Assembly (NCBI RefSeq): GCF_000192225.1
Contig: NZ_GL872413.1
Location: 2,166,794-2,230,793 of the forward strand
Source of the DNA: Capnocytophaga sp. oral taxon 338 str. F0234
GTDB taxonomy: Bacteria; Bacteroidota; Bacteroidia; Flavobacteriales; Flavobacteriaceae
DNA: 64,000 bases
Direction: 5' to 3'
Positions 1 through 64,000 of this stretch are shown piece by piece (position 1 is the stretch's first letter; the number at the start of each line of letters is the position of its first letter). Position numbers and translations under genes: made by a program. The notes under the pieces are model-generated. The model was not told the origin of the DNA. It saw only the letters and a program-made list of their open reading frames with translations, and made no database searches.

Positions 1-356
1 GTATTTGTATTTATATTATCATTTATATTTGCATTGTTATTTATATTATCATTTGCATTATCATTCACATTAGGTTGTTTTAGGTTTTGATTGGGTTGTT
101 TTTTCAAAGCATTTCTATTTCCTTTAGGGGCACCTCCTTTTCTACCATTCTCGAAACGTTGGTTATTGGCATCTAACTGAGGCTTGATGAGGGTAAAAAC
201 AGACTGCGCTACTGGTGAGAGGTGTTCACTTTCCTCTCCATCAAGGGCATAACGAAGTAAAGCTAAAAGGGCTTCCATCTGTGTTCTCTTGCTTAAAGGA
301 AGGAGCGCTTGATAGAAGCTACGATAGAAAATAAAAGAATCTCTTTTCATTTGCAT
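1..356 (-). CDS. DUF6291 domain protein, replication-associated (partial)
   Basis: The gene is cut by the window edge; about 118 residues of its N-terminal part are present. The first 60 residues match the DUF6291 pattern of phage and mobile-element replication proteins (FIFYRSFYQALLPL, then VAQSVFTLIKPQLD), followed by a basic GRKGGAPKGNRN segment and an Asn-rich linker. It is a clear relative of the prophage gene at 57,783, with the same layout. The linker is coded by degenerate AAT-rich hexamers. The start is the ATG at 356; a second ATG at 350 is possible. Its presence suggests another phage remnant or integrative element to the left of the window. The exact role is unknown; the family commonly sits beside DnaB-type helicase genes. 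Confidence 0.75.
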   Translation of the reverse strand, partial: MQMKRDSFIFYRSFYQALLPLSKRTQMEALLALLRYALDGEESEHLSPVAQSVFTLIKPQLDANNQRFENGRKGGAPKGNRNALKKQPNQNLKQPNVNDNANDNINNNANINDNINTN

Positions 357-410
357 ACGATTTAATAATCAATAGAAAACGTTTTACAATATATTTGTAT
401 TATTTGACTA

Positions 411-418
411 CAAAAATA
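411..418 (-). promoter_or_regulatory. -7 box for the DUF6291 gene
   Basis: TATTTTTG on the minus strand matches the Bacteroidota -7 consensus TAnnTTTG, about 55 bases ahead of the ATG at 356. Confidence 0.45.
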
Positions 419-486
419 CATCTTTTTTGCGGTAATGTCAAGAGAATTCATTACTAAAGTTTTGTTAATAACAAAAGAAGAGAATC

Positions 487-521
487 CTAAAAAAGGCAAT
501 AAGTATTCTCAACTTATTGCC
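487..521 (-). terminator. Rho-independent terminator
   Basis: A perfect 9-bp stem (GGCAATAAG/CTTATTGCC, 495-503 with 513-521) is followed on the minus strand by a T run. It lies 65 bases beyond the stop of the Cys-rich gene at 586-837. Confidence 0.75.
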
Positions 522-585
522 TCTACGAAATGAAAAAGTTCTCTATTTTTAGAGTTTTAACAGTAGTAAAACATTCCTTCGTTAA

Positions 586-837
586 CTATGCTTCTGCAGT
601 GGTCTCTGGAGTCCATTCATTACAAAGCATTCCTTCTGCTGCATGGGATTGGTTCTCACAAAGGGAAGTGTTGTACTTTGCACAGGAAAGACAATCTACT
701 TCATCCTTCAAACTGGGACGCATATTGAAATCGTCACAAGTGTGTTTTACCTCTACTTTGGTATTATAGAGTCTGCATACATTTTCCGCTGTGAGATTCT
801 CACAATTCACACAGCCATTTACAAGTCTGATAGCCAT
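586..837 (-). CDS. Small cysteine-rich protein (flavobacterial family)
   Basis: An 83-residue protein with seven cysteines: CVNCENL near the N-terminus, then a Cys in the NVCRLY stretch, one in KHTC, a CLSC pair, and further Cys residues near 60 and 72. I recall similar short Cys-rich proteins in Flavobacteriia; their function is not known to me. The spacing of CxxC pairs suggests a zinc-binding or redox fold, which is inference. There is no signal peptide or membrane segment, so it is probably cytoplasmic. It is a single-gene unit with its own -33/-7 promoter and a good terminator. The overlapping plus-strand frames lack these signals. Confidence 0.75.
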   Translation of the reverse strand: MAIRLVNGCVNCENLTAENVCRLYNTKVEVKHTCDDFNMRPSLKDEVDCLSCAKYNTSLCENQSHAAEGMLCNEWTPETTAEA

Positions 838-885
838 AACTATTTGTTTTTAATGTTAATAATATTTATTTCTATTTTCTGGGTG

Positions 886-917
886 CAAAGATACGACAAC
901 CCTTCTTTAGAAACAAA
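886..917 (-). promoter_or_regulatory. Full -33/-7 promoter for the Cys-rich gene
   Basis: On the minus strand a TTTG (914-917) is separated by 20 bases from TATCTTTG (886-893). This is the Bacteroidota TTTG/TAnnTTTG architecture. The predicted leader is about 45 bases. Confidence 0.6.
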
Positions 918-998
918 ATAAATTACTCATTTTCAGTTATATATATTTTGAATAAGTAAAAACAACAAACAATGATTAATGATTAATTTTTCATTTTT

Positions 999-1068
999 CA
1001 CTGTTCACTGTTCACTGTTCACTGTTCACTGTTCATTCACATACCCAGCTTTGGGTACTCGCCAGTTA
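999..1068. repeat. Heptamer tandem repeat and inverted copy of a dispersed repeat
   Basis: The 313-base gap at 838-1150 holds five exact CACTGTT copies (999-1033). A segment at 1038-1068 is, in reverse complement, a near copy of 8,243-8,275 (both contain AGCTGGGTATGTG). No gene is visible here apart from the promoters of the flanking genes. Confidence 0.7.
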
Positions 1069-1108
1069 TATTTTTTACTTTTCATTTTTCATTGTCCACT
1101 TTTTTTTG

Positions 1109-1116
1109 TACTTTTG
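1109..1116 (+). promoter_or_regulatory. -7 box for the M1 peptidase gene
   Basis: TACTTTTG fits TAnnTTTG, 34 bases before the ATG at 1151. Confidence 0.55.
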
Positions 1117-1150
1117 CCACATAGATGAATCAAAAAACCAAAAACTCAAA

Positions 1151-3004
1151 ATGATTAAATTTGTTCTTTCTTCACTTCTTACCTTAATAGGTTCTTTGTA
1201 TAGCTTCGCTCAATGGCAACAGCACATTGACTATCAAATGGATGTTCAGATGGACGTAAAATCCTTCCAGTACAAAGGCAAGCAGGTAGCCATCTATGAG
1301 AACCACTCACCCGATACGCTGCGTACTGTTTTTTACCACTTATACCTAAACGCTTTTCAGCCCAAGAGCCAAATGGATATGAATATGCGTCAGGTACCCG
1401 ATATGCCCGCTCGCTTCATGCAGAATGTAGGCTCTGAAGAATCTCCTAAATACGAAAGCAAATTAGCTCATCTGAAGGAGAACGAACAAGGATTCATTCA
1501 CATACGTACCCTCACTCAAAATGGCAAAGTTGCCCCTTATCAGGTAGTAGGAACTATCCTACAGGTAACCCTCCCCGAGCCTATCCTTCCTCATGGGAAG
1601 GCAACCCTTGCTATGGACTACACTGCACAAATCCCCACTTTTGCAATGCGTATGGGGCGCAATAACTCCGATGGCGTCGCCCTATCCCTCTCCCAGTGGT
1701 ACCCTCGTATCTGTGCGTATGACAGCCAAGGTTGGCACCCTTACCAATATATATTCGGCGAGTTCTATGGGGATTGGGCTAACTTTGATGTAAAGATTAC
1801 CATAGACAAGAATTACCTTGTTGCCGGCACTGGAGACCTGCAAAATGCTCAGCAAATAGGCTTCGGCTATCAGGGCATCAAGCCTGTGAAAACCCACCAG
1901 AAGACTCGCACCTGGCACTTCAAAGCCGAGCGAGTAATTGACTTCTCTTGGGCGGCTGACCCTTCTTTTCAGCATGATGTGGTAAAGACCAAGCGTGGAG
2001 TAGAACTCCATTTCTTCTATAAGAATTTTCCTGAAAACTGGAAGAAACTACAGCAAATTATGCCCCAGGTACTGGACTTCTACGAGGAAAAGGTAGGCGC
2101 TTATCCTTGGAGCCATTACTCCTTTATCCAAGCTGGACAAGGAGCTATGGAATATGCAATGTGTACCTTTATAGAAGGAGGAAAAGACCCCAATGCCCTT
2201 GTGAAAACTGCCTGCCACGAGCTGGCGCACACTTGGTTCCAACATATTTTCGCTATAGATGAACAACAATACCCTTGGTTTGACGAAGGGTTCACCTGTT
2301 TCCTACAACTATGGGCAGATGCCGAGGTAGTCAGGAAAGACCCTGTAGCCAATTTCTCCGACTTTCGCCATAAGGCTTTCCTTAAGTATATGAGTGAAAA
2401 CCATGAAGAAGATCCTTCCATACGGGCGGACTTCTTCGAACGAAGTCGTTCTTATTTTAGTACTGCCTATGCCAAAGGCACCATGTTCGCCTCTCATCTG
2501 GATTATATCATCGGACGTAAAGCGATGGAGCGTACCTTCAAGCGCTTTTATAAGGAGTATGCCTTCACCCATCCTACCCCTGAAAACTTTGTACGCTGTG
2601 CCGAAAAGGAATCCGGTATGCAGCTCTTTTGGTTCCTCAAGGAGTTCATGCACACCACCCATCACATTAGCTATTGCATTGAGAAGTTGGAAGCCAAAGG
2701 CAACAAGACCTTAGTAACCCTTGTCAAAAAGGGACGCATCCCCATGCCTTTGGATATTATCATCATTCCTAATGGACAAAAACCATTCTCCGTATATGTC
2801 CCTACCGATCTTACCTTTGGGGAAAAGCCCAATCCGTTCATCAATATGGAGCGCATTGTCCTTCCTGTATGGAACTGGGCTGAAAACACTTACCAGTTTG
2901 AACTCAACCTCCCTTCTTCTCAGGTAAGAAACATCAGTATAGACCCTCAAGAGTTCATGGCAGACCCTAACCCTGAATGCCATCACTTAAAAAGTGAAAA
3001 ATGA
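1151..3004 (+). CDS. M1 family zinc metallopeptidase, secreted
   Basis: A 617-residue protein of the aminopeptidase N (M1) family, which removes N-terminal amino acids from peptides. A signal peptide (MIKFVLSSLLTLIGSLYSFAQ) points to the periplasm or cell surface. The zinc site is complete: HELAH at residues 356-360 and the third ligand Glu379 exactly 18 residues later. The family's GxMEN motif appears as GAMEY just upstream, a variant of the usual Asn. The N-terminal third is the expected beta-sandwich domain. The start at 1151 was chosen because it gives a clean signal peptide and lies behind a TAnnTTTG box; an in-frame TTG further upstream falls within the promoter. It is transcribed alone, ahead of sufE, which has its own promoter. 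Confidence 0.9.
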   Translation: MIKFVLSSLLTLIGSLYSFAQWQQHIDYQMDVQMDVKSFQYKGKQVAIYENHSPDTLRTVFYHLYLNAFQPKSQMDMNMRQVPDMPARFMQNVGSEESPKYESKLAHLKENEQGFIHIRTLTQNGKVAPYQVVGTILQVTLPEPILPHGKATLAMDYTAQIPTFAMRMGRNNSDGVALSLSQWYPRICAYDSQGWHPYQYIFGEFYGDWANFDVKITIDKNYLVAGTGDLQNAQQIGFGYQGIKPVKTHQKTRTWHFKAERVIDFSWAADPSFQHDVVKTKRGVELHFFYKNFPENWKKLQQIMPQVLDFYEEKVGAYPWSHYSFIQAGQGAMEYAMCTFIEGGKDPNALVKTACHELAHTWFQHIFAIDEQQYPWFDEGFTCFLQLWADAEVVRKDPVANFSDFRHKAFLKYMSENHEEDPSIRADFFERSRSYFSTAYAKGTMFASHLDYIIGRKAMERTFKRFYKEYAFTHPTPENFVRCAEKESGMQLFWFLKEFMHTTHHISYCIEKLEAKGNKTLVTLVKKGRIPMPLDIIIIPNGQKPFSVYVPTDLTFGEKPNPFINMERIVLPVWNWAENTYQFELNLPSSQVRNISIDPQEFMADPNPECHHLKSEK

Positions 3005-3079
3005 AAAGTAAAGTCGCGTGAGCGAGTATGTGGATGAAAATTTAATCCTTAATCATTAACCATTAATCATTATTTTTCG

Positions 3080-3087
3080 TACTTTTG
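3080..3087 (+). promoter_or_regulatory. -7 box for the sufE unit
   Basis: TACTTTTG lies 13 bases before the sufE ATG, which predicts a leader of only a few bases. Confidence 0.55.
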
Positions 3088-3100
3088 CCCCAAAAAAAGA

Positions 3101-3523
3101 ATGACCATCACTGAAATACAAAATGCTATTATTGAGGATTTCTCTTTTTTAGAAAGCTGGGAGGATCGCTATGAATATATGATTGACCTTGGCAAGAACC
3201 TACCGCTAATTGACCCTAAGTACAAAACAGAGGAATATCTGATCAAGGGTTGTCAAAGCCAAGTATGGCTACATGCCGAGAGCCAAGGAGATCTCCTTAC
3301 CTTTACTGCCGATAGTGATGCCATCATCACCAAAGGAATTATTGCCATCTTGGTTAAAGTCCTCTCCGGTCAGAAGGCGACCGACATTCTTGCGGCTGAT
3401 ATGAGTTTTATTGATAAAATAGGGCTTAAGGAACACCTCTCTCCTACCCGTGCCAACGGGCTGGTGAGCATGATAGAACAGATGAAACTCTATGCCAAAG
3501 CAATTACCTTAAAGAACCATTAA
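3101..3523 (+). CDS. sufE: SufE family sulfur acceptor
   Basis: A 140-residue cytoplasmic protein of the SufE/CsdE family. These take persulfide sulfur from a cysteine desulfurase and pass it to the Suf Fe-S scaffold. The sulfur-accepting cysteine is Cys51 in the conserved GCQSQVW motif, and the length is typical. The gene is followed after three bases by a DUF59 gene, so the two are probably co-transcribed for Fe-S cluster assembly. The other suf genes are not in this window; a NifS-type desulfurase is encoded separately at 32,124. Confidence 0.9.
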   Translation: MTITEIQNAIIEDFSFLESWEDRYEYMIDLGKNLPLIDPKYKTEEYLIKGCQSQVWLHAESQGDLLTFTADSDAIITKGIIAILVKVLSGQKATDILAADMSFIDKIGLKEHLSPTRANGLVSMIEQMKLYAKAITLKNH

Positions 3524-3526
3524 ACC

Positions 3527-3859
3527 ATGCCAGAAGAAAAAGCACCTATCAATACCGACCTTATTGGAGAGAAAATCGTTGAGGTACTCCATACCATCTA
3601 TGACCCTGAAATCCCTGTAGATATCTACGAATTAGGGCTTATCTATGATGTATTCATTAATGAGAATCACGATGTAAAGATTCTCATGACCCTCACCTCC
3701 CCCAACTGCCCCGTGGCGGAAGTACTCCCTCAAGAAGTCTATGAGAAAATAAGTAGTATTGATGAAATTAACGAAGTAGAAGTAGAACTTACCTTTGACC
3801 CTCCTTGGGGACAGGAGATGATGAGTGAAGAAGCTAAATTAGAACTTGGTTTCCTTTAA
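3527..3859 (+). CDS. DUF59/MIP18 family Fe-S assembly protein (SufT-like)
   Basis: A 110-residue protein spanning the DUF59 (MIP18) domain. The DPEIPVDIYELGLIYDV signature is at residues 26-42 and the conserved cysteine is Cys61 in SPNCPV. Family members (SufT, PaaD, the MIP18 type) help mature Fe-S proteins. It starts three bases after sufE stops, which supports an Fe-S role here. Its end comes 10 bases before the kdsB start, so all three genes may share a transcript. Confidence 0.85.
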   Translation: MPEEKAPINTDLIGEKIVEVLHTIYDPEIPVDIYELGLIYDVFINENHDVKILMTLTSPNCPVAEVLPQEVYEKISSIDEINEVEVELTFDPPWGQEMMSEEAKLELGFL

Positions 3860-3869
3860 CCTAAAGCCG

Positions 3870-4607
3870 ATGAGAAAGATAGCTGTTATTCCTGCCCGCC
3901 TTGAGGCAACACGCTTTCCTAAGAAACTCTTACAGGACTTAGGGGGAAGAAGTGTTATTGAGCAGACCTATCTTGCCACCGAACGAACCTGCCTTTTTGA
4001 CCAGGTGTGGGTGGCTACCGACAGCGTGGAAATTGCTCAAAGAATCACCACTATAGGAGGAAGGGTATTCTTGAGCAAAGTAGCTCATAGCTGTGGTAGT
4101 AATCGCATTGCTGAAGCCGTAGCGAACCTCCCTGCCGATATCATTGTGAATGTGCAAGGGGATGAACCTTTTATCCAAAAAAAGAGCCTACAGAGCCTCT
4201 TAGAGGTCTTTGACCATGACCCACATAAGCGGATTGACCTTGCCTCCCTGATGATGCCTCTGCTTGAGCAAGAGGAGATCCTAAACCCTAATAATGTAAA
4301 GGTGGTAGTAGACCATGAACTATTCGCCCTCTATTTCTCTCGTAGCCCAATTCCTTTCCTAAGAGACCCCAATAAGGAATACACCTATAAGAAACATATA
4401 GGCGTTTATGCCTTTCGCAAAGAAGCCTTAATGGAATTCTATCGCCTTGCTCCTACTCCTTTAGAGGAAATAGAAAAGCTCGAGCAATTGCGATATTTAG
4501 AAAATGGCAAACGCATCAGAATGGTACTCTCTCCTGTGGAAAACATAGGAATAGATACTCCTGAGGATTTGGAGAAGGCACGGCAATTATGGAAAAATAC
4601 TTTTTAA
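3870..4607 (+). CDS. kdsB: 3-deoxy-manno-octulosonate cytidylyltransferase (CMP-KDO synthetase)
   Basis: A 245-residue enzyme that makes CMP-KDO from CTP and KDO for lipopolysaccharide inner core synthesis in the cytoplasm. The N-terminal nucleotide-binding stretch IAVIPARLEATRFPKKLL and the NVQGDEPFI motif are both clear, and the length is normal for KdsB. The ATG at 3870 was chosen because it leads directly into this motif; an upstream TTG would overlap the previous gene. It confirms a Gram-negative envelope. It follows the DUF59 gene closely and may be read with it. Confidence 0.93.
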   Translation: MRKIAVIPARLEATRFPKKLLQDLGGRSVIEQTYLATERTCLFDQVWVATDSVEIAQRITTIGGRVFLSKVAHSCGSNRIAEAVANLPADIIVNVQGDEPFIQKKSLQSLLEVFDHDPHKRIDLASLMMPLLEQEEILNPNNVKVVVDHELFALYFSRSPIPFLRDPNKEYTYKKHIGVYAFRKEALMEFYRLAPTPLEEIEKLEQLRYLENGKRIRMVLSPVENIGIDTPEDLEKARQLWKNTF

Positions 4608-4635
4608 ATTAATATCCTATTAATCTCTACAGATT

Positions 4636-7272
4636 ATGAAAAAAATACTATTCTTAACCGCAATCCTCTCTGTAATGGGTATAGGTACTGCTCAGAACAG
4701 GCAGGAAGCCATTCGTTTACAAAATTTGCAAAAATCCTGGGTTAAAAATATTCCCTTCCAAGCCCTCCCCCTTAGCAGAGGAGCAGGAGAGATTATCCAA
4801 GTAGATAGAAATCCTAAGAATCCTTATGAACTCTATGTAGCTTTATCCCATTCAGGGGTATGGTATAGTGATAACAATGGCGCCAGCTTTACTCCTACTT
4901 TTACCGATGCCATGTCCCCACAAACTACCGCTATGGCAGTCAATTGGGATACGCGTACCCTTTGGGTAGCTAATCATCAGGGGGTCTTTTTCAAGGAATA
5001 TACCAAAGATTGGCAAACAACCTCTTGGACAGGTAATGTGAATATTCGCCAAATTACCCTCCTTTCCGATACTTCTGTTTGCCTTAGTGCCTTAGGAGAT
5101 ATCTCTGGAGATAAGGGCGTATTCTGTACTACCGATAAGGGAAAATCCTGGAACCAAACCTTCGGTCAGGTAGGCGTTAATGAGCTAAAGAAGGTACCTT
5201 CTGCTCCTGAAACACTCTTCCTCGCTGCTTGGGATATGGAACAAACCCCTTCCAACATCATTCCCGCAGGTAAGAAATCAGGAATCTATAAGAGTAGCAA
5301 CTCAGGAACTACTTGGGAACTTATGACTGGGGCAGGCTCTGGCTTCCCTCAAGGGAATATCGGGAAAATATCCTTAGCGGTATTCAGCCCTACTTCCCTT
5401 TATGCATTGGTAGATAACCGCGAACGTGCCAAGGATGAGGGAGACGATGTGCTTTTCCATAACCTTTCCAATAAGGATTTCCTTGCCTTAGAGGATGAGA
5501 GGATTGAACAATACCTCTACAATCATTCCTTACAGAACAAATTCTCTGCCAATAATCTCCGTGAAATAGTACGCTCAGGAGCCGTCAAAGCCAGTGATAT
5601 TCCTAAGTTCACCGGAGCCCTCCCAAGGGTTATCGGCGCTGAGGTGTATCACTCCGCCGATGGAGGAAAATCCTGGGTGAAAAAAAATAACTCCCCTCTG
5701 ACCAATGTGTTCTACAGCAAAGGATATGAAGTAGGAGCTCTATGTGTAAATCCTAAGCAAGAGAATGAACTATACCTCTCAGGAATTCCTACACTCAAAT
5801 CCAACAATGGAGGTATTACCTGGACACTCATCAAGGACAATGACAAAAGTCAAAAGGTGTATCAGCTCTTTGCCGATGAGAGACAAATCATCTTGGTAAC
5901 CAATCAAGGAATGTTTCAATCCCTTGACCAAGGTCGCACTTGGGCAAGACAAGAAATGCCACAAACGGTTTATGTAACCTCCCTCTCTATCGGAAATCCT
6001 AAAGATGCTACCCTCTATGCAAGCATCCTTAACGGTGGGGTACTCAAGTATACCTCCAACCAATGGTTTCTCTCCAGCAATGAAAACGGACGCTTAGTCG
6101 TTACCCCTGAAAATAAGCTTTACCTTGCCCAATCATTAGGAAGTATCCTCCCCTTAAGGCAAAGCAAAATCACCCTTCCTTATGATAGAAAAACCAAACA
6201 ACGTTACCCTTTGCAGACAGCACTTTCTCTTTCCCCTCAAAACAATACCATTCTCTATGCGGGGAGCAATGTGCTATTCCAATCCCTTAACGAAGGCAGA
6301 CAGTGGAGTGCTATCTCCACAGACCTTACCAATGGAGATAAGGGTGGGATCCTCTCCTATGGTACTATATCCGCTATCGCTGAGTCCCCTTTTCAGTTCG
6401 GACTCATCTATACAGGAAGTGATGATGGAATGATTTATACTACCCAGAATGGAGGCGTTTCTTGGCAAATGATTTATTCCTCATTTCCCTCTCCTAACCG
6501 AGTAGTTTCACTGCTTGCCTCCAAGCATAACCAAGATCGTGTATATGCTATCCTACAGAATGATAACCACCAAGCCCTTATCTTTCGTAGTAATAATATG
6601 GGGAAAAGTTGGGATAACCTTAAGGCAAACCTTCCTGAGGAAACCGTTAATGTTATCGTAGAGGACCCCACCAACGAACAAGTCCTCTATTTAGGTACCG
6701 AAAACGGACTCTATGTTTCCTTTGATATGGGCGAGAAATGGCATATCTTTAAGGAAAATCTCCCTCGTACCTCTGTAAGCGCTATTGTGATAAATACCCA
6801 AACCAATCAGCTATATGTAGGTACTAAGGGACATGGCTTTTTCACTGCCAATGTAGCCGCTCTCAAGGAAATACGTGCCGCTGTACAAGATCAACTCTTC
6901 TACCCACTGAAGGAAACCTATTCCATTCCGTACTCTCCAAAATGGGGAAATGCCCCTAGCCCTTGGCAAGAACCTGAAGTGCCTACCTTATACTTGGAAT
7001 CTTTTGCCTCAAAGGCAGGTAGCAATATTAAAATAAGTATTGTTAAGGACAAAATTACCCTTTCTAAGTTCACTTACCAAACCAAAATAGGACTTAACTT
7101 TATCCCTTTTGATTTGGTCTTTAACGAAGAAGGACGTGTTGCCTATGAAAAGAAACTCTTAACAACGTTCAAGAAGGCAAGCAATGGTAAGTATTACCTC
7201 CCTAAGGGTACTTACAGAATTATCTTTGATAGTGATGCCTTTGATGAAGAACGTACCCTTGTTATCGAATAA
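4636..7272 (+). CDS. Secreted BNR-repeat/VPS10 (sortilin-type) beta-propeller protein
   Basis: An 878-residue protein with a signal peptide (MKKILFLTAILSVMGIGTAQ). The body carries many BNR/Asp-box repeats of the SxDxGxxW type, for example DNNGASF, TDKGKSW, SNSGTTW, SADGGKSW, SLDQGRTW and NNMGKSW. Such proteins fold as one or two propellers, and the flavobacterial ones are usually annotated as glycosyl hydrolase or sortilin-like. No catalytic sialidase set was identified, so the enzymatic label is not safe. A C-terminal beta domain (about residues 770-878) follows. I see no clear type IX sorting domain, so the final location (periplasm or surface) is open. The gene is followed by a strong terminator. 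Confidence 0.8.
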   Translation: MKKILFLTAILSVMGIGTAQNRQEAIRLQNLQKSWVKNIPFQALPLSRGAGEIIQVDRNPKNPYELYVALSHSGVWYSDNNGASFTPTFTDAMSPQTTAMAVNWDTRTLWVANHQGVFFKEYTKDWQTTSWTGNVNIRQITLLSDTSVCLSALGDISGDKGVFCTTDKGKSWNQTFGQVGVNELKKVPSAPETLFLAAWDMEQTPSNIIPAGKKSGIYKSSNSGTTWELMTGAGSGFPQGNIGKISLAVFSPTSLYALVDNRERAKDEGDDVLFHNLSNKDFLALEDERIEQYLYNHSLQNKFSANNLREIVRSGAVKASDIPKFTGALPRVIGAEVYHSADGGKSWVKKNNSPLTNVFYSKGYEVGALCVNPKQENELYLSGIPTLKSNNGGITWTLIKDNDKSQKVYQLFADERQIILVTNQGMFQSLDQGRTWARQEMPQTVYVTSLSIGNPKDATLYASILNGGVLKYTSNQWFLSSNENGRLVVTPENKLYLAQSLGSILPLRQSKITLPYDRKTKQRYPLQTALSLSPQNNTILYAGSNVLFQSLNEGRQWSAISTDLTNGDKGGILSYGTISAIAESPFQFGLIYTGSDDGMIYTTQNGGVSWQMIYSSFPSPNRVVSLLASKHNQDRVYAILQNDNHQALIFRSNNMGKSWDNLKANLPEETVNVIVEDPTNEQVLYLGTENGLYVSFDMGEKWHIFKENLPRTSVSAIVINTQTNQLYVGTKGHGFFTANVAALKEIRAAVQDQLFYPLKETYSIPYSPKWGNAPSPWQEPEVPTLYLESFASKAGSNIKISIVKDKITLSKFTYQTKIGLNFIPFDLVFNEEGRVAYEKKLLTTFKKASNGKYYLPKGTYRIIFDSDAFDEERTLVIE

Positions 7273-7303
7273 ATTGTGTTTTTCATATTTAGTTTTTGTA
7301 TTT

Positions 7304-7333
7304 AGAAGCTCCCCAAAAAGGAGCTTCTGTTAT
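7304..7333 (+). terminator. Rho-independent terminator
   Basis: A perfect 9-bp stem (AGAAGCTCC/GGAGCTTCT) with a 7-base loop, 31 bases after the propeller gene stop. The following T run is short. Confidence 0.7.
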
Positions 7334-7416
7334 TATACATCATAAAATGTTAAAACCATATAAAATATTCCTTATTCGCTAAGAAAATTGTATCTTTACG
7401 GAAAAATCTGAACCAG

Positions 7417-8016
7417 ATGTATAAAGTTTTCTTTGATGATAAAAAGATATTAGTAACCAATAAGCTTAAGAAATCCTATAAGAAAAAATACCGCATTTTC
7501 CTCAGTGAATCGGTCTCAGTGAAGGATTTTATCAAAAAAATAGAAGGTTACAGATATGGCAAATTTGTTTTTTATATAGATAAAAAAGAGAATTACTTTG
7601 ATGATTTTGCCTCTTTTTTTGTCCAAATAGAAGCCGCAGGAGGTCTTGTGCGTGACCATAAAGGGAAAATCCTATTTATCAAACGAAAAGGGAAATGGGA
7701 CTTACCCAAAGGAAAATTAGAGGAAGGAGAACTCTTAGAGGATTGCGCCCTTAGAGAAGTACAAGAAGAGACAGATGTCTCCCCCTTAGAGCTCTTAGGA
7801 CTAAGAACCATCACCTATCATATTTATAAGCGAGAGCACCAGTACTACCTTAAGGAAACACATTGGTATAATATGTATAGCGATTACCCTAAAGAATTAC
7901 ACCCTCAAAAGGAAGAAGAGATAGAAATATGTACTTGGAAAAAACCTAAGAAGCTCAAAAAACTTCTGAAGAATTCATTCTCAAGCATCCATGAAGTGTT
8001 CAAAGGGGAATACTAA
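7417..8016 (+). CDS. Nudix hydrolase
   Basis: A 199-residue cytoplasmic protein. The Nudix box lies at residues 99-121 (G-x5-E-x7-REVQEETDV). It keeps the metal-binding REVQEE core but has Asp where the consensus has Gly near the end. An N-terminal extension of about 70 residues and a Lys-rich tail flank the Nudix fold. The family cleaves nucleoside diphosphates linked to other groups; the substrate cannot be told from sequence. It appears to be a single-gene unit. The region downstream is filled with dispersed repeats. Confidence 0.85.
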   Translation: MYKVFFDDKKILVTNKLKKSYKKKYRIFLSESVSVKDFIKKIEGYRYGKFVFYIDKKENYFDDFASFFVQIEAAGGLVRDHKGKILFIKRKGKWDLPKGKLEEGELLEDCALREVQEETDVSPLELLGLRTITYHIYKREHQYYLKETHWYNMYSDYPKELHPQKEEEIEICTWKKPKKLKKLLKNSFSSIHEVFKGEY

Positions 8017-8038
8017 GTTAGTGAAAAGTGAAAAGTGA

Positions 8039-8333
8039 AAAACGAATAGTGAAAAATGAATTTCTCGCTGGGGCGAACCATATACTCGCCTGCAGGTATT
8101 TAGCGATTTTAGCTTGTGCCTACCCTATTATGCAAAAGTGAAAAACAAATAGTGAAAAATGAATCTCTCGCTGGGGCGAGCCATATACTCGCCTGCAGGT
8201 ATTCAGCGATTTTAGCTTGTGCCTACCTCATTAGTGAAAAGTATAGCCAGCGAGTGCCCACAGCTGGGTATGTGGATGAAAAGTGAAAAATGAATCTCTC
8301 GCTGGGGCGAACCATATACTCGCTCATGCAACT
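8039..8333. repeat. Intergenic repeat cluster, two full and one partial copy
   Basis: The 461-base gap at 8017-8477 contains no gene. It holds direct copies of a unit beginning AGTGAAAAATGAA, then TCGCTGGGGCGA, ATACTCGCCTGCAGGTATT and TAGCTTGTGCCTACC. The TCGCTGGGG core starts at 8064, 8168 and 8299; the third copy is truncated. Between copies two and three, 8243-8277 is the element found inverted at 1038-1068. Confidence 0.85.
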
Positions 8334-8426
8334 TTACTTTTTACTTACAAATAATTGATTATCATTAGGATAAACAATATTCTTAAAAAAGATAGTAAAA
8401 AATGTCTTGGATATCAATATTTTTTA

Positions 8427-8434
8427 TACTTTTG
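8427..8434 (+). promoter_or_regulatory. -7 box for the DUF2795 gene
   Basis: TACTTTTG, with a CTTGG about 18 bases upstream as a possible -33 element. The ATG follows at 8478. Confidence 0.5.
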
Positions 8435-8477
8435 CACCTTACTTGAGAATGATTATTTACAAATAAATTCAGTTTAT

Positions 8478-8699
8478 ATGTATTGGACATTAGAACTTGC
8501 TTCCTACTTAAGTGATGCCCCTTGGCCTGCTACCAAAGAAGAAATCATTGATTATGCCCTTCGTACAGGTGCCCCCATGGAAGTGGTGGAGAACCTTGAA
8601 GCTCTTGAAGATGAAGGGGAAGTATATGAATCTATTGAGGAAATCTGGCCTGACTATCCCACTGAAGAGGATTATCTTTGGAACGAAGATGAATATTAA
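8478..8699 (+). CDS. DUF2795 family small acidic protein
   Basis: A 73-residue protein starting MYWTLELASYLSDAPWP. The pattern PWPATKEEIIDYALRTGAP and the acidic tail are typical of the flavobacterial DUF2795 proteins, a short helical family whose function is unknown to me. The ATG at 8478 was chosen because the homologous pattern begins there and because a TAnnTTTG box lies upstream; a longer frame would start within the promoter. A strong terminator follows within 10 bases, so it is a monocistronic unit. Confidence 0.8.
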   Translation: MYWTLELASYLSDAPWPATKEEIIDYALRTGAPMEVVENLEALEDEGEVYESIEEIWPDYPTEEDYLWNEDEY

Positions 8700-8706
8700 A
8701 ATTCTT

Positions 8707-8732
8707 AAAGAGATGGCTTCCATCTCTTTTTT
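8707..8732 (+). terminator. Rho-independent terminator
   Basis: A 10-bp perfect stem (AAAGAGATGG/CCATCTCTTT) with a CTT loop and T run, placed just before the cvpA start at 8739. Confidence 0.8.
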
Positions 8733-8738
8733 CATAGT

Positions 8739-9266
8739 ATGACTCATATTGACATTATTTTAGGTATTTTCTTAGCCATAGGCATTGTACAAGGGTTCCT
8801 CAAGGGGTTCATCTGGGAGGTAGCCTCTCTTATATCTGTATTTGTTGCCTTATGGATCTCCATTCACTTCTCTGCCAGAGTAGCTCCTTTTGTAAGCGAC
8901 CTTTTTTCCTTCTCTGCAAAAGCCAATCAGGTACTTTCTTTTATCATCACCTTCTTGCTTGCCCTTATCTTAGTAGGGCTGGCAGGAAAGCTCTTAACGA
9001 AGATTTTAGAAAGTGCTGCCTTAGGATCAGTAAACCGAGTGGCAGGAGCTGCCTTTGGAATGCTTAAGTGGTCACTCATTATAGGAACGGCACTAATGTA
9101 CCTAAACCAAGGTGCCATTGAGCTTATTCCTAAAGAAACTACCCAGCAATCCGCTCTCTATCACCCTATCATCAAGACAAGTAGCTGGATACGTACCTAT
9201 ATTTTCCAATATAAGGATACCTTTAGCTCTCTCTCCCAATTGCCTTCCTCCCCGCATGAAAGTTAA
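8739..9266 (+). CDS. cvpA: CvpA family membrane protein
   Basis: A 175-residue inner-membrane protein with four hydrophobic segments (about residues 5-24, 28-48, 65-88 and 102-122). It has the CvpA-type opening IDIILGIFLAIGIVQGFLKG and the central pattern GSVNRVAGAAFGMLKW. CvpA-like proteins have been tied to colicin V production and envelope stress; the molecular role is unsettled. The start codon lies only a few bases after a terminator hairpin, so expression may depend on read-through or on a promoter inside the upstream gene. Confidence 0.85.
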   Translation: MTHIDIILGIFLAIGIVQGFLKGFIWEVASLISVFVALWISIHFSARVAPFVSDLFSFSAKANQVLSFIITFLLALILVGLAGKLLTKILESAALGSVNRVAGAAFGMLKWSLIIGTALMYLNQGAIELIPKETTQQSALYHPIIKTSSWIRTYIFQYKDTFSSLSQLPSSPHES

Positions 9267-9348
9267 AAATATTTTAATTGATTAGTTTTATTTTTCAAAT
9301 TACTGTAACTTGCGATGTTTTTGCGCAACTCTCTTAAGAAAAGTTAAA

Positions 9349-10203
9349 ATGAACTTGAAAATAATAACCACTTACTCCTTACTCGCTGTTCTCCTTAGCA
9401 GTTGCTATTGGCTGGACACCCCTAAGAAAAACAGTCATGCAGTGGCTCGAGTAGGCGATTATTACCTATATGAGGAGGATATCCGAAAACTGCTCCCTAA
9501 GGACTATACGCTGGAGGATAGCCTACAAATTGTAACCCCTTATATTGATAATTGGGCACTAAAAAAACTCCTCTTACTCAAAGCAGAGGAGAATATCTCC
9601 AATGCCAAAAAAGAAGAATTTGAACATTTAGTAAGCCAATACCGAACCGATTTGTATACCCAATCCTACTTAGACTTACTCTCTCGACAGGTGGATACCG
9701 CAATTAGCAAACAAGAAAGAGAGTTATTCTACCAAGAAAATAAGGATATCTTTAAGCTTAATGAGGAATTGATACAACTTCGGTATATACAGCTATCTCC
9801 CAGTAGCTTAAGTCCTAAAATCATCAACGCTTTCAAAAATTTTTCTCCTAAGGATAAGCAATATATTGATTCTTTAGCCCCTCACTTCACCTCCTCTTTC
9901 CTCAATGATAGTATGTGGGTAAGGGCAAGTGAAGTCCGTGAGAAGTTGCCTATGCTCGCCTCAAGGCTCAATAAGCGATTCTCACATCAGTTCCTTGAGG
10001 ATAGGGATTCCACCAATGTGTACCTATTAAAAATAAATAACTTCTTGGACAATACCGACTATGCTCCCTTGAATTATGTATATCCAACCCTGCAACAAAT
10101 TATCCTAAATAAGCGCAGGAGCAATTATATCAATGACTTAGAAAAAGAAATCATCAATAATGCAATTGAAAAGAAACAATTTGAAATCTATGAACAGAAT
10201 TAA
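9349..10203 (+). CDS. SurA-N-like periplasmic lipoprotein (PPIase-related)
   Basis: A 284-residue protein with a lipoprotein signal (LLAVLLSSC, lipobox Cys at about residue 18). It has the VARVGDYYLYEEDIRKLLP opening seen in SurA/PpiC-type chaperones (A-x-V-G-D-x-x-L). The middle part looks like a degenerate parvulin region without clear catalytic residues, so a chaperone role is more likely than isomerase activity. The ATG at 9349 gives a proper lipoprotein signal; an earlier TTG does not. Its 3' end overlaps the start of the SurA-like gene by 14 bases, so the two are translationally linked and probably act together on outer-membrane protein precursors. Confidence 0.75.
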   Translation: MNLKIITTYSLLAVLLSSCYWLDTPKKNSHAVARVGDYYLYEEDIRKLLPKDYTLEDSLQIVTPYIDNWALKKLLLLKAEENISNAKKEEFEHLVSQYRTDLYTQSYLDLLSRQVDTAISKQERELFYQENKDIFKLNEELIQLRYIQLSPSSLSPKIINAFKNFSPKDKQYIDSLAPHFTSSFLNDSMWVRASEVREKLPMLASRLNKRFSHQFLEDRDSTNVYLLKINNFLDNTDYAPLNYVYPTLQQIILNKRRSNYINDLEKEIINNAIEKKQFEIYEQN

Positions 10204-11545
10204 CTATTTGGGTACATTATTTTTATCCTTTTTCCTCTGTATCCCATGCCTTTGGGCGCAATCTTCTAAAACGAAAATAGATGGGGTTGCCGCCGTCGTA
10301 GGAGATTATCTTATCTTAGAGACCGATATTGACCGTGCTTTAATAGAACTCCGCTCTCAAAATGTGGATACCAAGAATGTAACTCGTTGCCAACTCTTGG
10401 GTAAGCTCATGGAGGATAAGCTCTATGTGAACCAAGCCATCCAAGATAGTATCAAGGTTTCCGATACAGATATCCGTGATGGAGTGAATCGCCGTATTGA
10501 GTTCTTAACAGATCAGTTGGGAGATATACAAAAGGTCATTCAGTTCTATCACAAGGATGATGAGCAGTCCCTCCGCGATGAGCTCTTTGATATCCTTCGC
10601 CAAAACGAACTTAGCTCCCGTATGAAAGCTAAAATCGTAGAGAATATTGAGGTTACTCCTGAGGAAGTAAAACAGTTCTTTAACAAAATACCTAAGGATG
10701 AACTCCCTACCATTGGTACAGAATTAGAAATCGCACAAATAGTGATAGAACCTAAAGCACCTCAAAGTGAGGTGAATAAGGTCATTGAACAACTCAAGGA
10801 AATCAAGAAAGATGTACAGGAGAATGGGGCTAGCTTCCCCACCAAGGCAATCCTTTATTCTGCCGACAGAGCTACAGGAGGTAAGGAACTAACTTTCAAT
10901 AGAAAATCCAGTTTTGCTAAAGAATTCAAGGATGTGGCTTTCTCCCTACAAGAAGGCGAAATATCTGACCCCTTCAAAACAGATTTCGGTTGGCATATCC
11001 TACAGGTGGTCAAGATACGGGGGAAGGAAGTCTCCGTACGGCACATTCTGATGGTACCACAAATCCCACAAAACTCATTGGAAGAAGCAAAAAAGAAAAT
11101 TAATGATATCCGCAATAAAATTATCAATAAGGAATTCACTTTCGCAGAAGCCGCTAAGAATTTCTCCGATGAAAAGGAAACTAAGGAGGACGGAGGGCAA
11201 CTGCTAAATCCTGAGAACTATTCTACCAAGTTTGAACTAACTCGTATGGAACCTCTCCTCTATTCACAAGTATCTTCCTTGAAGGATGATGAAATATCCT
11301 CCCCTATCATGGATGAGGACAGAACAGGAAGAAAAATGTACAAAATATACCGTATTACCAACCGTATAGGCGAACATACCGCTGATTTTATCAATGATTA
11401 TACACGAATCCGTGATCTGGCATTGAAAGAAAAACAACTAGAAGCTGTGGGTAAATGGATGAATGAGGCTATCAAAAAAACCTTTATTTCTGTAAAAGGA
11501 GAATACAAAAAGTGTTCTTTTTCAAATAATTGGTTAAAAAAATAG
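10190..11545 (+). CDS. surA: SurA-like periplasmic chaperone/peptidyl-prolyl isomerase
   Basis: A 451-residue secreted protein (signal peptide ending CLWAQ). Domains in order: a SurA N-terminal chaperone segment (about 27-165, with AAVVGDYLILETDID), a first parvulin-like domain (about 180-275, TELEIAQIVIEP to FGWHILQVV), and a second parvulin domain (about 280-385, VSVRHILM to DGGQL). SurA escorts outer-membrane proteins through the periplasm and isomerises prolyl bonds. The start at 10,190 is an ATG within the end of the preceding lipoprotein gene. A good terminator follows the gene. Confidence 0.88.
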   Translation: MNRINYLGTLFLSFFLCIPCLWAQSSKTKIDGVAAVVGDYLILETDIDRALIELRSQNVDTKNVTRCQLLGKLMEDKLYVNQAIQDSIKVSDTDIRDGVNRRIEFLTDQLGDIQKVIQFYHKDDEQSLRDELFDILRQNELSSRMKAKIVENIEVTPEEVKQFFNKIPKDELPTIGTELEIAQIVIEPKAPQSEVNKVIEQLKEIKKDVQENGASFPTKAILYSADRATGGKELTFNRKSSFAKEFKDVAFSLQEGEISDPFKTDFGWHILQVVKIRGKEVSVRHILMVPQIPQNSLEEAKKKINDIRNKIINKEFTFAEAAKNFSDEKETKEDGGQLLNPENYSTKFELTRMEPLLYSQVSSLKDDEISSPIMDEDRTGRKMYKIYRITNRIGEHTADFINDYTRIRDLALKEKQLEAVGKWMNEAIKKTFISVKGEYKKCSFSNNWLKK

Positions 11546-11570
11546 AATTTTCTTAGTTAATTTTTCGTAG

Positions 11571-11611
11571 AATAAGGCTATCTGCAAATAATGCAGGTTG
11601 CCTTATTTTTT
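11571..11611 (+). terminator. Rho-independent terminator
   Basis: AATAAGG...CCTTATT with an inner CTGCA/TGCAG pairing, then a run of T. It lies 25 bases after the surA stop. Confidence 0.8.
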
Positions 11612-11641
11612 TACTGATTACAAATAAAAATCAGAAAAATA

Positions 11642-11672
11642 TTGTTTATTTGATTTTTTCTTTATACCTTTG
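11642..11672 (+). promoter_or_regulatory. -33/-7 promoter for mdh
   Basis: TTG (11642-11644), 20 bases, then TACCTTTG (11665-11672), which is an exact TAnnTTTG match. The ATG is at 11708. Confidence 0.65.
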
Positions 11673-11707
11673 ACAGCACATACAATAACATTTTAAAGAA
11701 GATTTTT

Positions 11708-12640
11708 ATGAAAGTAACCGTAGTAGGCGCTGGAGCAGTTGGCGCAAGTTGTGCGGAATACATCGCACTGAAGAATTTTACTGCTGAAGTTGTTTTAATT
11801 GATATCAAAGAAGGTTTTGCCGAAGGAAAGGCAATGGACCTTATGCAAACAGCCTCCTTGAACGGGTTTGATACCCGTATTATAGGAGTAACTAATGACT
11901 ATTCCAGAACGGCAGGAAGTGATGTAGCTGTGATCACCTCCGGTATTCCTCGCAAGCCAGGCATGACCCGTGAGGAACTCATTGGTACTAATGCAAATAT
12001 TGTTAAGTCTGTAGTGGAACAACTGGTTAAGTATTCTCCCAATATCATTGTAATTGTGGTAAGTAACCCTATGGATACTATGACCTATCTGGCACATAAA
12101 GCTACCAAATTACCTAAAAATCACATCATTGGTATGGGAGGTGCTTTGGATAGTGCTCGTTTCAGATATCGCTTAGCAGAAGCCCTAAACAGCCCTATCT
12201 CCGATGTAGAAGGAATGGTAATTGCTGCTCACAGTGATAGTGGCATGCTCCCCCTTACCCGATTGGCAAGTTATCGCGGAGTGCCTGTTACTGAGTTCTT
12301 ATCTGAAGAACGTCTCAGCCAAGTTGCTCAAGATACCAAAGTAGGAGGAGCTACTCTTACCAAACTTTTGGGAACTTCCGCCTGGTATGCTCCAGGTGCT
12401 GCCGTTTCCGCCTTAGTACAAGCAATCGCTTGTGACCAGAAAAAACTCTTCCCTTGTTCAGCACTCCTTGAAGGAGAATACGGACAAAAGGACGTGTGCG
12501 TAGGAGTCCCTGCTATCATCGGTCGTGATGGTATTGAGAAAATTGTAGAAATAAAACTCAATGATGCTGAAAAAGCTAAATTCAGTGAAAGTACTCAAGC
12601 TGTACGTGAGGTAAATAAAGCCTTAGAAGGCGTTTTATAA
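11708..12640 (+). CDS. mdh: Malate dehydrogenase
   Basis: A 310-residue NAD-dependent enzyme interconverting malate and oxaloacetate in the TCA cycle. The Rossmann motif VGAGAVGA is at residues 6-13 and the NAD-selecting Asp at 32. The substrate arginines are Arg82, Arg88 and Arg151, and the catalytic His is His175. The catalytic loop reads AAHSDSGM where the family often has GGHGDT, so the His and Asp are kept while the neighbours differ. The length and the LDH-like MDH fold are normal. It is a single gene with its own promoter and terminator. Confidence 0.95.
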   Translation: MKVTVVGAGAVGASCAEYIALKNFTAEVVLIDIKEGFAEGKAMDLMQTASLNGFDTRIIGVTNDYSRTAGSDVAVITSGIPRKPGMTREELIGTNANIVKSVVEQLVKYSPNIIVIVVSNPMDTMTYLAHKATKLPKNHIIGMGGALDSARFRYRLAEALNSPISDVEGMVIAAHSDSGMLPLTRLASYRGVPVTEFLSEERLSQVAQDTKVGGATLTKLLGTSAWYAPGAAVSALVQAIACDQKKLFPCSALLEGEYGQKDVCVGVPAIIGRDGIEKIVEIKLNDAEKAKFSESTQAVREVNKALEGVL

Positions 12641-12660
12641 GCCCTTAAACAAAAAGAATG

Positions 12661-12692
12661 GGAGGCTATCTTTTAGGACAGCCTCCTTATTT
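12661..12692 (+). terminator. Rho-independent terminator
   Basis: The stem GGAGGCT/AGCCTCC (12661-12667 with 12680-12686) followed by TTATTTT, 20 bases after the mdh stop. Confidence 0.8.
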
Positions 12693-12788
12693 TCTAAAAG
12701 TACTCCCTAAAAACACTAAATACAACCTTCTATATACACATATCCCCAACTGCTGTCCGTGTTAGCCTTACTTTTCCCCTCATATCAG

Positions 12789-14240
12789 ATGAAACCCATC
12801 CTTATTGTTCAGATTCTCTACGTCCTACTTATCATCATGGTGTGTTTACGCATTATATGGGATACCCGCTCAGTAAGCAAAGCCTTAGCCTACCTGCTCT
12901 TGGTAATCTTTGCTCCTATCGTGGGGGCTATTTTCTATTTCTCTTTTGGTATTAACTACCGCAAACACAAAATATACTATAGGAAACTAACCATTGACCA
13001 ACGCTTCCGAAAAACCTTGCAAGAACATTTTCCTCAATTGCGCAATCATCTCCGCTCATTAGCACCCTATGTAACTTCCTCTTATAAGAAAAGCCTACGC
13101 TTTTTATCACATATTGAACAGCGCCCTTCTATTATTCCTAACGAAGAGGTAAAGATAATCTGTAATGGCGAAAATTTCTTCCCACAACTGCTTGAAGCTC
13201 TTAAAAAAGCAACACACCACATCCATATTGAGTTCTATATCTATGAAAACGACCATATAGGGAATGCTATCAAGGATATTCTTATTCAGAAAGTAAAAGA
13301 GGGGGTAGAGGTACGCTTTATCTATGATGACTTTGGCAGTCAGGATATTCGTAAAAATATTGTAAAGGAATTAAAAGTGCATGGCGTACAGGCTTTCCCT
13401 TTCTACAAAATCACCTTCATTAAGCTCGCCAACCGCATGAACTACCGCAACCACCGAAAAATAGTAGTTATTGATGGCTATACGGCTTTTGTAGGGGGAA
13501 TCAATATCAGTGACAAATATAACAATGCAGAAAAGAATCCCCTCTACTGGCGTGATACCCACTTGATGATACGCGGTTATTCTGTCTACACCTTACAAGC
13601 TATTTTCTTACAGGATTGGAACTTTTGTAGTGGGGAAAATGTTAATATCAATGCTCTCTACTTCCCTGTAGATATTACTCCCTATCCCACGAATTATTTT
13701 ACCCAAATAGTATCCAGCGGGGCTGATTCTGACTTACCTAATATCCTTTATGCTACAGTACAACTTATCTATGCCGCCAAGCGAGAAATACTCCTTACCA
13801 CGCCCTACTTTGTCCCAGATACCTCTCTGCAAGAAGCCTTAATAATAGCTGCTCTAAGTGGTGTAGAGGTGAAATTACTCCTCCCTAAGGAGGGGGATTC
13901 CGTGTTTGTACATACCGCCAGCGAATCCTTCTTTGAAGAACTCCTCAGAGCAGGGGTACAGATTTATCGTTATGAGAAAGGTTTTGTACATGCCAAAACT
14001 TTCGTAATTGATAGCGAAGTAGCCTCCGTAGGGACTGCTAATCTTGATGCTCGTAGCTTTGATCTTAATTTTGAAGTAAGTGCTATAGTCTATAACAAAA
14101 AGGTAGCCACTGAACTCCGCCTTATTTTCTACGAAGATATAAAAGAAGCCGCTCTACTTTCCATTGACCAATGGAAAAAGCGCAGCCGACTCAAACAGCT
14201 CTTAGAGCGCATGGCACGGCTTCTCTCACCTTTCTTGTAG
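12789..14240 (+). CDS. cls: Cardiolipin synthase (phospholipase D type)
   Basis: A 483-residue membrane enzyme that joins two phosphatidylglycerol molecules into cardiolipin. Two hydrophobic segments lie at about residues 3-22 and 33-54. Two HKD motifs are complete: His222/Lys224/Asp229 (NHRKIVVID) and His401/Lys403/Asp408 (HAKTFVID). The start at 12,789 (MKPILIVQ) puts the first membrane segment at the N-terminus, as in other Cls proteins. No partner gene is apparent, and the convergent SUKH/SUFU gene ends 12 bases away. Confidence 0.92.
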   Translation: MKPILIVQILYVLLIIMVCLRIIWDTRSVSKALAYLLLVIFAPIVGAIFYFSFGINYRKHKIYYRKLTIDQRFRKTLQEHFPQLRNHLRSLAPYVTSSYKKSLRFLSHIEQRPSIIPNEEVKIICNGENFFPQLLEALKKATHHIHIEFYIYENDHIGNAIKDILIQKVKEGVEVRFIYDDFGSQDIRKNIVKELKVHGVQAFPFYKITFIKLANRMNYRNHRKIVVIDGYTAFVGGINISDKYNNAEKNPLYWRDTHLMIRGYSVYTLQAIFLQDWNFCSGENVNINALYFPVDITPYPTNYFTQIVSSGADSDLPNILYATVQLIYAAKREILLTTPYFVPDTSLQEALIIAALSGVEVKLLLPKEGDSVFVHTASESFFEELLRAGVQIYRYEKGFVHAKTFVIDSEVASVGTANLDARSFDLNFEVSAIVYNKKVATELRLIFYEDIKEAALLSIDQWKKRSRLKQLLERMARLLSPFL

Positions 14241-14252
14241 TCAACATCGTTC

Positions 14253-16379
14253 TTAAGAACCACAGTTGATAAAAATTACTGGAGTACCATCCTCTTCATA
14301 GCCCTCTATATCAAAGCCTTCAAAGAAAATATGGTCACCCAAATCTTTATTTGCCAACGTGTTATGAATAAGCCATAATAGTTCTAATGCTCCAAAAGCA
14401 GTTCCGTCCCCTGAGTAGAGTTCCGCAACAATAAGAGCATCATACAAGCCTCTTTCATCGGGGGCTTCTTCAAAGAGATTCTCATTGGCAAGAATTTCAA
14501 AGTCATGTAGCTCTTTTCTACTCTTGATCCATGCCCGATACATTATCTTCACCTTAGGCGAACGGAAAATGGTTCCAAAAGGATTAAAATCCTCTATATC
14601 ATTCTCTATATCTGCATTATAAGCCTTTACACTCTCCCAGAAAATCATCAGTCCAGGGTAATGCTCCTGAGTGAATGCCCAGGCTATATTGTCCAAAAGT
14701 CCTGTATTCTGAGTAGGAGAGAAATCCGCACATACATTAGGACGATTTACATCCACCACTGGAGGATAAGGAATATCCCTTTCGCTGAAGCGCTCTAACA
14801 GAGCACTACTATCATTCTCCAATTTGTAGAGCATCTCCTGTTCATAAAGGGGTACTATACTATAAAAATGTACCTCTTTTCCTGTAGGAAGTTGTGCTAT
14901 GGCATTTTCTCCATCTTTATCATCGGCTGTAATGAGTAGCATACAAGTGAAGTCAGTTCCTTCCAAAGGATCGCCTGTAGGGATAGTATGTCCCCAAGCT
15001 AAGAAAGTATCCTGTTCAATAGGGAGGCGAGCGAGAATCTTTAGCCAGCGAATAGGCCAATAATCCTTTTCTTCATTACTCTTAATATCCCAATGAGCAG
15101 GCAGGTTAATAACCATTTCAGCAAAAGGACTTCCTCCAAACCCTTCAGGTACATTCATTGCATAAGCACCCATTCCTCCTGTTACCAAAGTATAATAATT
15201 GCGCTCTTTAGTAGGCTTGACAATGTAAATATCACAATGAATATCCGGAGATACTATCTCATGGAATACTTCATCAAATTTTCCAAAATTCTCCTCTATA
15301 TAATCCTCCAAAGCCTCTCTTTCCTCTTCTTCATAATAAGCGGGCTGACCATTCTTTGAAAGGAACTCCATGGAATCTTTCTCCTCAGAATAAGCCAATC
15401 GCCCTGTCTCTATCCCTTCTATTGTTTTAGTAAGCCACTGAAAAAGCCCTGAAAATACAAAAGAGATATCATATTCTTCCAATTCCTTGGAGGGAGTTAC
15501 TCCTATAAGCTGACCATAAATACCTTCCTGTGGGTCATTATCAAGGTCAAAACATAGGTAGCTATCTATCTCTCCTCCTACCTCATGTATCATAAAAGGC
15601 ACCCATTTATAATTGAAGAGCTGGTTCTTTATATAGCCTTCTTCCTCAAAGTTCTGTTCTGGAATTTGTAATTTCTGCCAGTTTTCACCAAAGGTGTCTT
15701 TAAGAAAATCTGATATTTTTTGTTGGCATTCTTCTATTTCATCAAGCCCTACAAAACGTTGTTCTGAGCCAAAGAAAGGTTTCTTTTCTCTCTGTCCATC
15801 AAAAGTTCTATGTAGTTGTTTGAAATCCTCAGGGAGGGTAAAGCCTAATCGTCTCTCAAAGGCTTCTATTTTCTCTTCCGTAGCTGGCTTCCCTAAACGC
15901 TGTTCCATCTGTGGAGCATACTTCCGAATTGTCTTTACAAAATCTTCTAATATATACTCCACACCTCCTTTGCCTCCTTCTACAGCATCCAATAGTGTAA
16001 TTCCTTTCTCCTGAGCAATAGTTACATAATGTAATAACTCCTGTGCTCCTGAAAGAGAAGCGGCTCTTTCAAGATGTTTTTTAGCATTCTCTATATCATT
16101 AAGGTAGAAGTAAGAATACCCTATACGATAATTCCACACCTCTGTATCACCTATTTCAGCTTCAAGATATTTGAAAATCTCCACAGCTCTACGCAGATAT
16201 TTCTCATTTCCCTCAGATGAATCTAACCAATATAAGTTATTATAGGCACGCCCCAATTCACTGAGCACCGCTGTAGTCTTATCCTCATGAGGGAGATTCT
16301 CTATAAAGTCAATGATCGCCTGAATATGGTCGTCTTCATTCCACTTATCAATTTTTTTTAAGATCTGTTGTTCTGTCAT
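14253..16379 (-). CDS. TPR-SUKH-SUFU multidomain immunity-type protein
   Basis: A 708-residue cytoplasmic protein with no signal peptide. Residues 1-115 form helical TPR-like repeats (AYNNLYWLD, YRIGYSYFYLNDIENAKKHL). Residues about 165-320 resemble SUKH (SMI1/KNR4), with EEKIEAFERRLGFTLPEDF followed by LHRTFDG. Residues about 350-550 resemble Suppressor-of-fused (SUFU), with VTGGMGAYAMNVPEG, AEMVINLP, RWLKILARLP and WGHTIPTGDPL. A C-terminal part of about 150 residues is unrecognised. SUKH and SUFU are both known immunity families of polymorphic toxin systems, so a poly-immunity role is a reasonable inference. No toxin gene lies nearby. The gene stands alone between cls and the SRP RNA. Confidence 0.78.
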   Translation of the reverse strand: MTEQQILKKIDKWNEDDHIQAIIDFIENLPHEDKTTAVLSELGRAYNNLYWLDSSEGNEKYLRRAVEIFKYLEAEIGDTEVWNYRIGYSYFYLNDIENAKKHLERAASLSGAQELLHYVTIAQEKGITLLDAVEGGKGGVEYILEDFVKTIRKYAPQMEQRLGKPATEEKIEAFERRLGFTLPEDFKQLHRTFDGQREKKPFFGSEQRFVGLDEIEECQQKISDFLKDTFGENWQKLQIPEQNFEEEGYIKNQLFNYKWVPFMIHEVGGEIDSYLCFDLDNDPQEGIYGQLIGVTPSKELEEYDISFVFSGLFQWLTKTIEGIETGRLAYSEEKDSMEFLSKNGQPAYYEEEEREALEDYIEENFGKFDEVFHEIVSPDIHCDIYIVKPTKERNYYTLVTGGMGAYAMNVPEGFGGSPFAEMVINLPAHWDIKSNEEKDYWPIRWLKILARLPIEQDTFLAWGHTIPTGDPLEGTDFTCMLLITADDKDGENAIAQLPTGKEVHFYSIVPLYEQEMLYKLENDSSALLERFSERDIPYPPVVDVNRPNVCADFSPTQNTGLLDNIAWAFTQEHYPGLMIFWESVKAYNADIENDIEDFNPFGTIFRSPKVKIMYRAWIKSRKELHDFEILANENLFEEAPDERGLYDALIVAELYSGDGTAFGALELLWLIHNTLANKDLGDHIFFEGFDIEGYEEDGTPVIFINCGS

Positions 16380-16434
16380 AGTATTGATTCTTATTTGTTT
16401 ACAAAATTTTTCGTGCCTTTTTTATACAAAAAAT

Positions 16435-16529
16435 GGCAAGCTACCTACATCGCACCGCTACAACCTTATACCTTTGCTGCGTTCCCACCCTGGAGGATTC
16501 TAAGGGAGCTGGTCGTGTAGGACTTGCCG
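16435..16529 (-). ncRNA. ffs: Signal recognition particle RNA (4.5S type)
   Basis: On the minus strand the 95-base RNA is closed by GGCAAG/CTTGCC and CCTACA/TGTAGG pairing. It contains the conserved asymmetric-loop region near the tip (CCAGGGTGGGAACGCAGCA), as in bacterial SRP RNA. It binds Ffh and directs membrane proteins to the translocon. An exact TACCTTTG box sits 5 bases upstream and a T run follows the closing stem. A short reading frame overlapping it is not believed. Confidence 0.9.
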
Positions 16530-16533
16530 AGTG

Positions 16534-16541
16534 CAAAGGTA
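16534..16541 (-). promoter_or_regulatory. -7 box of the SRP RNA gene
   Basis: TACCTTTG on the minus strand, at the expected distance from the RNA 5' end near 16,529. Confidence 0.65.
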
Positions 16542-16744
16542 CAAAAAAAATGAAATAATACAAATTATTTTCAATCTTTTTTTTGTAACTTCTCTGAGCA
16601 CCTCTACTTACCTCTCTTGAAAAATCATAATCCACTATATATTAATCTAAAAGAAAAGATAATTACATAGTAACGCTCTAGGGTTCTTTCATTACAAAAA
16701 CTCATACGCTAAAAGGAAACACTATAACGGCTCATACGGGGAGC

Positions 16745-16783
16745 AAAAACGTCCAAAGAAAAAGTTTTTAATTCTTTGGACGT
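16745..16783 (-). terminator. Rho-independent terminator
   Basis: A 12-bp perfect stem (ACGTCCAAAGAA/TTCTTTGGACGT, 16749-16760 with 16772-16783), followed on the minus strand by a T run. It ends the nuclease gene. Confidence 0.8.
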
Positions 16784-16816
16784 GTAAATCATCTCTATTA
16801 AAAAGATCTAGTGCTA

Positions 16817-17860
16817 TTATTGTTCTTTTATCAAAAACAAATATACGGGAAAGTGATCGGAATAACCCCCTGTATAGCTTCCATTAGCATAACTACGGAA
16901 AGGATAACCTGCATACCTCCCTGATGGATTGGCCAATTCTGGGCTGTTGAACACACCCGCTTTCCAATATTTATAGCCTTTCCCCTCTGGAGCAAGATAT
17001 CCATAAGTAATTATAAACTGGTCAAATAAACTCCAACTATCACGATATGCCAAAGTCCCTATCCCTTTCTTATACATGCTTTCCATAGGATTGTATAGCT
17101 CTCCTTGTCGTACTTTATTCTTGTCCGCTTTTGTTTTAAGCACTTTCTTAAACCCTGAATTGGTAGGATCATCATTGAAATCCCCCATACTAATCACCTT
17201 AGCCATAGGATTAATCGTAGTTAAGGAATCAAAGATTCTTTTATTTAAGGCAGCAGCAGCTTCTCTTAAAGGACGGCTTGCAGCTTCCCCTCCTGAACGT
17301 GAGGGCCAGTGATTAACAATAAAATGTATTTCCTCCCCGTCCATCTCTCCTGAAATAAGAATCTGATCACGTGTGTAACGGCGCTTCCCCGCAGCATCCT
17401 TGATATCTAAGAAATGTTTAGAGGTCTTTGTAGGCTTGAATACTCCCTGCTTATACAGAAAGGCTACATCTATCCCACGAGCATCAGGAGAATTATAATG
17501 AACAATCCCATAATAGTTACCCTTCAATGCTTCAGAATTTATCAAATCCTCCACTACATCACGATTCTCTACCTCCGCTAATCCTACAAAATCAGGGGCT
17601 TGTCCTGTAACATCTTTCCCTATCTTAGCAATTGTAGTACTAAGTTTATTGATGTGGTCAAAATAATGCTCACTTGTCCAATGATCTTTCCCAGTAGGAG
17701 TGCGATCATCATCAAATTTCTTGGGGTCATTTATCGTATCAAAGAGGTTCTCCACATTATAGAACGCTACAGTACGAACCTTATAAGTCTTAGATTGTGC
17801 TTCCACAAACAAACTATTTAACGTCAATAGAATACAAAAAGGTAAACAGAATTTTTTCAT
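16817..17860 (-). CDS. Secreted endonuclease/exonuclease/phosphatase family protein
   Basis: A 347-residue protein with a signal peptide (MKKFCLPFCILLTLNSLFVEAQ). The DNase-I-like EEP fold is clear: FYNVENLFDT (metal/catalytic Asn and Glu region), GLAEVEN, the catalytic VNHWPSRSGG stretch, MGDFND and the terminal SDHFPV. The family hydrolyses phosphodiester bonds in DNA, RNA or phospholipids. The secreted form may scavenge nucleic acid or act extracellularly; the substrate is not determined. It has its own promoter and terminator. Confidence 0.87.
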   Translation of the reverse strand: MKKFCLPFCILLTLNSLFVEAQSKTYKVRTVAFYNVENLFDTINDPKKFDDDRTPTGKDHWTSEHYFDHINKLSTTIAKIGKDVTGQAPDFVGLAEVENRDVVEDLINSEALKGNYYGIVHYNSPDARGIDVAFLYKQGVFKPTKTSKHFLDIKDAAGKRRYTRDQILISGEMDGEEIHFIVNHWPSRSGGEAASRPLREAAAALNKRIFDSLTTINPMAKVISMGDFNDDPTNSGFKKVLKTKADKNKVRQGELYNPMESMYKKGIGTLAYRDSWSLFDQFIITYGYLAPEGKGYKYWKAGVFNSPELANPSGRYAGYPFRSYANGSYTGGYSDHFPVYLFLIKEQ

Positions 17861-17876
17861 CTAAAGTAATTTTTGA

Positions 17877-17884
17877 CAAAAATA
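17877..17884 (-). promoter_or_regulatory. -7 box for the nuclease gene
   Basis: TATTTTTG on the minus strand, 16 bases before the ATG at 17860. Confidence 0.5.
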
Positions 17885-18046
17885 CGATTTTCTCCTTTAA
17901 AAAACAAATAAAACCTAAAATATTCCCTCATCAATTATCACAAATTTCTATGGTTTTTTAACTTTCCTTTTTCTACTTTTCTCATTGAATTTCCGTACAA
18001 AGAAGGTAATCGTAACTATCTGCACCTTGCCATAACACTCAAAGAA

Positions 18047-18090
18047 AAAGGGAAAGGGTATTGCCTAAATGAGCAATGCCCTTTCCCTTT
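18047..18090 (-). terminator. Long-stem terminator
   Basis: An 18-bp stem (18047-18064 with 18073-18090, one G-T pair), 20 bases beyond the coiled-coil gene stop. The T run on the minus strand is interrupted. Confidence 0.7.
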
Positions 18091-18110
18091 ATAAAATAAC
18101 TAATGTAACT

Positions 18111-19247
18111 TTACTTTGAGAATTCTACCTTAATAATTACGACTCCATTCATTCCTTTTTCTTTGAAATCCTCTGTACGCTTAGTTCCTTTCTTGAAAAC
18201 CGTAGTGGAAGTAATCTTAGTGATTTTGGAAAGTTCACTCTGTGAATACTCCATTATATCCTTATAATTAACCAGTACCAAAGGATAAGCTTCTGTTCTT
18301 TTCTGGTTCTTATTGATATAATTCTGATAATCTCGAAGGGATTTCTTTAGTTTTAGCTTAAAAGTCTCATTTAGGATTTTTTCTCCTCCTTGTAAGGACT
18401 CTGTAAAAGTTGCCGTTGTGGAGGAACTTCCTTGTGCCAATTCTGTATTAATGACCCTTTGACCGGTACGGAACTCTTCTGACTTTCGCTTCCTTTCTTC
18501 TTCCTTAGCTTTCTTTTCTGCTTCCTTCTTAGCATTGTATTCAGCTACTTCTTTAGCATATTGCTGCTTGGCTTCCTCCTTTGCCTTCTTTTTGGCTTCC
18601 TCTTCTGCTCTACGCTTTTCTACTTCTCTCTGAATAGCCTGTTTACGTTCTAATTCTGCTTTTTCCTTAGCCGCTTTCTCTTTCTCTAAGCGTTCTGTCT
18701 CTCTCTCATATTCAGCCCTTCTTTTGGCTTGCTCTTCCTTTTCTTTGGCTTTTTTCTCTGCTTTTTCCCTCTCAGCTTTCACTTGAGCAGCCAATACATC
18801 CTCATAAGCAGAGTCAAAAACAGGTTTCCCTTCAGCCTTTCCAAAGTTATAATTAAAGAAGAAAATAGGGCGTGTATCTTTCGTAGGTTTTGCTTTCCCA
18901 AAGAAAGCACACCATGAAGCATTTACACGTAAGTAATATCCCCATCCTTCAAAAAAACGAGTATATGTATAGTTCTTAAACCCAAATAGCTTAGTGGCTA
19001 AGCTATATCCCTCTACCTTAAAAGTAGGACTATTCGTTTCTATATACTTAATCTTGTTATTCTTATCCACCCCAAGAGAGTAATCCACCTTATTCACTGT
19101 TGTCTTCTCCTTCCTAAGGAATCCCAAAGGTGTCTCCAAGGTTTCGTTCAGATGATTGTCCTTCCATGTCTCCTCCAATTTAGGTTGAGCAAAGACAAAA
19201 AAAGACAAACAAAAGCTCAAAGTCATCAAAAAATACTTTATTCTCAT
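18111..19247 (-). CDS. Secreted coiled-coil protein of unknown function
   Basis: A 378-residue protein with a signal peptide (MTLSFCLSFFVFAQ). It has an N-terminal beta-rich region (to about residue 155), a long charged helix very rich in Lys, Glu and Ala (about 160-270, with repeated EKKAKEEE-like segments) and a C-terminal domain of about 100 residues ending NGVVIIKVEFSK. The ending resembles a TonB-dependent-receptor plug-like strand (KGMNGVVIIK), but this is not a secure match. I do not recognise the family. The start at 19,247 gives the signal peptide and lies behind a TAnnTTTG box. Confidence 0.7.
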   Translation of the reverse strand: MRIKYFLMTLSFCLSFFVFAQPKLEETWKDNHLNETLETPLGFLRKEKTTVNKVDYSLGVDKNNKIKYIETNSPTFKVEGYSLATKLFGFKNYTYTRFFEGWGYYLRVNASWCAFFGKAKPTKDTRPIFFFNYNFGKAEGKPVFDSAYEDVLAAQVKAEREKAEKKAKEKEEQAKRRAEYERETERLEKEKAAKEKAELERKQAIQREVEKRRAEEEAKKKAKEEAKQQYAKEVAEYNAKKEAEKKAKEEERKRKSEEFRTGQRVINTELAQGSSSTTATFTESLQGGEKILNETFKLKLKKSLRDYQNYINKNQKRTEAYPLVLVNYKDIMEYSQSELSKITKITSTTVFKKGTKRTEDFKEKGMNGVVIIKVEFSK

Positions 19248-19292
19248 TTGTTTAGTAATATAAAATTCTTGATTAAAAAACTTTTCAGGGTG

Positions 19293-19300
19293 CAAACATA
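19293..19300 (-). promoter_or_regulatory. -7 box for the coiled-coil gene
   Basis: TATGTTTG on the minus strand, 45 bases before the chosen ATG at 19247. The box overlaps an in-frame upstream extension, which is therefore unlikely to be translated. Confidence 0.5.
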
Positions 19301-19350
19301 CAAAAAAACTTAATACAAACCTAATTTCTACAAAAAATAATCTTATCTTC

Positions 19351-19830
19351 CTAAATCCCTATTCTTTCTTTATCTCCTTGAGTAAATACTTTTGACTTAC
19401 TAATATAACCTTTTATGTATTTTCTTATTTTTTCAGACTCATTTCCAAGATTTTGTAATATAAAATCCTTATCCTCCACAATATTACTACGATAAGGGAC
19501 TATCTTAGGCAAATGCTCCTGCACACTAAGGCGAATAAAATGAACCTCTATATCGGTAGGTGCTTCCTTTACAGCTTCCTCTATAAGTTTTTTGCCCTCC
19601 TTAAGCATTTGTCTTAACTTCCCTGATTGCTTGGAATACATCATCAAAGAAGCTCCCTTATAAGCTTTCTTTACGGGAGTATCTAAGGCTACAGATTCCA
19701 TGAAGGTATAGAATTTTTCCGTACTTTCTTTGCTATCGGAGGCTTTAATATATTCCTTCTGTATTTCCTCTACAGATTGTGCCTGAAGGGGAAGGCAAAC
19801 TATAAAAAACAACAAACATATTCTTAACAT
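19351..19830 (-). CDS. Exported protein of unknown function
   Basis: A 159-residue protein with a signal peptide (MLRICLLFFIVCLPLQAQ) and a helical body (EEAVKEAPTDIEVHFIRLSVQEH) reminiscent of a TPR-like fold. I do not recognise the family. It is the last gene of the five-gene operon beginning at 22,421, and its start overlaps the end of the FabZ-like gene by 7 bases. It may assist the envelope or pigment lipid function suggested by its neighbours. Confidence 0.7.
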   Translation of the reverse strand: MLRICLLFFIVCLPLQAQSVEEIQKEYIKASDSKESTEKFYTFMESVALDTPVKKAYKGASLMMYSKQSGKLRQMLKEGKKLIEEAVKEAPTDIEVHFIRLSVQEHLPKIVPYRSNIVEDKDFILQNLGNESEKIRKYIKGYISKSKVFTQGDKERIGI

Positions 19831-20189
19831 AGCTTATAAGTATTCGTTAGTTTCAGTGCTACCGTATCCCCAAAAGAAGTTATATTCTTTACAACAATAG
19901 CATCCGGTTGTTCTGTAAGTTCCAACTGTAATGTTAGTTCTGAAGAAGTGTTAGGATTAATCAGTGCCATGAACTTGACATTGGCAGTCTTGCTCAGAAA
20001 AAGCTCCTTATGGGTAATCCCCTCTGTGATATCTTTGATAATCTGCAACATACACACACCAGGCGTAATAGGGTTATTCGGGAAATGCCCTTTGAAAATA
20101 GGATGTAGCGGATTAAGAGAAATATAACAAGTATATTTTCCTTCTCCTAAAGATTGTATTTCATTAAGTGTATAAAAATCTTCTAACAT
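19824..20189 (-). CDS. Hotdog-fold FabZ-like 3-hydroxyacyl-ACP dehydratase
   Basis: A 121-residue protein with the FabZ/FabA helix motif HPIFKGHFPNNPITPGVCM, in which His35 is the catalytic histidine. The acidic residue that FabZ uses as partner (Glu in PGVxxxE) is Gln49 here, so dehydratase activity should not be assumed. Short stand-alone dehydratases of this type occur in flexirubin and aryl-polyene pigment clusters. Its neighbours (LolA-like and lipoprotein genes) fit that kind of cluster, but the ketosynthases, ACPs and exporter are not in this window. Confidence 0.75.
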   Translation of the reverse strand: MLEDFYTLNEIQSLGEGKYTCYISLNPLHPIFKGHFPNNPITPGVCMLQIIKDITEGITHKELFLSKTANVKFMALINPNTSSELTLQLELTEQPDAIVVKNITSFGDTVALKLTNTYKLC

Positions 20190-20207
20190 AGTCTCTTTAG
20201 TTATAGA

Positions 20208-20813
20208 TCATAATAAATTCAAGGTAATTTTCACTTGTAAAGTATGGTGTTCTATTATAACTTGCCTTAGCTCTCCTTTTCCTTCACAGGAGAATTTAAA
20301 AGTTGTATATTTATTTGAACCCTTAGTATTTATCTGTTGATATACATTTTTATCTTGATTTACAAACAAATAGCTTTTCTCTTTACCTTCTTCAGATAAA
20401 TAGATAACCTCCCGGGAGGTTACATACTTTTCCGTACTGTGGAATGTCCTAAGCAAGTCCGAAAAATCACGCTGGAGGAGCCTAATCAAAATCTTCCTAT
20501 CTAAGTCCTCATTAATATAATTGACCCTCCATTGGTCTTCCTTATTATAAGAAAAATCCAAGAGTGTATTTCCAAAATCAGTCGTAAGTGCTACCCTATA
20601 GGAAAGAGAGGTTGTCTTTATCGCTAAAATTCCATTAAAAGTATGCCCATAAGCCTCTATCGTAGCACGAAAGAGGTATTCTTCTCCGGATTTAAAATAA
20701 GGATTCTCAATCCTTTCCTCTATCTTTTCTCGCTGAGAATCCTTCGGTACATAAAAGGGAGTCCCACAACCTAAGAAAAAGAAAAAAATACTATATATTA
20801 AAAACCGATGCAT
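20208..20813 (-). CDS. Lipoprotein of unknown function
   Basis: A 201-residue protein with a lipoprotein signal (SIFFFFLGCGTP, lipobox Cys at about 16) and a beta-strand-rich body, roughly the size of LolB/DUF3261-like outer-membrane lipoproteins. The family is not certain. The start is the ATG at 20,813, 23 bases inside the preceding LolA-like gene; an adjacent TTG is disregarded. A LolA-like carrier followed by a lipoprotein suggests a dedicated lipid or lipoprotein transfer pair. Confidence 0.7.
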   Translation of the reverse strand: MHRFLIYSIFFFFLGCGTPFYVPKDSQREKIEERIENPYFKSGEEYLFRATIEAYGHTFNGILAIKTTSLSYRVALTTDFGNTLLDFSYNKEDQWRVNYINEDLDRKILIRLLQRDFSDLLRTFHSTEKYVTSREVIYLSEEGKEKSYLFVNQDKNVYQQINTKGSNKYTTFKFSCEGKGELRQVIIEHHTLQVKITLNLL

Positions 20814-21426
20814 CAATAGGAGTATTGAGTTTTTTGTTCATAAAAATAATTTCAGTATAATCCTCTGTAGGTTCTATAAGCTTAACGCGCCCCACAGTAG
20901 CATCTGAGGAAAAGAATAAATGGATTTCCTTAATATACTTTTGCAAAGTCCTATCCTTAGGAGAGAACTTTGCCAAGGTCTCATTCCCTGATGTATACAG
21001 AATTATCGCAAACTCCTTATCATCAAACATGTTACCGCTCACAGAACTGACAATCAGCTTATTTATCTTCTTAAAAATCTTATTATCAGCTTTCATCTGA
21101 GAGACTTTCCCTTCGTCATTCACTTTGATATTATCTCTCTGGAAAACAATTTGATAGCGATAAGGAGTGGTATACTGCCAATTCAGCTGATCAGGCTTTA
21201 AAAAAGCCATTTTCCCCTTCGTTTCTATATCTTTGGACATGAATTCCAAATGTTTTCTCTGTTTAAAATCTGCCTGTAAGGTTTCAATAGTCGCATTCTT
21301 CTCTATCACCTTAGCCTTGAAAGCAGTAATTTGTGCTTGAGTAAGTGCCTTTTCCTGCCCCCATAGCAAGGTGGTCATTATAAGACCAAAAAATAGGTAT
21401 CCGTACTTCATTCTATAGTTTTTCAT
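20791..21426 (-). CDS. LolA-like periplasmic carrier protein
   Basis: About 211 residues: a signal peptide (ending MTTLLWGQ) and a LolA-type half-barrel, with TLQADFKQRKHLEFMSKDIETKG and the FLKPDQLNWQYTTPYRYQIV stretch. LolA carries lipoproteins between inner and outer membranes. Paralogues inside lipid or pigment operons may carry other hydrophobic molecules. Two ATGs fit (21,426 and 21,411); both leave the signal peptide intact. It begins 26 bases after the MetX-like gene and overlaps the next lipoprotein gene. Confidence 0.75.
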   Translation of the reverse strand: MKNYRMKYGYLFFGLIMTTLLWGQEKALTQAQITAFKAKVIEKNATIETLQADFKQRKHLEFMSKDIETKGKMAFLKPDQLNWQYTTPYRYQIVFQRDNIKVNDEGKVSQMKADNKIFKKINKLIVSSVSGNMFDDKEFAIILYTSGNETLAKFSPKDRTLQKYIKEIHLFFSSDATVGRVKLIEPTEDYTEIIFMNKKLNTPIDASVFNI

Positions 21427-21452
21427 AACAGACTCACAATAACTATGCCATA

Positions 21453-22421
21453 CTAAACAAGGCAAGGACGTATAAAGGCATCCAGCTGCTGATATTCTAT
21501 CAAGAACGCATCATGACCATGAATAGAAATGATCTCATGATAGGTTACTCTCTTATCCATTTGTTGTAATCGTTCAAAGGTCAAACGGTTCTCTTCGGGG
21601 ACAAAATATAGGTCAGTATTGGTAGCAATAATATGAATTTGTGTAGTTACCCGAGCCATTACCTGCTCAAACGTTCCCCTATCCTTACCTATATCAATCG
21701 TTTTAACCAATTGATTCATTAACTTATAAGCAGGTAAGGTAAACCGGTTTTGGAGCTTCTCACCATGATGTAAAAGCCATGTTTCCGTATTGAAGAGATT
21801 CTTATCAGGATTTACACTACGGTCAAATTTTTCTTTGAGAGAAGCAGGGGTACGATAGCAAAGCATCGCATGCATACGCGCATCGTGTAGGGGATTATTC
21901 CCTTCCAGAAGCCTCTCTTGGATAAGGCAGTTAGCAATTACCCAATCGGTCGTCTTCCAATCGGTCGCTACTGCGAAAAAATGAGTAACATATTCAGGAG
22001 CGAGGGCTATCATCTCCCAAGCAATCCCTCCGCCTAAAGAGCTACCTGAGAGAATTTCCAGATGATTCACCTGCAGTTGCGCCAAACCTAATAAAAAGAT
22101 ACGCGCTACATCCCTCGCTATCCATTCCTTATAATCCTTAATCAATTCGTGTTCCCTACTGTGATAACCGTTTCCTGGTATATTAAAACAAATAACCGTA
22201 TGAGTAGTGGTATCAAAAGCCTTTCCCTCCCCTACTGTCTGGTTCCACCAACCTTCCTTACCTATTACTTGTGAATTGCCTGTAAGAGCGTGATTAACCA
22301 CTATTACCGGTGCTTCTCCTAAAGGCTTCCCAAAGGTTTGATAGGTAAGGTTCAGTAAAGGATATTTTCTTCCTGATAAAGTAACAAAGTCTTTGATTTC
22401 TATACACTTAAGCTCCTTCAT
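21453..22421 (-). CDS. Alpha/beta hydrolase of the homoserine O-acetyltransferase (MetX) family
   Basis: A 322-residue protein with the MetX layout: VVNHALTGNSQV near residue 42, nucleophile elbow GSSLGG with Ser128, Asp270 in ATNTD and His303 in HGHDAFL. MetX acylates homoserine for methionine synthesis. This protein is somewhat shorter than typical MetX, so another acyl-transfer or hydrolase role is possible. It is the first gene of an operon with LolA-like, lipoprotein, FabZ-like and unknown genes, which is not a methionine context. The ATG at 22,421 was chosen over an upstream TTG. A TACTTTTG box lies 57 bases upstream. Confidence 0.75.
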   Translation of the reverse strand: MKELKCIEIKDFVTLSGRKYPLLNLTYQTFGKPLGEAPVIVVNHALTGNSQVIGKEGWWNQTVGEGKAFDTTTHTVICFNIPGNGYHSREHELIKDYKEWIARDVARIFLLGLAQLQVNHLEILSGSSLGGGIAWEMIALAPEYVTHFFAVATDWKTTDWVIANCLIQERLLEGNNPLHDARMHAMLCYRTPASLKEKFDRSVNPDKNLFNTETWLLHHGEKLQNRFTLPAYKLMNQLVKTIDIGKDRGTFEQVMARVTTQIHIIATNTDLYFVPEENRLTFERLQQMDKRVTYHEIISIHGHDAFLIEYQQLDAFIRPCLV

Positions 22422-22477
22422 AGCAATATAACCTATAATCAAAATAAATAACTTATCTTTCTTTTTACTTTTAAACG

Positions 22478-22485
22478 CAAAAGTA
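22478..22485 (-). promoter_or_regulatory. -7 box for the MetX-like operon
   Basis: TACTTTTG on the minus strand, upstream of the ATG at 22421. Confidence 0.5.
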
Positions 22486-22631
22486 GTCTTTTATAATAAA
22501 ATAAACAAATCCTTATAGGTTTTTTTCTAAGAATCCTATATTCCCCATAAAATAATAAATTATTATACACAAATGTTTAAAAATCATTATATTATGAAAT
22601 AATAAATAATTTTTCCTTTTTTATTTGTTTA

Positions 22632-22655
22632 TACCACTTTTTTGATGTACTTTTG
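22632..22655 (+). promoter_or_regulatory. Promoter with possible auto-operator, orphan S24 repressor
   Basis: TACTTTTG (22648-22655) ends only 4 bases before the ATG at 22660, so the transcript may be leaderless. An imperfect inverted repeat TACCAC-N6-GATGTA (22632-22649) overlaps the box and resembles the geometry of the prophage operators. The operator role is inferred. Confidence 0.4.
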
Positions 22656-22659
22656 TCCT

Positions 22660-23589
22660 ATGGAATTAAACAAAGAAGCCATCTCTAAAAGGCTTAATGA
22701 AGTATATATATATTTGCGTAAGCATACTGAATATGTGTCCCAGACCCTCTTAGCTCAGAAAATAGGAGAGTCTAGAAGTAATTTCTCTGCTGCCCTCAAT
22801 GGCAATGAAAAATATATCACAGAGGGATTAATAAGAAAGTTAGTCAATACTTTCCCAGAGATAAGTAAGGATTGGCTCCTACAGGGAAAGGGAGAAATGC
22901 TCTCCCCTGATGAAGAATTAGAGGAAAATTACCTAAGAGACCAACGCAAGAAATATGGGCTCTCTCTTGCCGAAATAAGCGAATATACCAAGATTCCTCT
23001 GCAGAACCTGAAGGCTTACGAGTATGATGAGAAAAGAATCCCTGTGAAAGTTCAAGCTCTGTTAGAACGCTTCTTTGAACGTGTGGAATATGAATATGAA
23101 AATCGCAATGAGGATATTGACTCCCAAATCCCTGTACTACAAACCGAACAGATAACCTCCTCGGTGAAGGTGCCTTATTATGATGTGGATTTTGCAGGAG
23201 GATGGACTTCTATGGAGTTATTTTCACAAGTGAAACCTTCCTTTATCATAAGTTCTCCTGATTTTGCACGGGCTGAATTCGCTTGTAACCTCGTTGGAAA
23301 TTCTATTTCCAGACGCATTAGGAGTGGGTCTATTATCGGACTTCGCAAAATAGAAGACTGGCAAGTGTACTTTCCCACCAGCGAACTCTATGCTGTAGTA
23401 CTCAAAAATAACTTACGAACAGTCAAGATTGTTAAAAGAAGTAAAAAAGAAGGATTCTTGGAGCTTATCCCTGACCCTCTCCCTGAATATAATCATCCTC
23501 CTTATGAAATGGAGTTAGTTCCTATGGATTACGTGATTGAATTCTATCAAGTAGTTGCCTACGCTTTCTTTGAACGGCTTACTATGTAA
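22660..23589 (+). CDS. Phage-type repressor, HTH and S24 peptidase-like domain (orphan)
   Basis: A 309-residue DNA-binding regulator. Residues about 8-75 match the N-terminal unit of the prophage repressor at 45,280 (shared EKYITEGLIRKLVNTFPEISKDWLL style). A second Cro/CI-type HTH (YGLSLAEISEYTKIPLQNLKAYE) follows, then an S24/LexA-like C-terminal domain with an Ala-Gly cleavage site in VDFAGGW and the Ser region GNSISRRIRSGS. The usual GDSM is GNSI, but a Lys remains in VVLKNNLRTVKIV. RecA-stimulated self-cleavage is typical of the family. No phage genes surround it, so it is probably a domesticated regulator or a relic. Confidence 0.82.
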   Translation: MELNKEAISKRLNEVYIYLRKHTEYVSQTLLAQKIGESRSNFSAALNGNEKYITEGLIRKLVNTFPEISKDWLLQGKGEMLSPDEELEENYLRDQRKKYGLSLAEISEYTKIPLQNLKAYEYDEKRIPVKVQALLERFFERVEYEYENRNEDIDSQIPVLQTEQITSSVKVPYYDVDFAGGWTSMELFSQVKPSFIISSPDFARAEFACNLVGNSISRRIRSGSIIGLRKIEDWQVYFPTSELYAVVLKNNLRTVKIVKRSKKEGFLELIPDPLPEYNHPPYEMELVPMDYVIEFYQVVAYAFFERLTM

Positions 23590-23646
23590 GATATAACTCT
23601 ATAAGATCATATTTATTTTTACTTTTATTTTTTCATCTAAATATTG

Positions 23647-23654
23647 TACCTTTG
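23647..23654 (+). promoter_or_regulatory. -7 box for the thioesterase gene
   Basis: TACCTTTG, 20 bases before the ATG at 23675. Confidence 0.55.
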
Positions 23655-23674
23655 CGCCCTAAAAATATGTAGTA

Positions 23675-24208
23675 ATGAAAAATTTAGAGCCAAAAACTGT
23701 AGCTTTCTCTCGCTCTGTCTCCACGGATTTAGTATTACCTAATGAGACCAACCATTATGGGAATATGTTTGGGGGAGAACTTTTAGCACGTATGGACAGG
23801 GTGGGGACTATTGCTGCTGTTCGTCATTCAGGAAATGTAGTGGTTACTGCTGCAGTGAATTCTGTTTCCTTTAATAAAACGATCCCACAAGGGAGCATGG
23901 TAACTGTGGAAGCTATGGTTTCCCGCGCCTTCACCTCCTCTATGGAAGTATATATAGATGTATGGGTAGAGGATCCTGAAAATGGGAATCGTGTAAAATC
24001 CAATGAGGCAATTTACACATTCGTAGCCCTCAATAAAGCAGGGCAACCCGTGGAAGTACCTCAAGTAATCCCAGAAACTTCTTTGGAAATAGAACGTTAC
24101 CAAGGAGCCTTAAGACGTAAGCAACTGAGCCTTGTCCTTGCAGGACGACTTAAGCCCCATGATGCAAGTGAATTACAGGACTTTTTCCAAGACTTAGAGC
24201 ATCAATAA
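23675..24208 (+). CDS. Acyl-CoA thioesterase, hotdog fold
   Basis: A 177-residue cytoplasmic protein of the YciA/BFIT acyl-CoA thioesterase family, which hydrolyses acyl-CoA to free fatty acid and CoA. The conserved NHYGNMFGGELLARMDRVG motif (about residues 25-43) and the VTAAVNSVSFNKTIPQG strand are clear, and the length is usual for a single hotdog domain with a C-terminal helix. The gene ends 7 bases inside the convergent rarA gene. Confidence 0.88.
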   Translation: MKNLEPKTVAFSRSVSTDLVLPNETNHYGNMFGGELLARMDRVGTIAAVRHSGNVVVTAAVNSVSFNKTIPQGSMVTVEAMVSRAFTSSMEVYIDVWVEDPENGNRVKSNEAIYTFVALNKAGQPVEVPQVIPETSLEIERYQGALRRKQLSLVLAGRLKPHDASELQDFFQDLEHQ

Positions 24209-25488
24209 CCATAACGCTCTCCCCACAGCGACTTAAGGTAGCTGCGCAAAGCATTTTCCTTAGGATTATCACCTGGTTCATACAAACGTTTCCCTTGCAA
24301 TTCTTCGGGCATAAAATCCTGAAAAACAAAGTTGTGAGGGTAATCATGTGCATACTGATAATCCTTTCCATAGGAAAGTTCTTTCATAAGAGTAGTAGGA
24401 GCATTACGCAAATGCAAAGGAACAGAAAGGTTCCCTTGTTGTTTTACCCACTGTTGAGCCATATTAATAGCCTTATAGGAAGCATTGCTCTTAGGTGAAC
24501 TTGCCAGATAAATAGCACATTGGCTTAGGATGATGCGTGATTCAGGATAGCCTATAACAGTTACTGCCTGAAAGGTATTATTAGCCATTACCAATGCCAT
24601 AGGATTAGCATTCCCTATGTCCTCACTGGCTAAGATAAGCATCCTGCGAGCAATAAACTTGACATCCTCTCCTCCTTCAATCATACGGGCTAACCAGTAA
24701 ACAGCTGCATTGGGGTCACTCCCTCGTATGGACTTAATAAAGGCTGAAATAATATCATAATGCTGCTCCCCTACTTTATCATAAAGGACTGTATTCTGTT
24801 GTACAATCTGTAATACTTTTTCATTGGTAATAAGGATTTCCTCTCCTTCTGAAAAGGTATTAACAATAAGTTCAAAGGTATTGAGGAGCTTACGACCATC
24901 TCCGTCCGAAAGGCGCAAAAGAGCTTCGGTCTCCTTAAGATTTATTTTTCTGTTTTTCAGCTGAATATCCTCTAAGATCGCACGATGAAGCAAGGCAAGC
25001 AAATCCTCTTTGGTAAATGGATGAAGGGTATATACCTGACAGCGTGAAAGAAGTGCTGGAATCACTTCAAAACTTGGATTTTCTGTAGTGGCTCCTATCA
25101 ATGTTACCCAACCGCGCTCTACTGCTTCTAAGAGAGAATCCTGTTGAGTCTTATTAAACCGATGTATTTCATCTATGAAGATAATTGGATTCTTAGGAGT
25201 GAAAAGCCCTTGCTCTCGCTTGGATTTTTCAATAATATCCCTTACCTCCTTAATGCCACTGCTGATAGCACTTAAGGAGAAAAAAGTTCGCTGCCCCTCC
25301 TTTGCTATGATGTATGCCAAGGTGGTCTTTCCTGTTCCAGGAGGTCCCCAGAAGATAAGTGAAGGAGTAATGCCCTTTTCTATTTGCATACGCAAAGCCC
25401 CTCCCTCTCCCACAAGGTGAGATTGACTAATATAATCGGAAAGCCGTACAGGACGCATACGTTCAGCAAGAGGTCGTGAATCTATCAT
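24202..25488 (-). CDS. rarA: Replication-associated recombination protein RarA (MgsA), AAA+ ATPase
   Basis: A 428-residue AAA+ ATPase of the RarA/MgsA/WRNIP1 family, which acts at stalled replication forks. The Walker A motif GPPGTGKT is at residues 48-55 and Walker B is [10 protein letters not shown]; the sensor region [10 protein letters not shown] and the C-terminal tetramerisation domain with [16 protein letters not shown] are in place. It is divergent from ogt, with 38 bases between the start codons, which places two DNA-maintenance genes on one promoter region. Confidence 0.95.
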
Positions 25489-25526
25489 TGAACTAAATAG
25501 TGAAAATTTTAAAACTCAAAACTTTT

Positions 25527-26093
25527 ATGAAACTGTATAAAAAAGAACTCACCACCCCCTTGGGAAACCTTATTGCCTTAGCCTCACAAGGGGAATTATT
25601 CCTCTTGGATTTTAGTGATAGTAAGGGGCTAACAGCCGAGATTAAGCAGGTGATCAATTCCTCTAAAGGTTTATTGGTACAGGGAGAGAGCAATCTTTTC
25701 CCTCTTTTGGAGGAAGAGTTATCTTTATACTTTCAGGGAGACCTACAGCAGTTTTCCATCCCTCTGCATTTGATAGGAACAGATTTTCAAAAAAGAGTAT
25801 GGCAAGAACTTCTAAAAATCCCTTATGGCAATTACATTTCTTATCAAGAGCAAGCTCAAAGAATGGGGCAGCCTAAAGCCGTCAGAGCAGTAGCAGGTGC
25901 CAATGGTCATAATAAAATTGTCATTTTGATTCCTTGTCACAGGGTAGTGGGGAGCAATGGAACTCTTACAGGTTACTCCAGTGGACTATGGCGCAAACAG
26001 AAACTCCTAGAAATAGAACATATCTCTTGTGATGAAAAATACAGACTTTGTCAAAAAGAAATATTGACAAAGCCTGCTTCCCCTATATATTAA
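25527..26093 (+). CDS. ogt: Methylated-DNA-protein-cysteine methyltransferase
   Basis: A 188-residue suicide repair enzyme that removes alkyl groups from O6-alkylguanine. The active site PCHRV is at residues 136-140 (acceptor Cys137), preceded by the DNA-binding helix YISYQEQAQRMGQPKAVRAV. The ATG at 25,527 starts the usual short form; an upstream GTG is possible. It is divergent from rarA and ends 11 bases inside the convergent hydrolase gene. No Ada N-terminal domain is present. Confidence 0.92.
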   Translation: MKLYKKELTTPLGNLIALASQGELFLLDFSDSKGLTAEIKQVINSSKGLLVQGESNLFPLLEEELSLYFQGDLQQFSIPLHLIGTDFQKRVWQELLKIPYGNYISYQEQAQRMGQPKAVRAVAGANGHNKIVILIPCHRVVGSNGTLTGYSSGLWRKQKLLEIEHISCDEKYRLCQKEILTKPASPIY

Positions 26094-26628
26094 GTATATT
26101 CTCTATCTTCTCAAGCAGAGGAGGAAAAGTAACAAATCCATCTTCTTCCTTAAAATGACCTCCATGAGGAAAACGTATCAGTACACTCTCCAAGTGTCGG
26201 GCAAGGGTATCTATATGCTCATAAGGAACATTCTTGTCATCCAAGGCAGCAAACACATAAGAATTCTTCAAGGGAACTATAGAAGGTTGTGCTCGGTACA
26301 AATCAATAAAAGGATTCAGTTGAGGTAATCGCTGCATAGGTTCATCAAATCCAGAAACAAGGATAGTGGCATAAGCGTGCGCTCCTGTATTGGCTAAGAA
26401 TGTAAGTGTAGCTACACAGCCCAAACTGTGTCCTATAAGGATTGTTTGCTCATCCATTTGGATTTCTTTCTTTAGAAACTCAAGCCATTGCTGTGCATCA
26501 GGGTTTGTAGCACAAGGCATTGCCAAGCACTTACAGGGAACATTCTTCTTAGCCAATACCTCTGTAAGCCAGCCAAACCAATGCTTATTAGGGGCTGAGT
26601 TCAATCCATGTATAATATATACTTTCAT
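26083..26628 (-). CDS. RBBP9/YdeN family serine hydrolase
   Basis: A 181-residue small alpha/beta hydrolase of the RBBP9/YdeN family. The opening VYIIHGLNSAPNKHW, the nucleophile elbow GHSLG (Ser68), an Asp in AALDDKNVP and the terminal His in FPHGGHF complete the catalytic triad. The physiological substrate is unknown. It lies 8 bases downstream of the alpha-oxoamine synthase gene and is likely co-transcribed with it. Confidence 0.87.
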   Translation of the reverse strand: MKVYIIHGLNSAPNKHWFGWLTEVLAKKNVPCKCLAMPCATNPDAQQWLEFLKKEIQMDEQTILIGHSLGCVATLTFLANTGAHAYATILVSGFDEPMQRLPQLNPFIDLYRAQPSIVPLKNSYVFAALDDKNVPYEHIDTLARHLESVLIRFPHGGHFKEEDGFVTFPPLLEKIENILNI

Positions 26629-26636
26629 AATCAAAC

Positions 26637-27902
26637 TTATTTTTCATCACCCATTTCCGCTTCTAAGGCTGCATTCTGTGCACGATATATTCCACCTTCA
26701 AGCTTGCTGCGTATAGCAGAAAAAGCCTCCAAAGTACACTCTATATCTTCCATAGTATGAGAAGCTGTAGGGATAATACGTAAGAGGATCATTCCTTTAG
26801 GAATTACTGGATATACCACAATAGAAAGGAAAATGCCATAATTTTCACGTAAATCATTCACCATTGCCATAGCCTCTGGAATACTTCCTTCCAAGAATAC
26901 AGGAGTTACACAAGTATTGGTATCTCCTATATTAAAACCTCTTGATCTGAGTCCATTCTGCAAAGCATGCACATTATCCCAAAGCTTTTGCTTAAGTTCA
27001 GGCATAGTTTGTAACATTTCCAAGCGCTTAAGTCCTCCTTTTACATAAATCATAGGAAGAGACTTAGCAAACATTTGAGAACGTAAGTTATACTTAAGGT
27101 ACTCTATAATTTCCTTATCGCCTGCTACAAAAGCACCAATACCTGCCATGGATTTAGCAAAAGTAGAGAAATATAGGTCTATCTGATCCTGTACCCCCTG
27201 TTCTTCTCCTGTTCCTGCCCCTGTCTTCCCAAGTGTACCAAACCCATGAGCATCATCCACTAAGAGGCGAAAACCATATTTCTCCTTATAAGAAAGGATT
27301 TCCTTCAGTTTCCCTTGCTGACCACGCATTCCAAATACGCCCTCAGTGATAACCAAAATCCCACCTCCTGTAGTTTCAGCTAGGCGCTTAGCACGTATAA
27401 TATTCTTCTCAAAGCTCTCTATATCATTATGTTGATAAGTAAATCTTTTTCCAAAATGCAAGCGTACCCCATCTATAATGCAGGCATGTGAATCCACATC
27501 ATATACAATAATATCATTCTTAGTAACCAAAGCATCAATGATAGAAACCATTCCTTGGTAACCAAAATTAAGCAAATAAGAAGCTTCCTTTTGAACAAAT
27601 TTTGCCAAGCGGCCCTCTAACTCCTCATGCAGGGTAGTATGACCACTCATCATACGAGCTCCCATAGGATAAGCAGCTCCATAGTCAGCTGCAGTCTGAG
27701 CATCTACCTTGCGCACCTCAGGATGGTTCGCCAGTCCTAAGTAGTCATTAAGGCTCCAGTTCAGGATTTCTTTCCCCTGAAACTTCATGTGAGGCCCTAA
27801 CTCCCCTTCTAATTTTGGGAATACATAGTACCCTTCGGCATGTGATGCCCATCTCCCGATGTTTCCTTTGTTAGTCCTTATGTGTTCAAATAAATCTTTC
27901 AT
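26637..27902 (-). CDS. Alpha-oxoamine synthase (serine palmitoyltransferase or cysteate acyltransferase type)
   Basis: A 421-residue PLP enzyme of the alpha-oxoamine synthase family. His139 (DSHACIIDG) stacks on PLP, Asp216/His219 lie in VDDAHGFG, and the Schiff-base lysine is Lys250 in STFAKSMAG. In Bacteroidota these condense an amino acid with an acyl thioester at the start of sphingolipid synthesis (serine) or capnine/sulfonolipid synthesis (cysteate). Sequence alone does not tell me which. Glycine-dependent enzymes (Kbl) are less likely because of the SHACIIDGVRLH motif. The gene has a good -7 box and precedes an RBBP9-type hydrolase gene. Confidence 0.85.
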   Translation of the reverse strand: MKDLFEHIRTNKGNIGRWASHAEGYYVFPKLEGELGPHMKFQGKEILNWSLNDYLGLANHPEVRKVDAQTAADYGAAYPMGARMMSGHTTLHEELEGRLAKFVQKEASYLLNFGYQGMVSIIDALVTKNDIIVYDVDSHACIIDGVRLHFGKRFTYQHNDIESFEKNIIRAKRLAETTGGGILVITEGVFGMRGQQGKLKEILSYKEKYGFRLLVDDAHGFGTLGKTGAGTGEEQGVQDQIDLYFSTFAKSMAGIGAFVAGDKEIIEYLKYNLRSQMFAKSLPMIYVKGGLKRLEMLQTMPELKQKLWDNVHALQNGLRSRGFNIGDTNTCVTPVFLEGSIPEAMAMVNDLRENYGIFLSIVVYPVIPKGMILLRIIPTASHTMEDIECTLEAFSAIRSKLEGGIYRAQNAALEAEMGDEK

Positions 27903-27926
27903 AATGTTCCTTTTTTAAAAACGATG

Positions 27927-27934
27927 CAAATGTA
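27927..27934 (-). promoter_or_regulatory. -7 box for the oxoamine synthase gene
   Basis: TACATTTG on the minus strand, 24 bases before the ATG at 27902. Confidence 0.55.
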
Positions 27935-27977
27935 CAAAATAAATATCAATTATCAAGGCTTATTTCCCTATCATTCA

Positions 27978-28820
27978 TTATTGAATTGTGTAGACGATCT
28001 TTGAGTATTGAGCCACTCGAAAAGCTCCCAAAGGATTCTTATTAGGATCTGTTGTATTTACAACATTCCCTCTTACCCGATTAGGAATAGTAAAGAGCCC
28101 CGCATTATCCGCTGAGTTATTGGAAAGAACGCGGATAAAATCCTTATACCTTTTAGAAACCCTAAAAAGGGTAATTTCCACCGTGTCCCCCTTCTTGAAT
28201 TTTTCATCTCCTTTGGAGATTCTACTGACAATTTGGGTAAAAAAGTGCCCATCTGCAAAATAGCGCCCATCAAAGCCATATAAGCGAATTACCCCATCGG
28301 AGGAGGCTTTTATACGCAATACAAAGTTATTTTCTTCCAATGGATTGGCATCAAAGCGCAAGTGTAATATAATCTCATCATGGGTAAAACCTCCATCATT
28401 CGTTTGCGTTATATTACTATTGGAGAGCTGTGGGACTTCTCTTATTATATCAGAGGATTCATATTGTTTCCCTTCATAAAGGATGGAAAGGGTATACTTC
28501 CTTCCCAATACAGGAGAAAAATTACGATTCTGATAGACTCCTTGCTCCCTTTCCGGAAAGGAAAAGGTATTTCCTTGGTCATCTGAGACAGAAACTCTCG
28601 CCCCTGTTGCTCCTTCTGGAGTTTGATTACTATAATAAGGTGAGGTGTAGGAGAGATTAATTGTTTGTATCTTACCCTCAGTTCCTTTTTCCCAATCAAT
28701 ATTGGCATCCACAACCAACTCTTTTTCTTGAGTATCCAAGTCCAATTCTATTACTTTCTCACAGGAAGAAAAAATAAAAAGAAAAGGCAATATTTTAGAG
28801 GTAAAAATAAGTTTTTTCAT
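27978..28820 (-). CDS. DUF4249 family outer-membrane lipoprotein
   Basis: A 280-residue protein with a lipoprotein signal (KILPFLFIFSSCEKV) followed at once by the family hallmark VIELDLDTQEKELVVDANI. DUF4249 proteins are companions of TonB-dependent receptors in Bacteroidota and probably help bind or pass a substrate. The start at 28,820 lies directly after the receptor stop codon; a longer frame running back into the receptor gene is not used. The substrate is unknown. Confidence 0.87.
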   Translation of the reverse strand: MKKLIFTSKILPFLFIFSSCEKVIELDLDTQEKELVVDANIDWEKGTEGKIQTINLSYTSPYYSNQTPEGATGARVSVSDDQGNTFSFPEREQGVYQNRNFSPVLGRKYTLSILYEGKQYESSDIIREVPQLSNSNITQTNDGGFTHDEIILHLRFDANPLEENNFVLRIKASSDGVIRLYGFDGRYFADGHFFTQIVSRISKGDEKFKKGDTVEITLFRVSKRYKDFIRVLSNNSADNAGLFTIPNRVRGNVVNTTDPNKNPLGAFRVAQYSKIVYTIQ

Positions 28821-28821
28821 A

Positions 28822-31185
28822 TCAAAAAGTAAAATTATATGTGATACTTGGAACAATACCAAAGAGGGAGAGCTTAACGGCTTCGCTCTGGTGTGTATCC
28901 CTGTTATTTGTGAAATAGATAGAGGCTGCATTATAGCGATTATAGAGGTTATACACCCCAAATACCCATTCTGATTTCCATTTCCTTTCAGGGTGAGGCG
29001 TATAAGAAAGGGATACATCTAACCGATGATATGCAGGCAAACGATAAGCATTACGCGTACTATAGTTAGAGATATAGACACCAAAATATTTGTATTTCCC
29101 TACAGGAAAATTTCCAGGAATACCCGATTGTAAGGTGAATACAGCGCTGGCATTCCATTTCTTATTGAAGGTATAAGTCCCTGTTAAGGATAAGTTATGA
29201 GGCTTATCATAAGCGGTAGCATACCATTGACCATTATTGATTCCTGTTTCCTGTGCCTTCCTTCCTGGGGTCTGTTGTTCAGATCTTGAATAAGTATAGG
29301 AGAGCCAACCGGTAAGCTTACCTGTATTCTTCCTTAAGAGTAATTCCCAACCATAAGCACGAGTATGACCTGCAAGTACCTCTCGTTCAATGGATTCATT
29401 AGCGACAAGATTCGCTCCATCTATATAATCCAACCGGTTTTTGACCGTCTTGTAAAAGACTTCTGTCTCTAAGCTATAGACTCCCTTCTTGAAGTTGGTG
29501 GCATAACCTAAGGCAAATTGGTCAGAATACTGAGGTTTTAGGAAAGAATCACTTGGCGCCCATACATCCAAAGGGGTAGGTGAAGAAGTGTTGGATATCA
29601 GGTGTATATACTGTGCCATACGTGCATAACTGGCTTTTATAGAACGATTGTCATCAAAGGCATAAGCCATACTTATGCGGGGTTCAAGGTGGGTAAATAC
29701 ATCTATAATCTCACCCCTCTTATAAGTCCTTTTTCCTATAGGAGTCGCTCGTTCATATATACGTTGTTGTGCATTGAAGATAACAGCTTCATCATTAATG
29801 TACTTATCCACCGTACGTTTCCCTAAATGATAAAAAGAACTCCACCTAAGTCCATAGGAGAAGGTCATATTATGACTGAGTTTGTGTTCCACATCTCCAT
29901 AAATACCCATTTCTAAGGCATACTTATGAGCAAGCGCATTATAGCGAATGGTAGAATCCCCTATAGGAGTAATCTTTCCTGGATTGAAGTCATAATAAGT
30001 CCCTTGAACACCATAACTAAACTTCATTCTATCCGATAGATAATGCTTAAAGTCATACAAAAGGTTAAAGTTCCTTATCCATGAGTCCCATTGGAATCCT
30101 GAAATATCCACATTGAGCCCATAATAGTAATCACTATATATCAAGGAAAGATTAGAAAAGAGTTGGTCAGAGAAAAGATGATTCCACCTAAGATTCACCA
30201 ACGCATTCCCATAATTATTCTTGATTACCTGATCCAAATCAAAAACATCCCTCCCAAAATATCCAGAAAGGTATAGGCTATTCTGTTCATCAATCTTATA
30301 ATTGAGTTTAGTATTAAGGTCATAGAAATAAGCAGAATTATTATTATCGGTAAGTTTCAAGAATAGATGTGCATAGGAAGCTCGCCCTCCTACAAGGAAA
30401 GAGGCTCGTTCTTTTACAATAGGTCCTTCAGCAAGTAAGCGAGAGGAGAGTACTCCTATTCCTCCTGTAGTATGGAATTGGGTATTATTACCATCTTTCT
30501 GATATACATCCAACACGGACGAGATGCGACCACCATAACGGGCAGGTATTCCTCCTTTGTAGAGCTTCATATCACGAATCGCATCTGCATTATAAATACT
30601 TAAAAAGCCAAAGAGATGCGAAGCATTAAAAATGGTCGCCTGATCCAGCATAACAAGGTTCTGGTCTGCAGCACCTCCTCGTACATTGAATCCTGAAGAG
30701 GCTTCTCCCGCATTACTTACCCCAGGAAGTTGTTGAAGGGATTTGATAATATCTACCTCCCCTACCAGTACAGGAAGCCTCTTAATAGTTTGTATAGGAA
30801 TGCTTGCTACACTCATCTGAGGAGAGCGAATTTCTGTTTTAGCGGTGGTCGGTGCAGAAATCTCTATTCCTTCCAATGAGATATCCTCCTGTGAAAGCTT
30901 ATAGTTTCGGCGTTGGTTGGCTTTTAAGGAAATGGTCTCCTCTATAGTCCTAAAGCCTAAGTATTCTATAGAAAGCGTATAATTACCCTTTGGAAGCGTA
31001 AGCGAATAAAATCCATAAGCATTCGTGGTTGTTCCCATTTGGGTGCCCTTTATGATAAGATTTACACCCAATAGCTTCTCCCCGCTACTGGCATCGGTAA
31101 TAGTGCCACTCAGTGTATATTTTCCTTGTCCCAATAAAGAAGAAAAGTTTAAGATACACAAAAAAAATAAAAGGCGACTTGACAT
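28822..31185 (-). CDS. TonB-dependent outer-membrane receptor
   Basis: A 787-residue receptor: signal peptide (to about 20), a carboxypeptidase-regulatory-like beta-sandwich (YTLSGTITDASSGEKLLGVNL, about 23-100), a plug domain (about 115-230, with IIKSLQQLPGVSNAGEASSGFNVRGG) and a 22-strand barrel ending in an aromatic residue (SITYNFTF). It takes up a ligand across the outer membrane using TonB energy. It is the first gene of a pair with the DUF4249 lipoprotein. No SusD homologue is present, so it is not a SusC/D polysaccharide system. Confidence 0.92.
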   Translation of the reverse strand: MSSRLLFFLCILNFSSLLGQGKYTLSGTITDASSGEKLLGVNLIIKGTQMGTTTNAYGFYSLTLPKGNYTLSIEYLGFRTIEETISLKANQRRNYKLSQEDISLEGIEISAPTTAKTEIRSPQMSVASIPIQTIKRLPVLVGEVDIIKSLQQLPGVSNAGEASSGFNVRGGAADQNLVMLDQATIFNASHLFGFLSIYNADAIRDMKLYKGGIPARYGGRISSVLDVYQKDGNNTQFHTTGGIGVLSSRLLAEGPIVKERASFLVGGRASYAHLFLKLTDNNNSAYFYDLNTKLNYKIDEQNSLYLSGYFGRDVFDLDQVIKNNYGNALVNLRWNHLFSDQLFSNLSLIYSDYYYGLNVDISGFQWDSWIRNFNLLYDFKHYLSDRMKFSYGVQGTYYDFNPGKITPIGDSTIRYNALAHKYALEMGIYGDVEHKLSHNMTFSYGLRWSSFYHLGKRTVDKYINDEAVIFNAQQRIYERATPIGKRTYKRGEIIDVFTHLEPRISMAYAFDDNRSIKASYARMAQYIHLISNTSSPTPLDVWAPSDSFLKPQYSDQFALGYATNFKKGVYSLETEVFYKTVKNRLDYIDGANLVANESIEREVLAGHTRAYGWELLLRKNTGKLTGWLSYTYSRSEQQTPGRKAQETGINNGQWYATAYDKPHNLSLTGTYTFNKKWNASAVFTLQSGIPGNFPVGKYKYFGVYISNYSTRNAYRLPAYHRLDVSLSYTPHPERKWKSEWVFGVYNLYNRYNAASIYFTNNRDTHQSEAVKLSLFGIVPSITYNFTF

Positions 31186-31211
31186 TAGTAAATATTATTA
31201 GTGTGAGACTG

Positions 31212-31219
31212 CAAAGATA
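31212..31219 (-). promoter_or_regulatory. -7 box for the receptor operon
   Basis: TATCTTTG on the minus strand, 26 bases before the ATG at 31185. Confidence 0.55.
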
Positions 31220-31247
31220 AACAAAACTTAATAAACAAAAGAAGTTT

Positions 31248-31418
31248 CTATATTTTTTCGTCTGCTATTTTTAAGGAAGATTCTATTTCTATAATCTCTC
31301 TTTTTAAGTTATTCCTAAAAGGAATACGAATGCTCCAAAAAGAAAAGTAAAAAGGACTTACCACCACAGCAGACAAAATAAATTTAACATAAAAAACATG
31401 CAAGGAGAGTACCTTCAT
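31248..31418 (-). CDS. Possible small membrane protein
   Basis: A 56-residue frame beginning at an ATG, with one hydrophobic stretch (about residues 8-32) and a charged amphipathic tail (NNLKREIIEIESSLKIADEKI). It fills most of the 323-base gap between the receptor promoter and a lipoprotein gene. No clear promoter or family match is visible. It may be spurious. Confidence 0.3.
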   Translation of the reverse strand: MKVLSLHVFYVKFILSAVVVSPFYFSFWSIRIPFRNNLKREIIEIESSLKIADEKI

Positions 31419-31508
31419 AGCCCAAATGAACTTAAAAGAATACAAGATAGTAAGAGTATAGAGTTACCCTGTAATGGCAAGAAAAAACACTGACAGAGCG
31501 TAAGAATA

Positions 31509-32015
31509 TTAGCGGGAAGTCTGATAAGAACCTAAGTTAAAGTTCTGCTCTATGAGGCGCTCGCCATTCTCATTGGTGATAAGCAAGTCTTTAATACGTA
31601 TTAAGTGCTTATACTTAACCGTTCCTGCTACAGTATCAACAATCTTTCGAGTGGCTATACTCACTGTACCTCCTTGTGCCTGTACCTCAGAGAGCACCTT
31701 AGGAGATACCGATGGAGGAGATGTACAGAAATAAGTATTATTAGGAGCATTATCAAAAGTACGATATAATAAGGTATAACCATTTCCTATGTTACCTGAA
31801 ATAGAATCTACTTTATTGGAAAGTGTTCCATTAGGAAATTTCAAGATGAGAGCTTCTTTTCCTTGAGTTTTATATACAAAAGTCGTGGTAGTATCCCCTG
31901 TACAGGAATAAAGTTCTGTTCCTTGAAAGGTAATACGCTCTACCGTATAGTTACCATCATTACATGCCATGAGTAAGGATATGCACAGCCCTAAGAATAA
32001 TAAATATGATTTCAT
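31509..32015 (-). CDS. Lipoprotein of unknown function
   Basis: A 168-residue protein with a lipoprotein signal (LLFLGLCISLLMAC). The mature part is beta-rich, with a Thr-rich segment (SCTGDTTTTFVYKT) and the C-terminal IRIKDLLITNENGERLI. I do not recognise the family. It is a single-gene unit divergent from the cysteine desulfurase gene, with its own TATTTTTG box. Confidence 0.7.
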   Translation of the reverse strand: MKSYLLFLGLCISLLMACNDGNYTVERITFQGTELYSCTGDTTTTFVYKTQGKEALILKFPNGTLSNKVDSISGNIGNGYTLLYRTFDNAPNNTYFCTSPPSVSPKVLSEVQAQGGTVSIATRKIVDTVAGTVKYKHLIRIKDLLITNENGERLIEQNFNLGSYQTSR

Positions 32016-32032
32016 ACCAAAAAAATATGGGG

Positions 32033-32040
32033 CAAAAATA
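32033..32040 (-). promoter_or_regulatory. -7 box for the lipoprotein gene
   Basis: TATTTTTG on the minus strand, 17 bases before the ATG at 32015. Confidence 0.5.
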
Positions 32041-32096
32041 CAAATAATAATGATTATTTCCTCTATGAATCATGATTATTTTTGAAAATTAATTCG

Positions 32097-32104
32097 TACA
32101 TTTG
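32097..32104 (+). promoter_or_regulatory. -7 box for the cysteine desulfurase gene
   Basis: TACATTTG, 19 bases before the ATG at 32124. Confidence 0.55.
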
Positions 32105-32123
32105 CGCATAAAATTTTCATAGA

Positions 32124-33284
32124 ATGAACTTAGACAAAAAAGTCTATTTTGATAATGCTGCTACCACTCCTATGCGTGCTGAAGTAAAGCAAGCAATGTG
32201 TGACGCTCTTTCTTTTTTTGGAAATCCTTCTTCTACCCATAACTTTGGACGTTCTTCAAAGGCTCTTATAGAGAAGGCTCGTAAGAATATCGCTAAGGAA
32301 TTAGGAGTTACTGCCCCTGAAATTATTTTCACTTCCTGTGGGACAGAAGCCATTAATATGATCCTCAAAGGAGCGGTACGTGATCTGGGTATTACCCAGA
32401 TTATCACCTCCCCGACGGAGCACCATGCTGTACTGAATACTGTCCAATCTATTGAAAACGAATACGGTATTCGTGTTTCTTTAGTAAGGCTCAATAGCAA
32501 AGGAACACCTGATATAGAACACCTAAATAGGCTCCTCTCTGAATTTCTCCCCGATGAGAAGGTCTTGGTATCCCTTATGCTGGTAAATAATGAAATAGGA
32601 AATATACTTCCAGTGACAAAAGTATGTGAAATATGCCAGAAATATAAGGCTTATTTCCATTGTGATGCAGTACAGGCAGTTGGACATTACCCTATTGACT
32701 TATCCTCTCTCCCTATTGATTTCATTTCAGCCTCTGCTCATAAGTTTTATGGACCCAAGGGAGTAGGATTTGCTTTCATACGTAAGGGACTGCCTATCAA
32801 GTCTTTCCTCTTTGGTGGAGAACAAGAGCGAGGTAAGCGAGCAGGGACAGAGTGCATTCATAACATCGTAGGCATGGAAGAGGCTTTTTTGCTTGCTTAC
32901 CAACATTTGGACAAGGAACGTACTTATATAGAAGGACTTAAAAAGTATTTTATAGAAAAAATCCGACAGGAAATACCTTCAATCCGGCTCAATGGGCAGA
33001 GTGATAACCTTCAAGAAAGTGCCTATACAATCGTTAATCTTACCCTTCCAGTGGATGAAAAGAAGGCAGATGTATTACTCATTTTTTTGGATATGCGAGG
33101 CATTGCCTGTAGTAGGGGCAGTGCTTGCCAAAGTGGTAGTCCACAGGGTTCTCATGTACTCAGGGCAATACTCCCTGAAAAAGAATGGAATCATGCTCAT
33201 ATCCGCTTTTCCTTTTCTATCTTTAATACTATAGAAGAGATTGATTATACCATAGAAGTCCTTAAGGAATTTCTAAATAGTTAA
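32124..33284 (+). CDS. Cysteine desulfurase, NifS/IscS class
   Basis: A 386-residue PLP enzyme that removes sulfur from cysteine as a protein-bound persulfide for Fe-S clusters or tRNA thiolation. The opening YFDNAATTPM, the histidine pair EHHAV (100-101), the Schiff-base Lys207 in SASAHKFYGPKG and the catalytic Cys335 in GSACQSG are all present. This is the NifS/IscS type (group I) rather than SufS, which would normally partner the SufE encoded at 3,101. No scaffold gene is adjacent, and the downstream permease gene appears unrelated. Confidence 0.9.
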   Translation: MNLDKKVYFDNAATTPMRAEVKQAMCDALSFFGNPSSTHNFGRSSKALIEKARKNIAKELGVTAPEIIFTSCGTEAINMILKGAVRDLGITQIITSPTEHHAVLNTVQSIENEYGIRVSLVRLNSKGTPDIEHLNRLLSEFLPDEKVLVSLMLVNNEIGNILPVTKVCEICQKYKAYFHCDAVQAVGHYPIDLSSLPIDFISASAHKFYGPKGVGFAFIRKGLPIKSFLFGGEQERGKRAGTECIHNIVGMEEAFLLAYQHLDKERTYIEGLKKYFIEKIRQEIPSIRLNGQSDNLQESAYTIVNLTLPVDEKKADVLLIFLDMRGIACSRGSACQSGSPQGSHVLRAILPEKEWNHAHIRFSFSIFNTIEEIDYTIEVLKEFLNS

Positions 33285-33350
33285 GAATAAAATAATTTTT
33301 TTACTCACAACTAAATATACTGATTTTTTATCTTTTTACTCAAGTAGGAC

Positions 33351-34571
33351 ATGAATCTCAATAACTTATTCCGTATTGCATGGCGGGCTATTCTACTGAA
33401 CAAAACCCGCACCTTACTTACTATGTTAGGTATTATCATTGGAGTAGGCTCTGTAATTACAATGCTTGCCATAGGAGAAGGCTCAAAAAAAAGCATCAAA
33501 GAAAGCATCTCCAAAATGGGGACTAATATGCTAAATATCCGACCTGGAGCAGGTAGGTTTGGAGGAGTGCGCATGAGCATGAGTGAGATGCAATCCTTGA
33601 AAATGACGGATTACTTAGCTCTAAAGAATGAGGCAAAACTCCTCAAGTATATAACCCCTGTTGTTAGCGGAAACGGACAATCTATTGCTGGTGCCAATAA
33701 CTGGCCTACCTCCATCTATGGAGTGAATCCAGAATACTTATCCATACGTGAATGGAGTGTGGCGGAAGGAGCTATGTTTGGTCAAGATGAAATAGATAAC
33801 CTTTCCAAAGTAGCCATAATAGGAAAAACTATCCAGAAAAACCTCTTTCCCGACGGAGATTCCCCCATCGGTCAGACCATTCGTTTTAAGAATATCCCCT
33901 TCAAAATCATTGGTATTTTAACGCCTAAGGGAGAAAGTAACTTCGGACAAGATCAAGATGATATTATTATAGCACCTTATACTACAGTACAAAAGCGAGT
34001 ATTGGCACAAACTTACTTGCAATCCATTGTGGCTTCTGTAATTAATGAATCTGAATCCGAAAATGCAGTCAATGAAGTCAAGACAATCCTCGAACGTACC
34101 CATAATATTGCCGCTGACCAAGAAAATGATTTCAACGTATTCTCTCAACAAGAGTTAATTTCTACCTTTTCCTCTACCTCTGAAATGCTTACAGTGCTAT
34201 TGGTAGCTATCGCAAGTATCTCCCTAATTGTGGGAGGAATAGGCATTATGAATATTATGTATGTATCCGTAAAGGAACGTACCAAGGAAATAGGCTTGCG
34301 CATGGCAATAGGAGCCAAAGGAAAAGATATTTTGGCGCAGTTTTTGATAGAGTCTGTACTGATTAGTATTACAGGAGGGGTCGTAGGGGTATTCATAGGA
34401 TTACTAGCTACTTATATAGTGAATACTTTTATAGGCTGGCCTGTAAGTATTACTTTTTATTCTATTGTGATTTCGTTCTTGGTATGTACTATTACAGGAA
34501 TATTCTTCGGGTGGTATCCTGCTCGTAAGGCTGCCGATTTAGAGCCAATTACAGCCCTTAGATATGAATAA
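33351..34571 (+). CDS. MacB/FtsX-type ABC transporter permease
   Basis: A 406-residue inner-membrane protein. It has an N-terminal transmembrane helix (TLLTMLGIIIGVGSVITMLAIG), a large periplasmic MacB-PCD domain (about 45-245), and three C-terminal helices (about 285-390) with the typical MNIMYVSVKERTKEIGLRMA stretch. Such permeases work with a separate ATPase, and often a membrane-fusion protein, to export peptides or lipoproteins or to transmit force. Neither partner is adjacent, so they must be encoded elsewhere if this protein is active. Confidence 0.9.
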   Translation: MNLNNLFRIAWRAILLNKTRTLLTMLGIIIGVGSVITMLAIGEGSKKSIKESISKMGTNMLNIRPGAGRFGGVRMSMSEMQSLKMTDYLALKNEAKLLKYITPVVSGNGQSIAGANNWPTSIYGVNPEYLSIREWSVAEGAMFGQDEIDNLSKVAIIGKTIQKNLFPDGDSPIGQTIRFKNIPFKIIGILTPKGESNFGQDQDDIIIAPYTTVQKRVLAQTYLQSIVASVINESESENAVNEVKTILERTHNIAADQENDFNVFSQQELISTFSSTSEMLTVLLVAIASISLIVGGIGIMNIMYVSVKERTKEIGLRMAIGAKGKDILAQFLIESVLISITGGVVGVFIGLLATYIVNTFIGWPVSITFYSIVISFLVCTITGIFFGWYPARKAADLEPITALRYE

Positions 34572-34632
34572 TAATGACTCATGACAAAAGACTTAAGTAT
34601 TGATTAACTATTGATAATTAACCATAAAAAAC

Positions 34633-35277
34633 GTGGATTTAGATACTTATAAAAAAATATTTTCAGAAGAAGATGCCGTAGGTTGGGATGTCATTGATGA
34701 GGTTGTGGATGCCCTTTACCCCAATCAGGAACCCACACACTACGCCCCCGACTTTCCTGCATCGCTGGGAGGTGATTCTTACTTGGACGGGATAAGTGTC
34801 TATCAGAGTGATAAGCAAGAACCTCATTTCCATTTTGTTACTTATGGATTTTCCAATTTGTATTATGATGAGAAATCTGCAGGAGGCGACTATAGTGGCT
34901 TTGGCTTTGAACTTACCTTCCGCCTAAAGAAAACAGGCGATAAGAATGTAACTTGGGCAATAAATTTCTTACAAAATATAGCCAAGTATGTCTTTACTTC
35001 TGGAAATTACTTTGAGCCTTATCATGTATTCCCTGCCAATAGTCCTATACGCTTAGACTATAATACAGAGCTCATAGCAGTAGCTTTTGTCCTTGACCCT
35101 GAATTAGGGGAAATAGAAACTCCTCATGGTACTGTACAATTCCTACAAGCGGTAGGTATTACCTCGAAGGAATTCCAAATGCTTAAGAAGGATTTTTCCA
35201 TAGGAAAAGTAGAAGAGCTTATGGGACACCTCAGAAAAGACAACCCGTTGCTCATCACTGATTTGGATAGGAAGTAA
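34633..35277 (+). CDS. Suppressor-of-fused (SUFU) domain protein
   Basis: A 214-residue cytoplasmic protein with a SUFU domain over most of its length (GWDVIDEVVDALYP, DGISVYQ, HFHFVTYGFSNLYYDE, GFGFELTFRL, PVFPA-like region, FLQAVGIT). The start is GTG at 34,633 because no ATG is available before the domain begins. SUFU-domain proteins serve as immunity proteins in some bacterial toxin systems; a toxin is not found here. It opens a small accessory group with DUF4298 and META-domain genes. Confidence 0.83.
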   Translation: MDLDTYKKIFSEEDAVGWDVIDEVVDALYPNQEPTHYAPDFPASLGGDSYLDGISVYQSDKQEPHFHFVTYGFSNLYYDEKSAGGDYSGFGFELTFRLKKTGDKNVTWAINFLQNIAKYVFTSGNYFEPYHVFPANSPIRLDYNTELIAVAFVLDPELGEIETPHGTVQFLQAVGITSKEFQMLKKDFSIGKVEELMGHLRKDNPLLITDLDRK

Positions 35278-35334
35278 TCAGGAGTGATCAACAACTAATG
35301 AACTATATTAAAAAACAATTAATAATTAAAAGAA

Positions 35335-35682
35335 GTGGATTTAGCTACTTATTACAAACAACACCCCGAAGAACGATATGAAAATATCCGTCGTATGGGT
35401 GAAATCCTTAGCCAAGTGGAGCAGACACTCTCCAAAGCAGAAGCACTCCTAGAGGAATGGAAAGCGCTTCAGCCAGACTTTGACTCCTTAGTCTCTTATT
35501 ATGATAGTGAACTATGGCGAAATGATTATTTTGATAGCAATGCAGGAAAAATTCCTGAAGATGTCCCCCAATGGGTACTTACTCAGGATGCTATCTTTGA
35601 TGCTATTGGCGACCAATTCCACATAGCTGATGCTTATCAAGAACTTTTACAAACCATAGAAAAGAAAAAATGGAAATCTTAA
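35335..35682 (+). CDS. DUF4298 domain protein
   Basis: A 115-residue helical cytoplasmic protein matching DUF4298 (MGEILSQVEQTLSKAEALLEEW, then YYDSELWRNDYF). It starts with GTG at 35,335, and its first codons (GTGGATTTAG) repeat those of the SUFU gene. The function of DUF4298 is unknown to me. The shared start context suggests duplication of the 5' end or of a translation signal. Confidence 0.75.
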   Translation: MDLATYYKQHPEERYENIRRMGEILSQVEQTLSKAEALLEEWKALQPDFDSLVSYYDSELWRNDYFDSNAGKIPEDVPQWVLTQDAIFDAIGDQFHIADAYQELLQTIEKKKWKS

Positions 35683-35693
35683 ACCAAAATATA

Positions 35694-36116
35694 ATGAAAT
35701 TTAAATTATTTGTACTTATGCTAGGAATGACTCTTATGCAATCCTGTGGCAATCAACTCTCTAAAACTTCTGAAGAAGTTTTAAATGGACATTGGGAAGC
35801 TACCCAGATCAAGGGAAATGCAATTTCTGATAAGGTAACCCCTCCAACCCTTGATATTGATATAGAAGATCATAAAATATCTGGCAATGACTCTTGTAAT
35901 GGTTATATGGGAGCTATCCAGAAAATTACTGATAAGGATTTTCTATTGGGAGGAGTAGCGGGAACACTCATGTATTGTGAACACATAGAAGTTGCTGATG
36001 CCTTTAATCAAGCTTTAAAGGAAGTAGCTACCTATAAAGTAGAGGAAGGAGAACTCCATTTGTTCTCTCAACAAGGAGAAAAACTCCTATCCTTCAAAAA
36101 GAATGACAAACAATAG
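35694..36116 (+). CDS. META domain lipoprotein (HslJ-like)
   Basis: A 140-residue lipoprotein (FVLMLGMTLMQSCGN, lipobox Cys). The META-domain pattern is visible: LNGHWEATQIKG near the start of the mature part, DIEDHKISGNDSCNGYMG in the middle, and GTLMYCEH with FNQALKEVATYKVEEGEL at the end. META-domain proteins such as HslJ are envelope proteins linked to stress or antibiotic tolerance. The ATG at 35,694 overlaps nothing and begins 11 bases after the DUF4298 gene, so they are probably co-transcribed. Confidence 0.85.
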   Translation: MKFKLFVLMLGMTLMQSCGNQLSKTSEEVLNGHWEATQIKGNAISDKVTPPTLDIDIEDHKISGNDSCNGYMGAIQKITDKDFLLGGVAGTLMYCEHIEVADAFNQALKEVATYKVEEGELHLFSQQGEKLLSFKKNDKQ

Positions 36117-36163
36117 GAGCAAGAAAATCATAATCCCATACCCTTTGACTAACATTAACGATT

Positions 36164-37798
36164 ATGAAATTTCTATTTTTTTCGGCTTTTATAGTCCTCT
36201 CCTTGCCTATTATGGCACAGGAGAAGCCTATTTTTACCCAAGCTAAAATAAAACAAGCTACTGTATATTTTACAGGAGTAGACCTCACCCATACGGCTTC
36301 GGCAAATATTCCTAAGGGAACTAGTGAATTGGTAATTAAAAACGTTGCCAATTCTCTCTCGGAAGAAACTATACGCGTGATGGCTCCCTCCAATGTAACA
36401 GTACTCTCAGCACAATTCACTTCCCGCTATCTGGATGAATATGAGCATGAAAAAAACACTCCTGCTCTAAAGCGTGTACAGGATAGCCTTGCTCTATTGG
36501 AAAAACAACTTAAAAAGCTGAATAACCAACGTTATACAGAGGAAAAAACCATCCGACTCTTGGATGATAATGATGCACTCAAAGGAAAACAAGATGGTGT
36601 CTCTATTGCTGATATTCCTAAAGTAACTGACTATTATACCACCAAACGTATAGAATTACTCAATAGTATAGATGTTATCAAGGAAAAAGAAGAGCAACTT
36701 ACCAAGGCAATTACTAAGCTCAATGCTAAGCTGGATATTAATACCTCCAAGCAAGAGAAACTTTCTAATGGAAAAATTATCCTTCAGTTAATGTCCCCTG
36801 TAGCTCAAAAAGCAGATTTCCAAGTAAGCTATATCTCCAACCGTGCCACTTGGCATCCGTTCTATGAACTCCGTGCTGAAAAACTCTCAGCTCCTATTCA
36901 TCTCCTTTACAAAGGACAAATATCTCAGAGAACAGGAATAGACTGGAAAGGAGTGAAACTCACCCTCTCCAGTGGAAACCCAAACAAGAGTAACCAATTC
37001 CCTATTCTCCAATCATGGTACTTATACTTTGGAAGAGCTAATAAGGATGATAACATGGCAAGTAATAGAGCTCCTTTAGCAAAAGTGAGATCAGACGTTG
37101 CTGAAGTAACAAGCTTGGAAAGAGCCGATGTGGAAAAAATGGATTTGGCAGAATCCTCCGTTTCTGAATATGTAGAGATTGCTGAAAATCAACTGAATGT
37201 ATCCTTTGATATAGATACGCCCTATGATATTCCTTCCAATGGCAAGGCGCATAGTGTCTCCTTACAGGAATTTGACTTAAAGGCAAACTATAAGTACTAT
37301 ACTGCTCCTCGCGTGGATAAGGAAGTGTATTTAGTAGCTGCCATAGAGGATTATTCCAAGTATAATCTCTTAGTAGGAGAAGCAAACATCGTATTTGAAG
37401 GCTTATATGTAGGGAAAACCTATATAGATCCTAACCAAACTTATCAGACACTCAATGTAACCATGGGGAACGATAGGAAAATTAGTGTAAAACGTGAGAA
37501 AATCACGGATAAGTCCCAAACAAAATTTATCTCAGGTAATAGAGAGCAGATATTCACTTATGATATTATATTACGCAATAATAAGAAAGAGAAAGCAGAA
37601 CTTGTTCTCAAAGACCAATATCCTATTTCCACTGATAAATCAATAGAAGTGGAACTCTTAGAAAGTTCCAAAGCTTCTGTTGATGAGAAAACACATATCC
37701 TCACTTGGGAGGTATCTCTTAAGCCAAATGAGACAAAAACTTTTCGCCTAAGCTATAAAGTGAAATACCCCAAGGACAGATTTATTGGAAATCTTTAA
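36164..37798 (+). CDS. MuiA-like protein (DUF4140-DUF4139), exported
   Basis: A 544-residue protein with a signal peptide (FFSAFIVLSLPIMAQ). DUF4140 spans about residues 28-125 (KQATVYFTGVDLTHTASANIPKG). A coiled coil follows (about 110-200), then DUF4139 (about 205-540, with SYISNRATWHPFYELRAEKL and GIDWKGVKLTLSSGNPN). The fold is known as mucoidy inhibitor A-like; its biochemical function is unresolved. It is followed by a strong terminator. Confidence 0.85.
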   Translation: MKFLFFSAFIVLSLPIMAQEKPIFTQAKIKQATVYFTGVDLTHTASANIPKGTSELVIKNVANSLSEETIRVMAPSNVTVLSAQFTSRYLDEYEHEKNTPALKRVQDSLALLEKQLKKLNNQRYTEEKTIRLLDDNDALKGKQDGVSIADIPKVTDYYTTKRIELLNSIDVIKEKEEQLTKAITKLNAKLDINTSKQEKLSNGKIILQLMSPVAQKADFQVSYISNRATWHPFYELRAEKLSAPIHLLYKGQISQRTGIDWKGVKLTLSSGNPNKSNQFPILQSWYLYFGRANKDDNMASNRAPLAKVRSDVAEVTSLERADVEKMDLAESSVSEYVEIAENQLNVSFDIDTPYDIPSNGKAHSVSLQEFDLKANYKYYTAPRVDKEVYLVAAIEDYSKYNLLVGEANIVFEGLYVGKTYIDPNQTYQTLNVTMGNDRKISVKREKITDKSQTKFISGNREQIFTYDIILRNNKKEKAELVLKDQYPISTDKSIEVELLESSKASVDEKTHILTWEVSLKPNETKTFRLSYKVKYPKDRFIGNL

Positions 37799-37811
37799 TT
37801 CTAAGTAAAAG

Positions 37812-37853
37812 AAAAAATAAGGAATCTATTTAATATGGATTCCTTATTTTTTC
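37812..37853 (+). terminator. Rho-independent terminator
   Basis: AAAAATAAGGAATC pairs with GATTCCTTATTTTT, 14 bases after the MuiA-like stop. The rest of the gap up to 38,052 shows no gene. Confidence 0.75.
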
Positions 37854-38052
37854 CTCTTTAAGACATCTATAGAGCCTTTGATTAGGGTTTCCTTGTATCA
37901 AGGATAGCTTCTTCAATTCATCTTACTGAATACCTGCATGATTTACTTAATTATTATAGTCACTTCCCTATAGTTTCTTATCCAGGAAGTAGTAGCAAGA
38001 AACCTCTCTAAAATTCTCTATTTTATACAGATAACAACCTAACAATCTCTTC

Positions 38053-38343
38053 TTACCAGAACTTCAGAAAGAGAATCACAAAGGCACTTAAGAAGGTAGC
38101 CAAAAGAACCCCCTTTGCTCTTAAGTCATGCCCTAAGCGAATAAAAGCAAAAAAAGCCACAAGGTTCAGAATAGCCCCTAAACCAATAATAGCTCCCAGA
38201 GTTTTTTCTTCTAAGGCAAAAGTAAAAGTAGTTTCTATATCAACAGGAGAAAAAATCAACCACCAAAGAAATATACCTAAAACATTAGCTATAAGCCCCA
38301 CTAAAAAACCAATACCGGTCTCTTTGTATTTATATTTTCTCAT
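38053..38343 (-). CDS. Small membrane protein of unknown function
   Basis: A 96-residue protein with three hydrophobic segments (about residues 10-32, 48-67 and 78-95) and a basic N-terminus. I do not recognise a family. It overlaps the end of surE by 14 bases and is therefore translated from the same message. Confidence 0.7.
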   Translation of the reverse strand: MRKYKYKETGIGFLVGLIANVLGIFLWWLIFSPVDIETTFTFALEEKTLGAIIGLGAILNLVAFFAFIRLGHDLRAKGVLLATFLSAFVILFLKFW

Positions 38344-39112
38344 TGAAATTCCATGAATTAAGGTGTTCTACAGTAGGATAATGAGTAAGATCAGCATGTA
38401 CAGGAACTACAGATATATAACCGTGATTTAGTGCCCAAATATCGGTATCAGTACCTTCATCTTCATTAATGAACTTACCTGTAAGCCAATAGTAATCACG
38501 CCCATACGGATTGGTACGATGGTCAAATTCTTCTTCCCAGTGAGCTCGTGCCTGCCTACATACCCTTATTCCTTTAATATCCTTCTTAAGAAGTTTGGGA
38601 ATATTAACATTCAGGACTACCCCTTGTGGAAGTCGCTTGCTAAGTACATTCAGGGCAATATCCTTTACAAAACTCGTACATTGGGAAAAATCTGCATCCC
38701 AATTTACATCCAACAAAGAAAAACCTATAGCAGGAATCCCATCAATCCCTGCTTCCACAGCGGCACTCATAGTACCTGAATAAATGACATTAATAGAAGA
38801 ATTGGCACCGTGATTAATACCACTTACACACAGGTCAGGCTTGCGGTTAAGTATCTCATGCTTGGCAATTTTCACACAATCCACAGGAGTTCCACTGCAA
38901 CGATATTCCACTTGTGCACCACTATCTGTATGTACACGCTCACAAAACAAGGAAGAAGTGGTAGTAATAGCATGTCCCATACCACTCTGTGGAGCATCAG
39001 GAGCCACCACCACTACCTCTCCTCCTAAATCATTCATCACCTGTATAAGTGTACGGATACCAGGAGCGGTGATACCATCGTCATTGGTGATAAGTATTAA
39101 GGGCTTTTGCAT
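38330..39112 (-). CDS. surE: 5'-nucleotidase SurE
   Basis: A 260-residue cytoplasmic metal-dependent nucleotidase that removes phosphate from nucleoside monophosphates and helps stationary-phase survival. The metal motif NDDG is at residues 9-12, followed by VVAPDAPQSGMGHAIT, SGTPVDCVK and SGINHGANSS, all family signatures. The length is normal. It is the first gene of a two-gene unit with a small membrane protein. Confidence 0.94.
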   Translation of the reverse strand: MQKPLILITNDDGITAPGIRTLIQVMNDLGGEVVVVAPDAPQSGMGHAITTTSSLFCERVHTDSGAQVEYRCSGTPVDCVKIAKHEILNRKPDLCVSGINHGANSSINVIYSGTMSAAVEAGIDGIPAIGFSLLDVNWDADFSQCTSFVKDIALNVLSKRLPQGVVLNVNIPKLLKKDIKGIRVCRQARAHWEEEFDHRTNPYGRDYYWLTGKFINEDEGTDTDIWALNHGYISVVPVHADLTHYPTVEHLNSWNFNEKI

Positions 39113-39135
39113 ATATTTTTCTAAAAACAGTGGTG

Positions 39136-39143
39136 CAAAAATA
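39136..39143 (-). promoter_or_regulatory. -7 box for surE
   Basis: TATTTTTG on the minus strand, 23 bases before the ATG at 39112. Confidence 0.5.
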
Positions 39144-39495
39144 CAAAATAATGATTAATGCCCAATGATTAATGATTATTTTTTTCTTTTCTTTCTTAAA
39201 TTCAAAAAACAAAAGTCGTCTATTATAATCAAATAAAAATAGTTTATAAAAAAATTAACATTAGTAAGATAAAGTCGGATTGCTATTCATCCTTGAAAAT
39301 GAAAAAATTAAGGTTAAGGTATTCTGATATTTATTCGTACGCTAAGTGTGATTAACTGTAATTCGGATGACTAATTCTTCTATAACTCATTGAATCTTTA
39401 TAATAACTAATACTCCCTCGCTCAATAGAGTGAAGGAGTTTTTAGTGCCAATGTATTATAGAGTTTGCTAAAATTTAGTCATTAACCATTGCTCA
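39144..39495. other. Gene-free gap with a plus-strand terminator; candidate small RNA
   Basis: No credible reading frame. A terminator-like hairpin with T run on the plus strand (39412-39444, ACTCC...GGAGT with inner TCGCTC/GAGTGA) does not end any annotated gene, because surE and the CreD gene both run on the minus strand. It might end a small RNA made from roughly 39,240 onward. No clear TAnnTTTG box was found for it. Confidence 0.35.
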
Positions 39496-40848
39496 TTAAT
39501 CATTCTGTTGGTTCCAGTCTATTTTTCTGGAAGCATACATCACAGTTGCCAAAATAACAAAGAGCCCTATACTCCCTACCAATAAAGCATAATTTTCCAT
39601 CTGGATAATCACATAAATAAACCCATATAAGGCAGCTAAAGAAATACAGATAAAAGTGGGGAATTTCTTATTCTTTAGAATAGCCACCGAATACAAGCTA
39701 ATAAGCCCTATCGTCATCACTGAAGAAATAAAATAAGCCAAACTAAAACTGCTGTGCTCTGTAATGGAGATAAGCAAAGTATAGAAAAGCACCAGCGCCA
39801 AACCTATCATAGTATATTGAAAGATATGAATTTTTATTTTACTAATACTCTGTATCAAAAAGAATATCAAGAAGGTAAGTCCTATCACTAAGAAGCCATA
39901 CTTTACTGCTCGCTCATTCTGTTGATACTCATCTACAGGAATGATAAAGTTCACATCAAAGGTATAATCCCCTATATTAGGTAAACCTTCAAAGGATTGT
40001 TGCGAAAAGGGACGATTCAGATGCAATACTCGCCATGAAGCGGTAAAGCCCTCAGGCGTAATCTGCTTATCATAAGGAAGAAAATCTCCCGTAAAACTCG
40101 GATTTGCCCAATTAGAGGAAATAGTACTTTCGGTCGTCTTCCCTATAGGAACAATCGCTATTCTCTTACTCCCATCATATTCAATAGTAAGACTGAAAGA
40201 GGAATCAGAGAGGACTTCTTTCAGATTAATAAAACCCGTTTCCAAGGAAGCCATCTCATTGGCTTGATAGCCATCTTTTTCATCATAAATATAATCCTGC
40301 TCTACCTTCTGTTCATATACAGGCTCAAAAGGATAATCCTTTCCCGCAAGATGTATAAAAACCCCATTCTTAATGCTAGAAAGATTGGTGGTACGAATGA
40401 TAATGGTAGCTTTTTCCCACTCTATATCATCCTCCAAGATTCCCTTAGGAGAAAAATCAGGAGTTACATACTTACCTGTAAAAGCCATCGTAGAGGTAAA
40501 TACCACTGACTCATAATTATTACGCTTTTTCACCTCTGTTTTTACCTCAGAGGTGTTCTTAAGTACCTCAGGAAAGAAATAAGCATACTTCCTACTGAAA
40601 GATGTTCTTTTTGCAGAATGGTATTCCTTATAGGGTACCTTCAGCACAGGACCATAGAAAAAAACAAAGCCTCCCCATTTGCTATCTATTTCTCGGATCA
40701 CTTCACGTTGTCGGTATTTCCGTTCGGAAACTAATTCCTTAACAAAGAACAAAGGAATAAGCAAAAGTAATGTCAGTACACCTATCAGCAACATCCGAAA
40801 GGTATTGGATTGCAACAGCGTTGCAAAGGTTGATTTCTGTGTTGTCAT
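39496..40848 (-). CDS. creD: CreD-type inner-membrane protein
   Basis: A 450-residue membrane protein. One transmembrane helix lies near residues 18-38, then a large extracytoplasmic beta-rich domain (about 45-310), then six helices (about 315-440). The KYGFLVIGLTFLIFFLIQ start of the membrane half matches CreD. In Enterobacteria CreD is a target of CreBC and affects envelope and beta-lactam tolerance. In Flavobacteriia it is usually paired, as here, with a small winged-helix regulator instead of CreBC. It is the last gene of a five-gene operon. Confidence 0.9.
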   Translation of the reverse strand: MTTQKSTFATLLQSNTFRMLLIGVLTLLLLIPLFFVKELVSERKYRQREVIREIDSKWGGFVFFYGPVLKVPYKEYHSAKRTSFSRKYAYFFPEVLKNTSEVKTEVKKRNNYESVVFTSTMAFTGKYVTPDFSPKGILEDDIEWEKATIIIRTTNLSSIKNGVFIHLAGKDYPFEPVYEQKVEQDYIYDEKDGYQANEMASLETGFINLKEVLSDSSFSLTIEYDGSKRIAIVPIGKTTESTISSNWANPSFTGDFLPYDKQITPEGFTASWRVLHLNRPFSQQSFEGLPNIGDYTFDVNFIIPVDEYQQNERAVKYGFLVIGLTFLIFFLIQSISKIKIHIFQYTMIGLALVLFYTLLISITEHSSFSLAYFISSVMTIGLISLYSVAILKNKKFPTFICISLAALYGFIYVIIQMENYALLVGSIGLFVILATVMYASRKIDWNQQND

Positions 40849-40986
40849 TATTATAAAAATTTAAGAATTACAGAGTTATAGGGTTTTAGTTGTTTAGGTT
40901 TTTTAGTAAGATTTGTCATTAGTTTCTTACTATTTATTTCAAAAAGTGCTTTGCGTTTCAAAGTATTTATACAAAAAAGAAGTCTT

Positions 40987-41304
40987 TTATTTTTCTTTTT
41001 TGTCTTCGGTTTGATTTCTAATAATTTTTTCAAGAGCATCCAGATGAGCTTGAAAAGCTTCTCTTCCTTTTTGGGTAGCTTTATATCGAGTATTCGTTTT
41101 CCTACCTACGAACATTTTTTCTACAACAATATATTCCTCATTCTCAAGAGCACGGGTATGACTTGCCAAGTTACCATCGGTAACTCCAAGCAACTCCTTG
41201 AGAGTGTTAAAATCAGCACTCTCATTGACCATCAGTACTGACATGATTGCCAAGCGAATACGATGATCAAAAGCCTTATTGATATGTGCTAAAAGAGACT
41301 TCAA
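40987..41304 (-). CDS. Winged-helix transcriptional regulator (HTH_34 type)
   Basis: A 105-residue winged-helix regulator similar to PF13601 proteins: FDHRIRLAIMSVLMVNESADFNTLKELLGVTDGNLASHTRALE, then a wing with RKTNTRYKATQKG. The start appears to be TTG at 41,304, since the first in-frame ATG (Met21) would remove helix one and an in-frame stop lies just upstream. It probably controls its own operon, including CreD. Confidence 0.85.
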   Translation of the reverse strand: MKSLLAHINKAFDHRIRLAIMSVLMVNESADFNTLKELLGVTDGNLASHTRALENEEYIVVEKMFVGRKTNTRYKATQKGREAFQAHLDALEKIIRNQTEDKKEK

Positions 41305-41319
41305 TTTATGGGGTCTTAA

Positions 41320-41784
41320 CTAATTCCTTTTTGGTTTGATATAGAAATTTTTATCACTTAAGATATTGGTAATCATGTATTTTCCTTGACCGTTTTTCTT
41401 TAATTGAAGATCTACACAAGTCTTCTTTTTATCTTCGCTAAATAGAACGAAGCACACTTTATAGATATTGCCTTCTATGTGAGTGATTTTTAAGCTATTG
41501 TTGAGTGTTTTTGCCTCATAGTCCTGTCCTTGTATAAAAGGATCATACCCTGGTGAATTGTCTTCACCTGGTGGGGAGGGAGGGAATACTTTGTGGTACA
41601 ATTCTTTAGAGAGATATTTTTTAAAAAGAGGCTCTTTGTCATCTAAGACCTCATCATATATTACTTTGTAAAACTCTTTTAAAGTAACGATAGCCTTTTG
41701 CGTATCATTATCTTTATTTTGAGCTTTTAACATAGTTATTCCCATAAGGAATAATAGTGTTATGATAAAAAATTTTGTCTTCAT
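41320..41784 (-). CDS. Exported DUF3828-like protein
   Basis: A 154-residue protein with a signal peptide (FFIITLLFLMGITMLKAQ). The body has the DUF3828 outline: VTLKEFYKVIYDE near the N-terminus, PFIQGQDY in the middle and the beta-rich VCFVLFSEDKKKTCVDLQLKK end. The family resembles small NTF2-like periplasmic proteins of unknown role. It lies between the unknown protein and the regulator in the CreD operon, with gaps of 11 and 15 bases. Confidence 0.65.
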   Translation of the reverse strand: MKTKFFIITLLFLMGITMLKAQNKDNDTQKAIVTLKEFYKVIYDEVLDDKEPLFKKYLSKELYHKVFPPSPPGEDNSPGYDPFIQGQDYEAKTLNNSLKITHIEGNIYKVCFVLFSEDKKKTCVDLQLKKNGQGKYMITNILSDKNFYIKPKRN

Positions 41785-41795
41785 GGTATATTGTA

Positions 41796-42545
41796 TTATC
41801 CGTCTAACCCCATATGAGTGATTTCTTTCTCTTCAAATTCTATTATTAGCAAGTGGTCAGTGTAAATATCTGCTGCTTCTACATTGGTAAAGATACCTTT
41901 TTCCCCTACTTCTACTCTCATACGATATACTTCTAGGGTGTCATACCAATTATCGTCGGCTTTAGGAAAAATATCACAGTCTTCAAATTCATTGTTAAAG
42001 CTATTGATAATAACTTCTTTAGCGGTAGCGAACCATTCTAAGTATTCTTTTATTTTCGGAAAACATTCTTCAAAGGTAATTTTGGCATAGATAAATAACT
42101 CAAATCTGTTACCTTCTAACTCTTTATTGAAAACGAGTATTTTTTCACGCTGCATCTTATACTGATGTCCGAAAGTTGTTTCTTCTTTTAGAGAAAAATC
42201 CTCTTTCTCAAAAGGTTTTTGCTCTCGTTTGACTCTCAATTTGCGAATATCCTTGATACAAAAAATATTTTTATGCGTTTTGGCTTTATCTTCCAAAACT
42301 AATAGTTTGCTTTTCTCTTTATAATTGGTTGGGTCAGCAATGCGAAAGAAAGTCTCATAAGCCGATAGATGGTATCCTAATAAAGTGTAAGTATCAGTAA
42401 GGATATGCTCCTCTTCTTTGGTGCGTTCCTCTTTGGCTTGCAAGTCGTACAATAAGTCATAAAGAGCTATCGCTCCTTCATGATAGTCCGCTGCTTTACG
42501 AAAAGCATTAGAAGCATCAATATAGCGCTTTAAAACTTCTGTCAT
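41796..42545 (-). CDS. Protein of unknown function, helical N-terminus
   Basis: A 249-residue cytoplasmic protein. The N-terminal 80 residues are helical and TPR-like (YIDASNAFRKAADYHEGAIALYDLLYDL). The rest is mixed alpha/beta, ending DHLLIIEFEEKEITHMGL. I do not recognise it. The ATG at 42,545 was chosen because a longer frame would overlap the upstream membrane gene. It sits 4 bases after that gene in the CreD operon. Confidence 0.7.
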   Translation of the reverse strand: MTEVLKRYIDASNAFRKAADYHEGAIALYDLLYDLQAKEERTKEEEHILTDTYTLLGYHLSAYETFFRIADPTNYKEKSKLLVLEDKAKTHKNIFCIKDIRKLRVKREQKPFEKEDFSLKEETTFGHQYKMQREKILVFNKELEGNRFELFIYAKITFEECFPKIKEYLEWFATAKEVIINSFNNEFEDCDIFPKADDNWYDTLEVYRMRVEVGEKGIFTNVEAADIYTDHLLIIEFEEKEITHMGLDG

Positions 42546-42549
42546 TACT

Positions 42550-43173
42550 TTATTTCTTTCTATTACGTTCGTATTTGAAGTGCATAATACCTCCATAAAG
42601 GATATGACATACTCCGAATCCCAAGACCCAAAATAGCAATCCATAGCCTGAAAATTGTACAGCTAACAAGCCCAATACAATTTCGGTAATACCAAGATAA
42701 TGTACATCACCAAAGGTGTATTTACTCACATTCACACACGCCAATCCGTAGAAAATAAGCGTCATAGGGGAAAGTAACCCATAGTGACCATTCTTAATGA
42801 GTAGGACACAGAGTATCCCTCCGGTAAGCAAGGGAAGAGCAAAGTTATATAAGGCACGCTTGGAGGTAATATTGATAAGTTTATCACCATTACACTTCGC
42901 CTTATAAACTGAAAACAAATAAGCAGTAACTACGGAAGCTAAAAGAACTGCTAAAGCAATCCCCATAAGAAGCTTGAAGGTATAACTCTCAATAGTTACA
43001 TAGGCTTGATGCTGATAGTGGTCTTCCAAGATATCAAAAGCTAAACCTGCACCAATGAGTGCATACACCCCTGCCAGAACTCCTGAGAGTCCACTAAGAG
43101 ATAGAAATAGAGATGATCTACGCATCATCTGCCGTATTTCCTTTAGATCATCTAAGTATTTATGCTTCTCCAT
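42550..43173 (-). CDS. Integral membrane protein of the CreD operon
   Basis: A 207-residue protein with about six hydrophobic segments (about 23-50, 66-90, 110-130, 133-150, 158-172 and 173-195). It begins with a charged helix (YLDDLKEIRQMMRRSSLF). Proteins of this shape precede the winged-helix regulator and CreD in Flavobacteriia; the function is unknown. It is the first gene of the operon and the last chromosomal gene before the prophage. Confidence 0.75.
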   Translation of the reverse strand: MEKHKYLDDLKEIRQMMRRSSLFLSLSGLSGVLAGVYALIGAGLAFDILEDHYQHQAYVTIESYTFKLLMGIALAVLLASVVTAYLFSVYKAKCNGDKLINITSKRALYNFALPLLTGGILCVLLIKNGHYGLLSPMTLIFYGLACVNVSKYTFGDVHYLGITEIVLGLLAVQFSGYGLLFWVLGFGVCHILYGGIMHFKYERNRKK

Positions 43174-43249
43174 AAGAAAGTACTTTGAAGTGCAAAGTAA
43201 CGAAATATTATTGAAACTACCAAATGTTTACAATTTTTTTTAATAAGAA

Positions 43250-43274
43250 AAGGCTACCCTTTTCGGACAGCCTC
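43250..43274 (-). terminator. Terminator of the tRNA-Arg site
   Basis: A stem AAAGGCT.../...AGCCTTT (43251-43259 with 43265-43273, some mismatches) lies just beyond the tRNA 3' fragment, followed on the minus strand by a T-rich run. Confidence 0.55.
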
Positions 43275-43283
43275 TTTTCTTTA

Positions 43284-43328
43284 GTGACCTCGACAGGATT
43301 CAAACCTGTAACCTTCTGAGCCGTAATC
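43284..43328 (-). other. attL: 3' half of tRNA-Arg(ACG)
   Basis: On the minus strand this 45-base segment is the 3' part of a tRNA: anticodon-loop bases ATTACGGC, 3' anticodon stem TCAGA, T arm ACAGG-TTTGAAT-CCTGT and acceptor strand GAGGTCAC. Upstream of 43,329 the sequence stops resembling a tRNA: no 5' anticodon stem, D arm or 5' acceptor strand. That is what integration into a tRNA 3' end leaves behind. The following 213 bases (43,330-43,542) show no convincing gene. Confidence 0.85.
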
Positions 43329-43542
43329 GGAAAGGATAATTTTTTACTTCCTGTAACTTCTTTAAAATCAATAACTTTTAAACGAACAATTATAGGGAAA
43401 TAGCACCATCCCCTACTTTCTACCTTGTCGGTAATAAACGATGAAATGGTTTGATTTATAGTGTTTTACAAGGATTTTCCTTATAGCTTTCCTTGCCTTT
43501 TGAGTAGCTTTTAGCTTTTAGTCATAGGTTTTTCAGAAAAAG

Positions 43543-43869
43543 CTATTTATCGTTATAGTGCCCCAATAATCGGAAAACAACAATCGTTTTTGCTTCTTCA
43601 AAGACTTCATAAGTAACCCTATCCTTTTTTGATAGCTCTCTACTCCAAACCTGTTCATTGGGATAGTGTTTTAATCTTTCAGGAGAAGCAAAACCATTAC
43701 TATCCATTGGAGTTAGAGATATTTCAGTAAATATTCTTTCTAATCTCTTTTTAGTAGCGGGGGTGGCAGTTTTTTTTATTTTCTTTAACTGCTCTATTGC
43801 TTCTTCTGTAAGTTCAATGTTATAGACGGGAATAATAGGTAGCGGCTCTTCTTCTAAATGTTCTCCCAT
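43543..43869 (-). CDS. YoeB/Txe-like toxin of a toxin-antitoxin pair
   Basis: A 108-residue protein whose C-terminal 80 residues fit the RelE/ParE superfamily, closest to YoeB/Txe. The signs are LTEEAIEQLKKIKKTATPATKKRLERIF, then LKHYPNEQVWSRELSKKDRVTYEV and a final HYNDK. YoeB-type toxins cut mRNA on the ribosome. An N-terminal extension of about 20 residues (EEEPLPIIPVYNI) is unusual. The gene overlaps the end of the upstream gene by 16 bases, as toxin-antitoxin pairs often do. In a prophage it may stabilise the lysogen or abort infection. Confidence 0.78.
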   Translation of the reverse strand: MGEHLEEEPLPIIPVYNIELTEEAIEQLKKIKKTATPATKKRLERIFTEISLTPMDSNGFASPERLKHYPNEQVWSRELSKKDRVTYEVFEEAKTIVVFRLLGHYNDK

Positions 43870-44180
43870 AGGTTAAGTGGATTTATTTTAGTAGTTCTAC
43901 CTTCTTTGTAATCCTTTCGCCCTTTCTCTACCACTTCTTTAAGGGTTTCAACACTTCTTATCTTCACTTTCTTAGCCTTTATTTTTTTTAGAAATTCTTC
44001 TACTATAGGGAGATTTATTTCTTGTATCTCTGCTTGTAATAATAATGTTTGCATGACATAACTGTTTTTATATTTATTTTTATTCTTTATCTTAATCCAC
44101 TTTTCACCCTCTTGAAAAGTAGAAAAGACGGGAACGGACTCTTTATATAGAGGCTCCAAGTATTTTATTTTCTCATTCAT
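43854..44180 (-). CDS. Probable antitoxin
   Basis: A 108-residue protein directly upstream of, and overlapping, the YoeB-like gene. It is basic in the first half, and its second half contains a helical EFLKKIKAKKVKIRSVETLKEVVEKG segment and the ending INPLNLWENI. Such a C-terminal tail could wrap the toxin. I cannot assign a DNA-binding family with certainty. The antitoxin role rests mainly on position. It overlaps the nuclease gene by 8 bases. Confidence 0.6.
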   Translation of the reverse strand: MNEKIKYLEPLYKESVPVFSTFQEGEKWIKIKNKNKYKNSYVMQTLLLQAEIQEINLPIVEEFLKKIKAKKVKIRSVETLKEVVEKGRKDYKEGRTTKINPLNLWENI

Positions 44181-45261
44181 AAATCACCAATGTATTCAAC
44201 AACCTCTCTTTGTAGTTGTATATTTCGTCTAACTCGTCTATAAAAACCTTTTCAGAACTTCCCTTGCCATTATCAAAAAACTCTATATATTTCTTGTTTC
44301 CGTTAAAATGTAAGCGACAAATAGGCTTACGATTGTTATCATCTAACAATATGCCAAAGTACGAAATGGTATCACGGTAGGCAATACGTGAAGCGGGTAC
44401 TTTCTCTCTTACAATTGCTTTAACTATCTGAAAGCCCTCTAATTCTTCATCAGTAGTAATAATCCTATTTTCATCTTCCTCTTCTACCATCTCAGGAGTT
44501 GCAGGCTCTTCTTTGGGGTGAGAAGCCTTACCTTCGTTAATGTCAAGGGCTGTTTTCAATCGGGCATTGACAGTGTCATTAAAATAGGAAGTCATTGCAC
44601 GTTTGAGGTATCCGTGGAAAGTTTCCAAACGATTAGCTGTGATTTGTTTTTCAAAAAATCGACGTGCCAACAATTTTATAAGGTCATCGGAAGGCTCTTG
44701 CATTTCTCTTTCAAATTCATTCCTGAAAGCTCGTACATATTTGAGAGCTTCGGCACTTTCTAAGATGTTATCAAGGCTAAATGTAGCTTTAGAGAACTTT
44801 ACAAGTTCTTTTATAGTGCTATCTTTGAGATTTGCCAAATTAACAGTTAGGAAAGGATTGTTATCCATCACATTTGGCTTTTCAAGGTCTGTATAGAAAT
44901 TGTATATAATTCCGTTAGTTATGATAGCAAAGCGGGTATCTGTTACGTGATAGTAACGGTGGAGTTGTGAGGTGTAAGCGTCAACATTCTCTTTCCAATG
45001 CTTGCATTCTACAATAAGAATTACTTGGTCGTCCTTCTTGATTACGTAATCAACCTTTTCGCCTTTTTTAGTCCCAATATCGGCAATAAATTCAGGAATA
45101 ACTTCCGTAGGATTAAACACATCATAGCCTAATATCTGCAAAAAAGGCATAATAAATGCGTTTTTGGTTGCTTCTTCTGTGCTGATTTGGTCTTTGAGAG
45201 TTTCAACACGACTATAAAGCTGGTCTAACTTAGCTTTAAGCTCTTTTTCTATCTCTTCCAT
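44173..45261 (-). CDS. HsdR-N-type PD-(D/E)XK nuclease-like protein
   Basis: A 362-residue protein with an N-terminal domain like type I restriction HsdR: TEEATKNAFIMPFLQILGYDVF, then the nuclease core Asp71, Glu85 and Lys87 (VECKHW). No helicase motifs follow. The C-terminal part (about 260-362) is a separate beta domain (RIAYRDTISYFGILLDD). Such proteins are common in prophages near the repressor and may act in exclusion of other DNA. It is the first gene of a three-gene leftward unit with the toxin pair. Confidence 0.8.
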   Translation of the reverse strand: MEEIEKELKAKLDQLYSRVETLKDQISTEEATKNAFIMPFLQILGYDVFNPTEVIPEFIADIGTKKGEKVDYVIKKDDQVILIVECKHWKENVDAYTSQLHRYYHVTDTRFAIITNGIIYNFYTDLEKPNVMDNNPFLTVNLANLKDSTIKELVKFSKATFSLDNILESAEALKYVRAFRNEFEREMQEPSDDLIKLLARRFFEKQITANRLETFHGYLKRAMTSYFNDTVNARLKTALDINEGKASHPKEEPATPEMVEEEDENRIITTDEELEGFQIVKAIVREKVPASRIAYRDTISYFGILLDDNNRKPICRLHFNGNKKYIEFFDNGKGSSEKVFIDELDEIYNYKERLLNTLVIYE

Positions 45262-45279
45262 AGTATTTATAACATTTAC

Positions 45280-46326
45280 TTAAAACCTAATTTTTGAATT
45301 TACAATTTTTTCAACAGTAAATATTTGTAATATATTTTCAAAATCGACAAATTGATCGGGGTATAAAGGATTGAATGAATGACAAGTGATTTGCTGTTTT
45401 TTTTGGTCTATTTTAGTGATTTGCTTAATGATGTAACCGCTTCGTGTGGTAATCACAAATAACTTATTATGCATGGGTAAAGTATCCAATGTGTCTGTAT
45501 ATAAACGTATAAGAACTTCATCATTATCAGAGATGGAACGCTTGGTGCCGTCATCCATACTATCGCCATTGATACGTACGACGAGGTAATTCCCATCTTT
45601 GTACTCACGAGGTACAAGCCTTTTGTGAGTATCGGGGAGGCTTTCAAGGAGAGAGGCGGAGAAATCACCTCCGAGCATACCCGCTGATACAGAAAGGTCA
45701 ACATATTCTACCATCATATATTTTAACTCAGGGACAGGAGATACTTCCTCAGTGCCGTTTTTTGATTTGATTTTGCTTATAGTGTGATTGATGTCCTTTC
45801 CATTGATAAGGTCATTATCAGAGAGGAACATAGCCCCTTTGTTAGCAGTAAGCCATTCCTTATTTATGTCTGGAAAGGTTATGACTATTTCCTCAATGAG
45901 TTCATGTGTTACAATGGTCTCTCCTTGTGATAGGAGCGCTTCATATTGCTTGAAATCCTGCTTCTGGTCATTGGTAATTCTACTTCTTAGGGATATAAAG
46001 AGCTTTTTTAGCTTTTTGAGGATGCTTTTTTGTTGGACGAGAGTTAGGGGTGGGGTTTTTAGCATGGAACCGTTGCCCGTGAGAAGCCAATCCTTGCTGA
46101 TTTCAGGAAAAGCAGTGACAATTTTATCTGCTAATCCCTCTGTTAAATACTTATCTTCCCCTCTTGCAGCAGAAGATAAATTGTTTCTTGAAAAATCTAT
46201 TTTCCCTGCAATAGCTGTTTGTGTTTTATACTCTGTTTTATACTGAATATAGTTAAGGGCTTCTTTTAGTCTATTGACATCAATTTTTTTTATACTACTT
46301 TTTGTCGTATCTAAATTATTTTTCAT
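45280..46326 (-). CDS. Prophage repressor, duplicated N-terminal unit and S24 peptidase domain
   Basis: A 348-residue CI-like repressor. Residues about 17-90 form a phage HTH unit ending PEISKDWLLTGNGSML. A second, diverged copy spans about 100-170 and ends PDINKEWLTANKGAMF. The C-terminal S24/LexA-type domain has an Ala-Gly cleavage site (LSVSAGML), the catalytic Ser in NGDSMDDG and the Lys in YIIKQI. Such repressors hold the lysogen and are cleaved during the SOS response. Candidate operators at 46,293, 48,491 and 48,522 lie at its own start and at the early promoter. It is related to the chromosomal repressor at 22,660. Confidence 0.88.
   Translation of the reverse strand: MKNNLDTTKSSIKKIDVNRLKEALNYIQYKTEYKTQTAIAGKIDFSRNNLSSAARGEDKYLTEGLADKIVTAFPEISKDWLLTGNGSMLKTPPLTLVQQKSILKKLKKLFISLRSRITNDQKQDFKQYEALLSQGETIVTHELIEEIVITFPDINKEWLTANKGAMFLSDNDLINGKDINHTISKIKSKNGTEEVSPVPELKYMMVEYVDLSVSAGMLGGDFSASLLESLPDTHKRLVPREYKDGNYLVVRINGDSMDDGTKRSISDNDEVLIRLYTDTLDTLPMHNKLFVITTRSGYIIKQITKIDQKKQQITCHSFNPLYPDQFVDFENILQIFTVEKIVNSKIRF
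46293..46309. promoter_or_regulatory. Candidate repressor operator O3
   Basis: TACTACTTTTTGTCGTA: a 17-bp 5-7-5 inverted repeat with one mismatch to TACGA-N7-TCGTA. It lies in the first codons of the repressor gene and covers the -33 element of the divergent promoter. Confidence 0.6.
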
Positions 46327-46333
46327 ACCTTTG
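46301..46333 (+). promoter_or_regulatory. -33/-7 promoter facing right at the repressor start
   Basis: TTTG (46301-46304), 21 bases, TACCTTTG (46326-46333). It overlaps the repressor start codon and operator O3 and precedes the gene at 46,355. Confidence 0.6.
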
Positions 46334-46354
46334 TGCTTTAAAAATTTTGCTGTT

Positions 46355-46660
46355 ATGAATAATAGACATTATGAACTAAGAAAATGGTTGATCCTTAATT
46401 TTAGTTTAGATCAAGCTGAAATTATATATAAACTTATAAAGGACTTTAGCAAAGATGATATTGAGCTTTATAAAACTGTTTGTAATGGTTGTCATATTGA
46501 TACCCTTGAAAGAATGGATTTTGTAAAAGGAAAAACCTCTGAATATACTAAAAATGCATTAAAAATAATGGATCTTTTAGAAAAAGCGGACAGATGTAGA
46601 GACATTATAGCTGAAGAATTTCTAAAATATGTAATAACCAATCCAAAGCTCTTTACTTAA
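46355..46660 (+). CDS. Small protein divergent from the repressor
   Basis: A 101-residue, largely helical protein (LILNFSLDQAEIIYKLIKDF) with no recognised domain. Its position opposite the repressor is where a Cro-like regulator would sit, but no helix-turn-helix is evident. The ATG at 46,355 lies 22 bases after an exact -7 box; an upstream frame would overlap the promoter. The 3' end meets a leftward small frame. Confidence 0.65.
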   Translation: MNNRHYELRKWLILNFSLDQAEIIYKLIKDFSKDDIELYKTVCNGCHIDTLERMDFVKGKTSEYTKNALKIMDLLEKADRCRDIIAEEFLKYVITNPKLFT

Positions 46661-46817
46661 TCCTTGCCTCTATTAGGTATTTGCTTATTTGTTTAAATCT
46701 ATCCACATCTAACCCCTTTATCAATTCAGGGGTTTTTATGCTATAGTATATACTTAGCAAGAGTCCTTTTTCAAATTCAGTAAAAACGATGTCGTTTTTA
46801 CTAAGTACTTCCTCCAT
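46653..46817 (-). CDS. Possible small protein (54 residues)
   Basis: A frame beginning at the ATG at 46,817 (MEEVLSKNDIVFTEFEKG...) and ending RFKQISKYLIEARIK, with a protein-like composition. The same frame is open for another 24 codons upstream without an ATG, so a non-ATG start or a truncated gene is possible. It follows the membrane gene at 46,864 with a shift of frame. A hairpin at 46,711 lies inside it. Confidence 0.4.
   Translation of the reverse strand: MEEVLSKNDIVFTEFEKGLLLSIYYSIKTPELIKGLDVDRFKQISKYLIEARIK
46711..46738 (+). terminator. Possible terminator for the 46,355 gene
   Basis: AACCCC...GGGGTT followed by TTT, about 50 bases after the stop. It overlaps a possible leftward reading frame. 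Confidence 0.45.
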
Positions 46818-46863
46818 AGCTTTTATAACAGAGTTACATGCTGATATTTGATTGCAAGCTACT

Positions 46864-47226
46864 CTATTCCAATGTTTGTAAAGCGAATTTTACATAAGGG
46901 AATGCGTTCTTGTTCATCTCATAATACACCATAGAAAGCTCGTGATTTATTATAAACAGACTATGAGTTCTAAGAAAATCAATTGTCTGTATAGTATTCT
47001 TTATTTCCTTTTGTTCCTCTTCTATTTTCTTCTCAAAACTCCTTACCCCTATAATAGCCCAAATCTGAAAGCCTACTAAAAAGGTAACAATTACTCCCAT
47101 AGTTGTAGCCATAGCCCCGAAGCTATCCCATGTAAAAGGGCTTAGTCTTACCCAAAAAGACAGCCAAGTACCTACACTTATTACGATAGCCACCAGCCCT
47201 GACCAGTTCTTTTTAAAGAATTTCAT
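46864..47226 (-). CDS. Small membrane protein of the lysogeny region
   Basis: A 120-residue protein with two hydrophobic segments (about residues 10-27 and 36-63) and a charged C-terminal helix (RSFEKKIEEEQKEIKNTIQTI). The function is unknown. Membrane proteins next to a repressor can serve in superinfection exclusion, but that is only a contextual guess here. It lies 17 bases downstream of the secreted cargo gene. Confidence 0.65.
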   Translation of the reverse strand: MKFFKKNWSGLVAIVISVGTWLSFWVRLSPFTWDSFGAMATTMGVIVTFLVGFQIWAIIGVRSFEKKIEEEQKEIKNTIQTIDFLRTHSLFIINHELSMVYYEMNKNAFPYVKFALQTLE

Positions 47227-47243
47227 TGTTTTATTATATTTAC

Positions 47244-48443
47244 TTAGTTTAAGTAGTATTTAATCTCTCTAACTCTCATTTTTATAGGAATTGTATTTTT
47301 ATATTCTACTACTTTTATCCAATTTCCTTTATTATCAAAAGTATATTTATATTCAAAAATGTCTCCATTAATTTCTTCTATCTTTGTTAATAATCCTTTT
47401 GAATAGATCTCCTTAGATACTTCATTGTCTTCGATTGATATATCTTCTATGATAGTAGTATCTTCAGAATATTTATATTTTTCTATATTGAAAGGGGTTT
47501 CGTCTTCTTTACAAGAGTATATTTCTTTTATCTTATCTCTATCATATATATATTTATAAACATTTACAAAAGCATCATGCTTACTATTGTTTTCATATTT
47601 ATATCGCTCTGATATACACTTAATTTTCTTACCTAAACTATTATACTCACAATTACTTTCCTCTATAAAATAGTAATCATCTTCTCCATCTAAATCTTTT
47701 GAATATTTATATATTTCACTTCCATTATTATCAAATTTTACTATTTTCTCACTTTTTACATATCCTTTTTCTTCATCTTCATAATACCCCATGTTAATGA
47801 TTCTTACAGAAGATAGAATATTATTATTATATTCATATACATAAGACTCTGATAGGTCTCCCTTATTATTAAATATCTTTATACTTTTTAGATTTTCATT
47901 TTCATATTCAAAAAGCGTTCTTTCCCACATCTCATTTTTTCTATACTTATCTATTTGTTTTACTTTTCTATTTTCATAGGTATATTTACTGTTCAATGGT
48001 ATAGTTTCTTCTGTAAATATTATTTTTTCTTTAACTTCCAACAATCTATGATTATTACCATAGATATAATTAATTATCCAATAGGGAAGTTTAGAAATAG
48101 ACATGTAATTTTCTTTTCGTGTATTTTTCCCGTTTATATCAAAATAATATTTGTATTTTATAGTCCTATAATCACTTAATATATTTCTGTTTAAATACAA
48201 AGATTTATTCCACTTCAATTTTTTATCATCAGGATAACTTTCTATTTCCTCCCCCTTAATTATAGAACCGTTTTTTTCAACTGCTACAAAAGAAAAGTCT
48301 GAAACAGATGATACTTTCCCTTTCAATCCTAATGATTTTAAACTAATAGTATCTGTCTCTATAGTTATTGTACTCTTATACTCTTGTGCTTTAATATTTA
48401 AAGTTAAAGCAAACAATACACTCAAATAGAAAAATTTTACCAT
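47244..48443 (-). CDS. Secreted repeat protein, prophage cargo
   Basis: A 399-residue protein with a signal peptide (FFYLSVLFALTLNIKAQ). The body is built of short beta-strand repeats rich in Tyr, Asn and Lys (YTYENRKVKQIDKY, YVYEYNNNILSSV, CEYNSLGKKIKC, YTFDNKGNWIKVVEY), like the YD/RHS-type repeats of bacterial surface proteins. There is no toxin domain. It is very AT-rich compared with the chromosomal genes. Its place beside the repressor, transcribed against the early genes, suggests a lysogenic-conversion gene. Confidence 0.7.
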   Translation of the reverse strand: MVKFFYLSVLFALTLNIKAQEYKSTITIETDTISLKSLGLKGKVSSVSDFSFVAVEKNGSIIKGEEIESYPDDKKLKWNKSLYLNRNILSDYRTIKYKYYFDINGKNTRKENYMSISKLPYWIINYIYGNNHRLLEVKEKIIFTEETIPLNSKYTYENRKVKQIDKYRKNEMWERTLFEYENENLKSIKIFNNKGDLSESYVYEYNNNILSSVRIINMGYYEDEEKGYVKSEKIVKFDNNGSEIYKYSKDLDGEDDYYFIEESNCEYNSLGKKIKCISERYKYENNSKHDAFVNVYKYIYDRDKIKEIYSCKEDETPFNIEKYKYSEDTTIIEDISIEDNEVSKEIYSKGLLTKIEEINGDIFEYKYTFDNKGNWIKVVEYKNTIPIKMRVREIKYYLN

Positions 48444-48490
48444 TATAAATATTTAAAAACCAACTATTTAAAAACTTTAACACTATTTAA

Positions 48491-48507
48491 TACGACATTT
48501 TTTCGTA
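48491..48507. promoter_or_regulatory. Candidate repressor operator O2
   Basis: TACGA-N7-TCGTA inverted repeat, 31 bp centre to centre from O1 (about three helical turns), between the divergent cargo gene and the early operon. Confidence 0.65.
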
Positions 48508-48521
48508 TAAATGTTTTTTAT

Positions 48522-48544
48522 TACGACAAAAAGTCGTATCTTTG
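48522..48544 (+). promoter_or_regulatory. Early promoter with operator O1
   Basis: The perfect palindrome TACGACAAAAAGTCGTA (48522-48538) overlaps the -7 box TATCTTTG (48537-48544). A bound repressor would block the early promoter. The first ATG follows at 48,572. Confidence 0.7.
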
Positions 48545-48571
48545 CTGCGTCAAACTAAAGTAATTTTCGCA

Positions 48572-48832
48572 ATGCAAAAATACAATTATAATATGAGAAA
48601 AAAAAGAAAAACCAACAAAAAAATGAACAAAATGTACAGAGAGGCAATAACAGGCATATTACCTGATGAGATTGCTGAGAAGATTTTAGACGATAACGAC
48701 TTCAGTTTAGATGTTGCAAAAGTGGCAAAGAAGCGTCAAGTTAGCGTTTTACAGAGTGCAAGAAAAAGAAGTAATAAACTGTTAACTCGTGAACTTAAGG
48801 AATTCTACAATGAGAATGGTTTTGAAGTTTAG
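48572..48832 (+). CDS. First early prophage protein, small and basic
   Basis: An 86-residue protein, strongly basic at the N-terminus (RKKRKTNKKMNKM), with a helical ILPDEIAEKILDDNDFSLDVAKVAKKRQVSVLQSARKR segment that could bind nucleic acid. It is the first gene after the repressed promoter. ATGs at 48,572, 48,593 and 48,623 are all possible starts. No family is recognised. Confidence 0.6.
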   Translation: MQKYNYNMRKKRKTNKKMNKMYREAITGILPDEIAEKILDDNDFSLDVAKVAKKRQVSVLQSARKRSNKLLTRELKEFYNENGFEV

Positions 48833-48837
48833 AAAAA

Positions 48838-49074
48838 ATGAACAACGAAAAAACAAAAAGAAGTCTAAAAAGGAAATTACATCGGTTAGAGACTTTAAAA
48901 TTATGCTTACAATCAGCAGTGAGAAGTCTTACAGATGAAATTATATGTGTGAATGAAGAACTTGCCCTTGTGGAAGGGGGCAAGTCTTCAATAAAAGCTA
49001 AAAAAACTTTTGATATTTCAGATTACACAAGCAAATTTTATGCTGAATTTGAAAAAGCAAGACAGAATAGTTAA
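48838..49074 (+). CDS. Small early prophage protein
   Basis: A 78-residue protein with a coiled-coil-like helix (RSLKRKLHRLETLKLCLQSAVRSLTDEIICVNEELALVE). No family is recognised. It starts 5 bases after the previous gene. Confidence 0.6.
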   Translation: MNNEKTKRSLKRKLHRLETLKLCLQSAVRSLTDEIICVNEELALVEGGKSSIKAKKTFDISDYTSKFYAEFEKARQNS

Positions 49075-49079
49075 TAAAA

Positions 49080-49103
49080 AAGCCTCACACGAAGGCGAGG
49101 CTT
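49080..49103 (+). other. Intergenic hairpin
   Basis: AAGCCTC...GAGGCTT, a 7-bp stem with a 10-base loop and no T run, between two early genes. It may be a weak terminator or an mRNA stability element. Confidence 0.5.
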
Positions 49104-49132
49104 ATAATGAAAACATTAAAAAATAATTAAAC

Positions 49133-49351
49133 ATGGCAAAGATACTACAAAAATTATTTTCTCACAAGTGCAAGGCAAAAAAAGTGCAAGAGAAACAGCT
49201 ACAAGTGATTAACGGCTATTTATGTTATCAAAAGCGCCGTTATAGTGAGTGTAACCAGCGTCAAAAAGAAGATTATAACGCTTATTTTGCTCCTGAGTTG
49301 GAAGAATCCTTCAGGGTAATCCTTAGAAAGACGCAACTAAAATATGTATAA
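49133..49351 (+). CDS. Small early prophage protein
   Basis: A 72-residue basic protein with four cysteines or more spread over its length (HKCKAKK, GYLCYQKRRYSECNQ). The function is unknown. Its last 8 bases overlap the next gene start. Confidence 0.55.
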   Translation: MAKILQKLFSHKCKAKKVQEKQLQVINGYLCYQKRRYSECNQRQKEDYNAYFAPELEESFRVILRKTQLKYV

Positions 49352-49682
49352 GATGAGAGCGTTAACACACTTAGAACTTAAGAGAGTGCTCTTGGAAATG
49401 GAAGAGCGACCTTATTATAGGGGTTATGATTTGTTAGGGACAGACCTTGAATGGCAGGGAGATATAGAAGGAGATTTTGAAACTGAGAAAGAATATGAAG
49501 ATGATTGGTATTGTAGGATTGAGTATGTAATTTCTCCTGATTATGTATATAAGCATTGTGAATATATTAGTAACCACGAGGTAAGTATTACTCGTGTGGA
49601 AGTAAATTTTGAAACAGTAGAGATAAGTTCTTTTCAAGAGGAGTTGCTTGTGAAGGCATTAACAGAGCGGGCAAATGAATAG
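49344..49682 (+). CDS. Early prophage protein, possibly truncated by a TAG
   Basis: A 112-residue acidic protein with no recognised domain (LELKRVLLEMEERPYYRGYDLLG). The TAG at 49,680-49,682 is followed in the same frame by 19 more sense codons (YEFYDDEDLHPDYATSYKW) up to TAA at 49,742, close to the next gene. The extension keeps the acidic, aromatic composition, so the TAG may be a nonsense mutation or a read-through site. A second ATG at 49,353 could also be the start. Confidence 0.6.
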   Translation: MYKMRALTHLELKRVLLEMEERPYYRGYDLLGTDLEWQGDIEGDFETEKEYEDDWYCRIEYVISPDYVYKHCEYISNHEVSITRVEVNFETVEISSFQEELLVKALTERANE

Positions 49683-49759
49683 TATGAATTCTATGATGAT
49701 GAAGACTTACATCCTGATTATGCAACGTCTTATAAGTGGTAATTAAAAAGTAAAAGAAA

Positions 49760-50017
49760 ATGAAAACAGTAGTAGAAAAGGGCAAATGCTATGAGATAGG
49801 CGATTGGCTTTTGCAAATTGACAGAATAGACGAGTGTTATATATGGGGTTTTGGTGCCGATAGTGATAGGGTGATAGGGTTTGTATCCTTCCCTATTGAT
49901 AGCCAAATAACCCGTGAAGTGCCCATCAATGACTATATCGCATATATAGATACAGCAAGGCAAAATGTTGCTTATGAGTATGAGCAGCGACTTTATAATC
50001 AATTCAAGAATAAATAA
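49760..50017 (+). CDS. Small early prophage protein
   Basis: An 85-residue acidic protein (ECYIWGFGADSDRVIGFVSFPIDSQ). No family is recognised. It sits directly before the DUF1351-RecT module. Confidence 0.6.
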   Translation: MKTVVEKGKCYEIGDWLLQIDRIDECYIWGFGADSDRVIGFVSFPIDSQITREVPINDYIAYIDTARQNVAYEYEQRLYNQFKNK

Positions 50018-50037
50018 CATTAAAAATAGATATAGAA

Positions 50038-50907
50038 ATGAATGAGAATTTAATCACCGTGCAGCAGTTGCCTGTAATCCTTTATGAGAGGATAGAGAGT
50101 GTAGGGCAAGAGATTGACAAGCGTATTGCAGCGCTTGAGTTAGACAAACAACTTGTAACAGAGGAGACAAAGAAATCCGTTAAGGAGACAAGAGCCATGC
50201 TCAACAAAGAACTAAAAGATTTTGAAGAGCAGCGCAAACGGATTAAAGAGCAAGTAGCAGCGCCTTATGTGGCTTTTGAGAAGGCATATAACACCTTTAT
50301 CAAAGAGAGGTATGAGAAAGCGGAAGGCATTCTTAAGGTTAAGATTGATGAATTTGACAATCGTCTTAAAGCGGACAAAGAAGCACGTATCAAGGCATAT
50401 TTTGCAGAGCTCTGCCAAGCGAATAATATTGACTTCTTACCCTTTGAAAGGCTTGGATTAAAGATAAACACTACTACCATAGATAAGAATCTGCAGGATC
50501 TTACTAATGGCTATATAGACAATGTGGTTAAAAGCCTTGAATTTATTGATAGCCTTAACGAGACAGCCGAGTACAAAGCGGAGATTCTCACCGAGTACAA
50601 ACAAACGCTTGATGTAACGAGTGCCATGCGTAACGCACAATATCGTAAGCAACAACGAGAATATGAGTTACAGAGACTTGAAGCGCAAAAGGCACGAGCA
50701 GCGCAAGCGAAGGAAGCAGCTGAAGCAAAGGAAGTAACTCCCTTGCAAGCACCTGAAGAAGTGAAGAGAGAAGAACGAATAGAGAAAAAAGAAGAAGAGC
50801 CAGCTACTGAAGAAGTAATACAAACCAGTTTTACAGTACAAGGGACTTATGAGCAACTCAAAGCCTTGAAAGCATATATCATTAGTAACAATATAAAAAT
50901 CCTATAA
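50038..50907 (+). CDS. DUF1351 protein of the RecT recombination module
   Basis: A 289-residue helical protein matching DUF1351: LDKQLVTEETKKSVKETRAMLNKELKDFEEQRKRIKEQV, then a second helical half, a charged coiled coil (about 200-255) and a C-terminal TSFTVQGTYEQLKALKAYI domain. DUF1351 proteins occur next to phage RecT or other single-strand annealing proteins. Here it lies 2 bases before recT, so an accessory role in recombination is likely. Confidence 0.85.
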   Translation: MNENLITVQQLPVILYERIESVGQEIDKRIAALELDKQLVTEETKKSVKETRAMLNKELKDFEEQRKRIKEQVAAPYVAFEKAYNTFIKERYEKAEGILKVKIDEFDNRLKADKEARIKAYFAELCQANNIDFLPFERLGLKINTTTIDKNLQDLTNGYIDNVVKSLEFIDSLNETAEYKAEILTEYKQTLDVTSAMRNAQYRKQQREYELQRLEAQKARAAQAKEAAEAKEVTPLQAPEEVKREERIEKKEEEPATEEVIQTSFTVQGTYEQLKALKAYIISNNIKIL

Positions 50908-50909
50908 AA

Positions 50910-51755
50910 ATGAGTGCAATAACACAAACAACGGACAAAAGATTAGGGAACTTTCTTAATCAAGCTAATACAGCTGACTTTTTGACTAAAACATTAGGTG
51001 CAAGAAAATCGGAGTTTGTATCCAACTTATTAGCCATTTCAGACGCTGATAAGAATCTTTCACAATGTGATCCTTCTGAAGTGATGAAGTGTGCGATGAA
51101 TGCCACAGCACTGAATTTGCCACTGAGTAAGAATTTAGGGTATGCATACGTTATTCCTTATAAGGATTGGAAGACGCAAGAAGTGCACCCGCAATTTCAG
51201 ATAGGTTATAAGGGCTTTGTGCAATTGGCAATTCGCAGCGGTCAATACAGAACGATTAACACTTGCGAGGTGCGAGAAGGAGAGATTAAGCGTAACAAGT
51301 TCACAGGGCATACTGAATTTTTAGGTGAAAACCCTGAAGGCAAAGTCATAGGTTATTTGGCATACATAGAGTTACAAAATGGCTTTCAGCAATCACTATA
51401 TATGACCCTTGAACAGGTTCAAGAGCATGTAAGTAAGTATTCCAAAAGCGGTATAGACAAGGACACTAAAGAATTTAAGGGGATATGGAGAAACGAATTT
51501 GATACTATGGCAAAGAAAACAGTTCTCAAGCTGCTACTGAACCGTTTTGGAGTGCTCTCAGTAGAAATGCAGCAAGCCATAGAGAAAGACCAAGCAGACA
51601 GCGAGGGGCGCTATATAGACAATCCTCAAGGAGGTAGGTATGTACAAGACGCTGTTATCATAGAACAAAGCGAGCCTACTGAGGTAGTAAGTCAAGAAGA
51701 GCCTTCACCAGCTCCTACTAAAGGCATTAAACAAGTAGATTTTAAACAGATGTAA
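50910..51755 (+). CDS. recT: RecT-family single-strand annealing protein
   Basis: A 281-residue recombinase of the RecT family, which anneals complementary single strands in phage recombination. The family core is clear: NLLAISDADKNLSQCDPSEVMKCAMNATALNLPL, then YVIPYKD, FQIGYKGFVQLAIRSGQYRTI, and the C-terminal KKTVLKLLLNRFGVLS. A flexible acidic tail follows (about 225-281). No RecE-type exonuclease is adjacent; the MBL-fold gene next door may supply nuclease activity. Confidence 0.93.
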   Translation: MSAITQTTDKRLGNFLNQANTADFLTKTLGARKSEFVSNLLAISDADKNLSQCDPSEVMKCAMNATALNLPLSKNLGYAYVIPYKDWKTQEVHPQFQIGYKGFVQLAIRSGQYRTINTCEVREGEIKRNKFTGHTEFLGENPEGKVIGYLAYIELQNGFQQSLYMTLEQVQEHVSKYSKSGIDKDTKEFKGIWRNEFDTMAKKTVLKLLLNRFGVLSVEMQQAIEKDQADSEGRYIDNPQGGRYVQDAVIIEQSEPTEVVSQEEPSPAPTKGIKQVDFKQM

Positions 51756-51757
51756 CT

Positions 51758-51976
51758 ATGAAAACGAGTTATTTTACCTTTGGACAATCACACATATACC
51801 GGTTGAATGGTCAATCCTTAGATTGCAATTGTGTGATTAAGATAACAGCCGAAAATCCAAGAGATGTAATGGTTGAGTATTTTGGCTTAGGGTGGGCTTT
51901 TGAATACGATAAATGCCCTGAAATGAAATACTTCCCACGAGGTATTTATAACCTAACAGAGAACAAATGGGAGTAG
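51758..51976 (+). CDS. Small prophage protein between recT and the MBL gene
   Basis: A 72-residue protein (FTFGQSHIYRLNGQSLDCNCVIKI) with no recognised domain. It starts 2 bases after recT and overlaps the MBL gene by 10 bases, so all three genes are translationally linked. Confidence 0.65.
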   Translation: MKTSYFTFGQSHIYRLNGQSLDCNCVIKITAENPRDVMVEYFGLGWAFEYDKCPEMKYFPRGIYNLTENKWE

Positions 51977-52632
51977 CACAAGTCATTAGTTCGGGTAGCG
52001 AGGGAAACGCTGTGATTTATGATAATCAGATAATGGTAGATTGCGGTGTTTCTCTCAAAGCCTTAGAAGCAGTCAAACGTTCTTTGAAAATCGTATTACT
52101 CACTCATAAGCACGGAGATCATTTGAAATTACGCACCTTGCAGCGGTTACAAGCTGAAAGACCAACCTTGCGAGTAGCTTGCGGTGATTTTCTATTAGAG
52201 GAGTTGCCTTGTATCAAGAATATAGATGTGCTACAAGTGGGTATGTTGTACGATTATGGAGCGTTCAAGGTATCACCTGTTAAGCTGTACCACGACATGC
52301 CTAATTTCGGTTGGCGGATATTTTTAAACCCTACAATAATAGACTTTATAAAGGGTAACTATGAGTATAAAATATTCCACGCTACCGATACAGTACATTT
52401 GGAAGGTATCACAGCTAAGGGTTACGACCTCTATGCTATTGAGCATAACTATTGCGAGGAGTACATACAACAGGCAATAGAGGAAGCACGAGCCAATGGC
52501 GAATATACCCACGCTTACGGCAATATCAATACACACCTGAGCATACAACAAGCGAGGGCGTTTATTGAGGAAAACAGAAAGGAAAGCAGCGAGGTTTTGG
52601 AGCTGCATAAAAGTAGAAGTTTTTATCATTAG
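51967..52632 (+). CDS. Metallo-beta-lactamase fold hydrolase/nuclease
   Basis: A 221-residue MBL-fold protein of the YycJ-like type common in phages. The metal motif THKHGDH is at residues 46-52, with an opening SSGSEGNAVIYDNQIMVDCG and further ligands in KLYHDMPN, HATDTVHL and AIEHNYCEEY. In RecT modules of this kind it is thought to act as the exonuclease partner, which is inference here. The end IQQARAFIEENR is typical of the family. Confidence 0.87.
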   Translation: MGVAQVISSGSEGNAVIYDNQIMVDCGVSLKALEAVKRSLKIVLLTHKHGDHLKLRTLQRLQAERPTLRVACGDFLLEELPCIKNIDVLQVGMLYDYGAFKVSPVKLYHDMPNFGWRIFLNPTIIDFIKGNYEYKIFHATDTVHLEGITAKGYDLYAIEHNYCEEYIQQAIEEARANGEYTHAYGNINTHLSIQQARAFIEENRKESSEVLELHKSRSFYH

Positions 52633-52643
52633 AATTAAATAAA

Positions 52644-53033
52644 ATGAGTGAGTATATATATAAAAACGGCAAAAAATATCGCTTAGTTGAGGAAAAAAAA
52701 GAACGTTTATACGAAATTCATCTATTAGGAAACGAAAACAGCAAAGGTTACTATGGCGTTGATATAAGAACCTATGTTATTGCTTGTTCTGAAACTGGAG
52801 CAAGAACTAAAATTAATGGTTATTTGATAAATAATATAGGATATAATACTTTCAAAATTGTAGAGGTAAAAGATGTTACAAAAAGAATTGCATGTCCCAT
52901 AGTAAATAAGAATTTAGACTTTTTCACCCTATATGAAGAGTATAAATATCTAAAACAGATTGAAAAGGAATATAAGCAACTAAAAAAAGAATTGAAACAA
53001 AATCAAAAGACATGGAAATACAAGGACGAATAA
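52644..53033 (+). CDS. Prophage protein of unknown function
   Basis: A 129-residue basic protein that starts with a beta-rich segment and ends in a Lys-rich coiled coil (LKQIEKEYKQLKKELKQNQ). It is very AT-rich. Its end overlaps the DUF3127 gene by 22 bases. The family is not recognised. Confidence 0.6.
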   Translation: MSEYIYKNGKKYRLVEEKKERLYEIHLLGNENSKGYYGVDIRTYVIACSETGARTKINGYLINNIGYNTFKIVEVKDVTKRIACPIVNKNLDFFTLYEEYKYLKQIEKEYKQLKKELKQNQKTWKYKDE

Positions 53034-53452
53034 AACAGATATTTCCCTCTCAGGTGATAGGACAAAATGGCTTTGAGAAAAGGGATTTAGTGATAGTAAC
53101 GGAGGAGCAATACCCGCAAACGATTATTATTCAATTTACACAGCAGCGTTGCGACTTACTCAATAATCTACAAGTGGGGCAAAATGTAAAGGTATATATT
53201 AATATCCGTGGTAGAGAATGGACGAACCCTCAAGGAGAGACCAAGTACTTTAACACGATTGAAGGTTGGAAAATTGAGGTGATACAGACTACTAATGTAG
53301 CTTATCAGCAGCCAGTCCCGCAAGCAGTACCTGTGCCACAACCACAGAGAGCACAGCAGCAGGTACAACAACCGCAGATATTTGATAACAACGGCAAAGA
53401 GCCTAACCCTGCAATATATGGCAATCAGGAAGATGATGATTTGCCTTTTTAA
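53012..53452 (+). CDS. DUF3127 protein, SSB-like
   Basis: A 146-residue protein. Residues 1-92 form an OB-fold-like DUF3127 domain (MEIQGRIKQIFPSQVI, GFEKRDLVIVTEEQYPQ, VKVYINIRGREWTNPQGE). A Gln/Pro linker follows, and the last residues are DDDLPF, the same kind of acidic tip that bacterial SSB uses to recruit partner proteins. It very likely serves as the phage single-strand-binding protein, next to RecT. Confidence 0.85.
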   Translation: MEIQGRIKQIFPSQVIGQNGFEKRDLVIVTEEQYPQTIIIQFTQQRCDLLNNLQVGQNVKVYINIRGREWTNPQGETKYFNTIEGWKIEVIQTTNVAYQQPVPQAVPVPQPQRAQQQVQQPQIFDNNGKEPNPAIYGNQEDDDLPF

Positions 53453-53471
53453 CAACTTAAAATAAAGAAAA

Positions 53472-53708
53472 ATGGAAAAACACACATTTTGCAAAGTGTA
53501 TGAGTATGAAGATAGACAGATACTCGTGCAGAAAGAATACAACGGAGAAGATGAGAACTACTACATAAAAGTAACTACATCTATCGGAGGAGTATTAACA
53601 ATGTTATCTTATGGATTTGCTACTGAAGAAGCGTCTATTGAATGCTTTGACGCTTTGACAAAAGATAAAGCATTAGAAATGTTTAAAAAATTAGGAATAA
53701 TAAAGTAA
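53472..53708 (+). CDS. Small prophage protein
   Basis: A 78-residue acidic protein (KVYEYEDRQILVQKEYNGEDENYYIKV). No family is recognised. It sits within the early operon with 19 bases before and 5 after. Confidence 0.6.
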   Translation: MEKHTFCKVYEYEDRQILVQKEYNGEDENYYIKVTTSIGGVLTMLSYGFATEEASIECFDALTKDKALEMFKKLGIIK

Positions 53709-53713
53709 AAAGA

Positions 53714-54277
53714 ATGAAAACAGTATTTAAAGTAGGAATGAAGGTCTATGACCAAATAGTTTTTCCTAACAAAAAAGGTATTATAACTGAAATAGGAAAA
53801 GGAACAGTTTGTCCATTAATTGTAAAAGTAGAAAATTTTTATTTATATTACAAATTAAATGGAGCATTTGGAGCAGGTGTAATTCCAACTCTTTCTATAA
53901 AACCTTATGAAATAGAATTTCAAGGATTTGAACAAAAAGCTTCTGTACCAACTTATAAGGAAGCTGTAGAGTGGTTAGAAAAGAACTCTAAAGATAGAGT
54001 GATTTATGCAGATGAAGCCTACATTAATGAAGAATATGAAAGAGCTTTTGAAGCGCTCAAAAAATTGACTATTCTTAGAGACTATTACAATGAAGGTTGG
54101 CAGTCTGATTGGGAAGATGAAGAGGAAAAGTTTAGTATCCAAGTTTGTGAGGGAGAATTTCACACTTTTGAATCTATTGAATGTCAAAGGGTGGTTTCTT
54201 TCAAAACAGAAGAAATCAGAGACAAATTCCTCGAAGACCAAAGAGAACTATTAGAAATAGCAAAACCTTTATTATGA
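53714..54277 (+). CDS. Prophage protein of unknown function
   Basis: A 187-residue protein. The N-terminal half looks like a small beta barrel (VGMKVYDQIVFPNKKGIITEIGKG), the second half is helical and acidic (YKEAVEWLEKNSKD, EEYERAFEALKKL). No function is known to me. It shares its ATGA with the next gene. Confidence 0.65.
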   Translation: MKTVFKVGMKVYDQIVFPNKKGIITEIGKGTVCPLIVKVENFYLYYKLNGAFGAGVIPTLSIKPYEIEFQGFEQKASVPTYKEAVEWLEKNSKDRVIYADEAYINEEYERAFEALKKLTILRDYYNEGWQSDWEDEEEKFSIQVCEGEFHTFESIECQRVVSFKTEEIRDKFLEDQRELLEIAKPLL

Positions 54278-54423
54278 CAAAAGTAATGATTGTCCTGTTG
54301 TTAGCCATTAACATCCTTAGCTTGATAATTCTAAGGGACTATACCAAAGCCACTCATGCAATGGTAACAGCTATATTTCTTTATTTATTACTCAGAGACC
54401 ATGAAGAAGATAACAATCCGTAA
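54274..54423 (+). CDS. Tiny membrane protein
   Basis: A 49-residue protein, mostly hydrophobic (VMIVLLLAINILSLIIL, then MVTAIFLYLLL), with an acidic end (RDHEEDNNP). The ATG overlaps the stop of the previous gene as ATGA, a sign of coupled translation. A longer frame in the same register is not needed. The role is unknown. Confidence 0.6.
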   Translation: MTKVMIVLLLAINILSLIILRDYTKATHAMVTAIFLYLLLRDHEEDNNP

Positions 54424-54445
54424 TATTAGGTAATTAGTAATATAA

Positions 54446-54495
54446 AAAGCAAGTATCAATCGGGATAGTAGCAGGTTCGAGTCCTGCCTTGCTTT
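54446..54495 (+). ncRNA. tRNA-like minihelix 1 (T arm plus acceptor-like stem)
   Basis: Stem AAAGCAAG (54446-54453) with CTTGCTTT (54488-54495), 8 bp. T-arm-like hairpin GCAGG-TTCGAGT-CCTGC (54471-54487), stacked directly on the 3' strand as in a tRNA. The 17 bases between (54454-54470) hold GGGATAG and no anticodon arm. The T loop fits TTCRANY. The element ends 15 bases before the next ATG. Confidence 0.6.
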
Positions 54496-54510
54496 CAAAA
54501 TAAAGACAAA

Positions 54511-54894
54511 ATGGAAGAACTTAAAAAAGAAGCAAAAGATATTCAAGATTACTTAGAGATTAGTTGTTCAGATAATCCAGAGGAAATGGTTGAACGTATT
54601 AAAGAGTTATCGGTATATATGGCTCGTAGTGGTGAGATGTTGGCAAAGGCAAAGTATCTCTACAACCAACGTACAACGGCTGAAATTACAAAGACTATCA
54701 TAGCCATAGCAAAGGAGCAATATCTATCGGCAACAGCTCAAAATGCCTTAGTTAAGGGGATTGCTCAAGAGGAGCAGTTTCTTGTAGATTGGTTGGAACG
54801 TATTAACAGAGCTTGTACTCATCAGATAGAAGCACTTAGAAGTCTTCTAAGTTATGAGAAAGAGAATTTAAGGATAACAAAAACGGGATATTAA
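54511..54894 (+). CDS. Helical prophage protein
   Basis: A 127-residue, nearly all-helical protein (EELKKEAKDIQDYLEI, ERIKELSVYMARSGEMLAKAKYLYNQR, EEQFLVDWLERINRACTHQIEALRSLL). Similar proteins are common in Bacteroidota phages, but the function is unknown. It follows minihelix 1. Confidence 0.65.
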   Translation: MEELKKEAKDIQDYLEISCSDNPEEMVERIKELSVYMARSGEMLAKAKYLYNQRTTAEITKTIIAIAKEQYLSATAQNALVKGIAQEEQFLVDWLERINRACTHQIEALRSLLSYEKENLRITKTGY

Positions 54895-54975
54895 GCAAGT
54901 TTAGTTATTCGTTAAGCAAGGTGAAAATTAAATCCTAACAACCTAAAAACCAACGTAAAAAAGAAAATAAGCAAG
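54893..54975 (+). repeat. AAGCAAG repeats ahead of the antirepressor gene
   Basis: The heptamer AAGCAAG occurs at 54893, 54914 and 54969, and again in minihelix 1 at 54447. The 100-base leader before the KilA-N gene has no gene. Confidence 0.5.
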
Positions 54976-54994
54976 TTTTAAAAGAAAATAAGTA

Positions 54995-55759
54995 ATGAAT
55001 AATCAAGTTTACAACTACAACGGAAATAATATCACTTTCCAACTTGGAAATGGTGATGTAATGATTAACGCTACTGAAATGGCTAAAGCGTTTGGAAAAA
55101 CTCCTAAAGACTATTTAAGAACTCAATCAGCGCAAGAGCTTATTAACGCTCTTTCCGTTAGGCTAAAATGCCTAACGGCTGATTTAGTGAAAGTTGTACA
55201 AGGAGGGGATATACAAGGCACTTGGTTACACGAGGATGTTGCCTTAGATTTTGCCCAATGGCTTTCAGTTGATTTTAAATTATGGTGTAATGATAGGATA
55301 AAGGAGCTTTTAAAAACAGGCGTTACCACTATTTCAGACGAGGATGAAGCTATCTACAATGCTATGAATATTCTACAAAAGCGATTAGAAGCAAGCAAAC
55401 AAAAAGTACAAATGCTTGAGAGTAAAGTAGAATTACAAGAAACAGAGATAAAGTACCTTGCTCCAAAGGCTCAATATACAGATGAAGTGTTACAGAGTAC
55501 AAGTACTTTCACCACTACACAGATTGCAAAGGATTTAGGCATGAGCGCTCAGGCTTTAAATCAAAAGCTAAAAGAAAGGAAAATACAATTCTTTCAAAGT
55601 GGGCAATGGTTTCTTACTCATACCTATCAAGATAAAGGATACACAGACATGCGTATAACACCTTATTTTGACACAAAAACAGGAGAGCCTAAAACCTCTC
55701 AATCTATGGTTTGGACAGAGAAAGGCAGGCAATTTATTCATAGTTTAAAGATTAGTTAG
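54995..55759 (+). CDS. KilA-N domain phage antirepressor
   Basis: A 254-residue protein. The KilA-N domain spans about residues 1-105 (GDVMINATEMAKAFGKTPKDYLR, ...GTWLHEDVALDFAQWLSVDFKLWCNDRI). A coiled coil follows (about 118-155), then the C-terminal phage antirepressor domain KilAC (about 160-250, FTTTQIAKDLGMSAQALNQKLKE). Such proteins counter phage repressors during induction. Its long leader with repeats hints at post-transcriptional control. Confidence 0.88.
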   Translation: MNNQVYNYNGNNITFQLGNGDVMINATEMAKAFGKTPKDYLRTQSAQELINALSVRLKCLTADLVKVVQGGDIQGTWLHEDVALDFAQWLSVDFKLWCNDRIKELLKTGVTTISDEDEAIYNAMNILQKRLEASKQKVQMLESKVELQETEIKYLAPKAQYTDEVLQSTSTFTTTQIAKDLGMSAQALNQKLKERKIQFFQSGQWFLTHTYQDKGYTDMRITPYFDTKTGEPKTSQSMVWTEKGRQFIHSLKIS

Positions 55760-55858
55760 TATTTCCGATAAACTGGTACCACAAACATATACCTAAAATA
55801 TTTTTAACATAGAAATTGTTAAAGACAAAAAACCTAACATTATGAAAGTTATGTATCT

Positions 55859-55921
55859 CATGTCTTAGACATGATGCCCCCCGATAGGCAAGCCCTCACG
55901 TTCGAGCCGTGAGCGGGGGCA
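55859..55921 (+). ncRNA. tRNA-like minihelix 2 with 5' hairpin
   Basis: Stem TGCCCCC (55875-55881) with GGGGGCA (55915-55921). T-arm-like hairpin CTCACG-TTCGAGC-CGTGAG (55895-55913). The spacer between holds GATAGG, close to the GATAG of minihelix 1. A small hairpin CATGTC-TTA-GACATG (55859-55873) precedes it. The next ATG is at 55,941. It is much more GC-rich than its surroundings, so the structure is probably maintained by selection or recently acquired. Confidence 0.6.
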
Positions 55922-55940
55922 AAGATTAAAAAATAAAGTA

Positions 55941-56342
55941 ATGAGAACAATTAAATTTAGGGGTTTTAGTGAAAAAGCTAACATATTTGTATATGGAGAT
56001 TTATTAACCTTTGAAAATTGTTTTGGAATATCAGAAACTAAAGGTGAAAGAAATTTCTATATAGTAGAAACTAATTCAATTGGACAATTCACAGGACTAT
56101 ATGACAAAAATGGAAAAGAAATCTATGAAGGGGATATTGTTGAAAAAGCAGTAAATAATATAATTAGTAGTCATAGATTTAAGATTGTATACTCTGAATG
56201 TTTTGCTGGCTTTTGTAGACTTTATATAAAGAAAAAGGGTACAAGAGATGGTTTAATAAGTCTTTCTGAAATGGATGTAGATAGAGAAGAAATAAAAGTA
56301 ATAGGAAACATCTACGACAACCCTGAATTATTCAAACAATAA
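55941..56342 (+). CDS. YopX family protein
   Basis: A 133-residue protein of the YopX family, found in phages of Bacteroidota and Firmicutes. The opening IKFRGFSEKANIFVYGDLL, the GQFTGLYDKNGKEIYEGDIV stretch and the ending EVIGNIYDNPEL-like IKVIGNIYDNPELF are diagnostic. The function is unknown. It directly follows minihelix 2. Confidence 0.9.
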   Translation: MRTIKFRGFSEKANIFVYGDLLTFENCFGISETKGERNFYIVETNSIGQFTGLYDKNGKEIYEGDIVEKAVNNIISSHRFKIVYSECFAGFCRLYIKKKGTRDGLISLSEMDVDREEIKVIGNIYDNPELFKQ

Positions 56343-56352
56343 AAAACAACCC

Positions 56353-56407
56353 GATTTGAATGAGATTGAGTGCGCATAAATCTTTATCAAATCTCTAATT
56401 TCAAATC
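56353..56407 (+). other. Long intergenic hairpin before the methyltransferase gene
   Basis: GATTTGAA (56353-56360) pairs with TTCAAATC (56400-56407) and, inside it, GAGATT (56362-56367) with AATCTC (56390-56395). The hairpin ends 11 bases before the methyltransferase ATG. Confidence 0.5.
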
Positions 56408-56418
56408 AAAAAAAGCTA

Positions 56419-57312
56419 ATGAATAATATACAATTATACAATGCCGATAACTTAGAGGTAATGGCAACCCTCGCCGATGAGAGTATTGATGTGATTTGCA
56501 TTGACCCGCCTTATCTGTACCTCAAAAACCAAAAGCTGGAACGCCCTTTTGAAGAGCACAAGTTTTTTGCCGAATGCAAGCGGTTACTTACAAAGAAAGG
56601 CTTTATTGTGATGTTTGGTCGTGGTACTTCCTTTTATAGATGGAATACGATGTTAGATGGATTGGGGTTTGTGTTTAAGGAGGAGGTGATTTGGAATAAG
56701 GGATTTTCTACTGCGCCGACTTTACCAATACAACGCTTCCACGAGACAATTGCTATATACACAAAAGAAAAAGGGAGTATTAATGCAGATGTAAAAGTCC
56801 CTTACTTAGAAGTAAAACAGCACAATATAGATACTTTGGTGGGTGATATTAACCGAATTAAGTCAGCACTGAATAATACTAAGGAGTTAGATTACATGAA
56901 AGAATACTTGAGAACGGGGCATATCAATATAAGCAAAAAAAGAAATGACAAAACCAGTGGGTGTACGATCTCTAAAAATTCAATTGGTATATTCTCTATA
57001 CCAACAATGTGCCTGAAAGCTATCAAAGAAGGAATGCGAGAACGCTCTATTATCAAAGTGAATTATGAAAGATTTAATAGACTTCACCCCACTCAAAAAC
57101 CCGTTCGCCTCTTAGAGCGTCTGTTAGCACTGGTTATCCCAAAAGATAAACCTCTTAATGAAATAGTAGTAGCCGACTTCTTTGCAGGAAGTATGAGTTG
57201 TATGGAAGTGGTGTATAATATGGGTATGAAAGGCATTGCTACTGAGATAGACAAAGAATATTTTGAGAAAGGGAAACAGCGTATTGAAAATTTGCAACCT
57301 AAGTTATTCTAA
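56419..57312 (+). CDS. Orphan DNA methyltransferase (N6/N4, beta-class order)
   Basis: A 297-residue AdoMet-dependent methyltransferase. The catalytic DPPY is at residues 29-32 and the AdoMet-binding FAGS motif comes near the C-terminus (VADFFAGSMSCMEV, about 253-266), the order of beta-class amino-methyltransferases. HPTQKPV precedes it. The target site cannot be told. No restriction enzyme is adjacent, so it probably protects phage DNA or regulates. Confidence 0.9.
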   Translation: MNNIQLYNADNLEVMATLADESIDVICIDPPYLYLKNQKLERPFEEHKFFAECKRLLTKKGFIVMFGRGTSFYRWNTMLDGLGFVFKEEVIWNKGFSTAPTLPIQRFHETIAIYTKEKGSINADVKVPYLEVKQHNIDTLVGDINRIKSALNNTKELDYMKEYLRTGHINISKKRNDKTSGCTISKNSIGIFSIPTMCLKAIKEGMRERSIIKVNYERFNRLHPTQKPVRLLERLLALVIPKDKPLNEIVVADFFAGSMSCMEVVYNMGMKGIATEIDKEYFEKGKQRIENLQPKLF

Positions 57313-57331
57313 GTACTCATTCATTTTTATG

Positions 57332-57373
57332 AGCCCTCGCTTGTACTTGGTGAGTTTGCTCAAGGAGAGGGCT
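57332..57373 (+). other. Intergenic hairpin after the methyltransferase gene
   Basis: AGCCCTC (57332-57338) with GAGGGCT (57367-57373), followed by TT only. It is probably a weak terminator or an RNA processing site. Confidence 0.5.
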
Positions 57374-57403
57374 TTATACAGATAACAAGTAATAGATAAA
57401 AAT

Positions 57404-57598
57404 ATGTCAAAAGATTTAATTTTTAAGGAGAGTTGGTATGAAGCCATGTGCCACCTCCCCAGATCAGAACAATCAAAAGTAACCATGGCAATATTGCACT
57501 ATGTATTTGCTGATGAGGATTGGGAGGATGTCCTCAAGCCACAATCAAGAGCGGTATTTTTGCTTATCAAGTGTGAAATTGACAAAATAAGCGAATAA
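57404..57598 (+). pseudogene. Truncated DUF6291-like fragment
   Basis: A 64-residue frame that matches only the N-terminal domain of the DUF6291 gene at 57,783 (SWYEAMCHLPRSEQSKVTMAILHYVF and then AVFLLIKCEIDK). The linker and C-terminal parts are missing. It may be expressed as a short protein, but remodelling of the replication module by deletion seems more likely. Confidence 0.65.
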
Positions 57599-57610
57599 AA
57601 CAATATCAAT

Positions 57611-57769
57611 ATGGCACGACCAAATAAACAAGGATTAGATTATTTCCCTTTGGACGTTGGGATTTTTGAAGACGATAAAATACTGGCTATCTCGGGGGAG
57701 TTCTCTGTGAAAGGAGAGATAATCGTTCTGAAAAGAGTTCTTTTAACCTTTGAAAGGAAGTGTTTATAA
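57611..57769 (+). pseudogene. Truncated DUF4373 (Lin1244/Lin1753-like) fragment
   Basis: A 52-residue frame starting MARPNKQGLDYFPLDVGIFEDDKILAI-like sequence; the first 38 residues match the N-terminus of DUF4373 phage replication proteins (GLDYFP...DD, then EFSVKGEIIVLK). After LKRVLL the frame departs from the family and stops. This is an eroded copy of an alternative replication-initiation gene. Its stop overlaps the region just ahead of the complete DUF6291 gene. Confidence 0.65.
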
Positions 57770-57782
57770 AAACCAAAAAGAA

Positions 57783-58550
57783 ATGGAAAGAGAAACATTT
57801 GTTTTTTACAAAGATTGGTTGAATGTTATTAGGGATTTGCCAAGTGAGGTTCAGTTGGAAGTTTATCAGGCTATTGCGGAATATGCCATTTATGGTAACT
57901 TGATTGAACTAAAACCACTTGCAAAGGTAGCATTCGGATTTGTAAAGCAAACGATTGATAGGGATACACAAAAGTATATATCAATCAAAGAAAAGAGAAA
58001 AGAGGCAGGAACGAAAGGAGGAAGACCGTTGAAAACCAATGAATTAGAAGAAAGTAAAGAAAAGCAAAAAAACCAATTGGTTTTTAAAAAAAGCAAAAAA
58101 AGCAAAAGCCCCCTTAATGTAAATGTAAATGTAAATGATAATGTAAATGAATTTTCTCTTTTAGAAAAAGAGAAACAGAAAAGCGACTGCGCAAATTCGG
58201 AAATGGAAAGAGAGAATTCTCCTGTAGAAACTCCCATAGAGACTCCTTCTACTCCAGAAACACAAAGCAGCGGCGGGCGGAAAAAATTTATTATCCCTGC
58301 CCCTGAAGAAGTACAGACATATTGCGAGGAGCGCAAGAATGGCATTTTAGGACAGCAGTTTTGTGATTTCTATGCTTCCAAAGGTTGGAGAGTAGGGAGT
58401 CAGCCGATGAAGGATTGGAAGGCAGCTGTACGAACGTGGGAAACACGAAGGAAAGAAACAACAGGACCTCCCATGCAACAAGCACAAGTGCCCGTAGCAG
58501 CTCCTAAGCGCTTTCGCTATGATGAGAGCGGAAATGAGATAATTTATTAA
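57783..58550 (+). CDS. DUF6291 replication protein with C-terminal helicase-loader-like part
   Basis: A 255-residue protein. The N-terminal DUF6291 domain (about 1-65, VFYKDWLNVIRDLPSEVQLEVYQAI) is followed by a basic segment (EKRKEAGTKGGRPLK), a linker with an Asn-Val repeat coded by AATGTA hexamers (58,116-58,151), and a C-terminal domain (about 175-230) with VQTYCEERKNGILGQQFCDFYASKGW and MKDWKAAVRTWE. This end is common in phage replication proteins that precede DnaB. It lies 15 bases before dnaB, so helicase recruitment is a likely role. The ATG at 57,783 begins the domain. Confidence 0.8.
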   Translation: MERETFVFYKDWLNVIRDLPSEVQLEVYQAIAEYAIYGNLIELKPLAKVAFGFVKQTIDRDTQKYISIKEKRKEAGTKGGRPLKTNELEESKEKQKNQLVFKKSKKSKSPLNVNVNVNDNVNEFSLLEKEKQKSDCANSEMERENSPVETPIETPSTPETQSSGGRKKFIIPAPEEVQTYCEERKNGILGQQFCDFYASKGWRVGSQPMKDWKAAVRTWETRRKETTGPPMQQAQVPVAAPKRFRYDESGNEIIY

Positions 58551-58565
58551 TTAAAAAAAACGGAA

Positions 58566-59942
58566 ATGATAAGACAAATGCCTAATGACCTCAATCTTGA
58601 GGAGATTGTACTGGGAGGTATGCTTATAGACAATCGTGGAGTTTCTGAATTTGTAGAGGTGGTTAAGGATACAAATGTTTTTTATAATCAAAAAAATGCA
58701 TTGATTTATAATGCTATCCTTTCGCTTTACAAGGATTCACAGCCAGTTGATTTAGTAACAGTTCGGATTGCCTTGCAGAAGAAAGGCAAACTCAAAGAAG
58801 CAGGAGGGGGTGCCTATCTTGTTGCACTCACTGAAAAAGTATCCTCTTCAGCACATATTTACAAACATGCGCTTATTCTCATGCAGTTGTACGTCAAGCG
58901 CAAGAGTATTGAAGTAGGTTATCACCTCACTGAGCAAGCCTACGATGAGGACATGGATATATTTGAGCTGTTGGATAGTTCTTACAAGGAGCTTGATAAA
59001 GTTTCCGATTGGCTTTCTATCAAACAACCGAAGGAGATAGGGGATTATCTTACAGAGGTCCTAAAGACAAGAGCAGAACGTCAAGTGGTACCTATGGCTA
59101 TTCGTGATTTGAATTTGAAATTCAATGGTTACCAGATGAGTGATCTTACGGTTATAGCAGGACGTCCAGCTATGGGAAAGACAGCATACGCACTGAATGA
59201 CGCCCTTCATCAAGCACGATTAGGTTACCCTGTAGGAATATTTTCCCTTGAAATGAGTGCGCAACAGCTTACCTCAAGGCTCTTTGCTAACTTTGCCCAG
59301 ATAGACAGTAGTAAACTATTCTCTGGCACCCTTACTCCTTCGGAAATGGAGGTTGCCGTAGAACATAGAGAAGCGTTTAATAAGTTGCCTTTGTATATTG
59401 ATGAAGAGCCTTTTTTATCCTTGCTTTCTTTGAAAATCAAAGCAAAGAAGTGGGTAAGAGATAAGAAAGTAAAAATTATTTACATTGACTATCTGCAACT
59501 GATTAGCAACCCTCTTAAGGGACGGACGCGAGATCAAGAGATTAGTGAAATATCTCGTACTCTCAAGGGCTTGGCTAAGGAATTGGATATTCCTATTGTC
59601 GCCCTCTCTCAGCTTTCTCGTTCTGTAGATTCAAGAACAGATAGACGTCCTCAACTCTCTGACCTTCGTGAATCAGGTGCCATAGAACAGGACGCTGACA
59701 ATGTACTCTTTCTCTATCGTCCTGAATATTATAAAATTCCTCAATGGGAGGATAACACCCCTACAGATAACGAAGTAGAAATTAATATTGCTAAGTTTCG
59801 TAACGGTTCTGTAGGTCGTGTAATTGCCGGCTGTCAGCTACACTATATGCGGTTTTTTGAACGATACGGAAACGTAAGTATAAATACTTATCAAGAAAAT
59901 AGTTTCCCAAAAATTGACCCTAAAAATAACAATCCATTTTAA
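58566..59942 (+). CDS. dnaB: Phage replicative DNA helicase, DnaB type
   Basis: A 458-residue helicase. The N-terminal DnaB domain (about 1-105) is LNLEEIVLGGMLIDNRGV..., followed by a linker helix and a RecA-like ATPase domain with Walker A GRPAMGKT at residues 199-206, FSLEMSAQQL, Walker B IIYIDYLQLI and LSQLSRSVDSR. It unwinds DNA at the phage replication fork. It is a full-length protein, so the phage makes its own helicase. Confidence 0.94.
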   Translation: MIRQMPNDLNLEEIVLGGMLIDNRGVSEFVEVVKDTNVFYNQKNALIYNAILSLYKDSQPVDLVTVRIALQKKGKLKEAGGGAYLVALTEKVSSSAHIYKHALILMQLYVKRKSIEVGYHLTEQAYDEDMDIFELLDSSYKELDKVSDWLSIKQPKEIGDYLTEVLKTRAERQVVPMAIRDLNLKFNGYQMSDLTVIAGRPAMGKTAYALNDALHQARLGYPVGIFSLEMSAQQLTSRLFANFAQIDSSKLFSGTLTPSEMEVAVEHREAFNKLPLYIDEEPFLSLLSLKIKAKKWVRDKKVKIIYIDYLQLISNPLKGRTRDQEISEISRTLKGLAKELDIPIVALSQLSRSVDSRTDRRPQLSDLRESGAIEQDADNVLFLYRPEYYKIPQWEDNTPTDNEVEINIAKFRNGSVGRVIAGCQLHYMRFFERYGNVSINTYQENSFPKIDPKNNNPF

Positions 59943-59952
59943 GAATTAAACA

Positions 59953-60249
59953 ATGAGAACAAAAAAACAAGATGAAGTTTCTCTTTTTGAGTATGCCACT
60001 AAGGACCTACTAAAAGCTTTTTGCAAGAAACAAGACTTAATCCCTGATTATTCAGTTGGAGGGGATCGTATAGACATGTTTTACATTTCTGATTTCTTCT
60101 TCAGTATCTCGGATATATACTTTGACCTCAAGAGCAATCAACCTGTGAGGAAAATTGTAGAGTGGTATTATTACATCTCTGAGCATGATGTAAATATTAA
60201 TTACTACTCCTATTGCATGGGATTGAGAAAGGAGCAACTAAAAAAATGA
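59953..60249 (+). CDS. Small prophage protein
   Basis: A 98-residue protein (DLLKAFCKKQDLIPDYSVGGDRID, ISDIYFDLKSNQPVRKIVEWYYY). It is unrecognised, and follows dnaB with a gap of 10 bases. Confidence 0.65.
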   Translation: MRTKKQDEVSLFEYATKDLLKAFCKKQDLIPDYSVGGDRIDMFYISDFFFSISDIYFDLKSNQPVRKIVEWYYYISEHDVNINYYSYCMGLRKEQLKK

Positions 60250-60270
60250 TTAACGGTAAATTTGTGAAAG

Positions 60271-60708
60271 ATGAAAAATAACAACTACCCCAATTGGCTT
60301 GTCCCTTTTGATATAGCCTTTATGTTAGAACGAATAGGCTTTGATGAAAAATGTCTATTTGTATATCGTAAAAGCGATGAAATAAAATTCAAAATGGATT
60401 TAGATAAGGTATTTGAGGATACATCTGAATATTATTTTGAGGACTTAGAACCTTATGAGGAAGCTCCATTATTATGTATTCTATGCCCCACTTGGGAACA
60501 AGTCTTTGAGTGGTTCAGAGAGAAAGGTTTTGTAAGTTTTATCAAAATTGATAATCAGTCTATGTTTGACGAAGGTTGTTATTATTGCTATGTAATAAGC
60601 AATGAAAGAGGTAAGACGATAGATTGTAAAAGTGATTTTGACGATTACAAAGAAGCCCGTGAAGCCCTTGTAAAAGCTCTCATACAAACCTATAATATGC
60701 TAAATTAA
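60271..60708 (+). CDS. Prophage protein of unknown function
   Basis: A 145-residue acidic protein (PFDIAFMLERIGFDEKCLFVY, WEQVFEWFREKGFVSFIK, YKEAREALVKALIQTYN). Similar proteins occur in Bacteroidota phages; the function is unknown. A terminator follows. Confidence 0.65.
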   Translation: MKNNNYPNWLVPFDIAFMLERIGFDEKCLFVYRKSDEIKFKMDLDKVFEDTSEYYFEDLEPYEEAPLLCILCPTWEQVFEWFREKGFVSFIKIDNQSMFDEGCYYCYVISNERGKTIDCKSDFDDYKEAREALVKALIQTYNMLN

Positions 60709-60741
60709 TAGTATTTTATGAGTAAAAAATGAAGTTATAAG

Positions 60742-60775
60742 GAGGGTGAAAGCAAAATATTTACCCTCTTTATTT
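60742..60775 (+). terminator. Rho-independent terminator
   Basis: GAGGGTGAA with TTTACCCTC, followed by TTTATTT, 34 bases after the preceding stop. It probably ends the main early transcript. Confidence 0.75.
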
Positions 60776-60923
60776 ACCTGCTCTAAAATCACAATTTAAC
60801 AAAATAAAATAATATTTATTATCGTTTTTGCAAGTGTAAAAACACCCTTAATTTAACAATGCAAAACACCTATTACCAAATAGTTATGTTGATAACTTAT
60901 AGCGATAATTCAAATATTTTTCT

Positions 60924-60931
60924 TATCTTTG
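60924..60931 (+). promoter_or_regulatory. -7 box for the KilA-N/T5orf172 gene
   Basis: TATCTTTG after the terminator and 41 bases before the ATG at 60,973, suggesting a second early transcript. An upstream in-frame ATG (60,859) lies ahead of this box and is not used. Confidence 0.55.
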
Positions 60932-60972
60932 CACTTTGTAAGAATTTAACAATAAAAATCGTATTTTCAATT

Positions 60973-61716
60973 ATGAAAACCAATATCATAATGAAGAGTG
61001 CCGACCGCAACTTATTCGGCATAATTATCAAACAAAACACTAAAAACGGACAAAGTCTTTCTGTTACTGACCTTATGAAAGCATATGAAAAGGCACGTAT
61101 GCAATATGGCGGAGAAGAAAAAAACATACACGAAATAGTCAATAATAAAGGGTTTAAGGAAACAATTTACATAACATTAAACAGAATAGGAGTTGTTAAG
61201 TTACATATTGACGACTTCCTGAAAGAAGTTGATGATAAAGGACTTATTAAGGTTTTGAAATCTATAGGAATGTGGGAGACGTATGGGAGAGGTGATAACA
61301 AAGAAGTTTTTTGTAACCCATATATTTGGACACTTTTAGCCTTAGAACTACATCCCATGTTCTTTGTAGAATTAATGTTTAGTGCGGATTTGGAAGGGTT
61401 AGATACAGACAACTTCTTTTGCTTTGACGTTCCTGCAATGCTTCCTAAAAAGGAGGTTATGAAAACGTACTTATTTCAATCAGGAGATAAATATAAGATA
61501 GGAAAATCACGAGATGTTAATAGACGATTAGAGGAATTAGAGTTATATAACCCTGATATAAAATTAGTGTGTGAGATGATGGGAGATTTAGAAACTGAAC
61601 TACATGAAAAATATAAAAAATATCTGTATAAAAGAGAATGGTTTATTTTTGACAACGAAACTCTAAAATCAGTATTAAAAGATTTTAAACAAACAACTTC
61701 TAAGGGTAATTACTAA
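60973..61716 (+). CDS. KilA-N-like protein with C-terminal T5orf172/MUG113-type domain
   Basis: A 247-residue protein. The N-terminal part (about 1-135) is KilA-N-like, with KSADRNLFGIIIKQNTKNGQSLSVTDLMKAYEKAR and NPYIWTLLALELHP. The C-terminal 75 residues fit the T5orf172/MUG113 group of the GIY-YIG nuclease superfamily: TYLFQSGDKYKIGKSRDVNRRLEEL, then ETELHEKYKKYLYKREWF. The combination occurs in phages and large DNA viruses and may be a DNA-targeted nuclease or regulator. It is the second KilA-N protein of this prophage and is driven by its own promoter. Confidence 0.8.
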   Translation: MKTNIIMKSADRNLFGIIIKQNTKNGQSLSVTDLMKAYEKARMQYGGEEKNIHEIVNNKGFKETIYITLNRIGVVKLHIDDFLKEVDDKGLIKVLKSIGMWETYGRGDNKEVFCNPYIWTLLALELHPMFFVELMFSADLEGLDTDNFFCFDVPAMLPKKEVMKTYLFQSGDKYKIGKSRDVNRRLEELELYNPDIKLVCEMMGDLETELHEKYKKYLYKREWFIFDNETLKSVLKDFKQTTSKGNY

Positions 61717-61731
61717 TTACAAAGCAGCCTA

Positions 61732-62385
61732 ATGACAACAGACGTACTAACCCCCAAGATAAAGAGCAAAAACAACAAGCAATTAAAGAGGAGTTTTCGT
61801 ATAATGAGAGCATACCTACTTATTAAGATGGCTCATTTATATAGCCTCCGTTGTTTGAACCAATCGTTAATGAAGGCGAAGAATGACTATCATACAGCGG
61901 AGAATATATCCAATATGATAAATGAAGTATTCGGAGGACAAACCTCCCCTCAAGATTTTATCTGTGATAAGAATGAGCAGGCAGATAAGTGTATTAACCT
62001 CACTGAGGAGATGAAATCATACGAAGGGGTTCTTAACACACTAAAGATTAACCCTCAAGGTGTGTATGCCTTTTGTGCCGATGTAGAATATAATAACTCA
62101 GTCCCATTATTCAGTCGTTATGGGCAAATTGCTATGTATGTAATAGGGCATATTATGAATTATGACTTAGGTATGATAACCAAAGACGAAGCCTTAAAAA
62201 ATATACAGTACCTCAAGGATTTTGAATTTGCTCCTAAAAACCTATCTATGGTAACTCGTAAGATAGTGATTCAAGTAGAAGAAGCCTTTGGATTAGTCTC
62301 TTTGAGAAGAATTATAAGACGCTACAAAAAAGAGTACAAGGGCAAAAAATTTAAAGTGACAATAAAAAGTAATGTACCCTTATGA
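61732..62385 (+). CDS. Prophage protein of unknown function
   Basis: A 217-residue, mostly helical basic protein (MRAYLLIKMAHLYSLRCLNQSLMKAKNDYHTAENI). Its C-terminal end is Lys-rich. The family is not recognised. Its last 4 bases overlap the VRR-NUC gene start (ATGA). Confidence 0.65.
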   Translation: MTTDVLTPKIKSKNNKQLKRSFRIMRAYLLIKMAHLYSLRCLNQSLMKAKNDYHTAENISNMINEVFGGQTSPQDFICDKNEQADKCINLTEEMKSYEGVLNTLKINPQGVYAFCADVEYNNSVPLFSRYGQIAMYVIGHIMNYDLGMITKDEALKNIQYLKDFEFAPKNLSMVTRKIVIQVEEAFGLVSLRRIIRRYKKEYKGKKFKVTIKSNVPL

Positions 62386-62720
62386 AACACCAAGAAAGTA
62401 CCCTACAAACCCAATGCGTTAAGTGGTTCAGGCTCCAGTATCCGAACCTCATTATTTACGCTACTCCCAACGGAGGTTCTCGCAACTCCATAGAAGCAAA
62501 AAGACTCAAAGCAGAAGGAGTACTCGCAGGAGTAGCAGACTTGACTGTATTACTCCCTCATGGGAAGATTCTCTATATAGAGATGAAGGTAAAAGGAAAC
62601 AAGCAAACTCCTAATCAAAAAACCTTCCAACAAAAAGCAGAAGCTCTGGGGCATACCTACTATGTATGCTATTCCTTTGAGGAGTTTAAAGAGATTATCA
62701 CTAAGGAGATACAAGAATAA
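62382..62720 (+). CDS. VRR-NUC domain nuclease
   Basis: A 112-residue protein that is a single VRR-NUC domain: ESTLQTQCVKWFRLQYPN, ATPNGGSRNSIEAKRLKAEGVLAGVAD, then Asp53, Glu67 and Lys69 of the nuclease core (ADLTVLL...YIEMK). Phage members are Holliday-junction resolvases or structure-specific nucleases. Its place after the replication genes fits processing of recombination or packaging intermediates. Confidence 0.9.
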   Translation: MKHQESTLQTQCVKWFRLQYPNLIIYATPNGGSRNSIEAKRLKAEGVLAGVADLTVLLPHGKILYIEMKVKGNKQTPNQKTFQQKAEALGHTYYVCYSFEEFKEIITKEIQE

Positions 62721-62728
62721 AAAGTATT

Positions 62729-62980
62729 ATGCCCATGCTTGAAAAAATTAAAATAGCCATCGAGGATACTACTCTTGAGTTCATAAAAGACAGGGTTATT
62801 TATCTAAAACTGTTTTGTGGACTTGCCTGCAAACACTCCTTTTCCTCACAGAAGGAAATAGCCTTGTACTTAGGAATTTCCCCTGCAAGTGTTGCCTATT
62901 ACCGCAAGGAGCATAACAACATGCTATACATCACGGAATACGAACAACTATTCCATGAGGTAGAAGCAAAAATATTGTAA
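62729..62980 (+). CDS. Small helix-turn-helix protein
   Basis: An 83-residue protein with an HTH segment (SSQKEIALYLGISPASVAYYRKEHNN, about residues 38-63). It may be a late-gene regulator by position (after the replication genes), which is a guess. The stop is followed by a bidirectional hairpin. Confidence 0.7.
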   Translation: MPMLEKIKIAIEDTTLEFIKDRVIYLKLFCGLACKHSFSSQKEIALYLGISPASVAYYRKEHNNMLYITEYEQLFHEVEAKIL

Positions 62981-63026
62981 TTGATATTCGTTTTTAATCT
63001 ATTTTTGGTTAATGTTTTTCAACAGC

Positions 63027-63060
63027 AGCACCACTCCTAAGCTAAGGGGTGGTGCTTTCT
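63027..63060 (+). terminator. Terminator between convergent genes
   Basis: AGCACCAC with GTGGTGCT (63027-63034 and 63049-63056) and extra pairs, followed by TTCTTTT. The leftward RHH gene ends inside it. Confidence 0.75.
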
Positions 63061-63248
63061 TTTCCTTCTCCCCTCTCCTGCTCGTACTTCTCCTTGAGTT
63101 GAATAGCGTCTGCTTCCTTACGTACAAGGTACTCTATTAGGTTAGCTTGCGACATGCCTTTCTTCTCGGATAACAATTTTAGTAGAGTGATAAACTCCTC
63201 AGATACCCTAATATTTAAGGCTTTTCCTTTTATTCTTTCTCGTGCCAT
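63042..63248 (-). CDS. Ribbon-helix-helix DNA-binding protein
   Basis: A 68-residue protein with the RHH pattern: strand KALNIRVSEEF, helix ITLLKLLSEKKG and helix MSQANLIEYLVRKEA. Such proteins are repressors or antitoxins. The ATG at 63,248 follows a TACCTTTG box and an AGGAGC stretch, so a longer frame is rejected. It is divergent from the gene at 63,425 and may regulate it and itself through the AT-rich inverted repeats in between. Confidence 0.82.
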   Translation of the reverse strand: MARERIKGKALNIRVSEEFITLLKLLSEKKGMSQANLIEYLVRKEADAIQLKEKYEQERGEGKESTTP

Positions 63249-63267
63249 GCTCCTATTTATTTTTTTG

Positions 63268-63275
63268 CAAAGGTA
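63268..63275 (-). promoter_or_regulatory. -7 box for the RHH gene
   Basis: TACCTTTG on the minus strand, 20 bases before the ATG at 63248. Confidence 0.6.
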
Positions 63276-63372
63276 CATATATATTTTAATGTAAATATAT
63301 GTGTATATACATTTAACTCTACATATAGAAAGGTTTATGATTTTATTAACTATAAGTGTAGCTAAAAGTATA

Positions 63373-63380
63373 TACCTTTG
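63373..63380 (+). promoter_or_regulatory. -7 box for the 63,425 gene
   Basis: An exact TACCTTTG, divergent from the RHH promoter. Confidence 0.6.
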
Positions 63381-63424
63381 CACCATCAAAATGAAATAAG
63401 AACATTAATTAAAAATATACGAAT

Positions 63425-63877
63425 ATGAAAGCTAAAGTAATTAAAGTTGGTACAAATGTTTATACAGAAGACAACTACAAAGCATTAACAGAGGGGTACA
63501 AGGTTGTAAAAAATGAAGATGGTACAATCACCCTTTTTCAAGGTACTGTCAATAAAATACCTGTTACTATCATAGCTGATAGAAAAAGTAAAAATGATGT
63601 ATACACACTCAAAAATAGTCAATATATAGTACCTGTAAATATGCAAAAAGAGTTTTATGAAAACTACATTCTTAGAGAAACATCTCTTGAAAAAAACGCC
63701 CTCTGCAACAAAGGCAAACGAAAATTTGCACCTATGATTATAGAGGTTTTAGCTTGTGAAAATGCAATAAAAGCAGTAAGAGAGTTTAAAGAAGATTTTC
63801 TAAAAGTCAAAGAAGTACCAAGCGCCGAGCGCGGGCGTGCAAAAATTGAAATGCTTATGCAAAGAAAAGGTTTTTAA
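63425..63877 (+). CDS. Prophage protein of unknown function
   Basis: A 150-residue basic protein. The N-terminal half is beta-rich (AKVIKVGTNVYTEDNYKALTEGYKVV), the second half helical (ENAIKAVREFKEDFLKVKEV). No family is recognised. It begins a rightward unit after the RHH gene, so it may lead into another module beyond the window. Confidence 0.65.
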   Translation: MKAKVIKVGTNVYTEDNYKALTEGYKVVKNEDGTITLFQGTVNKIPVTIIADRKSKNDVYTLKNSQYIVPVNMQKEFYENYILRETSLEKNALCNKGKRKFAPMIIEVLACENAIKAVREFKEDFLKVKEVPSAERGRAKIEMLMQRKGF

Positions 63878-63938
63878 AAACACAGACCTAAGCAAGTCTA
63901 AAAACTGCTTTCTATCTTAAAAATCAATCAAAAATAAA

Positions 63939-64000
63939 ATGAATATGAAACCAATGAACAAAAAACAAGATGCTGCATTTACATACCTTATGCTACAATT
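63939..64000 (+). CDS. Start of a prophage gene (partial)
   Basis: A frame from an ATG at 63,939 (or 63,945), MNMKPMNKKQDAAFTYL, cut by the window end. Too short to identify. Confidence 0.45.
   Translation, partial: MNMKPMNKKQDAAFTYLMLQ

Follow-up and report, generated by a model that had tools for sequence, protein, structure and literature searches.

tRNA-like minihelices in an apparent Capnocytophaga prophage and a related RNA family at gene junctions of phages

Two minihelices in an apparent early operon

The window analysed here is a stretch of 64 kb, or 2.5% of the 2.55-Mb genome of Capnocytophaga sp. oral taxon 338 str. F0234, and the region considered below looks like a prophage early operon, with genes for RecT, a DUF3127 protein, a KilA-N/KilAC antirepressor, a YopX protein, a DNA methylase and DnaB. 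Two tRNA-like minihelices had been predicted on its plus strand and both exist as drawn, E1 at 54446–54495 and E2 at 55875–55920. E1 begins 22–23 nt downstream of the end of a small ORF (54,423) and lies 15 nt before the start codon (54,511) of a 127-aa gene (54511–54894, plus strand, no Pfam match). A single relative of this gene was found in IMG/VR (L001, which has no match to the minihelix model); of 299 genomes, two have one, namely that of the window and another from its genus. E2 lies within the 181-nt gap (55,759 to 55,941) between the antirepressor gene (54995–55759) and the YopX gene (55941–56342), both on the plus strand; its 3' purine-C (R-C) is 20 nt from the YopX start codon. The same gap contains an 8-codon ORF (ATG AAA GTT ATG TAT CTC ATG TCT TAG; 55842–55868) that overlaps a small hairpin and stops 10 nt before E2, a distance resembling the stop-to-element spacing of actinophages.

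E1 (54446–54496, plus strand) consists of a 7-bp stem, or 8 bp with 54446/54495, a 17-nt D-like spacer (TATCAATCGGGATAGTA, 54454–54470) in which a 4-bp hairpin TATC/GATA is possible, a 5-bp T stem with the T loop TTCGAGT (54476–54482), and T-C at the positions of N73-C74; its acceptor/T stack amounts to 12 bp. Energy folding by itself recovers the E1 T arm. E2, as delimited by family comparison (55879–55920, plus strand), has a lower stem of CCCCG (55879–55883) with CGGGG (55914–55918), a D-loop-like spacer (ATAGGCAAGCC, 55884–55894), a T stem of CTCACG (55895–55900) with CGTGAG (55908–55913), the T loop TTCGAGC (55901–55907) and the 3' R-C, here G-C (55919–55920). The E2 T arm is not recovered by energy folding alone, and the E2 fold is therefore decided by comparative evidence. 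The acceptor-like stem of 7–8 bp initially proposed for both thus describes E1, whereas E2 combines a 5-bp stem with a 6-bp T stem; nor do the two share one layout, as had been suggested, since a model of the E2 family reaches only the T arm of E1 (15.9 bits, E 0.5), which leaves E1 outside that family.

In the 64-kb window, E1 and E2 are the two matches to a 7-bp stem, 8–20 nt and a 5-bp T arm with loop TTCRANY; dinucleotide shuffles of the window gave a mean of 0.12 such matches and a maximum of 2 in 60, an excess that taken alone is only suggestive. Like tRNA, both elements have a TTCRANY T loop closed by G-C (in the family copies this loop follows from pattern construction), and unlike tRNA both lack the anticodon arm. 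ARAGORN found nothing over the window, E1 and E2 included. With the Rfam tRNA model (RF00005) E1 scores 26.3 bits, under the gathering cut-off of 29, and it is the only tRNA match below threshold yet above 15 bits in the window's genome; up to E=10 its opposite strand gave a weak Plastid-ycf2 match. No Rfam model matched E2 on its own strand up to E=10; the opposite strand gave an unrelated weak match. BLAST with 66 nt around E2 returned seven phage records, six named Riemerella and one PJN03, at about 78% identity (E 0.04 to 2), where the E2-like stretches are mostly unannotated; against plasmids, E2 gave no match.

The E2 family and the six contexts of E1

The RNA family that contains E2 is almost certainly real, judging from the comparison of its copies. 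Its members, of about 42 nt, follow the order of a 5-bp stem, an 11-nt D-loop-like spacer, a 6-bp T stem, a 7-nt T loop and then R-C, with helices of 11 bp and a few 12-bp variants. A pattern on the E2 spacer and T loop found 9 IMG/VR stretches, a looser pattern 40, and a pattern for the opposite polarity of the lower stem at least 120. A scan of all collected loci for this arrangement (5 bp / 11 nt / 6 bp / 7 nt / 6 bp / 5 bp) yielded 429 copies, each in a 120-nt context of its own, spread over 154 loci (396 on IMG/VR contigs, 20 in named phages, 10 on named genome contigs and 3 in further genomes), which thinning reduced to 264 distinct sequences. Chance folding was rejected: 482 strict matches (not thinned) occur in 217 other loci against 0, 0 and 0 in three shuffles, a contrast that is inflated in that most of the 217 loci were collected by pattern. 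E2 itself scores 54.4 bits with model R1 and 37.9 bits with model R2, which was trained on 150 copies, of both stem polarities, from 56 other IMG/VR loci with the window, its genus and the E1-bearing loci left out. On the 2.55-Mb genome, where all 124 candidates were scored, E2 is the sole R2 match (E 1.3e-5) up to E 0.1, and R2 also recovers copies from Riemerella, Elizabethkingia and Hymenobacter.

The search patterns fixed the loops and left most stem positions free. All free stem pairs form in 117 of 131 distinct pattern matches, against 8.7% when the halves are re-dealt, and for a second pattern in 44 of 71, against 2.4%; pairing is incomplete in the other 14 and 27. Outside the stems, the strongest mutual information among the 264 distinct copies falls on 7x13, paired in 98% (45% expected; C-G 137, A-U 75, G-C 30, U-A 15), and on 14x29, paired in 95.5% (67% expected; A-U 158, G-C 65, C-G 12, U-A 7), while 15x28 hardly varies (C-G in 252/264). 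The pair 7x13 makes a one-pair D-like hairpin around NGGCA, and 14x29 with 15x28 join the spacer to the T loop in a pseudoknot of two pairs; in E2, 55885 pairs with 55891, GG stands at 55887–55888, and 55892–55893 pair with 55907–55906. Since paired stems, TTCRA and GG were criteria in choosing the strict copies, the best structural evidence is the pairing at free positions together with 7x13 and 14x29; the invariance of GG (9–10) and of TTCRA, fixed by patterns and filter, is not independent evidence. RNAalifold returned the same structure from 150 aligned copies, in an alignment fitted to the R1 structure. The aligned copies thus establish two covarying stems, the pairs 7x13, 14x29 and 15x28, and a conserved 3' R-C, and the compensatory changes anticipated in other phages are strong for E2. 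G9G10 could also meet U24C25 of the loop in a D-loop/T-loop contact as in tRNA. A subtype seen in L020, L040, L051, L024 and L045 has a spacer like AACGGTTTTC and the loop TTCGATT; some of its copies have a 7-bp T stem and 12 bp overall, and its eight rows in the alignment lack 14x29.

The named hosts of the copies are Bacteroidota, Streptomyces and Mycobacterium. Model matches number 10 in the Streptomyces phage Izzy and 8 in phiJoe, a cluster R mycobacteriophage has 12 model or 15 scan matches, and one contig with copies agrees with mycobacteriophage Send513 at 99% identity in an 8-kb comparison; no element was found in phiC31. Among 39 pattern matches in named genomes, R1 confirmed 18, comprising 15 in Bacteroidota (including Flavobacteriaceae, Tenacibaculum, Elizabethkingia, Hymenobacter, Chitinophagaceae, Dysgonomonas, Paludibacter, Millionella and Culturomica) and 3 in Streptomyces, the latter weak at 38–41 bits; the 21 others, from many phyla, were unconfirmed. 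Searching 11 of the genomes behind these matches with the model, with 150 candidates scored in each out of several hundred to several thousand, gave five positives, all from confirmed loci, and none in six from unconfirmed ones. Model matches occur in at least 2 of 395 Bacteroidota, one of the two being the genome of the window, and in at least 1 of 150 Streptomycetaceae, this one being the query genome; both are lower bounds because few candidates (16 or 43) were scored per search over 40 genomes.

A variant element is found in the Streptomyces loci L069 (1465–1507), L073, L085 and L287. In L069 and in the plasmid L287 a GntR-family gene lies on one side, and in L287 a DUF2637 gene on the other; because of these gene contexts the element probably extends beyond phages. 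Sixteen Streptomyces plasmid records hold DNA like that of one of the Streptomyces loci, a likeness seen at the level of DNA sequence. Separately, L005 (3902–3998) and L053 (5239–5308, minus strand) carry between two elements a stretch TGCTACTCGC... GTCAGAAATCTGG.AGGTA, by eye common to Riemerella phages and a Flavobacteriaceae genome, which is possibly another structured RNA.

E1 is found in six prophage contexts, the window and L004, L011, L016, L017 and L108, and E2 is present in all of these loci. Across the six, the stems are invariant; differences in the spacer are confined to bases of the D-like loop (AATC, AAAA, GATT), to which is added one T-loop base (TTCGATT in L011 and L017). The compensatory changes seen in the E2 family are thus absent from E1. 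In L004, E1 lies directly 3' of a homologue (by eye) of the DUF3127 gene, whereas its place in the window is 5' of the 127-aa gene; with such different neighbours, E1 has been kept while its surroundings changed. A tRNA origin of E1 is possible, though its acceptor stem was found in none of 32 host tRNAs (30 loci of 48 Rfam matches). A 49-nt tRNA-like element of Streptomyces (L285, 607–655; RF00005 30.6 bits, above the cut-off) has the 7/17/5 layout of E1, the loop ATCGAAT and then C.

Placement at gene junctions

In the annotated phages Send513, phiJoe and Izzy, 29 of 32 elements lie between genes, on the sense strand; two more run into annotated gene starts, and the last covers part of a short annotated gene at its end (a weak Send513 candidate at 13662–13704 and a Joe candidate at 28152–28107 were left out of the placement counts). 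The distance from the upstream stop to the 29 intergenic elements has a median of 11 nt and is most often 8 nt, with 23 of the 29 within 15 nt (6–15), and the next start follows at 25–58 nt in 26. Within the small-gene regions of the three actinophages, which we infer to be early, an element is found in 29 of 31 gaps of at least 70 nt and in none of 18 shorter ones; in the rest of the right part of Send513, nine long gaps hold none. All copies lie on one strand in each of 73 multi-copy loci. By this placement the elements lend support to the idea, already among those first put forward, that they act in operon processing. The window itself departs from this picture, as 119 nt separate the antirepressor stop from E2, unlike the close post-stop placement in actinophages, and this counts against the processing reading, as do the nine empty long gaps of Send513 and the lack of elements in phiC31.

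What follows the element differs between GC-rich and AT-rich copies. Downstream of GC-rich copies there is often a second hairpin (for the 38 nt that follow, the mean z is -1.64, with 76 of the first 120 of 218 copies below -1) and a Shine-Dalgarno-like run (GGAG, GAGG or AGGA in 85 of the 120). AT-rich copies lack this hairpin (z -0.20), and 39 of 44 have an ATG within 40 nt downstream. The main observation left unexplained by the model favoured below is that L146 and L110 contain tandem runs of 4–5 elements with no evident gene in between, where the ORFs, of 41–65 aa, merely overlap one another; such runs fit trans-acting or decoy roles at least equally. They lie at 2463–2981 and 1606–1782 in L146 and at 6614–7002 in L110, with a further run, known by coordinates only, at 10011–11360 in L137; the elements in them are often ~100–180 nt apart, and the linkers in L146 and L110 are GGC-rich.

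Proposed pre-tRNA mimicry and its alternatives

The 3' end of the element resembles that of host pre-tRNAs. In counts that leave out 9 copies with mid-GC flanks, the base after the 5-bp stem is R in 44 of 44 AT-rich and 216 of 218 GC-rich copies and the next is C in 42 and 212 respectively, while a second C is not conserved. Distinct tRNAs likewise have C74 in 27 of 27 cases in the window's genome and in 23 of 23 in a Streptomyces genome, with C75 encoded in only 2 and 9 (ends taken from 30 of 48 and 30 of 69 matches; 31/31 and 29/29 for C74 with ARAGORN), so that most of these genes have no encoded CCA. Of the 3' RCC that pairs with RNase P RNA in minihelix substrates, the copies keep R and the first C, as do the host tRNA genes. 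In one study, model hairpins made of acceptor and T arm are cut by bacterial RNase P, the acceptor/T stack of pre-tRNA is 12 bp, and interference is strong at G19, G53, A58 and G71 (PMC11143913); among the substrates named in its references are C4 RNA of phages P1 and P7 and a polycistronic mRNA (PMC11143913). The equivalents of G19, G53 and A58 in E2 are 55888, 55900 and 55905; in the family, all 271 copies have G22 (=G53), and G10 and A27 are fixed by the filter. By its sequence, the minihelix thus combines a stem, a T arm, a stand-in for the D loop and the 3' end of a host pre-tRNA, the features by which RNase P and RNase Z recognise their substrates. The weak points of the processing reading are the 11-bp helix of the E2 type, against 12 in pre-tRNA, and the absence of CCA after the elements. 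The -1 base, too, counts against it, being mostly A (152/218 GC-rich, 22/44 AT-rich), whereas U is favoured by E. coli RNase P.

The best explanation, to which we give about an even chance, is that the elements mimic pre-tRNAs, so that operons are cut at gene junctions by RNase P and/or RNase Z of the host. An E2-type RNA would copy the upper half of a pre-tRNA (coaxial acceptor/T helix, T loop, D-loop stand-in with GG, N73-C74) and fold beside the terminating ribosome in a polycistronic early transcript. Host pre-tRNA machinery would recognise it, RNase P at the 5' end and/or RNase Z or the CCA enzyme at the 3' end, and the message would be cut or marked at the junction; the upstream mRNA would keep a 3' end ~8–15 nt past its stop, and the downstream mRNA would gain its own 5' end, followed in actinophages by the second hairpin. 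E1, which is closer to tRNA, would be another type of such a mark, an assignment we hold to be fairly probable, with confidence limited by its lack of covariation.

An uncut minihelix might instead be a folded barrier acting in cis, shielding the 3' end of the upstream mRNA from 3'-5' exonucleases or the junctions from Rho. A compact pseudoknotted fold placed 6–15 nt past the stop in 23 of 29 cases, about where the footprint of a terminating ribosome has its edge, would suit this role. Any stable hairpin would suffice for it, however, and neither the 3' R-C nor the pseudoknot pairs with the T loop would be accounted for, so that we consider a barrier unlikely. Somewhat less probable is a translation element, a mimic of the tRNA elbow that would bind the ribosome (L1 stalk or E site) and promote termination-reinitiation at the next start. 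The position between stop and start, with the start 25–58 nt away in 26 of 29 cases and an ATG within 40 nt of 39 of the 44 AT-rich copies, speaks for it, but it accounts neither for the pre-tRNA-like R-C nor for tandem runs without evident genes. Freed minihelices could also act in trans as decoys or sponges, titrating a host tRNA-binding enzyme or a tRNA-targeting defence. The tandem runs and the 12 model or 15 scan matches of the cluster R mycobacteriophage are in keeping with this proposal; one copy per junction in a single orientation is more than a decoy needs, though, and with only two elements in the window prophage we think it more doubtful still. The origin from full tRNA genes shrunk by deletion, named at the outset as the main alternative, is very improbable: E1 does score 26.3 bits as a tRNA, and among the matches listed (20 of 819 records) its BLAST against phages gave mainly tRNA genes, but its stems are the same in six contexts with differing flanks, and for E2 a relic was rejected, as many diverged copies share one layout with covarying stems and tertiary pairs of their own.

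Several known systems bear comparison with the pre-tRNA mimics proposed here. Minimal RNase P substrates such as AT1 likewise stack acceptor and T stem coaxially under a T-loop cap with a 3' purine-C; the phage elements differ from them in being genome-encoded, repeated at junctions, of 11 rather than 12 bp (E2 type), provided with a pseudoknotted D-like spacer and devoid of CCA. In mascRNA/menRNA, a small tRNA-like fold shows RNase P and RNase Z where an RNA ends. mascRNA (RF01684) is, however, an animal nuclear RNA; the best family score with its model is 26.9 bits, for one Izzy element, against a cut-off of 42.5, and E2 has no match. In mitochondria, tRNA shapes between genes direct the cutting of polycistronic RNA, whereas the phage elements are not tRNAs and their cutting is putative. 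The tRNA-like domain of tmRNA, too, is an acceptor with a T arm and a reduced D region; tmRNA was rejected, as neither ARAGORN nor Rfam found one in the window and the loci scanned. An intrinsic terminator was also set aside: none was called at E2, the 3' flank of AT-rich copies is A-rich and not a U run, and the call on the E1 T arm arises only from the T-rich start of E1's own acceptor strand. The SAS/ESAS repeats of cluster K mycobacteriophages are, like the minihelices, repeated elements upstream of gene starts, in their case those of non-structural genes; SAS is a nearly fixed 13-bp sequence, GGGATAGGAGCCC, half of the repeats have 17-bp inverted repeats, and the authors found little support for hairpins in the mRNA (PMC3203893). 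Identity with SAS was rejected, because GGGATAGGAGCCC is absent from E2, and in E1 the sequence GGGATAGTAGC stands over 30 nt ahead of the start codon rather than beside it. The stretch 54462–54474 within E1, GGGATAGTAGCAG, agrees with SAS at 10 of 13 positions, probably by chance.

The minihelix family is apparently new to the literature, within the searches made. In the loci scanned, E2-type RNA is matched above threshold by no Rfam model, and no description of the family was found among the papers listed, as judged by titles and abstract openings, nor anything matching in the portions viewed of PMC5311408 (phiJoe), PMC2864571 and PMC8040213; where viewed, 'repeat' in PMC5311408 refers to att sites or to repeats of assays. 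An unnamed earlier sighting is possible among the thousands of RNA candidates in the supplements of PMC8040213.

A compact RNA fold with hundreds of copies is thus present even in laboratory phages such as Izzy, phiJoe and Send513. More tentatively, at somewhat below even chances, the early operons of phages and plasmids in two phyla may be punctuated by pre-tRNA mimics that recruit RNase P/RNase Z at nearly every early junction, a bacterial counterpart of mitochondrial tRNA punctuation. Should tRNA enzymes indeed be recruited, phages would derive gene-by-gene expression from one transcript by means of host machinery, and the elements would be natural minimal RNase P substrates and could provide small, portable mRNA-processing tags for Actinomycetota and Bacteroidota.
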